A stretch of DNA of 36,939 nt from assembly GCA_004322205.1 (NCBI GenBank), contig SCSN01000004.1, forward strand, positions 1 to 36,939. Direction: 5' to 3'. Source of the stretch: Patescibacteria group bacterium. Its GTDB lineage: Bacteria; Patescibacteriota; Minisyncoccia; Phycocordibacterales; Zambryskibacteraceae. Each line of letters opens with the position of its first letter. Positions within the stretch are counted from its first letter, which is position 1. The notes under the pieces were generated by a model. That model saw nothing but the letters and a program-made list of their open reading frames with translations. It had not been told where the DNA came from and searched no databases. Below are positions 1 through 36,939 of the stretch, piece by piece. Both the position numbers and the translations under genes were made by a program.

Positions 1-131
1 TGGGCAGTTTCAGGAACGCAGGGTAGTCATTCCGAGGTAGGGCGAATGACGGGGTGAATGACTAGGTAAATCAGTCGGGATTTTGCTCAAAATGAGTCCG
101 AACAGTATCATACAAACACCACCAAATTTGA

Positions 132-188
132 TTTGCCGAAGAACTTGCGGGTGCGCTTGATGTTTCGGTAGATGAGTTGTTGAAATGA
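132..188 (+). pseudogene. 3' remnant of an XRE-type HTH regulator (FAEELAGALDVSVDELLK*)
   Basis: Frame ending at TGA 186-188 reads FAEELAGALDVSVDELLK, resembling the C-terminal end of XRE HTH domains (..LA.ALGVSVDELL). An in-frame TGA lies immediately upstream. The stop overlaps the next ATG (ATGA). Confidence 0.5.
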
Positions 189-1009
189 CCATGTTAGACT
201 CTAATTTTATAAATGAATGGCAAGAACTAATTGGGGCCGCGCTTGGCCCTTTTCTTGCCGTTATTCTTTCCGCTATTGGATTTTGGATAAAATCCGTTAT
301 TGAGGATAAGAAAGAGCGGAAAGAATTTTTACGGAGAATAGAAATTAGTCTCGCAAGAAGTCTCAATGATATTTTCACTGCTCGCGAACAGTTGAGATGG
401 TTTTCTAGCCGCGTAAAAAATCTTGCAGCTGAATCAAGATCAATAACAGACGACAAGGTCTTTTTCTTGAATCGGGTGAACTTTCCGACTATGCGCGAAA
501 TTTACCGAGATATTGATATGCCAAACTTCAAAGTCAAAAGTTATTATCTGCATAACAAGATAATGTGGGTTGACGCTGGCACAAAAGAAATGAACGAAGT
601 TGTGTTAAATCTAAAAAGTGACTTTGAAGATTTGATACGACAAAACGAATTGCTTGTTGCGGTAATGAGGAACAGCCCCAACCCGAAAATGCAACGAAGC
701 GCATACGAACAAAATCTAGAATCTTTTGCAAACGCAATAGATGACTTCACCTCAAAAAGTATGGGGCAAGGAATTGAGATAATGACGCAGGTCAAAATCT
801 ACAATGAGAAATTACGACGCAGAAATGGTCACTTGTTCTTATGGAAGCAAGAAGGAACAAAATTTAAGTTTTTCCGAAATAAAAAAGAGCAAAAGGCGTT
901 TGCAAGAAATCTCGATTCACTAGATCGGATTGATAAAGTTATAGAAAAGGAGGTGCAGAACGCAATAACGAACGCAGAAGATAGGGCTAAAAAGCTAGTA
1001 CATACATAA
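185..1009 (+). CDS. Hypothetical protein with N-terminal transmembrane helix and helical cytoplasmic region
   Basis: 274-aa ORF; hydrophobic segment LGPFLAVILSAIGFWIKSVI followed by charged helical sequence; ATGA overlap with upstream remnant. Confidence 0.7.
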   Translation: MTMLDSNFINEWQELIGAALGPFLAVILSAIGFWIKSVIEDKKERKEFLRRIEISLARSLNDIFTAREQLRWFSSRVKNLAAESRSITDDKVFFLNRVNFPTMREIYRDIDMPNFKVKSYYLHNKIMWVDAGTKEMNEVVLNLKSDFEDLIRQNELLVAVMRNSPNPKMQRSAYEQNLESFANAIDDFTSKSMGQGIEIMTQVKIYNEKLRRRNGHLFLWKQEGTKFKFFRNKKEQKAFARNLDSLDRIDKVIEKEVQNAITNAEDRAKKLVHT

Positions 1010-1031
1010 TTCAGCGGCGACTTGCCGATCA

Positions 1032-1060
1032 TTGACTTTTATTGCGTAATGTGCTAAGCT
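1032..1060 (+). promoter_or_regulatory. Sigma70-like promoter TTGACT-N17-TAAGCT (TGC extended -10)
   Basis: Read directly upstream of the 1120 ORF. Confidence 0.45.
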
Positions 1061-1119
1061 GGTTGGCAATAAGCTAATCAGCTTATTTTGTACACCACAA
1101 CAGAAGAAAGGAGTGAGAC

Positions 1120-1491
1120 ATGGGACTAGACCTGACCTTGCTGCCCCTCCGGGGACCGCAACAGATGGGCGACACTTCGGTTCTCTGCCATGATCGTTTG
1201 AGCTTCGATCGAGACTACGAGATCTTCGGTCAACTCACGGATGTTGGCGAGGGCAACAAGCCGACAATCAAGGCGAACTCGATCCCGCCGCAGATGTGGG
1301 TCGAGACGTACGAGGACGAGGGCATCAAACGACGCCGCGACGACAAGTACGGCACCGAGCTGACGTTCGTCTACGCCGAGCGGCTCAAGAAGCTAAAGGT
1401 GTCGGACGACGCGTCGGCCAAGAACAAGGCGATCAAGGCCTTCGTCGAGGCGTTACCGAACGACACGCCCATCCTCCTGCTCTGGCGGTGA
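1120..1491 (+). CDS. Hypothetical protein (ORFan)
   Basis: 123-aa ORF, SD AAAGGAG upstream, hairpin terminator downstream. Confidence 0.75.
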   Translation: MGLDLTLLPLRGPQQMGDTSVLCHDRLSFDRDYEIFGQLTDVGEGNKPTIKANSIPPQMWVETYEDEGIKRRRDDKYGTELTFVYAERLKKLKVSDDASAKNKAIKAFVEALPNDTPILLLWR

Positions 1492-1520
1492 GGATAAAAT
1501 GTCTCACCGCCCACAACACA

Positions 1521-1546
1521 GGCGCACGACCTTCGGGTACGGCGCC
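1521..1546 (+). terminator. Rho-independent terminator GGCGCacgACCttcgGGTacgGCGCC + T-rich tail
   Basis: Hairpin followed by tttcttttttc. Confidence 0.75.
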
Positions 1547-1871
1547 TTTCTTTTTTCACAAAAAATTTCTATACTAATTTTACTTGTCGCCGTCAAAAAA
1601 CTTGGAAGCCCAAGCGAGGGCGCGGCGGAAGGGGGGTGTGGGGGGAATTCCGCCGCGCCCGAGCGTCCCGCCGGAGCGAAGCGGAGGCGGTCAGTCAGGG
1701 TTCTCCGCAAAATGGGTTCTGACTTTTTCAAACAAACACCACAATTCAAAACTTTTCAACTTTTTCGCTGGGGACAAGACCGCATGCTCGCCGCTCTTCG
1801 GCCCGAAAGATTAACGGTGCTCCCTGTTTCGCCACGCGAGCCCAGGTGGGTTCGCTTTTCGTTTTGAAAAA

Positions 1872-2231
1872 TCACTTCTCGCTCCTCTTTTTATCAAATA
1901 ATACTTTGTAGCCGGCGAATTCCCTCGCAAGCATCCTCCCCACAACGGCAGTGTCGGGGGACGGTCCGAATTCGGTGCTCCAACCCCAGAGCTTGATTGT
2001 CTTTGCAATATGATTGAGAAGAATCTTACCGCCGCCCAGTGGAAAAATTTTTACATTCGGATCGGTCACCATAATTTCCTTTTCAAATTTTGCAAGAATA
2101 TCCCTATGGAAAGAAGAATCTGTGTCTGCGCGAAGAAAAAGAGTTCGTTTCCGGGAATCGTCAGTTACTTGAATCAAAAGATACTTCCGCCCCGGGCCTC
2201 TTATTGCCACAACGGGAATTTTAGATAGCAT
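1872..2231 (-). CDS. PHPT1/Janus-ocnus-like phosphohistidine phosphatase family protein
   Basis: KYLLIQV..FHRDILAKFEKEI..LGGGKILLNHIAKTIKLWGWSTEFGPSPD aligns by eye with human PHPT1 [45 protein letters not shown] (recalled from memory), including the catalytic-His context. Confidence 0.65.
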   Translation of the reverse strand: MLSKIPVVAIRGPGRKYLLIQVTDDSRKRTLFLRADTDSSFHRDILAKFEKEIMVTDPNVKIFPLGGGKILLNHIAKTIKLWGWSTEFGPSPDTAVVGRMLAREFAGYKVLFDKKRSEK

Positions 2232-2234
2232 ACT

Positions 2235-3227
2235 TTACTTCTGCCAATGCGATTCGATATAAGAGTTGACTTCGCTTACCTTGAGGGGGGTAGTGGTATT
2301 GCCGGTGCGAATGTAGAACTCCTCCTCCCCGTTGGCGCGTACATAAGCCGGTTTCGGAGACGGCACCACCTCGATAAGACAGATATTCTTCTCCTCAATT
2401 CGCTCAAAAGATAGGTCAACGTACTGACGGAATTCCGCGCCGATAGTTGTCTTAAAAGCCTGATTGAAGTGATTCTCAAACCCGTCCTTATCCTTACGGA
2501 TAAGCGTTTTGATGTCATCTTCGAGTCCGGCAATACCACCGTTGTCAGAAACACCGACAATAAGGTTGCCGCCGTCAGAGTTGAGAAAAGCGGCAATGGT
2601 TTTCATGACCGAGCGCTCGAGGTCCTTATTGACTGCTTTGCGTTTGGTATCCCAGCGAAACGTTTGCTTGAACTCCAGTCGGCGGTTCTCGCCCTCGAGA
2701 ATCAAATCGAGAATGGAAAACTTTTTGCTCTCCGGCGGTTTGCGGCGGATTGCAAGATCAACTGTGTCCTTGACAATATTGGCGTAAATCTCCGCATTTT
2801 CAACACTTCTGATGCAGAGTGGCCTTTCCGAGACCAAAGTGTGAACAACAATTGTGCCGTAGTTAAGGAAAAATTCGAGAGGCGAGCGCTTGTATTCAAC
2901 GGAGGAGACATTCTTTAGCATGATGGAGTTCTCGCGATTGAACATCATACCCCAGCGGTGGACAATTTCTTTTTCCTTGATGCGATACTCCTCGCTGTGC
3001 CAGCGCAGAAACACCCCGAGGGTGACGAGCAATTGGAGAATTGAGGCGGCAATGACGAGAAAAATATCGTAGCGGATGAGCCTGCCGATAAAAGTTTGTC
3101 TGTAAAGCTGCTCGTAGTTGGCAATAAACGAAATGGCAAATAGAACGATGCTGATACCGACCTCCACTCCAATAATTCGGCGGATCAGGACGAGCGGACT
3201 CTGCCGTATCACCACAGGGTATCGCAT
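2235..3227 (-). CDS. Membrane protein with bPH2-like domain fused to Schlafen AlbA_2-type domain
   Basis: Two N-terminal TM segments, PH-like HRWGMMFNRENSIMLKNVSSVEYKRSPLEFFLNYGTIVVHT, then AlbA_2 signature EGENRRLEFKQTF..KTIAAFLNSDGGNLIVGVSDNGGIAGLE..EEFYIRTGNTTTPL. Confidence 0.75.
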   Translation of the reverse strand: MRYPVVIRQSPLVLIRRIIGVEVGISIVLFAISFIANYEQLYRQTFIGRLIRYDIFLVIAASILQLLVTLGVFLRWHSEEYRIKEKEIVHRWGMMFNRENSIMLKNVSSVEYKRSPLEFFLNYGTIVVHTLVSERPLCIRSVENAEIYANIVKDTVDLAIRRKPPESKKFSILDLILEGENRRLEFKQTFRWDTKRKAVNKDLERSVMKTIAAFLNSDGGNLIVGVSDNGGIAGLEDDIKTLIRKDKDGFENHFNQAFKTTIGAEFRQYVDLSFERIEEKNICLIEVVPSPKPAYVRANGEEEFYIRTGNTTTPLKVSEVNSYIESHWQK

Positions 3228-3325
3228 GACATCATCATATCACCCCGAAAGAGGCTCCGCATCTGACGGGCCAGGCAGGCCTGCCGCCGGCAAGGCAGAG
3301 AAAACGCTCTCATGCGCTTGACGCT

Positions 3326-4315
3326 CTAGCCGCGGCGCAGAGCTAAATGAACAAGATGATCCAGAAAGTCAGGAAAAGACAGCTCTGCCACTTCCAGAGC
3401 CTTTGGAAGAAGTGATTTGGGCGTCAGGCCGGGTAGGGCGTTGGCCTCGATGAGATAGACCCCCCGCTTGGGGTGGATGATGAAATCGGCGTTGGAATAG
3501 TGCCGCAGTCCGAGCGCCCGGTGAACCTTCATCGCCCAATTCTGAATTTGCTCTTTTTCCTCACGAGAAAATTTGCTGGGACAGATTTTTTCCGTTTCCC
3601 CGACATATTTGGACTGGTAATCAAAAAAGTGTTTCCCCGGCGGCCGCACCACTTCTACTGGAAAAAGCGAATAAAGACTGCGGTCGGTGGCACTCTCGAC
3701 GACACTTGCCGTTGCCTCCCGTCCCGGAATATATTCCTCGATAAGCACATGCCCGCCGTGGCGGAAAGCTTCTTCGATCCCTAGCGCAAATTCAGGAAAA
3801 GTTCGAGCAACAGAAATACCAATGGAAGAGCCGCCGAAGAGCGGTTTAACAATTGAGGGCTGGGGAAAGGTCTTGAAGAGCTCGAGGGCGTTGCGGTGAG
3901 TGTTTGCAGAATGCGGCAAGACGGCGGAAACTGGCGTCTTGATCCCGTGATTTTCAAAAATCTGCTTAGACCGAGCTTTGTTCATTGAAAGCGCCGCCGA
4001 GAGCGCCCTTGAGCCGGTATAAGGAATCCCAAAATACTCGAGCTGGGTCTGGACTTTGCCGTCCTCGCCGTAGGCGCCGTGCAGAGCGTTGACTACCAAA
4101 TCCGCCTCGCGAAGTGCCCGCTCCGGCAAGAGAGTCACACCCCGAACATGCCAATCGCCGTCTTGGGAAATAAAAATGTCGAGCGGGACATACTTTTCCG
4201 GCAGATGCCGCAAAACTTGTGCCCCGCTCTGAAGCGAAACCTCGTATTCAGGAGAGGGGCCGCCGCGCAGCACTCCGACGCGGAGCTTGCCGCGGTTCAA
4301 GACATCGGTTGACAT
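3326..4315 (-). CDS. ddl: D-alanine--D-alanine ligase
   Basis: ATP-grasp sequence: VLRGGPSPEYEVSLQSG, HGAYGEDGKVQTQLEYFGIPYTGS, KPLFGGSSIGIS, LIEANALPGLTPKSLLPK. Internal Met (MSTDVLN) preferred as start. Confidence 0.92.
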   Translation of the reverse strand: MSTDVLNRGKLRVGVLRGGPSPEYEVSLQSGAQVLRHLPEKYVPLDIFISQDGDWHVRGVTLLPERALREADLVVNALHGAYGEDGKVQTQLEYFGIPYTGSRALSAALSMNKARSKQIFENHGIKTPVSAVLPHSANTHRNALELFKTFPQPSIVKPLFGGSSIGISVARTFPEFALGIEEAFRHGGHVLIEEYIPGREATASVVESATDRSLYSLFPVEVVRPPGKHFFDYQSKYVGETEKICPSKFSREEKEQIQNWAMKVHRALGLRHYSNADFIIHPKRGVYLIEANALPGLTPKSLLPKALEVAELSFPDFLDHLVHLALRRG

Positions 4316-4347
4316 AACTTCATTGTATAAAAGCAAACTGTAAAACG

Positions 4348-4369
4348 AAAGCCGCCGAGGTGATTCGGC
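4348..4369. repeat. Inverted repeat GCCGCCGAggtgaTTCGGCGGC
   Basis: Palindrome upstream of ddl. Confidence 0.5.
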
Positions 4370-4531
4370 GGCCGGCAGACCTGGCAAGCGCTGGGATGAT
4401 CGCGGCAGAGGGACATTTACTCAATGAGAAATGTCTACTGCTGGTCTAACCTCCTTTCTTAGCGACCATGAGGGTTTCCATCGAGGGGTGTATCCAGCGC
4501 TTGCCTCTATTTTCATTTTACAAAACCCAGC

Positions 4532-5920
4532 CTAATGCGCAAGGCGGCCCTTTCTCATCCTTCGTCGGTGATAACTTACAGCAAAGCGGTGAGCCTCTGC
4601 ATTCACAAGCAGAATTTCTCTCGTATGATTCTCAATTATTCCTTTTTTTCCTAAAACCTCCTTCGGCCGATGTTTTTCATTTTTGACAACCGAGACAACT
4701 TCGATGTTGAAACCTCGCCCCGCAAGCACTTCTCGTGCAATGTTTCTCTGTGCCCCCCCTCCATCAACCACAATCACCTGCGGCAGAGGCCATTCTGCGT
4801 GACCGAGGCGCCGAACAAGCACTTCTTTTAGATTGGTAATATCGTCAATTGAGACTCTAAGCCTGCTCTGCCCGGTCGGCGGTCTGGTGCCGCGAATCTT
4901 AAACTTTCGGTATTCGCTTCCCTCTAACTCGCTGTTCTCGGCAACAACCATCACTCCCACTGTTTCCGCTCCGGCACTATGCGCAATGTCATAAGCTTCA
5001 ATCCGAAAGGAATCTTCGAGTTTCGCATTTCGATTCTCGAATTTCGTTCGCTTAAGCAACGAAACGTCCTGAATATGTTCGAGTGCGAAAATTTTCCGCC
5101 TTAGCTCATCCGCTTTCTCAAATTGAAGCGCTTTGGCAGCTTCTCTCATCTCTCGCTCGAGATTTTTTACAACTTCTCTTTTCTTACCGCTGAAAAAAAG
5201 GATGATATTCCGAATTGTCTTAGCGTAATCTTTTTGCGATATTTCGCCGGTACAAACTCCGGGACAAAGGCCAATTTGTCTATTGAAACAAGGTTTGGAA
5301 ACTTTTGTCTTTCCAGACACAGAAGTTATCCCAACATTCTCAAGTTTGTCAGTGTGTTGTTCTGATGACGGAGAGCATTTATCCCTAAAAGGGAAAATTT
5401 TGCGGATAATCTTGAGCGCTTCTTTGAGTTGGGCGCCATGGGGAAAAGGGCCCGCCACAAAATGAACAGCGAATGAGGAATAAGGAATGACGAGTAACTT
5501 TGTGGATTCATTCTTTATTCCCAATTCCTTATTCTTTATTCGGAAAAGTTCCTTTTGTCGCATTGTTAAAACTCTTGGGAACTTTTCCTTTATGATAACC
5601 ACATAGTTATAGCTTTTATCGTCTTTTTCGCGAACGTTATATGGCGGCTGGAACTTTTTTATGTAGTTGGCTTCGAGAATCAAAGCTTCCAGAACAGAAT
5701 CAGTTTGCTCACACTCAATCTTGTCAGCTTCTTGAACCATTTTGGCAATGCGAAGCCCCCGCACCATTGTCAAATCATTTGAAAAGTAGCTTTTAATACG
5801 ATCGTGAAGAGAGGTTGCTTTTCCGACGTATAGAATCTCCTTGCCAGTTTTAAAAAAGTAAACCCCCGGAGTGTCAGGCAGATCAAGTTTCCTCAAATCT
5901 TGACTGGTCATCGCCTTCAA
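4532..5920 (-). CDS. uvrC: Excinuclease ABC subunit C (GIY-YIG; no recognisable C-terminal HhH)
   Basis: DTPGVYFFKTGKEILYVGKATSLHDRIKSYF, UVR motif REAAKALQFEKADELRRKI, VVDGGGAQRN. ORF ends soon after the RNase H-like domain. In-frame insertion near 5471-5541. Confidence 0.92.
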   Translation of the reverse strand: MKAMTSQDLRKLDLPDTPGVYFFKTGKEILYVGKATSLHDRIKSYFSNDLTMVRGLRIAKMVQEADKIECEQTDSVLEALILEANYIKKFQPPYNVREKDDKSYNYVVIIKEKFPRVLTMRQKELFRIKNKELGIKNESTKLLVIPYSSFAVHFVAGPFPHGAQLKEALKIIRKIFPFRDKCSPSSEQHTDKLENVGITSVSGKTKVSKPCFNRQIGLCPGVCTGEISQKDYAKTIRNIILFFSGKKREVVKNLEREMREAAKALQFEKADELRRKIFALEHIQDVSLLKRTKFENRNAKLEDSFRIEAYDIAHSAGAETVGVMVVAENSELEGSEYRKFKIRGTRPPTGQSRLRVSIDDITNLKEVLVRRLGHAEWPLPQVIVVDGGGAQRNIAREVLAGRGFNIEVVSVVKNEKHRPKEVLGKKGIIENHTREILLVNAEAHRFAVSYHRRRMRKGRLAH

Positions 5921-5928
5921 GATACGCT
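5900..5928 (+). promoter_or_regulatory. Sigma70-like promoter TTGACT-N17-TACGCT
   Basis: Upstream of the 5965 ORF, overlapping the uvrC start. Confidence 0.4.
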
Positions 5929-5964
5929 ACGCGAGGAACGCACGCAAACTTCCAAGGAGGAGTT

Positions 5965-6192
5965 ATGAGCATCGACAATCGACCGCTGCCAGACGAGCAG
6001 GCCCGGACACTTTCGGATGACGCTCATCAGGTTTGCCGGGCCCTCAACGGGTATCTGTCGCCGGAAGTCAGAAGCGACTTCCGGGCAAGGTTGAATGAGC
6101 TTCAGGAACTCTGTCCAAACTACCCCCACACTGGTTCGTCGCCGGATATGGTAAACGACCAGTGCGAGATCTGCTGCGCCTACGCAAGCTAG
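5965..6192 (+). CDS. Small hypothetical protein, 75 aa (ORFan)
   Basis: SD AAGGAGG 5' of ATG; terminator just downstream. Confidence 0.75.
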   Translation: MSIDNRPLPDEQARTLSDDAHQVCRALNGYLSPEVRSDFRARLNELQELCPNYPHTGSSPDMVNDQCEICCAYAS

Positions 6193-6210
6193 AGAGACCT
6201 TCGGGTCTCT
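6193..6210 (+). terminator. Rho-independent terminator AGAGACCttcgGGTCTCT + tttt
   Basis: Perfect 7-bp stem, UUCG loop, T tract. Confidence 0.85.
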
Positions 6211-6281
6211 TTTCCTTTATATGAAATAACCCCGCCCCCACATTTTTCACATGTGAGGAGCGGGGCAACTGCTCCGAGCTT

Positions 6282-6527
6282 CTACTGAAGCCCCCGAGCT
6301 CGGAGGTTCTCTTCGGCACGCTTGCGGAGCTCACAGGTCGCGATGTCACCTCTTTCACCCTTCTCCGCCTTCCCTTTCCAGAGAAGCTCCGGGGGTATTT
6401 GGGTAGGTAGGATGATGCCGAGAGACTCTCGCCGCTGAAGGCGCGGAGCAGAGATCGTGTGAATCTCCATCTCGGGTCGAAGAGCATCCCGAAGCCGACC
6501 GATCAGACCGACCAGTGGATTTCGCAT
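6282..6527 (-). CDS. Small hypothetical protein, about 81 aa
   Basis: ORF with SD GGAGAGGAG upstream of ATG (MRNPLVGLIG..); promoter-like TTGACA-N18-TATGAT upstream. Confidence 0.6.
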   Translation of the reverse strand: MRNPLVGLIGRLRDALRPEMEIHTISAPRLQRRESLGIILPTQIPPELLWKGKAEKGERGDIATCELRKRAEENLRARGLQ

Positions 6528-6580
6528 ATTCAAAGGTTCTCCTCTCCGTCCGGGTACCTACTCTTTCCGACTCTTTTTTT

Positions 6581-6610
6581 ATCATACAGCAAATAATACT
6601 CGATTGTCAA
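6581..6610 (-). promoter_or_regulatory. Sigma70-like promoter TTGACA-N18-TATGAT
   Basis: Minus strand, upstream of the 6282-6527 gene. Confidence 0.5.
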
Positions 6611-6647
6611 TAGAGACAGGAATTGTGCACCACATTACCACACGTTC

Positions 6648-6676
6648 TTGACATAGTACATCTTTTTGTTTATAAT
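6648..6676 (+). promoter_or_regulatory. Consensus sigma70 promoter TTGACA-N17-TATAAT
   Basis: Exact consensus hexamers with 17-bp spacer, upstream of the 6724 ORF. Confidence 0.8.
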
Positions 6677-6723
6677 GTATCACGGAAAGTACCTTATAAT
6701 CTACCCTCTCAAGGAAGGGGTCA

Positions 6724-7860
6724 ATGACCGAGAAACGCGATATTATCAGGCTTGACCTGGTGGATGAGGATATCCGCCTGGTCATTGAAGAAGTTGTTCC
6801 CGAACTCCGCGAACCCCAGCAGCCGAAAGTTCTTGGCTTTTGGCAGGCCTTGAAGAAGTCGTGGCAGTTTTGGAACGATTTTGAAAGTAATGTCGCAGGA
6901 CCCGTCTCATTACTCGTCGCAGGACTCGTCGCAGGAGTCAGCGCAGTACTCGGCGCAGTACTCGGCGCAGGACTCGGCGCAGGACTCGTCGCAGGACTCG
7001 TCGCAGGACTCGTCGCAGGAGTCAGCGCAGTATTCGGCGCAGGACTCGGCGCAGGAGTCAGCGCAGTACTCGGCGCAGTACTCGGCGCAGGATTCGTCGC
7101 AGGATTCGTCGCAGGAGTCGTTGGCGGCGCAAGCGCCGCGGGTCTGGAGTTCGCTCTTGTTACCGGGCGCGCGCTTGTGCTGATGCGCCGATCAGCCCAA
7201 GAGGCCGCTAGGATCCCTGTCTCGCCGGCCCCGATACCCACCCTGGCCGAAGTCGAACGCCGCTTCATCTCTTATATGAGAAAAGAGGCGGGTGCTTGCG
7301 AAGGCGAGTTCGCTGGAGAATCCTCGTCTATTGAACGGCGAGCGGCGGAAATTCGGCGACAACTCAACGAGGCGAAAAAAGCCGAGGAGTATTTTCGGGC
7401 GAGGCGATCCGACGAGCCTGATGATACGAGGCTCGCCGCGGACTACGCCAAAGCCTGCCAGACAGTCAAGGATTTTGAGGCTGATCTTGCAGTGCTCAAG
7501 CGTACGCAGGAGGCGGCGCTCAAGCTCCTGCGCGAAGCCGACATTTTCCTGCCGCAAGAGGAGCGACGGGCCACCGACGAGGAATGGCGGATGCGCCTGT
7601 ATGAGCTCCGCGGCGAGGCTGATCGCGGTCCAGCCGTAACCCGCGAGGTGATCGCGGCCGCCGTGCGGCCGATCGCCGAGCGTCTTGTGCCGCTCGCTCA
7701 AGCGCGCGAACACGTTCGGCTCATGGCCACCGCCGCGCTCACCGGCCCAGGTGCCTTGAGCCGGCTCGAAGCTGAAGCTTCCTCGGCCGGCCGCACCTTG
7801 AGCCAGCTGGCTCGTATTAGTTCCGCGGCCAGCCGCCTTGCCGAGGAGGATGGAGAGTAA
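6724..7860 (+). CDS. Hypothetical protein with Gly/Ala/Val/Leu tetrapeptide-repeat hydrophobic region and helical C-terminal domain
   Basis: 378-aa ORF, SD AAGGAAGGGG, consensus promoter, strong terminator. Confidence 0.8.
   Translation: MTEKRDIIRLDLVDEDIRLVIEEVVPELREPQQPKVLGFWQALKKSWQFWNDFESNVAGPVSLLVAGLVAGVSAVLGAVLGAGLGAGLVAGLVAGLVAGVSAVFGAGLGAGVSAVLGAVLGAGFVAGFVAGVVGGASAAGLEFALVTGRALVLMRRSAQEAARIPVSPAPIPTLAEVERRFISYMRKEAGACEGEFAGESSSIERRAAEIRRQLNEAKKAEEYFRARRSDEPDDTRLAADYAKACQTVKDFEADLAVLKRTQEAALKLLREADIFLPQEERRATDEEWRMRLYELRGEADRGPAVTREVIAAAVRPIAERLVPLAQAREHVRLMATAALTGPGALSRLEAEASSAGRTLSQLARISSAASRLAEEDGE
6895..7130 (+). repeat. Degenerate 12-bp tandem repeat (gtcgcaggactc / ggcgcagtactc units)
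   Basis: About 19 imperfect 12-bp units, encoding VAGL/GAGL/SAVL tetrapeptides. Confidence 0.9.
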
Positions 7861-7873
7861 TTGTTCCTTAACC

Positions 7874-7902
7874 GGGCCCCGACAGTTTATCTGTCGGGGC
7901 CC
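7874..7902 (+). terminator. Terminator hairpin GGGCCCCGACAGtttatCTGTCGGGGCCC
   Basis: Perfect 12-bp stem between the converging 6724 gene and uvrA. Confidence 0.85.
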
Positions 7903-7916
7903 GAACTCTTTTATTT

Positions 7917-10601
7917 TTATTGATTTTTCAGAACCTTTTTCAGGTAATTGCCTGTATGCGAGCCCGAGACACTGGCGATGTGCTCCGGCATGCCGGCGGC
8001 AACAATTTTTCCGCCGCCTTCCCCACCTTCCGGACCGATATCGATGACCCAGTCGCAGGATTTTATGAAATCCATATTGTGCTCAATCACTACAACAGTA
8101 TTGCCATGGTCAACAAGTCTCTGCAAAATTTCGATAAGCCTCTTCACATCATCGTAGTGGAGACCGATAGTCGGCTCATCCAAAAGATAAATAGTTTTCT
8201 GCAAATGCGGCCGATAGAGCTCGGAGGAAATCTTCACCCTCTGCGCTTCCCCGCCAGAGAGCGTAGTGGCAGACTGCCCAAGCTCCAAGTAGCCGAGGCC
8301 GACATCTTCCATTGTTTTAAGCCGATCATAGACAGCCGGGATGTCCTCAAAAAATTTCAGGGCTTCTTCGACAGTCATCCGCAAAACGTCGTAAATGCTC
8401 TTTTTCTTATATGTGATTTCAAGTGTCTCTTTCATGAAGCGTTTGCCGTTACAGACATCGCAGGGCACGTAAACGGCCGGGAGAAAATGCATTTCCACAG
8501 CAATCTCACCTTTTCCTTGACAGGCCTCGCAACGCCCGCCTTTAATGTTAAAAGAAAAGCGGTTTGCCTTCCAGCCGCGCGCCCGGGCCTCCGAGGTTTG
8601 CACAAAGAGTTCGCGGATAAAAGTGAACGCCCCCGTGTAGGTGGCAGGATTTGAACGCGGAGTTCTGCCGATGGGAGATTGGTCAATAAGGATCGCTCGT
8701 CCCAGATATTCAGTGCCGGAAAATTCTGTGCAGTTGTAAACATCGTTGGAGCGATACCGCCGCTCAAAACGCACTTGAAGATTCCGGTGGAGAATCTCAT
8801 ACATAAGTGACGACTTTCCCGATCCCGACACACCAGTAACGGCAATCAACCTGCCAAGCGGCACGTCAACATTCATATTTTTGATATTGAAAATATTGCC
8901 GCCGCGAATGGAAATTCGTCCCCGGTTCTCCGCTCGGCGCTTCTCCGGCAACGCAATTCTTTCCTCGTCCCGAAGATAAGACAAAGTTCGCGATCCAGAG
9001 GCATTTTTCTTGGAGGTGATGAGTTTTTCGAGCCAATCGGCAACAACGACATGCCCACCGTGCACACCGGCGCCCGGGCCGAGGTCAACAATGTAATCGG
9101 AGGAAAAAATCGTGTCCTCGTCATGTTCCACCACGATTATGGTATTACCAAGGTCGCGAAGATTCAGGAGTGTCTTAATCAGCCGATCGTTGTCACGAGC
9201 GTGAAGACCAATAGTCGGCTCGTCAAGAACATAGAGAGCTCCGACCAACCCCGAGCCGAGCTGGGAAGCGAGACGAATGCGTTGGGCTTCACCGCCAGAG
9301 AGAGTGTGAGCGCGGCGATCAAGAGAGAGATATTCAATGCCGACGTTAATCATAAACTGAAGGCGAGATTTGATCTCCCGAAGCACTACCTTTGAAATGC
9401 TTCTCTCGCGCGCTGTAAGCTTCAAATTTTCGAAAAACTTAAAACAATCTTTTATTGAGAGCGCGGAGATGTCAACAATATTTTTCCCTCGGTCTGCCGA
9501 AGCTTTATGCGAAGGCGACCCGCCCACAAGCACCTGGAGAGCTTCCGGCCGCAGCCGCACCCCCTTGCAGGCCGGACAGGTTTTACCCGCTCTCTGCCAA
9601 CCTTCATTCTCTTCATATTCCCATTCCAGTTCAACCTGACCCAGACCATGGCAGCGCTCACAAGCGCCGAAAGGGCTATTGAAAGAAAAAAGGCGAGGCT
9701 CAATTTCAGGAAAAGAAAAGCCGTCGTGCGGGCAGGCGAATTTTGACGACATCAGGAAGCTTTCAATCCCAGGTTTCGAGTTTTTAGTTTGTTTTGTGTC
9801 GCCAAAGGCGATGCGCACTAAGCCGTCCGACTCGTGAAGGGCACGCTCCAGCGATTCGGAGAGCCGCTCTTCCGAACTTTTCGGATCATTGACGAAATCA
9901 GTAAGACTGATTGAATCAACCAAAACATCAATTTCGTGCCGCTTGTACTTTGAGAGAATGATTTGCTCGCGAAGTTTTTTGCGAACGCCGTCAATAAGCA
10001 CTTCAGAATAGCCCTTGCCCAAGAGGTCGTAGAGAAGCTGGTAATACTCGCCTTTTCTACCGCGCACCACCGGCGCAAAAATTTCAATGTACTGCGGAAG
10101 TGTAATTTTTCCAACCACGTTAGAAGCAACTCGCGGAACGCGAGCGCGGCTTCGTACGTGGTCGAGAACAAAATTTTTAATCTCTTCGACCGAGAGTCTT
10201 TTAATTTCCCTGCCGCAGACAAGACAGTGAGGTCGGCCCATTCGCGCGAATAGTACACGCAGATAATCGTAGATTTCAGTAATAGTTGCCACCGTCGAGC
10301 GCGGATTGTTTGAGCGAGATTTCTGATCAATTGAAATTGCTGGAGAAAGACCCGTAATTTCATCGACATCGGGCTTTTGCATCTGGCGCAGGAATTGCCG
10401 AGCATAGGCAGAAAGCGACTCAACATAGCGCCGCTGACCCTCGGCAAAAATCGTGTCAAAAGCCAAAGAGGACTTGCCGGAGCCGGAAAGCCCCGTAAAA
10501 ACAATCATTTTGTTGCGCGGCATTTCAACCGTAATGTTTTTGAGGTTGTGCGTGCGTGCGCCTTTAACTATGAGTTTTTCTTCAGTTTCCTTTTTAGACA
10601 T
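7917..10601 (-). CDS. uvrA: Excinuclease ABC subunit A
   Basis: [77 protein letters not shown]; second ABC domain. Confidence 0.97.
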
Positions 10602-10680
10602 ACAGCCAACTCACCCCAGGTTTTGCCACAGGGTGCAATATAAGCACTCTATCAAATAAGATTGGCTAGAACAAGCACTC

Positions 10681-10708
10681 CTTAATATATCATATATGAT
10701 ACATTAAG
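10681..10708. promoter_or_regulatory. 28-bp dyad CTTAATaTATCATATATGATAcATTAAG upstream of uvrA
   Basis: Perfect 14-bp palindromic core with 6-bp outer arms. Confidence 0.4.
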
Positions 10709-10793
10709 AATCTTAGAAAAAATTTGACAAGTAACTACTAGTATGATAGCGTATTATTGGAAGTAGCCGAATCCCGCGGCGGCAGCTGTTTCA

Positions 10794-10826
10794 TCCCAGT
10801 ACCACAAGCTTCGCTTGGCTACGGGA
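10794..10826. repeat. Palindromic repeat TCCCAGTAccacAAGCttcGCTTggcTACGGGA (copy 1)
   Basis: Resembles 29123-29153. Confidence 0.55.
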
Positions 10827-10843
10827 TTTCGTCCTCCTTTTTA

Positions 10844-12931
10844 CTAACTTTTCTCTATAGTTTTCAATTTTTCTTTAAGAGCCGCAATTTCATCTCTTAG
10901 AATAGCTGCGGACTCAAAATCCAAAATTTTTACCGCAGCGTTCATTTGCAGTTCTTTTTGGCGGATAAGTTTGCGCGGGTTTTTTTTGAATAAGTACTCT
11001 TCAAGAGCAAGCTCATGCTCGACTGCCCTCTTGTGTTCGCGATTAAGTTCTTGAGTGATGTCTTTGATTTTTTTGACAATGGTTTGTGGTGTAATGCCGT
11101 GTTTTTCGTTATAGGCAATCTGAAGGGCACGCCGCCGGTTTGTCTCATCGACAGCGCGCTCGATTGAACCGGTGACACTGTCGGCGTAGAGAACCACTCT
11201 ACCTTCTACGTTTCTGGCGGCGCGCCCGATAATCTGAATAAGCGAAGTTTCGCTCCGCAAAAACCCCTCTTTGTCGGCGTCAAGAATTCCGATGAAAGTA
11301 ACCTCCGGCAAATCAAGTCCCTCCCGCAGAAGGTTGACGCCAACCAAAACATCGAACTCCCCTTTTCGAAACGTTGTCAAAATCTCTATGCGCTCAAGGG
11401 TCTGAATATCACTGTGAAGATACCGTGCTTTAATCTTTTTTTCTTTTAGAAACTCTGTCAGATCTTCGGCCATCTTTTTGGTAAGTGTAGTAGCTATAAC
11501 TCTTCCTCTCTTTTGAATAACTTTTTCCGCTTCAGCAATAAAGTCATAGATTTGTCCGCCGTATTTGTTTGGCGACCGGACCGCCGACTTGGCGGTTCGG
11601 TCGCCAAGTCCGCTTCTCCTACCTGCTTGGATTGGGTGCACCAAAACTTCCGGATCAACCAGCCCCGTCGGGCGGATAACTTGCTCCACCACTTGCCCGC
11701 TGACTTGCCGTTCATATTCCGCCGGTGTGGCTGATGTAAAAATAATTTGGCCTACGCGCTCGTTGAATTCATCAAACTTGAGAGGGCGATTGTCTTTAGC
11801 GCTCGGCAACCGAAAACCATGCTCGATAAGAGTCTCTTTTCGGGAGCGGTCTCCTTCGTACATTCCCCGAATTTGAGGAACTGTCACATGCGATTCATCA
11901 ATAATGGTGAGAAAATCCGGCTCGCCGCTTATGGCGTGCGGGAAATAAGAAAGCAGAGTATCAGGGGGCTCGCCGGCCGCCTTGCCCGAGAGGTGGCGCG
12001 AATAATTCTCAATACCATTGCAATAGCCGATTTCGCGAATCAAAGCCAAGTCATAATTCGTCCGACGCTTCAGCCTCTCTGCTTCCAGCAACTTGCCCTG
12101 CTCTTTTAATTCCTCCAACCGTCTTTCCAATTCCGCCTTTATATCTCGCAAAGCTCTCTCAAGCTCGCTCGGAGCAGTGATGAAGTGTTTAGCGGGGAAA
12201 AGAAAGAGAACATCAATGCTGTCTTTGAGAATAACACGCGAGACCGCGTCAATTTTCTGAATGGAGCTCACCGCGTCGTGAGCCGCCTCAAGCCGATATA
12301 TTACCCGCTCGGAGACAGGCATAATTTCGACAATATTGCCGATTGCGCGGAACTGCCCCGGAGTGAGGTCTGCATTGGTGCGCTCGAAGTGAATATCAAC
12401 AAGCTTGCGGATAAAGTCCGCCCGGGAAAACTTGTCGCCGCGAGCAATTTTTAGATTGACTCTCTCATACTCGACAGGACTTCCTAAACCGTATATGCAG
12501 GAAACTGAAGCGACTACGATCACATCTTTACGAGTCAAAAGAGCCTGGGTTGAAGCGTGCCGTAAACGTTCGATTTCTTCATTGATCTGTGCTTCTTTTT
12601 CAATATATGTGTCAGTTATCGGCATATATGCCTCCGGCTGATAGTAGTCGTAGTATGAAACAAAGTAGTGAACAGCATTGTTAGGGAAAAATTCTTTGTA
12701 CTCTTGAGCAAGTTGGGCAGCAAGAGTCTTGTTGTGTGCAATAACAAGAGTGGGCTTTTGAACCGCCTCAATAACATTCGCAACTGTAAATGTTTTTCCT
12801 GAGCCAGTCACACCTAAAAGAGTCTGGTGGGTTAGATCTTTCTCAAGCCCATCCACCAATTCCTTAATTGCATTTGGCTGGTCCCCCGCCGGAGCAAACT
12901 CACTTTTGATTTTAAATTTTTTCTTATTCAC
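10844..12931 (-). CDS. uvrB: Excinuclease ABC subunit B (with in-frame insertion)
   Basis: TLLGVTGSGKTFTVANVIEAVQKPTLVIAHNKTLAAQLAQEYKEFFPNNAVHYFVSYYDYYQPEAY; C-terminal UVR motif. Confidence 0.97.
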   Translation of the reverse strand: MNKKKFKIKSEFAPAGDQPNAIKELVDGLEKDLTHQTLLGVTGSGKTFTVANVIEAVQKPTLVIAHNKTLAAQLAQEYKEFFPNNAVHYFVSYYDYYQPEAYMPITDTYIEKEAQINEEIERLRHASTQALLTRKDVIVVASVSCIYGLGSPVEYERVNLKIARGDKFSRADFIRKLVDIHFERTNADLTPGQFRAIGNIVEIMPVSERVIYRLEAAHDAVSSIQKIDAVSRVILKDSIDVLFLFPAKHFITAPSELERALRDIKAELERRLEELKEQGKLLEAERLKRRTNYDLALIREIGYCNGIENYSRHLSGKAAGEPPDTLLSYFPHAISGEPDFLTIIDESHVTVPQIRGMYEGDRSRKETLIEHGFRLPSAKDNRPLKFDEFNERVGQIIFTSATPAEYERQVSGQVVEQVIRPTGLVDPEVLVHPIQAGRRSGLGDRTAKSAVRSPNKYGGQIYDFIAEAEKVIQKRGRVIATTLTKKMAEDLTEFLKEKKIKARYLHSDIQTLERIEILTTFRKGEFDVLVGVNLLREGLDLPEVTFIGILDADKEGFLRSETSLIQIIGRAARNVEGRVVLYADSVTGSIERAVDETNRRRALQIAYNEKHGITPQTIVKKIKDITQELNREHKRAVEHELALEEYLFKKNPRKLIRQKELQMNAAVKILDFESAAILRDEIAALKEKLKTIEKS
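11569..11607. repeat. Inverted repeat inside uvrB (17-bp arms, 5-nt loop, one mismatch)
   Basis: TTGGCGACCGGACCGCC gactt GGCGGTTCGGTCGCCAA. Confidence 0.85.
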
Positions 12932-14207
12932 GTACGTAATTCTTCAAAAAATCTTCTCGAAAGTCAAAAAAGTTGTCTTCCAGAATTACCTGCCTCATCT
13001 TACCCACCAAATGAAGAATGAAAAAGAGATTATGAATGGTCGCCAGCGTTCCGGCAAGCATTTCTTTACCGCGAAAAAGATGCGATAGATAGCTTCTGGT
13101 GTAATTCTTACAGGTATAGCACTCACACCCGGATTCAATGGGAGAAAAATCTTTTGTAAACTGTGCGTTGGTGATATTTATCTTCCCTTGCGCTGTATAG
13201 AGTGTGCCGTTGCGAGCATTGCGCGTTGGGGCGACACAGTCAAAAAGATCGACCCCGTTTAGAACTCCCGTAAACAAATCTTCAGGCTCCCCTATCCCAA
13301 GCAAATGACGAGGCTTGTCTTCCGGCAAAATTTCATTGACCCATTTGACCGCATTTGACATATCTTCTTTAGCAAACGAACCGCCAATGCCAAATCCGTC
13401 AAAATTCATTCCAGATATTATCGTTGCACTCTTTTTCCGTAAATCCTCGTGTCGTCCTCCCTGCACAATTCCAAAGAGCGCTGGCACATCTATTCGCTTA
13501 TTCGCGCGAATTAGAGAACGGTGATGTTCAAGTGAGCGCAATGCCCAGCGGTGGGTTCTCTCAAGCGCTTCCCGCTGATAACGCAAGTCTTCGGCAGGAG
13601 ATGTGCATTCATCAAAGGCAAAAATGATGTCGGCGCCGAAATTGTGCTGAATCTCAATGGATTTCTCCGGAGTGATGAAGTGGACCGAACCATCCAAATG
13701 AGATTTAAATGAAACTCCATCTTCGCCTATTTTTGCCAAGCGCGGCAGGAGAGCTTCATCGGCGCGTTCGAGAAAGGGTGGGTTTGGGTCAGCTTGAGAA
13801 ACAACCTTTGAAAGTTCCTTGCCTAAATCAGACTTGCTTGGCAAATCTGATCGGCCAAACTGTCCTATTTTGGAGAGTTTTAGACCATAAGCCGCCCCGA
13901 GAGAAAAAACTTGAAAGCCGCCGGAGTCGGCCATGATCGGCCCTTCCCAATTCATGAATTTATGCAATCCTCCGGCGTCCCGAATAAGCTCGTCGCCTGG
14001 CTGAAGATAAAGGTGATAAGTATTGACAAGCAATGCTTGCGCTCCAGTATTTTTCACTTGCTCCGGTGTAAGTGATTTGATCGTAGCCTTAGTGCCAACT
14101 GGAATAAAAGCTGGAGTATTAATTTTGCCGTGTGCAGTAAGAATAGATCCGGCGCGCGTAAGCGCGCCGGCAACTTTCTTCTCAATGCGAAAAGAGAGAG
14201 GCTGCAT
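12924..14207 (-). CDS. tgt: tRNA-guanine transglycosylase (with in-frame insertion)
   Basis: TPAFIPVGTKATIKSLTPEQVKNTGAQALLVNTYHLYLQPG, MADSGGFQVFSLG, FGIVQGG, zinc site CECYTCKNY..H. Confidence 0.93.
   Translation of the reverse strand: MQPLSFRIEKKVAGALTRAGSILTAHGKINTPAFIPVGTKATIKSLTPEQVKNTGAQALLVNTYHLYLQPGDELIRDAGGLHKFMNWEGPIMADSGGFQVFSLGAAYGLKLSKIGQFGRSDLPSKSDLGKELSKVVSQADPNPPFLERADEALLPRLAKIGEDGVSFKSHLDGSVHFITPEKSIEIQHNFGADIIFAFDECTSPAEDLRYQREALERTHRWALRSLEHHRSLIRANKRIDVPALFGIVQGGRHEDLRKKSATIISGMNFDGFGIGGSFAKEDMSNAVKWVNEILPEDKPRHLLGIGEPEDLFTGVLNGVDLFDCVAPTRNARNGTLYTAQGKINITNAQFTKDFSPIESGCECYTCKNYTRSYLSHLFRGKEMLAGTLATIHNLFFILHLVGKMRQVILEDNFFDFREDFLKNYVRE
13827..13851. repeat. Inverted repeat in tgt insertion: ATCAGACTTGC ttg GCAAATCTGAT
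   Basis: 11-bp arms with one mismatch, within the non-canonical segment. Confidence 0.65.
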
Positions 14208-14233
14208 GAGAGATTACAGCCGCAAGACAAAAA

Positions 14234-14725
14234 TTACTGCGGCCTCCGGACGTCGAGCAACTCCACCTCAAAGACAAGAGTTGAGTTAGCAGGAATAGGG
14301 CCGGCGACGACGTTACCGTAGCCGAGTGACGGAGGAATGGTAATCCGTCGCTTGCCGCCCACCTTCATGCCAAGCACGCCGCGGTCAAAGCCCGGGATGA
14401 CTTGACCGCTGTCGAGAATAAATTGAAACGGCTGTCCGCGAACTCTAGAGCTGTCAAAAATCTGCCCATTCGTAAGCATGCCGACATAGTGAATCGTCAC
14501 AAGACTGCCGCGGAGTGCTTCTTGGCCGCTGCCAAGCGAGAGCTCATCAACGCGAAATTGGGAGTCATTAAACGAGACGGCGGTTTCAGCTCCACCGCCG
14601 AGCGCCGGAGCTTGAGCACGAATTCCACCAAAGAGCTGAGCAAAGGAGTCACCGAAAAAGAAAAAAGCAACGGCAACAAGACCGACGGCAAGAGCGATCC
14701 ACTGGATCATGTGTTTTGTTTGCAT
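14234..14725 (-). CDS. FKBP-type peptidyl-prolyl isomerase, membrane anchored
   Basis: VTIHYVGMLTNGQIFDSSRVRGQPFQFILDSGQVIPGFDRGVLGMKVGGKRRITIPPSLGYG; N-terminal TM. Confidence 0.92.
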   Translation of the reverse strand: MQTKHMIQWIALAVGLVAVAFFFFGDSFAQLFGGIRAQAPALGGGAETAVSFNDSQFRVDELSLGSGQEALRGSLVTIHYVGMLTNGQIFDSSRVRGQPFQFILDSGQVIPGFDRGVLGMKVGGKRRITIPPSLGYGNVVAGPIPANSTLVFEVELLDVRRPQ

Positions 14726-14754
14726 ATGTTACATGTTAACCCGTATGCATTTAT

Positions 14755-14865
14755 TATACCCCATGAGATATTATAAATCACTCGTCATGCAACCTCTTCA
14801 GGTATCGCCTAACTACACATCTAGTGCATATATTGTACTATCTCACTGTTATCTCACGGGGTATA
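14755..14865. repeat. Long-range inverted repeat TATACCCCATGAGATA ... TATCTCACGGGGTATA
   Basis: 16-bp arms with one mismatch at 14755-14770 and 14850-14865, in the divergent intergenic region. Confidence 0.6.
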
Positions 14866-14931
14866 CGCCAGATGGGAGACTAAGGAAAGGAAAATTGCAA
14901 AAGTGTTTTATTGGTTTAATATATGTGCTAT

Positions 14932-15678
14932 ATGACTGACGACGAACATTGTGCCCGGGTCAATTTACCCGAAAAACAGCTTCATAGAGTCCCTCTCTCG
15001 CACGCCGAAATGCACCGTGCAACACAAGAGCGGATTTACGAAATTTCCCGCGAATTCGAACAGGGCTTCAAATTTCTAGAGCGGTTTCCAAAGTCGGTAA
15101 CATTTTTCGGATCAACTAGGGTCTCGGATGGTCACCCAGACTATGATCACGCTCGGCTTCTCGCCGGGAGAATTACCCGCGAACTCGGCTATTCAGTGGT
15201 AACGGGCGGCGGTCCCGGCATCATGGAGGCGGCCAATCGCGGTGCCAAGGAAACCGGCGGGCACTCTGTCGGCCTAACTATCCGTCTGCCCAAGGAGCAG
15301 GTGATGAACGACTATCTCACCGAACACGTTGATTTTTACTATTTCTTCAGCCGAAAAGTCTGCCTCGCCTATTCGGCAGAAGCTTTTCTGTTTTTCCCGG
15401 GCGGCCTCGGCACCCTTGACGAATGTCTCGAAAATATCACCCTACTCCAGACTCACAAAATCCCGTCCGTACCTGTTATTCTTGTTGGCGATGGTTATTG
15501 GGAAAATTTCCGCGAGTTTTTGCGGAAGAATCTTCTCGAGCGCAGGACAATCGATCCGGAAGATCTCGAACTCTTCACTATCGAGAATGATGATGAAAAA
15601 ATTCTCTCTATCATCAAGTCGGCACCAGTGAAAGAGTTCGTCCCCTACAAAGGTCTGCGGGTCAATCCTATTGAATAA
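14932..15678 (+). CDS. LOG family (TIGR00730-like) nucleotide phosphoribohydrolase-type protein
   Basis: VTGGGPGIMEAANRGAKETGGHSVGLTI and PGGLGTLDECLE motifs. Confidence 0.85.
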   Translation: MTDDEHCARVNLPEKQLHRVPLSHAEMHRATQERIYEISREFEQGFKFLERFPKSVTFFGSTRVSDGHPDYDHARLLAGRITRELGYSVVTGGGPGIMEAANRGAKETGGHSVGLTIRLPKEQVMNDYLTEHVDFYYFFSRKVCLAYSAEAFLFFPGGLGTLDECLENITLLQTHKIPSVPVILVGDGYWENFREFLRKNLLERRTIDPEDLELFTIENDDEKILSIIKSAPVKEFVPYKGLRVNPIE

Positions 15679-15721
15679 GACTTGGGAGCTTAGCTTCCAA
15701 GTTCCAACAAGCTTTTTTAAT

Positions 15722-16060
15722 ATGGAGCCACTCGCCAGAAAAAAATGTGTCCCTTGCGAAGGAAGCACGCCGCCACTCAACCACTCCAAAAATCTCGAGT
15801 ATCTAAAGCAGATCAACCAATGGGAGCTCGAAGAAGACAGAGCGATTGAGAAAACATATTTGTTTAAGGATTTTGCGGCGGCGATGAAATTTCTAAATGA
15901 AGTGGCGCGTATTGCCGAGGAGGAAAGTCACCACCCTGATTTCTGCCTGCGCGGCTGGAACAAAGTGACAATCCGTCTCTCCACTCACGCTGTTGGCGGA
16001 CTTTCGGAAAACGACTTTATTCTAGCCGCCAAGATCGATGAAATTTTACCAAAAACGTGA
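15722..16060 (+). CDS. 4a-hydroxytetrahydrobiopterin (pterin-4a-carbinolamine) dehydratase
   Basis: DFAAAMKFLNEVARIAEEESHHPDFCLRGWNKVTIRLSTHAVGGLSENDFILAAKID. Confidence 0.85.
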   Translation: MEPLARKKCVPCEGSTPPLNHSKNLEYLKQINQWELEEDRAIEKTYLFKDFAAAMKFLNEVARIAEEESHHPDFCLRGWNKVTIRLSTHAVGGLSENDFILAAKIDEILPKT

Positions 16061-16061
16061 A

Positions 16062-16087
16062 CCCCGCCAGCCCTGAAGCTGGCGGGG
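16062..16087 (+). terminator. Hairpin CCCCGCCAGCcctgaaGCTGGCGGGG
   Basis: Perfect 10-bp stem directly after the PCD stop; weak T tail. Confidence 0.7.
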
Positions 16088-16112
16088 TTATGTCGCGCGC
16101 TTGCTTGCTAAA

Positions 16113-16691
16113 CTAACGGACTTCCATCTGGCGTCTGATGTGCGTGAAAGGCAAGATCGCTATCTTCCCGTTCTCGCACACGACTACCTCCAAGTCCTCC
16201 TCGGAGAGGGCGCTCTGGACATGCACCAGAACGCTGTCTCCATCTTGGAAGACGAAAAGGGAATCACGCCAGAGCCGTTCCCTGCCATCCAGAGAGTGCG
16301 ACCCTCGCCCCCACGAGAGCTCTTGCGGTGAACCGCTGTACCTCCTCACCCACCCATCTCGAGTGCCGATCGGAGCAGCCGATCTGGTGATGATTCGCAC
16401 CAGATGGAGTGCCGTGAGAATTCCCATTGTTCCTTGCAGAAAGAGTGCGCTGGGATCTCCCGGCCTCTGGAACTCCGGATAGGCCCGGAAGATACGACCA
16501 TCCTCTGCAAGCGGAGGGTTGTTCTCGGAGAGTGGAATGAAACGCTGAACTCGTCTTCCTTTACCGCTTTCCCCGAGCGATATACTCCGCTTGCAGACAA
16601 CTAAGCCCGGTTCCAGAATGTGGTTCGCGACAGTGTAGAGCACTATTCCCCCTTTTCTTATCTTGTTGGTTTTGTGTTGTGCGCGCGACAT
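16113..16691 (-). CDS. Hypothetical protein (ORFan)
   Basis: ORF with SD GGAG before ATG (MSRAQHK..) and promoter TTGACC-N17-TATCTT at 16709-16737. Confidence 0.65.
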   Translation of the reverse strand: MSRAQHKTNKIRKGGIVLYTVANHILEPGLVVCKRSISLGESGKGRRVQRFIPLSENNPPLAEDGRIFRAYPEFQRPGDPSALFLQGTMGILTALHLVRIITRSAAPIGTRDGWVRRYSGSPQELSWGRGSHSLDGRERLWRDSLFVFQDGDSVLVHVQSALSEEDLEVVVCENGKIAILPFTHIRRQMEVR

Positions 16692-16708
16692 CAATGAACT
16701 CCGTGCTA

Positions 16709-16737
16709 AAGATAACACATTGAAAATGTTTGGTCAA
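16709..16737 (-). promoter_or_regulatory. Sigma70-like promoter TTGACC-N17-TATCTT
   Basis: Immediately downstream of the small-RNA terminator. Confidence 0.5.
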
Positions 16738-16739
16738 AC

Positions 16740-16893
16740 AAAAAACTCGAGGCGCGCCTCGAGCCGGTGAAGACTAGGTACGGAAACCCGCTTCCCTGTC
16801 GGGGGGAACGAAGATGGCAGGTTTGCTCTGGCTTGATGAGCTGGCGGACCCACCAGCGACACTGCAACCGTATCCGTACCCAGTCTTCAGATC
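16740..16893 (-). ncRNA. Candidate structured small RNA (about 150 nt, unassigned family)
   Basis: TTGACA-N17-TATCCT promoter, 17-bp closing stem (16873-16889 with 16768-16784), internal hairpins, terminator hairpin CTCGAGGCGCGCCTCGAG + TTTTTT. Confidence 0.6.
16746..16763 (-). terminator. Terminator hairpin CTCGAGGCGCGCCTCGAG followed by T6 on the minus strand
   Basis: Perfect 18-bp palindrome with A tract on the plus strand. Confidence 0.8.
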
Positions 16894-16900
16894 TATTGTA

Positions 16901-16929
16901 AGGATACAAAAACGCTTTACTTCTGTCAA
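16901..16929 (-). promoter_or_regulatory. Sigma70-like promoter TTGACA-N17-TATCCT for the candidate sRNA
   Basis: -35 at 16924-16929, -10 at 16901-16906. Confidence 0.65.
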
Positions 16930-16968
16930 GAGATATGCGGCGGCGGGCTTATATTGCTTTGGTATTTC

Positions 16969-17370
16969 CTACTCGGCCTCCCCGTGTAAAAGCCACTCTA
17001 TAGCTTCTTCTTTGTTGCGAAAACCCTTGAGATTTTTTCGGCCGGAGAGCGCTACCACCACGTCCTCCGCCATAATCATATACTGGGTGCCCCCAAAGGT
17101 AGCGGTGCGAAGCACATACGGCTCGTTTTCTTTCATCAGGGCGACGAGCTGCGTTACCACTTCGGCGTCATATTGGTGCAACTCGGAAATATCGATCAGG
17201 CAGAGAACCCTCTCTCCTTTCTTATCAAAAAGACTTTTGATTGTCTCCTTTACCTTTTGCGCCCACTCGGCAAATTTCGGCAGGTGGCGCGCCTCTAAAT
17301 TTCCCCCGATGGTTACGTGAACAACATCGGAAGTACCAACAGAGACTTCAAGTTTCACTCCGTTTTTCAT
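16969..17370 (-). CDS. Conserved hypothetical protein, possible STAS-like fold
   Basis: 133-aa ORF; VHVTIGGNLEARHLPKFAEWAQKV..RVLCLIDISELHQYDAEVVTQLVALMKENEPYV has a STAS-like beta/alpha pattern. Confidence 0.5.
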   Translation of the reverse strand: MKNGVKLEVSVGTSDVVHVTIGGNLEARHLPKFAEWAQKVKETIKSLFDKKGERVLCLIDISELHQYDAEVVTQLVALMKENEPYVLRTATFGGTQYMIMAEDVVVALSGRKNLKGFRNKEEAIEWLLHGEAE

Positions 17371-17397
17371 TTAAAAATTATACCAAGCCATTTAAAA

Positions 17398-17814
17398 CTA
17401 TCGTCTTCTGCCGTCGAGACCGCGATACCTGCCGGCATTAGCCGCGATAAAGAGCCAAAATAGAAGAGCGTAAATAATATGCTCATCGACCAAATAGGAA
17501 TGGTCGCCGGCGTATGGGAACTTGAGAATTGGAAAGTAGTAGAGCGTCATGAGAACAATCCCAGCAATTGACGCCCAGCGAACATAAAAGCCGATAAGTA
17601 GAGCAATGCCGATAATTAGCAGACCCCATTCGTTTATAAAATTCACCCAGCCGATATTGCCGGGGCTTGCAAACCAAGCAAAGGGTCCCTTGAAAGACTG
17701 CGCGTTCTTGAGATAGCCTGCCGCCGTCCACGAGGCGTCGGTGATTTTCGAAAGCCCGGCATAAACAAACAACCAGCCCATCGCCAAACGGAGAACAAAA
17801 ATTACGTTTTTCAT
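17398..17814 (-). CDS. DoxX family membrane protein
   Basis: LRLAMGWLFVYAGLSKI..; four predicted TM helices. Confidence 0.8.
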   Translation of the reverse strand: MKNVIFVLRLAMGWLFVYAGLSKITDASWTAAGYLKNAQSFKGPFAWFASPGNIGWVNFINEWGLLIIGIALLIGFYVRWASIAGIVLMTLYYFPILKFPYAGDHSYLVDEHIIYALLFWLFIAANAGRYRGLDGRRR

Positions 17815-17870
17815 ATTCGCGCTTCAAAAATTAACCACCTTTATAGAATTCACCAAATTGCTAACGTAAG

Positions 17871-18158
17871 TTATTTTTTGCTCTGCTGGGCTATCCGCTG
17901 GAGTTCCTGCTGCATTTTCCCCAGTTCCCGCTCGTGTTCGCTCATCCGCCGCTTAATCTGTTCAACTTCAAATTGGAGTTTATTGAGCTCTGCTTCCTCC
18001 CTCTGCAGTTCTTGTTTCTTTCGCTCCAATTCTGCTTTCCTCTTGTGTAAATCACGCTCTTTATCCGCCAGCTCGTTGTTTTCCTTATCAATTTCTCTCT
18101 TGAGCTGTTCGAGAGTTTGTGTTGACGCATTCATGCTGTTGCCGTTAGTTTGTAACAA
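17871..18158 (-). CDS. Small coiled-coil protein
   Basis: Heptad-rich LKREIDKENNELADKERDLHKRKAELERKKQELQREEAELNKLQ. Confidence 0.6.
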   Translation of the reverse strand: MLQTNGNSMNASTQTLEQLKREIDKENNELADKERDLHKRKAELERKKQELQREEAELNKLQFEVEQIKRRMSEHERELGKMQQELQRIAQQSKK

Positions 18159-18214
18159 TACCTCTTTTCTTGACTCTCATTTTACCACAAATATCCGCGC
18201 GGTATGTGCATACT

Positions 18215-18233
18215 ACCAAGGTTTAACCTTGGT
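18215..18233. repeat. Palindrome ACCAAGGTTtAACCTTGGT
   Basis: Shares AGGTTTAACCT core with 18626-18640 and 29707-29741. Confidence 0.7.
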
Positions 18234-18284
18234 AAAAGCAAATAATCAGTTTTGGTTGTAAGTTAAGAGAAAACGAAGCTTGGA

Positions 18285-18539
18285 TTACGAAAGATGCTTG
18301 GAGACAAGTTTTGTCATCTCAAACATATTGACAGTCGCTCTTCCGTCAAATACTTTCTTGAGCTTTTCATCGGCGTTAATGTTGCGCTTGTTTGCCGAAT
18401 CTTGAAGACCGTTTCTTTTTATGTACTCCCAGAGCTTCTTAACCACTTCGGAACGAGGCATTGGCCCTTGCCCAACTACAGACGCCAATTCCGGGCTAAT
18501 ATTCATCGGCTTCATAAATGCAGAATTGCTTTTTGCCAT
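18285..18539 (-). CDS. SWIB/MDM2 domain protein
   Basis: SPELASVVGQGPMPRSEVVKKLWEYIKRNGLQDSANKRNINADEKLKKVFDGRATVNMFEMTKLVSKHL. Confidence 0.9.
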   Translation of the reverse strand: MAKSNSAFMKPMNISPELASVVGQGPMPRSEVVKKLWEYIKRNGLQDSANKRNINADEKLKKVFDGRATVNMFEMTKLVSKHLS

Positions 18540-18625
18540 GATTGTTCTTTTTACTTATTTAATCATTCAATCATATCAATTTTATAATGCAAAAGCCATC
18601 AAAATTTCCCATTCTTAGAGTTTAC

Positions 18626-18640
18626 CGAGGTTTAACCTTG
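18626..18640. repeat. CGAGGTTTAACCTTG motif
   Basis: Same AGGTTTAACCT core as 18215-18233 and 29707-29741. Confidence 0.5.
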
Positions 18641-18701
18641 ATGCAGGGATAATTGTCTAAATTCTACCACAACACACTCTGCAATACACAAAGGAAAACG
18701 G

Positions 18702-18802
18702 CAGCCGCGTAAAGACTAAGCTTTTGCCTCGTCCACTTGGCCACGTAAAGCTAAGGCCGCGTGGCCGCGTGGACTTGCTGCAAGCAAGTCTTTACGCGGC
18801 TG
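18702..18802. repeat. 101-bp nested inverted-repeat element
   Basis: Perfect 16-bp outer arms CAGCCGCGTAAAGACT / AGTCTTTACGCGGCTG enclosing GTCCAC..GTGGAC and GACTTGC..GCAAGTC hairpins. Confidence 0.8.
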
Positions 18803-19053
18803 TTCCTCCTGAACAAAATCCGAACTTTTTACCAAACGAATCCTGACTAAGGAAGCCAGCCCGCCGCCGCTCGCTACCACTCGCCACCCAGCAAAAAAGT
18901 TTTCTCTGCATTTCTGATTTTGCGCGCGCCGGATTTCTTCTTCCCCGCCTGCGCCGAGGCTTCAGCGGGCAGGTAAAAGGAAAAGAAAACTTTTTTGCTG
19001 GGTTCTGCTCTCTCCGGCGAAGCCGCGAGGCAACCTTTCAATCTTATCCTTGT

Positions 19054-19127
19054 TGGCTGCCGGACTTGGACTCGAACCAAGATACTCGCCTCCAAAGGGC
19101 GATGTCCTACCATTAGACGATCCGGCA
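19054..19127 (-). tRNA. tRNA-Gln (anticodon TTG), CCA encoded
   Basis: TGCCGGA..TCCGGCA acceptor, D-arm GTC..GAC, anticodon arm TCGCC CTTTGGA GGCGA, T-arm, G73-CCA. Confidence 0.92.
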
Positions 19128-19144
19128 AACTAATAAGCTTCGTC

Positions 19145-19164
19145 AGCTAATTAGCTAATTAGCT
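19145..19164. repeat. Perfect 20-bp palindrome AGCTAATTAGCTAATTAGCT
   Basis: Between tRNA-Gln and dnaX, overlapping the dnaX stop. Confidence 0.6.
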
Positions 19165-20214
19165 TTGGGAGTTATTGTTTACCAAAAGTTTCACCAGCGC
19201 AAGTTCGACAGGAAGTTCTGGGATAGCGGTTCTAGATACCATATCGTGTGCGGAGAGAAATTCAGCGAGCGTGGCGGAGCTTATAGCATCAGTACCCTTG
19301 GCGGCTACTTTTTTCAAAAACTCGAGGTCTTCATCGGAGAAGTCCTCCGCGAATTCTTTCTCCATCTCTCCGGCATAGCGCAGAAGAAGAACTGCCCGCA
19401 GTTTCTGCAGGACGAGCTTGAGAAAAACCTTGATATCGATATTTTCATTCTTTGCCCGAGCAACAGTTCCGAGCGCTTTATCAATTTTCCTCTCCGCTAT
19501 GGCTTCAATAAAACCGTTGACAAGTTTGCCGCGCGGAGCGCCGGTAACTATCTCAACTTCTTCCGGGTCAATTTTCTTGCTGCGGCCAAAACTCAAGACC
19601 TTCTGCAAAATCCCCTGCGCGTCGCGAAACGAGCCTTCCGAGAGCACCGCTATAAGCTCCGCCGAGGACGGCTCCAGAGTAAATCCCTCCTTCTTTGCAA
19701 TGGAGAGCGCCAACTCCTTTAGCACCTTCTGGCCGGGGCGTTTGAATGAAAAAACCTGACAGCGGGAAAAAACAGTTTCCGGCACTTTTTCAATTTCGGT
19801 GGTGGCAAGGATAAAAATTGCGTGGCGGGGCGGCTCTTCAAGCGTTTTCAGGAAAGCGTTCCAGGCTTCTTTGGTAAGCATATGCGCCTCGTCAATAATA
19901 TAGACCTTGTAGGGAGACTCGAACGGCAGACTCAACACCGACTCGCGTATGGCGCGGACATCATCAATGCCGCGGTTGGAAGCGGCGTCAATTTCGTAGA
20001 GATCGGTCTGGCTGCAGCCGATATCTTTGGCAAAAATACGAGCAACGGATGTTTTTCCCGTCCCGCGAGAACCAGCAAAAAGATAGGCATGAGAGATGTT
20101 GCTGAGCTTAATTGAACCTTCAAGAACCTTAACCACCTGATCCTGACCGATGACGTCGGAAAAATTCTGCGGACGATACTTGCGATAGAGAGCGACGGGG
20201 TCAGTTTTATTCAT
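19159..20214 (-). CDS. dnaX: DNA polymerase III subunit gamma/tau (short, no Cys4 zinc module)
   Basis: YRKYRPQNFSDVIGQDQVVKVLEGSIKLSNISHAYLFAGSRGTGKTSVARIFAKDIGC..EIDAASNRGIDDVR..IIDEAHMLTKEAWNAFLKTLEEPP. Confidence 0.95.
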   Translation of the reverse strand: MNKTDPVALYRKYRPQNFSDVIGQDQVVKVLEGSIKLSNISHAYLFAGSRGTGKTSVARIFAKDIGCSQTDLYEIDAASNRGIDDVRAIRESVLSLPFESPYKVYIIDEAHMLTKEAWNAFLKTLEEPPRHAIFILATTEIEKVPETVFSRCQVFSFKRPGQKVLKELALSIAKKEGFTLEPSSAELIAVLSEGSFRDAQGILQKVLSFGRSKKIDPEEVEIVTGAPRGKLVNGFIEAIAERKIDKALGTVARAKNENIDIKVFLKLVLQKLRAVLLLRYAGEMEKEFAEDFSDEDLEFLKKVAAKGTDAISSATLAEFLSAHDMVSRTAIPELPVELALVKLLVNNNSQS

Positions 20215-20278
20215 AGGGACACATTATAACAAAGCAGAAAAATTATCTAGGCCTGACATCTATACTCCAAAACACGAA

Positions 20279-20304
20279 GGGGCGAATCGCAGACGATTCG
20301 CCCC
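20279..20304 (-). terminator. Hairpin GGGGCGAATCGcagaCGATTCGCCCC
   Basis: Perfect 11-bp stem downstream of the 20315 gene. Confidence 0.7.
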
Positions 20305-20314
20305 CGCTTCTTCA

Positions 20315-20725
20315 CTACTCCGCGTCGTAATCGAGATCCTCGTCCGGAAAATCACCGAATATCGGCGTTCTCCGCACGACAGAGAATTCTCCAGTGTCTT
20401 CTACTACAACCGAATGGAAGAGACCATTCTCAACCTCATCACTTCTGTCCTCCTCCTCATCCTCCAAGTAAACCATAAAGGCAGAGGCGTAAAGGGTAAC
20501 TTCATCTGCCGCCAGTCGAACATTCGACTCGCCGCAATCTCTCCACTGCCTTCCTCTTCCCCCTCCTCTGCTTTCTTTCTTGTGAATGGTGAGAACTTCT
20601 TCGGGGTCGAGCTCCTCCCCGCCACAGCTGCAGCCTTCGTCATTGAGGTACGTCTCCTGGTCGCGAAACTGTGCTTGGAGCGACCTGTACCCCTCCGGGA
20701 CCTCTCGTCTCTGCTGTTGTTGCAT
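20315..20725 (-). CDS. Acidic hypothetical protein with CSCGG motif (ORFan)
   Basis: ORF; likely start MQQQQRREVPEGY; promoter TTGACC-N18-TATAAT; terminator downstream. Confidence 0.65.
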   Translation of the reverse strand: MQQQQRREVPEGYRSLQAQFRDQETYLNDEGCSCGGEELDPEEVLTIHKKESRGGGRGRQWRDCGESNVRLAADEVTLYASAFMVYLEDEEEDRSDEVENGLFHSVVVEDTGEFSVVRRTPIFGDFPDEDLDYDAE

Positions 20726-20780
20726 CGCAGTCCCCCTAGACGTGAGCGTGAAGAAAACATGAAACAACACCTCTAGCTAA

Positions 20781-20810
20781 ATTATACCACTAAAAATAAA
20801 AACTGGTCAA
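20781..20810 (-). promoter_or_regulatory. Sigma70-like promoter TTGACC-N18-TATAAT
   Basis: Upstream of the 20315-20725 gene. Confidence 0.6.
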
Positions 20811-20842
20811 GTTATCCACAGTCTCAAATTTTAGAAATTCGT

Positions 20843-23224
20843 CTACAAACCTTGCAAATCGGCGAGAGTGAGTTCAAGTGTTGAGCCGGGGCGTAATTTA
20901 CCGCCAATGATTTTATCGGCGACGACTTTCTCTACCGTATCTTGAATGGCACGATTGAGGGCGCGCGCTCCGAACTTCGGGTCGTTTCCCTTCTCGGCAA
21001 GAAACGAGAGGAGCGGGTCGTTTACGGCAAGGGTGATGCCGCGCTCCCGAAGCCGCCACTCGAGGCGCTTGAGAAGCAAACCCGCTACCTCTTTGAGCTC
21101 CCCGAGACGAAGCGGATGGAAAAAAACAATGGCATCAAAACGATTAAGGAGCTCCGCCTTGAAGATACCTTGAGAGATCATTGTATCTAGAATCTTTTCT
21201 CGATGGGCACTTGGATCTTGGCCGCGCTTGACGAGATCAAAAATCAAGTCACTGCCGGCATTCGAGGTAGCGATGATAATGAGATTGCGGGCATTGATTT
21301 TCCTGCCCGACGCGTCGGAAAACATCCCTTCATCAAGAATTTGCAAAAAGAGATCGAGGGCGAGCCGCTCCGTTTTCTCAAACTCATCAAGCAGAAGTAC
21401 TCCGTACGGCCGCTCACGCACGAGTGATGCGAGCACCCCCGGCTGGCGGCCGAGAGAGTCTCCTATGAGGCGCGAAAGAGCGTCGGCGCTCTCATATTCC
21501 GACATATCGAGGCGCGTCATCGCTCCCTCTGCGCCAAAGAAAATTTCGGAGAGCGCTTTGGCTGTTTCCGTTTTCCCAACACCTGTGGGGCCGAGAAAAA
21601 GAAATGAGCCGAGAGGACGGTTGGGATTGCCGACATGAGCGCGGGCGCGGCGCAGGGCGTTGCTAATCGCTCGGATAGCTTCATCCTGTCCGACAATGCG
21701 CTGGTGAAGATGCGCTTCAAGATTTTCAAGAAGCGCCGCGTCCGCCGAAGAAACACCGCCTGCCGGCACGCCGGTGCGCACCTCAACAATCGTTAGAACA
21801 TCATCAGGCATGAGCACCGCCTGTCTTTCTTCCCGCACCCTGACAATTGATTCTTCAAGAAGATCCTTGGCGGCATCGTAGAGAGGAGCAGAGACAAGGT
21901 ATTGAGCGGCGCCCCTCACGGCTTCCACCAAGGCCGGATAGGTGATAAAGACTCCCTCCCGGCTCTCAACAATCTCCACTTCTCCCTCAAGAAGAGAAAG
22001 GATCTCTTCCTCCGTTCCACCACGCACCATAACTACATCAAAGCGCTGCATCAGCTCCTGATTGCGTTCAATCAGGCGGTGGAAATCTTCCGTATTGCTT
22101 ACCGCCACGATGAAAATATCGGAGGAGCGCAGATAAGGATTCAAAATCTCAACAGCATTGACTTCAAGGGCCTCCGCCGCGGCGAGAAGAACCGGCAAAT
22201 CGGGAATGATAAGAACAATGTTGCCGGCTCTGTGTGCTTCGGCGAGAACTCTAGCAAGGGTGCGTTCAAATGCTTCTCTCGTAGCAAAGATGGTACAAAA
22301 ATCACCCGTTGCAAAAACAAGAAACCTTCTGCTGAATAGACGGGGGTTAGATTTGCGCCCCTCTGCCAGTCTTGCCAGTCGCTCAACTACCTCAATCTTC
22401 CCTGCACCCTCTTCGCCTACCAGAAGAGCGTTGCTTTCCGCGCTTTTTCCAAGAATTGTTTCGAGCGCCCTCATCTCTTCCTCGTGAAATGTCACCTCCG
22501 GCGGAAGCGTCTGGAGAAGAGGCGCACTTAGGCGCTCCAAAGTAAAGGCTCTGCCGTATGTCCAATGTTTGCCGACACCCTCAAAGCGAGCGAGGTTATC
22601 CGGATGCCACCAGCGCTCGCGATGAACTCGGCCCTGCCGCAGGCGGAGAACAAATCGGACACAGCGCAAAAAGAGATCTTCGGGGGTGGCGTGAGAAGAA
22701 AGAAAAGCAACGAATTCCGGGTAAGTTTGGAGAAGAGCTCGGAAATATACTTCGTCAAGAAGCTCTCTGTCGTCAACCGAAAATGTGCGTCGTTGGACAA
22801 TTTTCTTTGTTTGCGAAAGAAAGTACTGGCGCGAATCTTCGTCAATACCCAGGCGTTCAAGTATCTCGGAACCGAGAGAGGAGCGGAAGAAACCGAGAAG
22901 AGGATCCTGTCCGCTTCTAGAGACAAGCATCACAAGCTCAAGGGAATGAGACAGACGATGTCGCGATTCCTCAAAATAGAGGGAATAGAAATAAGCCTCC
23001 CAGAGAGCGAGTAGCAAAAAAACCACAAGAGAAAGAAAGAAGAGTCCCGAAAGCCGAGTGCTTGGTTCGGAGAAAACAATGCCAGAGGCAAGAGCAAATA
23101 GGATAAGAGAGAGGGCGAAGAAAATTTTGAGGAGGAACCGGCGCGTCTGGTGAGAAACAATATGCTCAAGAAAAGCGACTGGTCGCCAAGGAGAGAGCAT
23201 GTGTTCTAGATCGGCGAAGGTCAT
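20843..23224 (-). CDS. Clp-family AAA+ ATPase (ClpA/B/C type) with N-terminal transmembrane segments
   Basis: D2: GSFLFLGPTGVGKTETAKALSEIFFG, VLLLDEFEKT, RFGARALNRAIQDTVEK. D1 degenerate (GEEGAGKIE). N-terminal hydrophobic helices. Confidence 0.9.
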   Translation of the reverse strand: MTFADLEHMLSPWRPVAFLEHIVSHQTRRFLLKIFFALSLILFALASGIVFSEPSTRLSGLFFLSLVVFLLLALWEAYFYSLYFEESRHRLSHSLELVMLVSRSGQDPLLGFFRSSLGSEILERLGIDEDSRQYFLSQTKKIVQRRTFSVDDRELLDEVYFRALLQTYPEFVAFLSSHATPEDLFLRCVRFVLRLRQGRVHRERWWHPDNLARFEGVGKHWTYGRAFTLERLSAPLLQTLPPEVTFHEEEMRALETILGKSAESNALLVGEEGAGKIEVVERLARLAEGRKSNPRLFSRRFLVFATGDFCTIFATREAFERTLARVLAEAHRAGNIVLIIPDLPVLLAAAEALEVNAVEILNPYLRSSDIFIVAVSNTEDFHRLIERNQELMQRFDVVMVRGGTEEEILSLLEGEVEIVESREGVFITYPALVEAVRGAAQYLVSAPLYDAAKDLLEESIVRVREERQAVLMPDDVLTIVEVRTGVPAGGVSSADAALLENLEAHLHQRIVGQDEAIRAISNALRRARAHVGNPNRPLGSFLFLGPTGVGKTETAKALSEIFFGAEGAMTRLDMSEYESADALSRLIGDSLGRQPGVLASLVRERPYGVLLLDEFEKTERLALDLFLQILDEGMFSDASGRKINARNLIIIATSNAGSDLIFDLVKRGQDPSAHREKILDTMISQGIFKAELLNRFDAIVFFHPLRLGELKEVAGLLLKRLEWRLRERGITLAVNDPLLSFLAEKGNDPKFGARALNRAIQDTVEKVVADKIIGGKLRPGSTLELTLADLQGL

Positions 23225-23607
23225 AGCAGTCGAATAAGACCGAGAGCAAAAAGAAAAAGAACGACCAGTGGGGCAACCAACCAGAGCAGGAAGAAGAGGG
23301 CGGTAAGGGCTAAAGCAGTGAGAAAGACAGCAAGTCCAAATAAAAGAGTTACGGAGCGGACCACAAAACCAACGAAGCGCAGAACACTGTTAATAATAAA
23401 AGTTTCGAACCACTGCCCCGGCTCAAGCCCTCGAGCGTAACCCTCGCTCATCCGCTCCCACGGTGCAAAGAGAGTTGTGATAAGAACAGAGAAAGAGAAA
23501 AAGTTACCGAGAAAAGCGAGGAGGTTGCGAAGATTTCGCGAGAGATCTCGAATGGCTAAGCTGTAATGCCAACCGACGTAGCGCGGAAGGATAGAAAGAA
23601 GTTCCAT
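23221..23607 (-). CDS. Conserved membrane protein, ATGA overlap with Clp gene
   Basis: 128-aa hydrophobic ORF overlapping the Clp ATPase start by 4 nt. Confidence 0.75.
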   Translation of the reverse strand: MELLSILPRYVGWHYSLAIRDLSRNLRNLLAFLGNFFSFSVLITTLFAPWERMSEGYARGLEPGQWFETFIINSVLRFVGFVVRSVTLLFGLAVFLTALALTALFFLLWLVAPLVVLFLFALGLIRLL

Positions 23608-23628
23608 ACCAGTATTATACCCAATATC

Positions 23629-24468
23629 TCACGGTTGACTTCTATCTGTTTCGCCAGACTCTCTGTAAAAAACCTTATTACCGAAGCGAAGATCCAGAAC
23701 TGCGGCAGTGAGTTTACCACCATTCAACAGTCCCAGTTTCGGGTCGCTCAAGACCGACTCCAAATTCGAAAAGACTCGCTCGAGGTCGGCATTTGCTTCA
23801 AAAAGAATTTCACTTCCGGGCGCCACGGCAAGACGCACGTCACTCTCCGCCGTGAGAGTAAGCGTCTGCGGCTCAAGCCGAAGACCTTTCAGCCGCTCAA
23901 CCAGAGCGGCGAGGTTTGCAAAGAGCTTGCGCTCGATGGGATAGATTCCCAGTACTTTGCCGGGCAACTCTGAAATATAAACAAAGTAGAGCCTGGGCGG
24001 CACTTCCGCCACTGCGTCAAAAGCAAAGCCTTCCTTATCAATGAAATAGCACGATTGGGAAGACACTTCCCCGCCGCACCAGACTGCCGCCGGTTCACGC
24101 TCCTCGATAGAAAGAGTGAGCACATTGCGCCCAAGCTCGAGATCCACTGCAATGCGCGCAATGCGCGGGAACTGCTCTCTAATCTTTTTTTCGAGCGCTC
24201 CCTTCGGATAGAAGAAAATGTTGGCGCGAGAAAAAAGACGCGCGTAATTGCCGGCGAGAGCGGTTTGGGCTGTCGCTGCTATCGCCTCGCTTGTCACAAC
24301 CGAGTTGCCCGAGATCTCAACAGTGCGAATCTGCAAATACCGGTTCTGGGAAAAAAGCACCGGACCGCCCAAGAGAGCGATAAGAAACATGCCGCCGAAA
24401 GCGATTCTTTTGAGTAGCCGGAGCCGCTGCTTTCGTCGCAATTTTGGAGATCGGAGAAAAGCTCGCAT
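23629..24468 (-). CDS. FtsQ/DivIB-like POTRA domain protein
   Basis: N-terminal TM, QIRTVEISGNSVVTSEAI (POTRA), PRIARIAVDLELGRNVLTLSIEEREPAAVWC. Confidence 0.75.
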   Translation of the reverse strand: MRAFLRSPKLRRKQRLRLLKRIAFGGMFLIALLGGPVLFSQNRYLQIRTVEISGNSVVTSEAIAATAQTALAGNYARLFSRANIFFYPKGALEKKIREQFPRIARIAVDLELGRNVLTLSIEEREPAAVWCGGEVSSQSCYFIDKEGFAFDAVAEVPPRLYFVYISELPGKVLGIYPIERKLFANLAALVERLKGLRLEPQTLTLTAESDVRLAVAPGSEILFEANADLERVFSNLESVLSDPKLGLLNGGKLTAAVLDLRFGNKVFYRESGETDRSQP

Positions 24469-24544
24469 ATTATAGAACTTTTAGCCCTGGCGCTTTCGTC
24501 TTGGCCCCGACTTCCCGTCGGGATTTCCAGCTCGGATTACAACA

Positions 24545-25813
24545 TTAATTCTTTGTAATTTCCGTGCAACCATTTAGATAAGGAACGAGGGCTTTGGGAA
24601 TTTTCACGGAGCCGCTCGCGGTTTGATTGTTTTCAACAAGCGCAACTAATATTCTGGGAGTGGGGATAGCTGTATTGTTTAGAGAGTGGGCATAAGATTT
24701 TTTGCCGTTATCATCATATTTGATGTTAAAGCGTCGGGTCTGGAAATCGTGGTAGTAAGAGGAGCTGGCAATTTCTCGATATGCTTTTTGAGAAGGCAAC
24801 CAAAGTTCAATTTCATACTGTTTCACTTTGCTTGCCGACAAATCTCCACCGCAGATCACCAGCCGTCGATAAGGCAACCCAAGACTTTCAATAAACTCTT
24901 CGGTGCGGCGCGTTAGCTCTTCGTGCAGGCGTTCGCTTTCTTCATGTTTGGCTTCACAGAGCACTAGTTGTTCCAACTTGTAAAATTCGTGAACGCGGAT
25001 AAGCCCTTTGATGTCCTTGCCGTGGCTACCGGCTTCGCGCCGATAACAGGGAGAAAATGCAAGAAACTTTTTCGGCAACTCTTCTTTCTTCAGAACCTCG
25101 TCCGCATAGAAAGCCATCATCGGCACCTCGGCCGTGCCGGAGAGAAATTCATCGTCTTGAGTTTTAAATAAATCTTCGGCTTCGTTGGGTAAGTGTCCAG
25201 TGCCGTAGAAATGCTCCTTGCGTACGATGGCCGGAGTAATGACATGCTGCGCGCCATTGACAGAAAAAAAATCACGGGCATAGTTCCAAACCGCCCAACT
25301 CAAATCAGCGCCGGTATTTAAAAGAAAATAACCGCGAAAACCGTGAGCCTTGATACCGCGCTCAAAATCCACCATGTCCAAAAAGGTCATGAGTTCAACA
25401 TGGTCCTTGATCGGAAAATTGAAGGTGGGCTTTTCACCCCAGATTTTTAGTTCAACATTATCTTTCTCTCCATCGCCTTCCGGCACAGAAACGTCGGGGA
25501 TATTCGGCACCTGAAGCATGAGCGCCTGCCATTCCTTCATGAGCTCGCGGAGCTCGTTCTCCTCTTCCTGAAGCGACTCTTTGAGCGTTTTCATTTTCTC
25601 AATCCATTCAAGCTTCAAGGCAGAGTTTCTCTCGGCGGCAATTTTGAGACTAAACTCATTCTGTTCGCGGCGCCGCTCTTCCACACGCGCCAGTACCTCA
25701 CGCCGCTTGTCATCGAGAGTAATGAGCTTATCCACGTCAAACTTAATTCGCTTCTTGCGGGCGGCTTCAAGAATAAGATCTTTGTTTTCTCTAATGAATT
25801 TGATGTCTAACAT
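24545..25813 (-). CDS. serS: Serine--tRNA ligase
   Basis: MLDIKFIRENKDLILEAARKK; coiled-coil arm; FKTQDDEFLSGTAEVPMMAFY; FSPCYRREAGSHGKDIKGLIRVHEFYKLEQ. Confidence 0.97.
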   Translation of the reverse strand: MLDIKFIRENKDLILEAARKKRIKFDVDKLITLDDKRREVLARVEERRREQNEFSLKIAAERNSALKLEWIEKMKTLKESLQEEENELRELMKEWQALMLQVPNIPDVSVPEGDGEKDNVELKIWGEKPTFNFPIKDHVELMTFLDMVDFERGIKAHGFRGYFLLNTGADLSWAVWNYARDFFSVNGAQHVITPAIVRKEHFYGTGHLPNEAEDLFKTQDDEFLSGTAEVPMMAFYADEVLKKEELPKKFLAFSPCYRREAGSHGKDIKGLIRVHEFYKLEQLVLCEAKHEESERLHEELTRRTEEFIESLGLPYRRLVICGGDLSASKVKQYEIELWLPSQKAYREIASSSYYHDFQTRRFNIKYDDNGKKSYAHSLNNTAIPTPRILVALVENNQTASGSVKIPKALVPYLNGCTEITKN

Positions 25814-25919
25814 GAATAGCTTTCTAGCTACTTAGCTTCACGAATTTCTAGAAAGCTTTCTAAAAAACTAATGAAGCTTGATAAGCATAATACTAGCAGA
25901 AAATGCTAAAATTTGGCAT

Positions 25920-26783
25920 ATGTCATACACAATTCGGGAACTCAAAAATTCAGAATTTCCCCCCCTTCTCAAGGAAATTCCCGATCCGCCGAAAAAGCTC
26001 TTCTGCGCCGGCACGCTGCCTCCAGCCGAAAACAAAATCCTTTGCGTCGTCGGCTCGCGTAAAGGGAGCGACTACGGACGAGAGGTTTGCGAGCAGATGA
26101 TTGCGGGATTGCGCGGCTTTCCCATCACTATTGTCTCTGGTCTCGCCCTCGGAATTGACTCTCTCGCCCACCGCGCCGCCCTCGAGAGTGGCTTACAAAA
26201 TATCGCTATCCCCGGCTCGGGGCTTGATCCGAAAGTTCTTTATCCGAGCTCTCATATCCACCTAGCAGAAGAAATTATTGAAAAAGGAGGAGCTTTGCTC
26301 TCTGAATTTGAGAATGACTTTCGAGCCGCCCCATGGTCATTCCCGCAGAGAAACCGAATCATGGCGGGCATGAGTCATGCTGCTTTCATCGTTGAGGCAG
26401 AGGCACGCTCGGGCACTCTTATCACCGCCCGCCTTGCCGCGGACTACAACCGCGATGTACTCACCGTCCCCGGCTCGATTTTTTCTCCAAACTCGGAAGG
26501 TCCGAATATGCTCATCAAGCTCGGTGCCGTTCCTGTCACCTCCCCTGAAGATATTTTGAAAACTCTTGGATTTGAAGTTGTTGAGAGGCGCAAATTATAC
26601 GATTCGTATGAAAACCTGTCGCCCGAAGAGAAAAAAATAGTTGGACTTCTCACAAATCCCATGTCTCGCGATGAATTAATCCGCGCTCTCAACGTGCCGG
26701 CAAGCCAAGTCAATATGATTCTCTCTGCGATGGAAATAAAAGGACTTATAGCTGAATCAATGGGAGAAATCCGTCTAAACTAG
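25920..26783 (+). CDS. dprA: DNA processing protein DprA
   Basis: VVGSRKGSDYGREVCEQMI, IVSGLALGIDSLAHRAAL, PQRNRIMAGMSHAAFIVEAEARSGTLITARLAADYNRDVLTVPGSIFSPNSEGPNMLIKLGA. Confidence 0.95.
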   Translation: MSYTIRELKNSEFPPLLKEIPDPPKKLFCAGTLPPAENKILCVVGSRKGSDYGREVCEQMIAGLRGFPITIVSGLALGIDSLAHRAALESGLQNIAIPGSGLDPKVLYPSSHIHLAEEIIEKGGALLSEFENDFRAAPWSFPQRNRIMAGMSHAAFIVEAEARSGTLITARLAADYNRDVLTVPGSIFSPNSEGPNMLIKLGAVPVTSPEDILKTLGFEVVERRKLYDSYENLSPEEKKIVGLLTNPMSRDELIRALNVPASQVNMILSAMEIKGLIAESMGEIRLN

Positions 26784-26849
26784 CTTCCGGCTTCAAACCT
26801 CTGCAGGTTGCATTGAAAAAGTATTTATAGTACTAATTGATTCCAACAT

Positions 26850-29114
26850 ATGGCGGGAAAAGTTTTAATTGTTGAATCGCCGGCGAAAGCGAAGACAGTT
26901 TCAAAATATCTTGAAGGCGAGTATGAAGTGATCGCTAGTGTCGGTCATATCCGTGATCTGCCAAAAGGGAACAATGCCATCGACATCGAAGGCGGTTTCA
27001 TCCCTCACTATGAAATTGTCAAAGGTAAAGAAAAGGTAATAGAGAGCATCAAACGCCACGTTGCCAGAGCCGACGAAGTACTTCTTGCCACCGACCCCGA
27101 TCGCGAAGGAGAAGCAATTGCTTGGCACATCGCCCAAATCATCAAAGATGATTTGGGAAATTCAAAATCCCCTGCCCGTCCCCGCCTCGCCGGCAGGCAG
27201 GCGGCAGGCGGGAAAATTCAAAGCTCGAAAAGTAAGGGTCAAAAGATAAAGAGAATCACATATCACGAAATTACAAAAGAAGCTATTCAAGAAGCGCTGA
27301 AGCACCCACGTGACATAGATATAAATTTGAAAACAGCGCAAGAGGCCCGGAGAGTGCTTGATCGTTTGGTTGGCTATGACCTCTCGGGGCTTATCTGGAA
27401 GAAGGTGCGCTATGGATTATCCGCCGGCAGAGTGCAGTCCCCCGCCTTACGCATTCTTATGGAGCGGGAGCGCGAAATCCGCGCTTTCCTGCCGGAGGGA
27501 TTTTGGACGATCGCCGGGCAATTCAAAACCGAATCCGGCGACACCATTACCCTAACCTGTGAAGAAGAACCGCGTGACAAAAAAGAAGTTGATCGTATTG
27601 TTCGTGTCGGCAAGGCGAAACAGTGGTCAGTTGTTGATGTTAAGGAAACGGAAATAACGAGAGTTCCACGGGCGCCTTTCATTACCTCTACACTCCAGCA
27701 GGCCGCCAGTTCGCGGCTCGGTTTTTCACCCTCGCGCACTATGAGAATTGCCCAGCGGCTCTACGAAGCAGGGCTAATCACCTACATGCGAACGGATAGC
27801 ACAAGCTTAAGCGTCGCCGCTCAAAAGCACATTGCCGGGGTAATAGAGGAGAAGTTCGGAAAAGTAAATCTCTCCCCGCGAGTCTACAAAACCAAAAGCA
27901 AAACTGCCCAAGAGGCCCATGAAGCAATCCGCCCCACTGACGCTTCAAAGGAAGACGCCGGCGCAAACGAAGAGCAGAAGAAACTCTATAAGCTCATCTG
28001 GCAAAGGACAGTGGCCTCACAGATGGCAAATGCCAGAATTCTGCGCACCAAAGTCTCGGCAAACGTTACAAGCAAATCAATACCAGATTTTTCCGTCGTT
28101 GGTTCAAGAGTGCTCTTCGAAGGATGGCTCTCTGCAGACCCGCGAGCCAGACAGGAAGACATCGAACTTCCAAAACTTAAAGCGGGCGATCCGCTGACAC
28201 TTCTTTCTCTTGACTCCCAAGAGAAAGAAACGACCCCGCCACCGCGCTACTCCGAAGCCGGTCTCATCAAAGAGCTTGAAAAACGAGGCATCGGGCGCCC
28301 CTCGACATATGCCACTATCGTTGAGACGCTTGTGAACCGCGGTTATGTCACGAAAATTGAACGCTCACTCATGCCCACCGACACCGGCGATGTTGTCAGC
28401 TCGTTTCTGGAGAATAACTTCGCAAAGTACATCAGCGACTCCTTCACAGCCGAAATGGAAGACGAACTCGACGAGATTGCAGACGGCAAGCGTGAGTATG
28501 TTGCAACTTTGAAGAGTTTTTACGCGCCATTTTCCAAAGACGTTAAGGCTAAAGAAAAAATTGAAAAAATCACCACTTTGGGAGAGGCGGACAAAAAGTG
28601 GAAATGTCCAAAATGCGGGAGCGGTATGGTAATTAAACTCGGCCGCACCGGCAAATTCCTCTCCTGTGAGCGTTTCCCCGAATGCCACGGCGCGCGCACT
28701 ATTGACGGCGAGGCTCTCGATGGTCCCAAAGACACGGGTGAGGTTTGTCCTGAATGCGGCAAGGGTACGCTTGTTGAGCGCGACGGAAAATTCGGCAGAT
28801 TTATTGCCTGTTCCCGCTATCCCCGCTGCAAATACGTCAAACGAGACGAGGCAGAATTGGAAAAAATGAATACCGGAGTGAAATGCCCGCTCTGCGGCGA
28901 CGGTCTCATGATGGAACGGCGCGGGCGATACGGAGTGTTTTACTCGTGCAGCAATTATCCCAAATGCAAGAATGCCATAAAAGCAAAACCAACGGGACGC
29001 CTCTGCGACCTCTGCGGCTCGCTTATGATGCAAGGCACAAAGATCATACCAGAACGGTGCAGTAACAATAAATGTCTTAATTACAGACCAGATAAATTAG
29101 GCAAGCTGAAGTAG
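26850..29114 (+). CDS. topA: DNA topoisomerase I (with in-frame insertion)
   Basis: MAGKVLIVESPAKAKTVSKYLEGEYEVIASVGHIRDLP, LLATDPDREGEAIAWHI, TYMRTDSTSLS, GIGRPSTYATI, several C-terminal zinc ribbons. Confidence 0.97.
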   Translation: MAGKVLIVESPAKAKTVSKYLEGEYEVIASVGHIRDLPKGNNAIDIEGGFIPHYEIVKGKEKVIESIKRHVARADEVLLATDPDREGEAIAWHIAQIIKDDLGNSKSPARPRLAGRQAAGGKIQSSKSKGQKIKRITYHEITKEAIQEALKHPRDIDINLKTAQEARRVLDRLVGYDLSGLIWKKVRYGLSAGRVQSPALRILMEREREIRAFLPEGFWTIAGQFKTESGDTITLTCEEEPRDKKEVDRIVRVGKAKQWSVVDVKETEITRVPRAPFITSTLQQAASSRLGFSPSRTMRIAQRLYEAGLITYMRTDSTSLSVAAQKHIAGVIEEKFGKVNLSPRVYKTKSKTAQEAHEAIRPTDASKEDAGANEEQKKLYKLIWQRTVASQMANARILRTKVSANVTSKSIPDFSVVGSRVLFEGWLSADPRARQEDIELPKLKAGDPLTLLSLDSQEKETTPPPRYSEAGLIKELEKRGIGRPSTYATIVETLVNRGYVTKIERSLMPTDTGDVVSSFLENNFAKYISDSFTAEMEDELDEIADGKREYVATLKSFYAPFSKDVKAKEKIEKITTLGEADKKWKCPKCGSGMVIKLGRTGKFLSCERFPECHGARTIDGEALDGPKDTGEVCPECGKGTLVERDGKFGRFIACSRYPRCKYVKRDEAELEKMNTGVKCPLCGDGLMMERRGRYGVFYSCSNYPKCKNAIKAKPTGRLCDLCGSLMMQGTKIIPERCSNNKCLNYRPDKLGKLK
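27133..27213. repeat. Palindromic segments in the topA insertion
   Basis: CCCAAATCATC aaa GATGATTTGGG (27133-27157) followed by a GC-rich CCTGCC/GGCAGG segment. Confidence 0.7.
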
Positions 29115-29122
29115 CGCCGCAG

Positions 29123-29153
29123 TCCCGTAGTCAGCTTTGCTGTACTACTGGGA
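29123..29153. repeat. Palindromic repeat TCCCGTAGTcAGCtttGCTgtACTACTGGGA (copy 2)
   Basis: Resembles 10794-10826; sits just after the topA stop. Confidence 0.6.
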
Positions 29154-29174
29154 TTCGTTCTGCTACTGGGAGAA

Positions 29175-29255
29175 GGCACGAAAACAATACCGGAGAGATG
29201 TTCAAACAAAACTTGCATTAACCACAATCCGCACAAGGCCAAGAATAAGGAATAA
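29175..29255 (+). pseudogene. Duplicate/remnant topA C-terminal tail (GTKTIPERCSNKTCINHNPHKAKNKE*)
   Basis: Parallels the TopA C-terminus GTKIIPERCSNNKCLNYRPDKLGKLK*. Confidence 0.75.
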
Positions 29256-29356
29256 CGAACAACTATAAGAACGGAATGACAATTTCGTTACCTGTGGAAT
29301 TACTTTTCTCTAAATAGAGTACAATAGAACACGGACGCACCCCTTAAGGAGGTGAT

Positions 29357-29614
29357 ATGTTCTACACCTTGCCCGCTGTCACGAAGAGCCAGATTGCATG
29401 GTACATTAAAACCTTCGTGGGCCTCTCCGACGTCGAGAAGGCAGTTCTGCGAGACCACCACAACATCCCGCAGGAAGATGAGGCACTGCCGAAAGGCTAC
29501 GGCCGAGGAACGTTCTTGTACACCGCAACTCTGGCGGATCTCTGGCGGCGGGGGTTTCTATACGCACCCCATCCACAGCCCCTCAAGACAGGGACACCCG
29601 CTCGCTCGCCGTAA
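29357..29614 (+). CDS. Small hypothetical protein, 85 aa (ORFan)
   Basis: SD AAGGAGGTGAT directly upstream of ATG; terminator downstream. Confidence 0.75.
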   Translation: MFYTLPAVTKSQIAWYIKTFVGLSDVEKAVLRDHHNIPQEDEALPKGYGRGTFLYTATLADLWRRGFLYAPHPQPLKTGTPARSP

Positions 29615-29658
29615 CGGCAAGATAAGTCGGGGACATGCAAATGCAAAAGTGAGTCCTA

Positions 29659-29680
29659 AGCTCGGCGCACACGCCGAGCT
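29659..29680 (+). terminator. Rho-independent terminator AGCTCGGCGcacaCGCCGAGCT + ttcgttttt
   Basis: Perfect 9-bp stem and T-rich tail. Confidence 0.85.
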
Positions 29681-29706
29681 TTCGTTTTTCTGGCGCATAA
29701 GGATTA

Positions 29707-29741
29707 CGAGGTTTAACCTCCGCTATGGAGGTTAAACCTCG
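29707..29741. repeat. Perfect inverted repeat CGAGGTTTAACCTCC gctat GGAGGTTAAACCTCG
   Basis: 15-bp perfect arms, 5-nt loop. Confidence 0.9.
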
Positions 29742-29793
29742 TTTGCTTTGCATTTCCATTTGCCTTAATTTCCTGCTTCCCTAGAATAAGGAC

Positions 29794-31302
29794 ATGGATG
29801 ATGTTCAGAGCATCATATCGCTTCTTCATTCACCCTCGGAGAAAGACCGGGCGCTCATCGCTCAAGCGTTTGCTTTTGCGGCGGAAGTTCACAAGAGCCA
29901 TGTCCGTCTCTCCGGCGAGCCGTATATAATCCACCCCGTTGAAACCGTCAAAATTCTCGCCGAATACGGCATGGGGGCAACCACCATAGCGGCAGGTCTT
30001 CTTCATGATTCGATTGAAGACGGCAATATCGAACCGAAGATAATCGAGAGCGAATTTGGGGAAGAAGTCCTTTTTTTGGTTGAAGGAGTGACCAAGCTCG
30101 GCTCTCTCAAATACCGCGGCGCTGATCGGCACAACGAAAGTCTGCGCAAACTTTTTGTGGCGATGTCGCGCGACATTCGGGTGCTGATGATTAAACTCGC
30201 CGACCGCTTGCACAACATGCGCACTCTCTCTTTCGTCCCTGAGGAGAAGCGCGTCCGGATTGCCCGCGAGACTCTTGAGATTTACGCTCCTATCGCCTAC
30301 CGACTCGGCATCAGAAAACTCTCGCGCGAACTTGAAGATCTCGCTTTTCCATTTGTCTATCCGAAAGAGTACGAGGAAGTGCGAGGCGCCGCCGCGGAGC
30401 GGCGCAAAAAGCAGGAAGAAAGCCTTCAGAAATTCCTCAAGTCAGTCAAGAAGGCTCTGGCCAAAGAGGAAATCACCCGCGTCAGAACCGAGTACCGCGT
30501 CAAGGGGCTCTACAGTCTTTGGAAAAAACTCCATGCGCGGGAGAAAAACATTGACGAAGTTTACGATATCCTCGCTCTCCGCGTCGTTGTGCCTACGGTC
30601 CAGGATTGCTACCGCGTGCTTGGAGCAATCCACGCCTCATGGCGGCCGCTTCCGCACCAGATAGACGATTACATCGCCTTCCCCAAACCAAACGGCTATC
30701 AAGCTCTCCACACAACAGTTTTTACCGGCGACGGCAACATTGTTGAAGTGCAGATTAAGACTGAAGCGATGTATCAAAATGCCGAGTACGGCATTGCCTC
30801 ACACATCTCGTACAAGGAAGGGAAAATGAAAGGGGAAATCCCGGCAAGCTTGGTTTGGGCTGGAGCGCTGCTCCCGCAGGGTGCTACTCCGAGAGAGACG
30901 GTAAATCCCAACACCCTTCATAAAGATGTCCCGCAGTGGATCAACGAGCTTGTTTCGCACCACGAGGAAGAAGCAAGCGTTGACGTTTTCAACCACGGTC
31001 TGCGGAGCGATTTCTTTCAACACCGCATCTTCATTTTTACCCCCAAAGGTGACGTGGTTGATTTGCCGAAGGAATCATCGCCCGTTGACTTCGCTTACGC
31101 TATTCACTCCGATATCGGCAGCCACATGACAGGAGCGAAGGTAAACGGCAAGCTCGTTTCTCTTGACACACATTTGCAAAACGGCGACATCGTTGAAATT
31201 GTAACAAAGCTATCCGCCCATCCGACAGCAAAATGGCTGGAGTACGTAAAAACTTCGCTGGCGCGGCGGCGCATCAAGGCGTCAGTGCAAAAGCAAAGCT
31301 AA
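29794..31302 (+). CDS. RelA/SpoT-family (p)ppGpp synthetase/hydrolase (HD + synthetase + TGS)
   Basis: IIHPVETVKILAEYGMGATTIAAGLLHDSIED; RVKGLYSLWKKLHAREKNIDEVYDILALRVVV; DDYIAFPKPNGYQALHTTVF; TGS IFIFTPKGDVVDLPKESSPVDFAYAIHSDIGSHMTGAKVNGKLV. Confidence 0.95.
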   Translation: MDDVQSIISLLHSPSEKDRALIAQAFAFAAEVHKSHVRLSGEPYIIHPVETVKILAEYGMGATTIAAGLLHDSIEDGNIEPKIIESEFGEEVLFLVEGVTKLGSLKYRGADRHNESLRKLFVAMSRDIRVLMIKLADRLHNMRTLSFVPEEKRVRIARETLEIYAPIAYRLGIRKLSRELEDLAFPFVYPKEYEEVRGAAAERRKKQEESLQKFLKSVKKALAKEEITRVRTEYRVKGLYSLWKKLHAREKNIDEVYDILALRVVVPTVQDCYRVLGAIHASWRPLPHQIDDYIAFPKPNGYQALHTTVFTGDGNIVEVQIKTEAMYQNAEYGIASHISYKEGKMKGEIPASLVWAGALLPQGATPRETVNPNTLHKDVPQWINELVSHHEEEASVDVFNHGLRSDFFQHRIFIFTPKGDVVDLPKESSPVDFAYAIHSDIGSHMTGAKVNGKLVSLDTHLQNGDIVEIVTKLSAHPTAKWLEYVKTSLARRRIKASVQKQS

Positions 31303-31303
31303 A

Positions 31304-32314
31304 CTAAATAGTAAAATTCCTCATCGAATAGAGATCATCGTCTTCGGAATTTGATTCACTGGGAGCGCGATCGTCAAGAGGAGTTTCCGAGTCGGCTTTT
31401 GCCACTTCAGGATGCTCGGCTTCCCGCCCAAGGCGGGCCAGCCTCGGGCTGGCAAGTTTTTCAAGGGAGTCGTTGGGACTCTTTTCAGCATTGCTCTGCA
31501 AGATGGCAAGCAAGCTGCGCAGATCATCGTTCGAAAAGAAGTCAATCATAACCTTGCCGCCGACGTCACGCCGCTCAATTTGAACGCGGGTGCCGAGCGC
31601 TTCTCGGAGTTTCTCCTCGAGCTCAATGATTTCGGGATCGATCGCCCGCTCCTTCTTGCGCACTTTGTCGTAAGCGATACGCCGAGCAATGCCCTCTGCT
31701 TCCCGCACATTAAGTTTCTTGAAAGTAATTTCTTTAAAAAGCACTGTCTGTTCATCGGGGCGGTCGCCAAGCATCATGAGCGGCCGGGCGTGGCCTTCGG
31801 AAATCTTCCCTTGGCTTAAGGAGTCCAAAATAAACTGCGGCAGGGAGAGCAGGCGCATGGTGTTGGAGACATATTCGCGGCTCTTGCCGATCTTGCCGGC
31901 AATGATGTGGTGTTTGAAACCAAACTCGCCCGCCAGCCGCTCGAAAGCGCGAGCGCGGTCAACAGGATTAAGATCTTCACGCTGAAGATTCTCAATAATG
32001 GAAAGCTCAAGCTTCATAAGGTCGGTGTCTTCGCCCGTTTTGATAAGCACCGGCACTTGAGAGAGTCCCGCCATTTTAGCGGCGCGAAGGCGCCGCTCAC
32101 CGGCAATGAGCTCATAGAGGACGCCGAGCCCGCCGTCCGGCTTTTCGTATTCGCGGCGCGTAACCACCAATGCTTGAAGCACACCGTACTGGCGGATGGA
32201 GTCAGCCAGACTTTTCATCTCGGCTTCATTGAACTCGCGACGTGGCTGATATGGATTCGGCTTGATCTTGTCAACGTCAATCCAGAAAACCGAGTCGTTG
32301 TAGAATTGAGTCAT
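31304..32314 (-). CDS. parB: ParB/Spo0J family chromosome partitioning protein
   Basis: VDKIKPNPYQPRREFNEAEMKSLADSIRQYGVLQALVV, LIAGERRLRAAKMAGLSQVPVLI, LSIIENLQREDLNPVDRARAFERL. Confidence 0.95.
   Translation of the reverse strand: MTQFYNDSVFWIDVDKIKPNPYQPRREFNEAEMKSLADSIRQYGVLQALVVTRREYEKPDGGLGVLYELIAGERRLRAAKMAGLSQVPVLIKTGEDTDLMKLELSIIENLQREDLNPVDRARAFERLAGEFGFKHHIIAGKIGKSREYVSNTMRLLSLPQFILDSLSQGKISEGHARPLMMLGDRPDEQTVLFKEITFKKLNVREAEGIARRIAYDKVRKKERAIDPEIIELEEKLREALGTRVQIERRDVGGKVMIDFFSNDDLRSLLAILQSNAEKSPNDSLEKLASPRLARLGREAEHPEVAKADSETPLDDRAPSESNSEDDDLYSMRNFTI
31423..31453. repeat. Double hairpin in parB: CCCGCCcaaGGCGGG + GCCAGCCtcgGGCTGGC
   Basis: Two adjacent perfect inverted repeats in the parB C-terminal linker. 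Confidence 0.75.
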
Positions 32315-32486
32315 GCTGAAATTTTATCACGAATAAAGAATAGCTAATAAGGAATTCTAATCAAGAAATTGAAAAAGACCACCAATGTAGTAGAGTGGTA
32401 CTCATCGCTGGGGTGGCGGAACCCCGAAGGACCCCGCGTATGCAGGGCCTGTGGGGCAGTCGGCAAATTTATCCCGCACAGTTGGT

Positions 32487-32567
32487 GGGCGAGTGATGGA
32501 ATGGCAGACATGCACGACTCAAAATCGTGTGCCGTAAGGCATGAGGGTTCGACTCCCTCCTCGCCCA
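32487..32567 (+). tRNA. tRNA-Leu (anticodon CAA)
   Basis: GGGCGAG/CTCGCCC acceptor, anticodon arm CACGA CTCAAAA TCGTG, long variable arm, T-arm GAGGG TTCGACT CCCTC. Confidence 0.92.
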
Positions 32568-32652
32568 CATTAAAGAACTTTGCGTTTTGAAAGCCAGATT
32601 GTGGGCCGCAAAATACAGCACTTTCGCCAGCTCGTTGTGCTTGATTTTTTAG

Positions 32653-33540
32653 ATGTTTCGTGGTATTATTATAATAATGACAAATCTGAAGCAAAAAACA
32701 CGGAAGATCAGGGTCAAAGGGAGATGGGTTACCATAGTCGCAATGCTCTCTCTCCTTCCCCTCTCTTTCGCGCTGGCAGAGCTTCCCAGCAATGAAACCC
32801 CATACCCGGAAAAACTCTACGCCCAATGTTTTGACAGCAAAGACAATGACGGCGACGGAAAAATCGACCTCAAGGACGTTGACTGTCCTAAATGCGCTGA
32901 CGGTATTGATAACGACGGCGACGGCTTTATAGATCAAGCTGATTCTGATTGCCCGAAGAAAATCGGGTTCTGGAGGCAAGCGGCGGCGGCAGTTCTTGGC
33001 GTTGATACGACAGACGAAGGCACAGCTGGTGCGGGATTTCCTTCAGGCGGCACTGTTGCCGCCGGAGGCACGATTGCGGCAGGGGGTGCACCTTGCAGCG
33101 GACGTGTTGTTGTTTTCCAACGGAGAGTGAGGACTGCGACGAGCTTTTATCTTCAGCCGGTTTATACTACCTGCATTAATCAAGTTGACGCCGGAGGAGA
33201 AATTGGAACAATAGACGACCCTCGCGACGTACCTGTGGGGGGCGAAATTTCTGCAGGCGGCAGGACCGCGAGCAGTGAACGTATCCAAGCTGGCGGAACA
33301 GTCCCCGCTGGTGGAACAATTAGTAGCGGCGGAACAATTACTACGGGTGGTACTCTTCCTGGAGGTGGCACCGTCACTTCAGGGGGCAAGATTATCGCTG
33401 GAGGTGCGGTGGAAGTTAGTAGCTCGATTAATGTTGGCGGCAAGATTCAGGGTGGCGGAATAGTTGACGCCGCTAGCTCCGTCATTTCCGGAGGAAGAGT
33501 CTCTGCAGGCGGTTCTATCCCTGCAGGCGGAACTATATAA
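32653..33540 (+). CDS. Secreted protein with DNDGDG (MopE/EF-hand-like) segment and C-terminal hexapeptide GG-repeat
   Basis: N-terminal hydrophobic signal, CFDSKDNDGDGKIDLKDVDCPKCADGIDNDGDGFIDQADSDC, then GGTVPA GGTISS GGTITT GGTLPG.. repeats. Confidence 0.8.
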   Translation: MFRGIIIIMTNLKQKTRKIRVKGRWVTIVAMLSLLPLSFALAELPSNETPYPEKLYAQCFDSKDNDGDGKIDLKDVDCPKCADGIDNDGDGFIDQADSDCPKKIGFWRQAAAAVLGVDTTDEGTAGAGFPSGGTVAAGGTIAAGGAPCSGRVVVFQRRVRTATSFYLQPVYTTCINQVDAGGEIGTIDDPRDVPVGGEISAGGRTASSERIQAGGTVPAGGTISSGGTITTGGTLPGGGTVTSGGKIIAGGAVEVSSSINVGGKIQGGGIVDAASSVISGGRVSAGGSIPAGGTI

Positions 33541-33547
33541 TTGGGGA

Positions 33548-34465
33548 ATGAAAAAGAGACTCCTTGTTGTCATCGGGCCGACGACATCGGGCAAGAGCGC
33601 TTTAGCGGTGGCGCTTGCCAAAAAATTTTCCGGCGAAGTTGTATCTGCCGATTCACGCCAAGTCTACAAGGATCTTGATATCGGCACGGGAAAAATCACG
33701 AGAAAAGAAAAGGCAGGGATTCCTCATCACTGCCTCGACATTGCTAGTTCCAAGCGCCAGATTACCGTCGAAGAATACCGCAAGCATGCCGAAAAAGCGC
33801 TCGAAGAAATCTGGGCGCGCGGAAAACTCCCCATCATAATCGGCGGAACCGGATTTTACATCCAGGCTCTGGTTGATAAAGTAGTTTTTCCTCATGTCCC
33901 GCCGAATAAGATACTGCGCAAGAGATTAGAGAAGAAATCTGCGCAGGAACTTTTTTTAATACTCAAAAAACTGGATCCTGCCCGCGCCCGAACAATTGAA
34001 CCAAAGAATCCGCGCAGACTTATCCGCGCCATAGAAATCGCCAAGACATTAGGCAAAGTGCCGCAGTTAAAAAGACGAAAGAAAGAACTTGATGCACTTT
34101 TCATGGGTATAAAAATTTCCCCGCAGATTCTCAAGAAAAATATTGAAAGACGGGCAATAGAAAGACTGCGCCAAGGAATGATTGCCGAAGCACAAAGACT
34201 CCGAGCGAGAGGGCTTTCACTCAAGCGAATGCGCGAACTCGGTTTGGAATACCGATATTTGGCTGACTTCCTGCAGGACAAAATTTCAAAAAAAGAGCTC
34301 CGCCAGAAAATTATCAGCGGCAATTGGCAATATGCCAAACGCCAATTGCGCTGGTTCAACCGCGATAAAAGAATTAAATGGTTTGATATCTCCAAAAAAC
34401 AAGAAAGGAAGAAACTCGAGAGGTCGGTGAGAAAGTTTCTTGATATTGACACAATTCAGAAATAG
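33548..34465 (+). CDS. miaA: tRNA dimethylallyltransferase
   Basis: LLVVIGPTTSGKSALAVALAKKFSGEVVSADSRQVYKDLDIGTGKI; IIGGTGFYIQALVD; NPRRLIRAIEI; AKRQLRWFNRD. Confidence 0.96.
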   Translation: MKKRLLVVIGPTTSGKSALAVALAKKFSGEVVSADSRQVYKDLDIGTGKITRKEKAGIPHHCLDIASSKRQITVEEYRKHAEKALEEIWARGKLPIIIGGTGFYIQALVDKVVFPHVPPNKILRKRLEKKSAQELFLILKKLDPARARTIEPKNPRRLIRAIEIAKTLGKVPQLKRRKKELDALFMGIKISPQILKKNIERRAIERLRQGMIAEAQRLRARGLSLKRMRELGLEYRYLADFLQDKISKKELRQKIISGNWQYAKRQLRWFNRDKRIKWFDISKKQERKKLERSVRKFLDIDTIQK

Positions 34466-34474
34466 AGGTATTCT
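34446..34474 (+). promoter_or_regulatory. Sigma70-like promoter TTGACA-N17-TATTCT
   Basis: Overlaps the miaA 3' end; precedes the 34525 gene. Confidence 0.55.
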
Positions 34475-34524
34475 AAAAAGAGAAGGCTCACCAGACAACT
34501 TGGACAACTTGAAAGGGGCACAGT

Positions 34525-34887
34525 ATGTCGAAGAGAGACGAGTTCTTTTGGGGTTCACTCTTGCTGTCCGCTGTCCTTTGGTTTATCACCTTGCTAAGCA
34601 CCAAATGGCCAGCCAATCTTGTTGCAACCTCGTTCCTCGGCATGCTAGCAACGATAAACACGGCGATATTCGCTTTCCTGCTCGGAGAAAGGTTGCTTCG
34701 CGGGAAGCCGAGGCTACGAAAGATTGCGGCAGGAGGTGCTTGGCTCGCAAGCGTTTTCGTTACGCTCGTCGGCTGGTTCAGAGGTAATACACTGGAGGTA
34801 GGTGTAGCTCTGATCTTCATGATCTGCCTTGTGGCTTTCGGCGCCGGACTTTTCGATTCAGAGAGTGAAAAAGCACCTGTGGTATAA
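34525..34887 (+). CDS. Hypothetical membrane protein, 120 aa (ORFan)
   Basis: Three to four hydrophobic segments; SD AAAGGGG; terminator downstream. Confidence 0.7.
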   Translation: MSKRDEFFWGSLLLSAVLWFITLLSTKWPANLVATSFLGMLATINTAIFAFLLGERLLRGKPRLRKIAAGGAWLASVFVTLVGWFRGNTLEVGVALIFMICLVAFGAGLFDSESEKAPVV

Positions 34888-34898
34888 TTCCAGCATCC

Positions 34899-34942
34899 CC
34901 GCCCCGTGAGATAGCGCGCACGCGCGCCAACTCACGGGGCGG
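34899..34942 (+). terminator. Terminator hairpin CCGCCCCGTGAG...CTCACGGGGCGG + TTTTT
   Basis: Long GC stem followed by ttttt. Confidence 0.85.
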
Positions 34943-35046
34943 TTTTTCTTTGAGAAAAAATTTGATACGATTGTGTGCAAATATAAAGGTGGTTGGTTGA
35001 GTGGCATAACTTCGGCCTCCAACCCAGCACATTATTAGAGGTCAAT

Positions 35047-35219
35047 GGGAGCTTAGTTAAGTGGTATAACTGCTGTCTCTCCGCCTGCGTATGGGTCTAT
35101 AGTTCAACGGTAGAACGATGGTCTCCAAAACCATTAATCCAGGTTCAAGTCCTGGTGGACCCGCAAATTTCGGCGGGCAGGCAAAACAGCGGTCGGAGGT
35201 TCGATTCCTCCAGCTCCCG
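35047..35219 (+). other. Split tRNA-like gene, anticodon loop interrupted by a segment containing tRNA-Trp
   Basis: 5' half GGGAGCT TA GTTAAGTGGTATAAC T GCTGT CT..; 3' half ..AA ACAGC GGTC GGAGG TTCGATT CCTCC AGCTCCC G. Acceptor, anticodon and T stems all pair perfectly. Confidence 0.6.
35093..35163 (+). tRNA. tRNA-Trp (anticodon CCA)
   Basis: GGGTCTA TA GTTCAACGGTAGAAC G ATGGT CTCCAAA ACCAT TAAT CCAGG TTCAAGT CCTGG TGGACCC G. Confidence 0.93.
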
Positions 35220-35288
35220 CTAGAATGTGCTGGGCGAGTCCTGGTGGGCCCGCAAATATTAAACCCCGCCGTATGGCTGGGTTCAATG

Positions 35289-35447
35289 TTATTTCTTTGC
35301 CTCCTTGTGAAGAGTGCGCTTTCTGCAAAATCTGCAGTACTTCTTGAGCTCGATTTTTCGCTCGACTTTCTTCTTATTTTTGCTTGTCCAATAGTTAATC
35401 CGCTTACAGTTCGAGCATACAAGTTTTATAAGATTTTCTTGAGACAT
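35289..35447 (-). CDS. rpmG: 50S ribosomal protein L33
   Basis: Minus-strand translation MSQENLIKLVCSNCKRINYWTSKNKKKVERKIELKKYCRFCRKRTLHKEAKK*, with two CxxC motifs; absent from the ORF track because it is short. Confidence 0.92.
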   Translation of the reverse strand: MSQENLIKLVCSNCKRINYWTSKNKKKVERKIELKKYCRFCRKRTLHKEAKK

Positions 35448-35526
35448 AACAGGACGACAATAACAGAAAAAACAAAAATAGCTAAGCGCTCTTTTCTACA
35501 AAAGAGTTGTTGCTGAAAATCACTGG

Positions 35527-35781
35527 TTACTCCGCGGCATAAATCGCCGCCCCCTCTTTTGCCTGCTGCGAGAGTTTGACGGCTACCTCCTGCCCTTTCT
35601 TGCCCGACTCAATGGCTTGGTGGTTGAGCTGCATGGAGTCCACAGAATCTTCAAACTCCGTTTCTCCACGCCTCACCTTAATCTTGTCTCCTACCTTGAG
35701 AGCGCCTGCAAGTTTAATAACCGCAACGCCGATTTTGTCGTACCAGTGCACAACTTCACCAATTGGCTTTGCTTCTGCCAT
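35527..35781 (-). CDS. EF-Tu domain 2-like small protein
   Basis: GEVVHWYDKIGVAVIKLAGALKVGDKIKVRRGETEFEDSVDSMQLNHQAIESGKKGQEVAVKL. Confidence 0.8.
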   Translation of the reverse strand: MAEAKPIGEVVHWYDKIGVAVIKLAGALKVGDKIKVRRGETEFEDSVDSMQLNHQAIESGKKGQEVAVKLSQQAKEGAAIYAAE

Positions 35782-35940
35782 ATAACCATATATTAGTACG
35801 GAGCGCTTTAGATGTCCAATGTGCAGAATACTTGAATTAGCTCAAACCGGCCGTCAGCTTTTTGACAATTTAAGGCTTTCTTCTGGCGGGCTAGGTTCGA
35901 GCGCACAAAGCTCTCACAATTAGCTCTCTATAAAACAGAA

Positions 35941-35977
35941 AGCCGCCCCGAAGTCGAGACGACTTTCAGGGGCGGCT
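35941..35977 (-). terminator. Terminator hairpin AGCCGCCCC..GGGGCGGCT with nested GTCGagaCGAC
   Basis: Followed by ttctgtttt on the minus strand. Confidence 0.8.
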
Positions 35978-35982
35978 GGAGC

Positions 35983-36586
35983 TCACGCGACTACCTTGTT
36001 CAGACGCAGCTTGCGTGAGATCAGAAGTACCATCAACACCTGGAGGAAGAGGAACCAGACGGGGGTGAGGGCCGCCGCGATGTTCCAAGTCGGAATCGCC
36101 AGCACTCCGAAGACCCCCCCCCGCCAAGAACAGAAGCCAAGGCAGGAGCGGCTCGCGTGCGGGGTTCTCCCAAACGTTCACCACCATGGGGACAGACCCG
36201 ATAGTGATGGCGACGAAACTCAAAATGATGGCGACGAGACTCAAAATGATGGCGATGTTCGGGTCCCCCGAAACCGCCCAGAGCCCGATCGCAACGATCA
36301 CGACGGTGAGACAGATGAAGTCGAGACGAGTCCACCCAACTGCTGCGCCCTTGTAGACACTGGCTCCAACAAGGACCGCGACGCCGACCGTGTACGCCAC
36401 CATCTGCCATGCCATCTCGCTAGCAGCGATCATACCCGCCAGAATCGCGGCGTTCATGAGCAACCAAGAGATCCACGTTGAGACTGTGAGCTGGGCATTG
36501 CTCGTGAGCACTGACTTGGCGTAAGGCACGTAGGCCGCCGCCGAGAACAGAAACGCGAGAACAGCAAAGACGGAAATGAGCTGCAT
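35983..36586 (-). pseudogene. Multi-TM membrane protein (PQ-loop/SemiSWEET-like feel, unassigned), frame disrupted at a G9 tract
   Basis: Track ORF 35966-36586 is hydrophobic up to LLFLAGGG then becomes non-hydrophobic. A one-base shift restores VFGVLAIPTWNIAAALTPVWFLFLQVLMVLLISRKLRLNKVVA*, ending at 35983. Confidence 0.65.
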
Positions 36587-36633
36587 TTGGCCCTCCTCTA
36601 AGGGTCTAAAGTTGACAGTGAACTCTATTTAAC

Positions 36634-36662
36634 ATTATACACCCAGTATCAATACTTGTCAA
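36634..36662 (-). promoter_or_regulatory. Consensus sigma70 promoter TTGACA-N17-TATAAT
   Basis: Exact consensus hexamers upstream of the 35983-36586 gene. Confidence 0.8.
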
Positions 36663-36738
36663 ACCATCAAGGGAGCCAATGGCAAAAGCGACAAAAACCC
36701 AAGCTATCGAGACTATTGAAAGCGGGTAAATTTGCCTG

Positions 36739-36774
36739 CCCGACGCATAGCTCTAAGACTCGTTATGCGTCGGG
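36739..36774. repeat. Inverted repeat CCCGACGCATA ... TATGCGTCGGG
   Basis: Perfect 11-bp arms with a 14-nt loop. Confidence 0.8.
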
Positions 36775-36939
36775 AGGGATTCGAATCTTACAGATTCTGT
36801 ACACCTTTCGCATTCCGCTTCGCGGAATATGCTCAAGGTCTTCTCATCCCTCACGCGAGCGAAGCGGTTCGCTCGCTCCGACGCATTTTTCACTTCGTTT
36901 CAAAATGCAGTATTCTTGAATTAGTCCGAACCCATTTCG

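Follow-up and report, generated by a model that had tools for sequence, protein, structure and literature searches.

The minus strand of the window, by which we mean the whole stretch of 36,939 nucleotides analysed here, carries a short segment between a STAS/SpoIIAA-like gene and an orphan gene (gene X), flanked by a promoter-like site and an intrinsic terminator, raising the question of whether this segment is a gene for an RNA and, if so, of which kind. As judged from sequence features, there is about an even chance that the segment is a small RNA gene in its own right, stand-alone and non-coding, in a bacterium of the Zambryskibacteria family (Paceibacterota, CPR). That RNA would be a fast-evolving, lineage-restricted orphan of a known general kind, an assignment that is probable rather than proven. 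The genome carrying the window (G000; 667 kb, 18 contigs, completeness 100; the window corresponds to contig C10) is the sole representative of its own genus among the genomes examined and thus offers no close relative for covariation work. The nearest relatives of the STAS gene are Candidatus Zambryskibacteria records, a more distant relative being a Candidatus Paceibacterota record.

The gene order comprises DoxX, STAS, the RNA and gene X on one strand, followed by the convergent Pterin_4a and LOG genes, with FKBP located farther out. The features of the locus are the following:

16969..17370, minus strand: STAS/SpoIIAA-like gene upstream of the RNA, same strand (PF11964, 24.8 bits, just under the cut-off of 25)
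16924..16929, minus strand: -35 hexamer TTGACA, exact consensus
16901..16906, minus strand: -10 hexamer TATCCT, 17-nt spacer from the -35 hexamer
16740..16895, minus strand: predicted small RNA, ~150 nt, running from the expected start through the last T of the T run, as delimited by promoter and terminator
16873..16889, minus strand: 5' arm of the closing stem P1, UGAAGACUGGGUACGGA, pairing probability 0.8-1.0
16830..16869, minus strand: basal helix of P2, GGUU/AGCC, enclosing the apical hairpin, pairing probability 0.76-0.86
16840..16857, minus strand: apical hairpin of P2, GCUGGUG-GGUC-CGCCAGC, pairing probability ~0.9
16784..16824, minus strand: putative third helix P3, AAACCUGC..GCGGGUUU with UUCCC/GGGAA, pairing probability 0.07-0.24 (basal) and 0.23-0.52 (apical)
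16768..16784, minus strand: 3' arm of P1, UCCGUACCUAGUCUUCA, pairing probability 0.8-1.0
16746..16765, minus strand: intrinsic terminator hairpin with a 9-bp stem, pairing probability ~1, followed by T6 at 16740-16745
16113..16643, minus strand: gene X, orphan, downstream of the RNA, with a GTG start at 16643 preceded by GGGGGAA
15671..16060, plus strand: convergent Pterin_4a gene, a synteny anchor with counterparts in genomes G004 and G005
14923..15678, plus strand: convergent LOG-family (lysine decarboxylase-like) gene, a synteny anchor

Gene X displays a promoter-like site of its own (TTGACC-17-TATCTT at 16737-16709), and neither relatives nor a Pfam match were found for it; its reading as a homologue of gene Y of genome G003 was dropped, as BLASTP returned no alignment between the two. 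The orphan proteins encoded at 16113-16643 of the window and at L008:2000-2653 are devoid of Pfam matches and mutually unalignable, and both adjoin the convergent LOG locus, in two genera; the LOG-adjoining site is a variable slot for orphan genes in these two genera. An open reading frame antisense to the RNA (16814-17320, plus strand) was discarded as spurious, the genome scan being based on codon-scored gene calls.

The promoter TTGACA-17-TATCCT, predicted from sequence, matches the sigma-70 consensus at 10 of 12 positions, and transcription would be expected to start at about 16893-16896. Both this minus-strand promoter and the terminator hairpin with its T6 tail (16765-16746, then T6) had been pointed out in a preliminary description of the locus, and both are present.

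The predicted fold is organised around P1, a 17-bp closing stem comprising 16 Watson-Crick pairs and one GU pair, and around the apical hairpin of P2, elements that the preliminary description had likewise proposed and that are recovered with pairing probabilities of ~1.0 and ~0.9, respectively. Two further proposals fare less well: the third helix (AAACCUGC/GCGGGUUU with UUCCC/GGGAA) reaches pairing probabilities of about 0.1-0.5 only, so that P3 is poorly determined in the model, and a GGUUGC/GCAAACC switch only 0.05-0.08. The fold energy including the terminator is -72.3 kcal/mol, compared to a mean of -51.1 for shuffled sequences (z = -5.35); the body without the terminator retains z = -4.6, with equally stable structures in 0/500 shuffles, and the P1 closing-stem score is matched by 2/5000 dinucleotide shuffles. 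The folding model thus describes a clamp and one sure hairpin, with a poorly determined 3' half, which is less than the fully specified RNA first envisaged.

In a genome-wide scan, every intergenic terminator of G000 (n=161) was scored for a closing stem next to it and for a promoter upstream. A closing-stem score of at least 15 and a promoter matching at least 10 of 12 consensus positions occur together at a single terminator out of 161, namely that of the RNA unit, which also displays the top stem score (21.0), the runner-up (19.5) having no promoter. The stem by itself is less striking than its combination with the promoter, because long inverted repeats with arms 40-250 nt apart are common in G000, many of them in intergenic elements resembling terminal inverted repeats (TIRs). 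Such repeats include MITE-like intergenic elements of 90-150 nt with long inverted repeats starting ACCC.. (ACCCCCCACT.., ACCCAGCA..), present in several copies in G000 (window 18885-19002; C13:21525-21654, 23861-23990 and 28120-28249) and once in another family (L009, about 1930-2070). Near-perfect inverted repeats of 27-28 bp, ~235 nt apart, also lie within predicted coding sequence at C16:11024-11314 and C5:14859-15150, an A/T-rich arm being nearly identical between both.

Outside its own genome, the RNA has counterparts by place: in two other genera, represented by G004 and G005, the same syntenic slot (DoxX, RNA, convergent Pterin_4a and LOG) holds a promoter-RNA-terminator unit, with DoxX, Pterin_4a, LOG and FKBP confirmed in G000 and G005, and Pterin_4a and LOG in G004. 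In G004, which belongs to another genus of the same family, the STAS gene is followed after 7 nt by TTGACA-16-TAGCAT, an RNA of ~185 nt, a 13-bp terminator and the convergent Pterin_4a and LOG genes; among 47 terminators (159 kb scanned) this syntenic unit is the only one with a promoter matching at least 10 of 12 positions. The closing helix of the G004 RNA, GGUGCGG/CCGCACC, is ordinary (328/5000 shuffles), and the fold is no more stable than shuffled sequences (z +0.2); the structural claim for the G004 branch is weakened because this stability is no better than chance. The third genus, represented by G005, displays DoxX, an FAD oxidoreductase, TTGACA-17-TATTGT, a structured domain, a terminator, convergent Pterin_4a and LOG, and FKBP. 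The structured domain of ~75 nt comprises two hairpins enclosed by a 13-bp closing stem; this stem is reached in 0/5000 shuffles, and the fold with the terminator has z -6.5. The G005 unit was scored separately, since the terminator scan missed it owing to a bulge in the terminator, and no other unit in the 825 kb scanned combines such a stem with such a promoter.

The G000 and G004 RNAs show a weak colinear similarity from the transcription start, with a local score reached by 34/1000 shuffles. With rule-based ends, the end-free score is reached by 42/3000 GC-matched genomic segments (p~0.014); with hand-trimmed ends the count is 0/2000, a figure that overstates the case. The inner part of P1 keeps 7 bp in G004, including one compensatory change from A-U to G-C, which in a comparison of only two sequences is no proof of the stem (control 239/500). 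Between the G005 and G000 RNAs sequence similarity is absent, so the case for orthology of the G005 unit is made on place and design only. Because the same slot is filled in two other genera, one of them with a weakly similar RNA, there is partial support for an ancestral origin of the transcription unit within part of the family. Some approaches to homology were set aside: a MAFFT alignment including promoter and terminator misaligned the promoters; TAGAT at the transcription start is unspecific as a mark, with ~60 post-promoter matches family-wide vs 4 in the reversed control; and STAS does not serve as an anchor beyond the family, the gene occurring in 19/397 genomes and an RNA unit having been seen behind it in G000 and G004 only.

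Searches by sequence and by model find the RNA in its own genome only. A blastn search of 40 relatives returned no homologue, the RNA being single copy in G000; a single-sequence covariance model run on 397 genomes of the order matched only itself; and the G004 RNA found no match by blastn in 297 genomes, a sample without a positive control. Viral, plasmid and phage collections gave no meaningful match, and the open-access literature searched yielded no mention of small RNAs in these CPR bacteria. No Rfam 15 family reaches its gathering threshold on the RNA unit, the matches in the window being three tRNAs only, and the counterpart RNAs of G004 and G005 have no Rfam match either. The best sub-threshold match, suhB/mmgR (RF00519; 22.4 bits vs a gathering score of 41), is a weak likeness to the 3' part of the RNA, mainly to the terminator and neighbouring bases. 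The Rfam search suggested in the preliminary description therefore yields no family at the gathering score, and its statement that the RNA matches no recognised signature of 6S, SRP, tmRNA or RNase P is borne out, each being excluded, unmatched or located elsewhere in the genome.

That the RNA might nevertheless be a divergent member of one of these four housekeeping classes is most improbable. Its size and stand-alone gene structure fit, and neither 6S nor SRP RNA was otherwise found in G000; tmRNA (RF00023), however, lies at L103:2673-3074 (100.9 bits), and a P4 motif pair resembling that of RNase P lies at C6:3787, on a contig without a gathering-level RNase P match. With 6S RNA (RF00013) the candidate shares the character of a stand-alone RNA with a closing stem, but it is shorter and its interior is branched, whereas 6S forms a rod that has no branches and opens into a large bubble at its centre; a covariance search of G000 with the 6S model gave no match, at a limited sensitivity (5/14 controls detected). 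As for SRP RNA, RF00169 is unmatched at E<=1 in all family genomes (0/31; controls 13/14), and no SRP54 GTPase (Ffh/FtsY, PF00448) exceeds the Pfam cut-off in any of them (0/31; controls 14/14). Identity with SRP RNA was rejected because, with the SRP54 GTPases below cut-off in 31/31 genomes, such an RNA would have no partner; apparently, the entire signal recognition particle (Ffh, FtsY and SRP RNA) has been lost from the family. The rRNAs of G000 are also located elsewhere than the RNA unit. The 16S gene (L121:12530-14828) spans 2.3 kb (model 1.5) and the 23S gene (L122:5134-10135) 5.0 kb (model 2.9), oversized genes with large insertions, probably introns; a weak match to group II intron domains D1-D4 lies outside the 16S span, at L121:12159-12247.

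The main and strongest rival is that the segment forms a structured 3'-UTR of the STAS-domain gene, in which stem and terminator end and protect the mRNA; a small RNA might be released from this 3'-UTR, and the internal promoter would be minor or spurious. It owes this rank to the lack of a terminator between STAS and the RNA: the gene, located on the same strand, ends ~40 nt upstream, making read-through possible, and the G004 RNA likewise lies directly behind STAS. A location immediately behind a gene on the same strand, possibly with a terminator common to both, is also that of small RNAs derived from 3'-UTRs with an internal promoter. Such an origin is possible but somewhat doubtful, given that an exact TTGACA with good spacing precedes all three units, such promoters occurring at only 3/161 terminator units of G000, and that G005 has the unrelated FAD oxidoreductase in place of STAS and yet retains the RNA unit, a departure from 3'-UTR-derived RNAs. 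A very small protein encoded by the locus is quite unlikely. Frames are open, namely a TTG frame of 51 aa (16929-16774) and a GTG frame of 42 aa (16862-16734); a suggestive match is the peptide ANLPS, which recurs in a G004 frame with third-position differences only (longest common peptide 5; 7/400 shuffles), and the family has promoter-small ORF-terminator cassettes as well as few Shine-Dalgarno sites. The frame sharing ANLPS, however, has no stop ahead of the terminator, indels in the G000/G004 alignment that are not multiples of three break every frame, and peptide homologues are absent across all the sequence searched, as are Pfam matches. Codon scores in all frames of the locus (2.7-6.9) are below the gene average (mean 11.2, sd 5.2). 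The conserved ORF that would have spoken against an RNA is thus not seen. The missing Shine-Dalgarno site is weak evidence against coding, since SD-like cores precede only 72/608 called gene starts of this genome (~12%). Cassettes of promoter, small orphan ORF and terminator recur in the family at L065, L067, L073, L082 and L084, at a position of about 1500. It is very unlikely, lastly, that the arms of P1 are TIRs bounding a mobile or MITE-like element whose promoter and terminator are accidental. Many intergenic elements of G000 are indeed bounded by long inverted repeats, but these typically start ACCC.. (e.g. ACCCCCCACT), unlike the RNA stem; the unit is not multi-copy, as MITE/TIR elements are; and direct reading of its flanks reveals no visible target-site duplication.

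Returning to the stand-alone small RNA, the proposal of a novel structured RNA stands in so far as the unit has no Rfam match, no conserved ORF and the same layout in two other genera, and falls short in its weak third helix and switch. Sequence and statistics suggest a sigma-70 type promoter, an intrinsic terminator and, between them, an RNA clamped at both ends by a long closing stem that encloses one stable hairpin or more. RNA polymerase would produce a transcript of ~150 nt, whose 17-bp clamp and terminator hairpin would keep exonucleases from either end and so make the RNA stable, and exposed segments, including the GGUC loop and the C-rich stretch around UUCCCCCCGACA, may act via base-pairing or protein binding. 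The sequence would turn over fast, as expected of regulatory small RNAs. A role of the C-rich loop as an anti-Shine-Dalgarno element was rejected, gene X ranking 65th of 608 and pairing with ribosome-binding sites being no better than for shuffled loops.

Among bacteria, regulatory small RNAs of the orphan intergenic type are 100-200 nt long, and the candidate resembles them in a predicted promoter of its own, structure, intrinsic terminator, narrow distribution and fast sequence turnover; it differs in its very long closing stem. A bolder reading, which we regard as unlikely, is that of a new structured-RNA class in which the design (promoter, long closing stem, inner hairpins, terminator) and the position in the genome persist from genus to genus although nearly all of the sequence has been rewritten, in a CPR lineage seemingly without SRP. 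If true, this would be an RNA family conserved in position but not alignable in sequence; otherwise, the RNA would be one more orphan small RNA. Being clearly delimited and having counterparts by position in other genera, the candidate offers a concrete target for metatranscriptomics and would test the recognition of RNA genes by place and design once their sequence has become unalignable.

Follow-up and report, generated by a model that had tools for sequence, protein, structure and literature searches.

Can a bacterial tRNA gene hold a second, complete tRNA gene within its anticodon loop, and if so, is the outer gene spliced around its insert or broken by it? The question is raised by a locus 1.7 kb from a contig end in the DNA analyzed here (the window, one complete contig of 36.9 kb). 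The genome to which the window belongs (G000) measures 667 kb in 18 contigs and is rated 100% complete. Its size, gene content, and relatives suggest that it is a Patescibacteria/CPR genome.

Anatomy of the nested tRNA-Trp locus

The complete tRNA-Trp(CCA) that the initial annotation placed at the center of the locus was called by both ARAGORN and Rfam (35093-35163/4). It had been asked whether another intact copy exists; in the genome-wide tRNA list the inner gene is the sole intact Trp tRNA of G000, and no other Trp copy is complete. Every isoacceptor has an uninterrupted copy in G000. Pro(TGG), the sole isoacceptor absent from the list, is merely cut by a contig end (C5:101390-101446), and we rejected the idea that this gap marks a hidden interrupted essential tRNA that could serve as proof of splicing.

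Flanking the inner gene are two halves of a second tRNA, the stems of which pair throughout, as had been described: acceptor GGGAGCT/AGCTCCC (7/7), D arm GTTA/TAAC (4/4), anticodon GCTGT/ACAGC (5/5), and T arm GGAGG/CCTCC (5/5). The junction was fixed by searching relatives with the whole locus and with the intact tRNA-Trp of one relative. The outer halves join exactly at query positions 33|34 of a relative's intact tRNA-Trp, with nothing missing or duplicated. The break thus falls after tRNA position 34 (34/35), the insert is exactly 102 nt long (35080-35181), and the joined anticodon loop reads CTC|CAAA, with the anticodon CCA. Three joins had been offered for this loop, of which CTC+CAAA (CCA, Trp) stands; the Cys(GCA) and Glu(CTC) readings are ruled out by the gapless homology join to intact Trp relatives. 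ARAGORN, proposed as a check and run with introns and overlay allowed, did call the outer tRNA but picked the wrong junction and labelled it Cys. Standard tRNA finders miss such outer genes.

Compared with its relatives, the outer anticodon stem of the window carries a compensatory change, from G29-C41 to T29-A41. When the whole transcript was folded, one tRNA-like structure formed inside another, at -66.9 kcal/mol. Between the upstream open reading frame (ORF) and the tRNA locus, at 34899-34944, a strong hairpin (CCGCCCCGTGAG...CTCACGGGGCGG) is followed by a T-run and is likely a terminator.

The wider span initially assigned to the locus (34989-35252) proved justified, as there is a third, partial tRNA-Trp layer outside the outer tRNA. 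Its 3' piece is a near-direct repeat of the 3' end of the inner tRNA-Trp. Because the two pieces are of unlike tRNA-Trp types and show no pairing between their acceptor strands, we regard this outermost layer as an apparent relic rather than a demonstrated third tRNA.

Table 1. Features of the window locus and nested tRNA genes found elsewhere
Feature	Location	Strand	Basis or remark
miaA (presumed), upstream neighbor, orthologous-locus marker	33464..34465	+	ORF list, synteny
Third tRNA-Trp relic, 5' half (GGTGGTT...CTCCAA)	34988..35022	+	31/35 identical to G005 tRNA-Trp; match in search of relatives
Inverted repeat left arm, CCCAGCACATT	35023..35033	+	Perfect 11 bp, bounds outer tRNA
Outer tRNA-Trp 5' half, ending in GCTGTCTC	35047..35079	+	Query 1-33 of relatives' intact tRNA-Trp, 94%
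Insert left arm, TCCGCCTGCGTAT, with palindrome end CCGCCTGC at 35081-35088	35080..35092	+	Five foreign nests, dispersed palindromes
Inner tRNA-Trp(CCA), complete	35093..35163	+	ARAGORN, Rfam RF00005 (70.7 bits), genome-wide tRNA list
Insert right arm, CAAATTTCGGCGGGCAGG, with palindrome end GCGGGCAGG at 35173-35181	35164..35181	+	Five foreign nests, dispersed palindromes
Outer tRNA-Trp 3' half, starting with CAAAACAGC	35182..35220	+	Query 34-72, 87%; stems pair
Joined outer tRNA-Trp across the junction, GCTGTCTCCAAAACAGC			
Inverted repeat right arm, AATGTGCTGGG	35224..35234	+	Perfect 11 bp, bounds outer tRNA
tRNA-Trp 3'-end fragment, inner type, CGAGTCCTGGTGGGCCCG	35235..35252	+	18/18 to G090
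rpmG (presumed; ribosomal protein L33), downstream neighbor, orthologous-locus marker	35289..35447	-	Synteny
Ordinary palindrome copy without tRNA, CCGCCTGCGCCGAGGCTTCAGCGGGCAGG	18945..18973	+	Dispersed-repeat search
Ile(TAT) within Ile(TAT)	L119		
Arg(TCG) within Arg	L142		
Gly(TCC) within Gly	L132		
Leu(TAG) within D arm of Leu(TAG)	L190		
Val(CAC) within Val	L183		
Phe within Phe	L127		
Thr(TGT) within Thr	L135		
Ala(CGC) within Ala	L143		
Pro(CGG) within D loop of Pro(CGG), identical sequence	L163		
Three-layer Pro-in-Pro-in-Pro nest	L147, G416:C5:1-351		Two outer layers fully paired

A palindromic insert at an ancestral locus

The GCCTGC/GCAGGC helix was found where the initial annotation had it (35083-35088/35177-35182). 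The insert has the ends of a dispersed palindrome, CCGCCTGC...GCGGGCAGG, with a tRNA in place of the apical loop. Members of this palindrome family occur in G000 and in 8 of the 11 other genomes searched, and the reversed-pattern control gave 0. There are 3 ordinary copies in G000 and up to 13 in other genomes (G414, G416, G534, G580, and others), where many of them hold structured loops. The insert repeat therefore resembles REP elements in that the same palindrome is dispersed in the genome. No terminal GTAG or CGTC tag was noticed in the palindrome copies as listed. A second candidate family, CCCCGTTAGAAAT...TTTCTAACGGGG, was set aside after giving zero short-loop copies in 12 genomes.

A search of G000 for Y1_Tnp (PF01797) gave no match; of the eight genomes searched for Y1 transposases, G000 is the one without them. 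Several of the Y1 transposase genes have flanking palindromes of their own that differ from the nest palindromes. Mobilization by a RAYT would imply a cognate Y1 transposase with matching repeats, and we found no such enzyme in G000 and differing RAYT palindromes in the other genomes.

The tRNA locus is followed by a gene that we take, from its sequence, to be rpmG, and is preceded by an ORF presumed, from a sequence motif, to be miaA. Since the tRNA-Trp of several relatives also lies between or near miaA and rpmG, the outer gene occupies the ancestral tRNA-Trp locus. At this locus there is a working outer-type tRNA-Trp in G005 and an inner-type one in G006. The inner and outer tRNA-Trp of the window are 69% identical, and the inner one is 85% identical to that of G006 and 92% identical to that of G090, its nearest match among the searched genomes. 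By these comparisons, three states, A (G005), A(B)A (the window), and B (G006), coexist in one bacterial family. Within the order to which the window belongs, the exact nest pattern is present in the window alone, and a second pattern for interrupted tRNA-Trp genes matched only the window and G041.

Relatives carry other elements associated with tRNA-Trp. Just 5' of its working outer-type gene, G005 retains what is left of the 5' half of an inner-type tRNA-Trp, the anticodon loop of which contains a palindrome, CCTGCCTGTCCTGCCTACCGGCAGGCAGG (L075 1425-1500). In G027 (L063, C3:839-1598, minus strand), a 28-nt hairpin is inserted at CTC|CAAA of a tRNA-Trp 5' half, which is followed by a small GIY-YIG-like nuclease ORF and then by a complete tRNA-Trp that shares the first 35 nt; by bringing a 5' half along, this element seems to make the tRNA whole again. 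An element of about 125 nt lies 3' of tRNA-Trp in many relatives (L040 1575-1720, L088 1228-1375, L089, L090, L052, and L037). It includes an inverted piece of the tRNA 3' end, has the conserved sequence ...GGAATCGAAAGCCGGA...GAGGCGGGGTCG...GTGACCGATTCC..., repeats the last ~19 nt of the tRNA at its end, and has no Rfam match; it resembles an insertion into the T loop by which the 3' end is restored. Similar elements stand in tandem at L024 (1573-1831) and L046 (1600-1800), where parts of the tRNA-Trp 3' end occur in both inverted and direct orientation. At L028/L070 (G054:C12), two tandem units follow tRNA-Trp. A tRNA-Trp 3' half forms the end of each unit, with ~23 nt at CTC|CAAA and a hairpin, TTTTGGAGACCAGTGGTCTCC, that is an inverted anticodon arm.

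Nested tRNA genes in other bacteria

We scanned the genomes of 85,462 species with the pattern GTCTCNCCGCCTGC-N86..116-GCAGGCAAAA and obtained eight matches, of which five are the same Trp nest: a Bacteroidetes metagenome-assembled genome (MAG), a Berkelbacteria genome, two Gottesmanbacteria genomes, and one contig of G024. All five have the break CTC|CAAA and a complete tRNA-Trp within it, and their outer halves vary by host. The other three matches (two in Amycolatopsis and one in Bartonella) contain no tRNA and were taken as chance. A search of viral contigs for a nest with the same ends found none. All named examples of nests are from MAGs. The G024 contig (L112, G024/G418) is 2,114 bp long and has a Gottesmanbacteria-like inner tRNA-Trp; because the same MAG also holds an ordinary tRNA-Trp, it is probably a contaminating Gottesmanbacteria contig. 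In the Bacteroidetes MAG (L106 3314-3560), the outer shell bears two further palindromes, in the variable region and the T loop.

A covariance model of the nest scored at least 114 bits on nests, whereas the remaining tRNAs of the same genomes reached about 71 bits at most. At a strict cutoff it matched 6 of 337 genomes of the Gottesmanbacteria class; among these matches, L132 is a Gly nest and L131 keeps just the 5' half outside. The nest is rare but recurrent.

Weaker matches to the model, together with a search of the sequences flanking tRNAs in G416, G417, and related loci, revealed nests for nine further amino acids (Ile, Arg, Gly, Leu, Val, Pro, Phe, Thr, and Ala), all isotype matched (Table 1). 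At L163 the inner Pro gene equals the interrupted outer gene in sequence, as if it had recently been copied locally. In nest-rich genomes, the flanks of tRNAs showed no clear excess of exact inverted repeats over swapped flanks, and we therefore judged nests by the outer tRNA and not by repeats alone. In the set examined, scores of at least 21 were reached by 4.2% of cases versus 0.04% with flanks swapped between tRNAs. Because this swapped-flank rate is far lower and the outer halves are homologous to intact tRNA-Trp with an exact junction, the nested arrangement is real and not a product of chance.

Isotype matching was assessed with the anticodon loop masked, so that a circular choice of junction was avoided, and each outer tRNA was compared with 254 intact tRNAs of these genomes; outers with extra palindromes were trimmed by eye beforehand. 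The amino acid of the inner tRNA scored best for 15 of the 17 outers and second for the other two, in a library that over-represents Trp and in which non-Trp cases act alike. We infer that the match is due to selection for survival, which requires no target recognition by the cargo, because nonmatching insertions would not survive.

The outer shells differ in condition. All stems are paired in the window, L115, L132, L183, L127, L135, L163, and two layers of L147, and in L127, L183, L135, and L147 this is so despite extra loop palindromes, which number two or three in some shells; the nest finder favors paired outers. L129 is heavily decayed, pairs are mismatched or broken in L130, L119, and L107, and the 3' half of the outer is missing or truncated in L131, G041, and G027. 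Given the decay in L129 and the mismatches in L130, L119, and L107, the outer copies appear to be dispensable.

Proposed gene replacement, its alternatives, and known systems

We consider it likely that the locus is an insertion scar turned working gene, in which a palindrome-borne tRNA-Trp replaced the resident gene. A REP-like palindrome with a complete tRNA-Trp of another lineage as its apical loop would have entered the anticodon loop of the resident tRNA-Trp, destroying that gene yet supplying a working gene of the same isotype, so that the cell survived. The inner tRNA would be freed by ordinary end processing (RNase P and 3' trimming) and take over, leaving the outer halves as a redundant shell free to decay. 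The same events may have been repeated across many isotypes in other bacteria, sometimes recursively, if loop insertions in a single-copy essential tRNA survive solely when a functional tRNA of matching isotype comes with them.

The initial annotation had weighed a tRNA gene broken by insertion against a tRNA within a functional intron. We favor the former over the latter because all isoacceptors have uninterrupted copies, the inner Trp gene alone is complete, and outers elsewhere are often decayed. Fully paired shells are unexpected for pseudogenes, yet the finder favors them and the insertions may be recent.

The inserted tRNA could be supplied in two ways. One would be a mobile palindrome-tRNA-palindrome cassette, in line with the different lineages inside and outside and the same ends across phyla. 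Such a cassette presumably moves or forms through palindrome and Y1-transposase (RAYT-like) chemistry or through palindrome breakage. An agent of the RAYT kind is plausible, and we offer it as conjecture because G000 has no Y1 transposase and the palindromes do not match. The other route would be local capture, as L163 suggests.

That local capture accounts for nests in general, with no ready-made cassette, is a possibility to which we give a minority share of our confidence. A copy of the same tRNA would be caught at a break in the center of a palindrome already present in a tRNA loop, which makes this a variant of our preferred explanation that works by local duplication or repair. The identical inner and outer Pro(CGG) genes of L163 fit it, as do the loop palindromes or other short inserts without tRNA cargo in G027, G041, and G005; in most nests, however, the inner and outer tRNAs are of different lineages, as the identity within the window illustrates, and the same end sequences recur across phyla.

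It is unlikely that the outer tRNA is also functional, with the palindrome-bounded insert excised and the halves joined, which would make the insert a new kind of short, tRNA-carrying bacterial intron. The perfect stems of many shells, some with several loop inserts, the placement of inserts mostly within loops, and the compensatory difference at 29-41 all speak for function. Against this, splicing is unneeded when each isoacceptor of G000 has an uninterrupted copy, the outers of L129 and L130 are decayed, those of L131, G041, and G027 have lost part or all of the 3' half, and we found neither an Rfam intron match nor a bulge-helix-bulge in the consensus fold. We hold it improbable that bacteria of several phyla possess an unknown splicing system that cuts palindrome-bounded introns, some with a second tRNA in them, out of tRNA loops and ligates the halves, for a gain of two tRNAs of the same isotype per locus.

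A regulatory or processing role for the tRNA-shaped shell, for example in stabilizing the inner tRNA or timing its release, seems very improbable: the whole transcript folds as nested tRNA-like structures and, judged by eye, several nests have linkers next to the inner tRNA that are able to pair, but shells vary freely and in some genomes are decayed or half missing. An assembly artifact fusing two tRNA-Trp loci, conceivable in a draft assembly with a contig end so close, is highly improbable, as the same structure, break, and ends recur in independently assembled genomes, the outer gene is at the orthologous locus, and the palindrome ends are regular family members.

Insertion with replacement remains our preferred reading, and the recurrent nests point to an undescribed route of essential tRNA gene replacement. 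By passing through the states A, A(B)A, and B, a foreign or duplicated tRNA gene could take the place of an essential single-copy one at the same locus. Cargo borne by palindromic elements could allow the cell to survive their insertion into essential RNA genes, a natural form of break-and-replace logic. The nests also raise the experimental question of whether bacteria are able to splice tRNAs when no group I intron is involved.

Group I introns have a conserved ribozyme core and are usually 200 nt or more in length; the Rfam matches in the window were to tRNA only, and 71 nt of the 102-nt insert are tRNA. A bulge-helix-bulge consists of two 3-nt bulges around a 4-bp helix at the junctions; the consensus fold of six nests has a 6 x 3 internal loop and the 6-bp GCCTGC/GCAGGC helix. 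Rfam and the consensus fold thus agree with the earlier judgment that the insert is too short for a group I intron and lacks a bulge-helix-bulge. An archaeal tRNA-Trp intron, at about 100 nt, carries a functional RNA (a guide RNA). The nests resemble group I and archaeal tRNA introns in interrupting the anticodon loop and differ from them in that what they carry is a whole tRNA of matching isotype.

The palindromic elements (RPEs) of Rickettsia conorii have been compared with REPs (PMC3733652). Nests are like RPEs in that palindromes are tolerated within genes. To our knowledge, RPEs occur in protein genes and bring no rescue gene with them.

Integrative elements at tRNA att sites leave tRNA fragments at their far end (PMC9897764). 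As in the nests, a tRNA gene is interrupted and a restoring part is brought along; there, one end of the tRNA is restored by a copied fragment and a direct repeat is left. The window, unlike these elements, has a whole divergent tRNA inside, in ~100 nt, and lacks both an integrase and a target duplication. Its insert ends form an inverted repeat, the halves abut exactly, and 102 nt leaves no room for an integrase.

The REP/REPIN-RAYT system comprises short GC-rich palindromes dispersed in the genome (PMC3733652). The nests share with it the dispersed palindromes and, in most of the nest-bearing genomes examined, Y1 transposases flanked by inverted repeats; unlike it, G000 has no RAYT match. 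We know of no REP described with an apical loop that holds a complete tRNA gene, nor of one that inserts in isotype-matched tRNA genes. The open-licence papers searched in full text gave no account of nested tRNA genes, tRNA interruptions in CPR bacteria, or palindromes in tRNA genes like these, and the nearest systems in them are the REP/RAYT palindromes (PMC3733652) and the tRNA fragments of integrative elements (PMC9897764).
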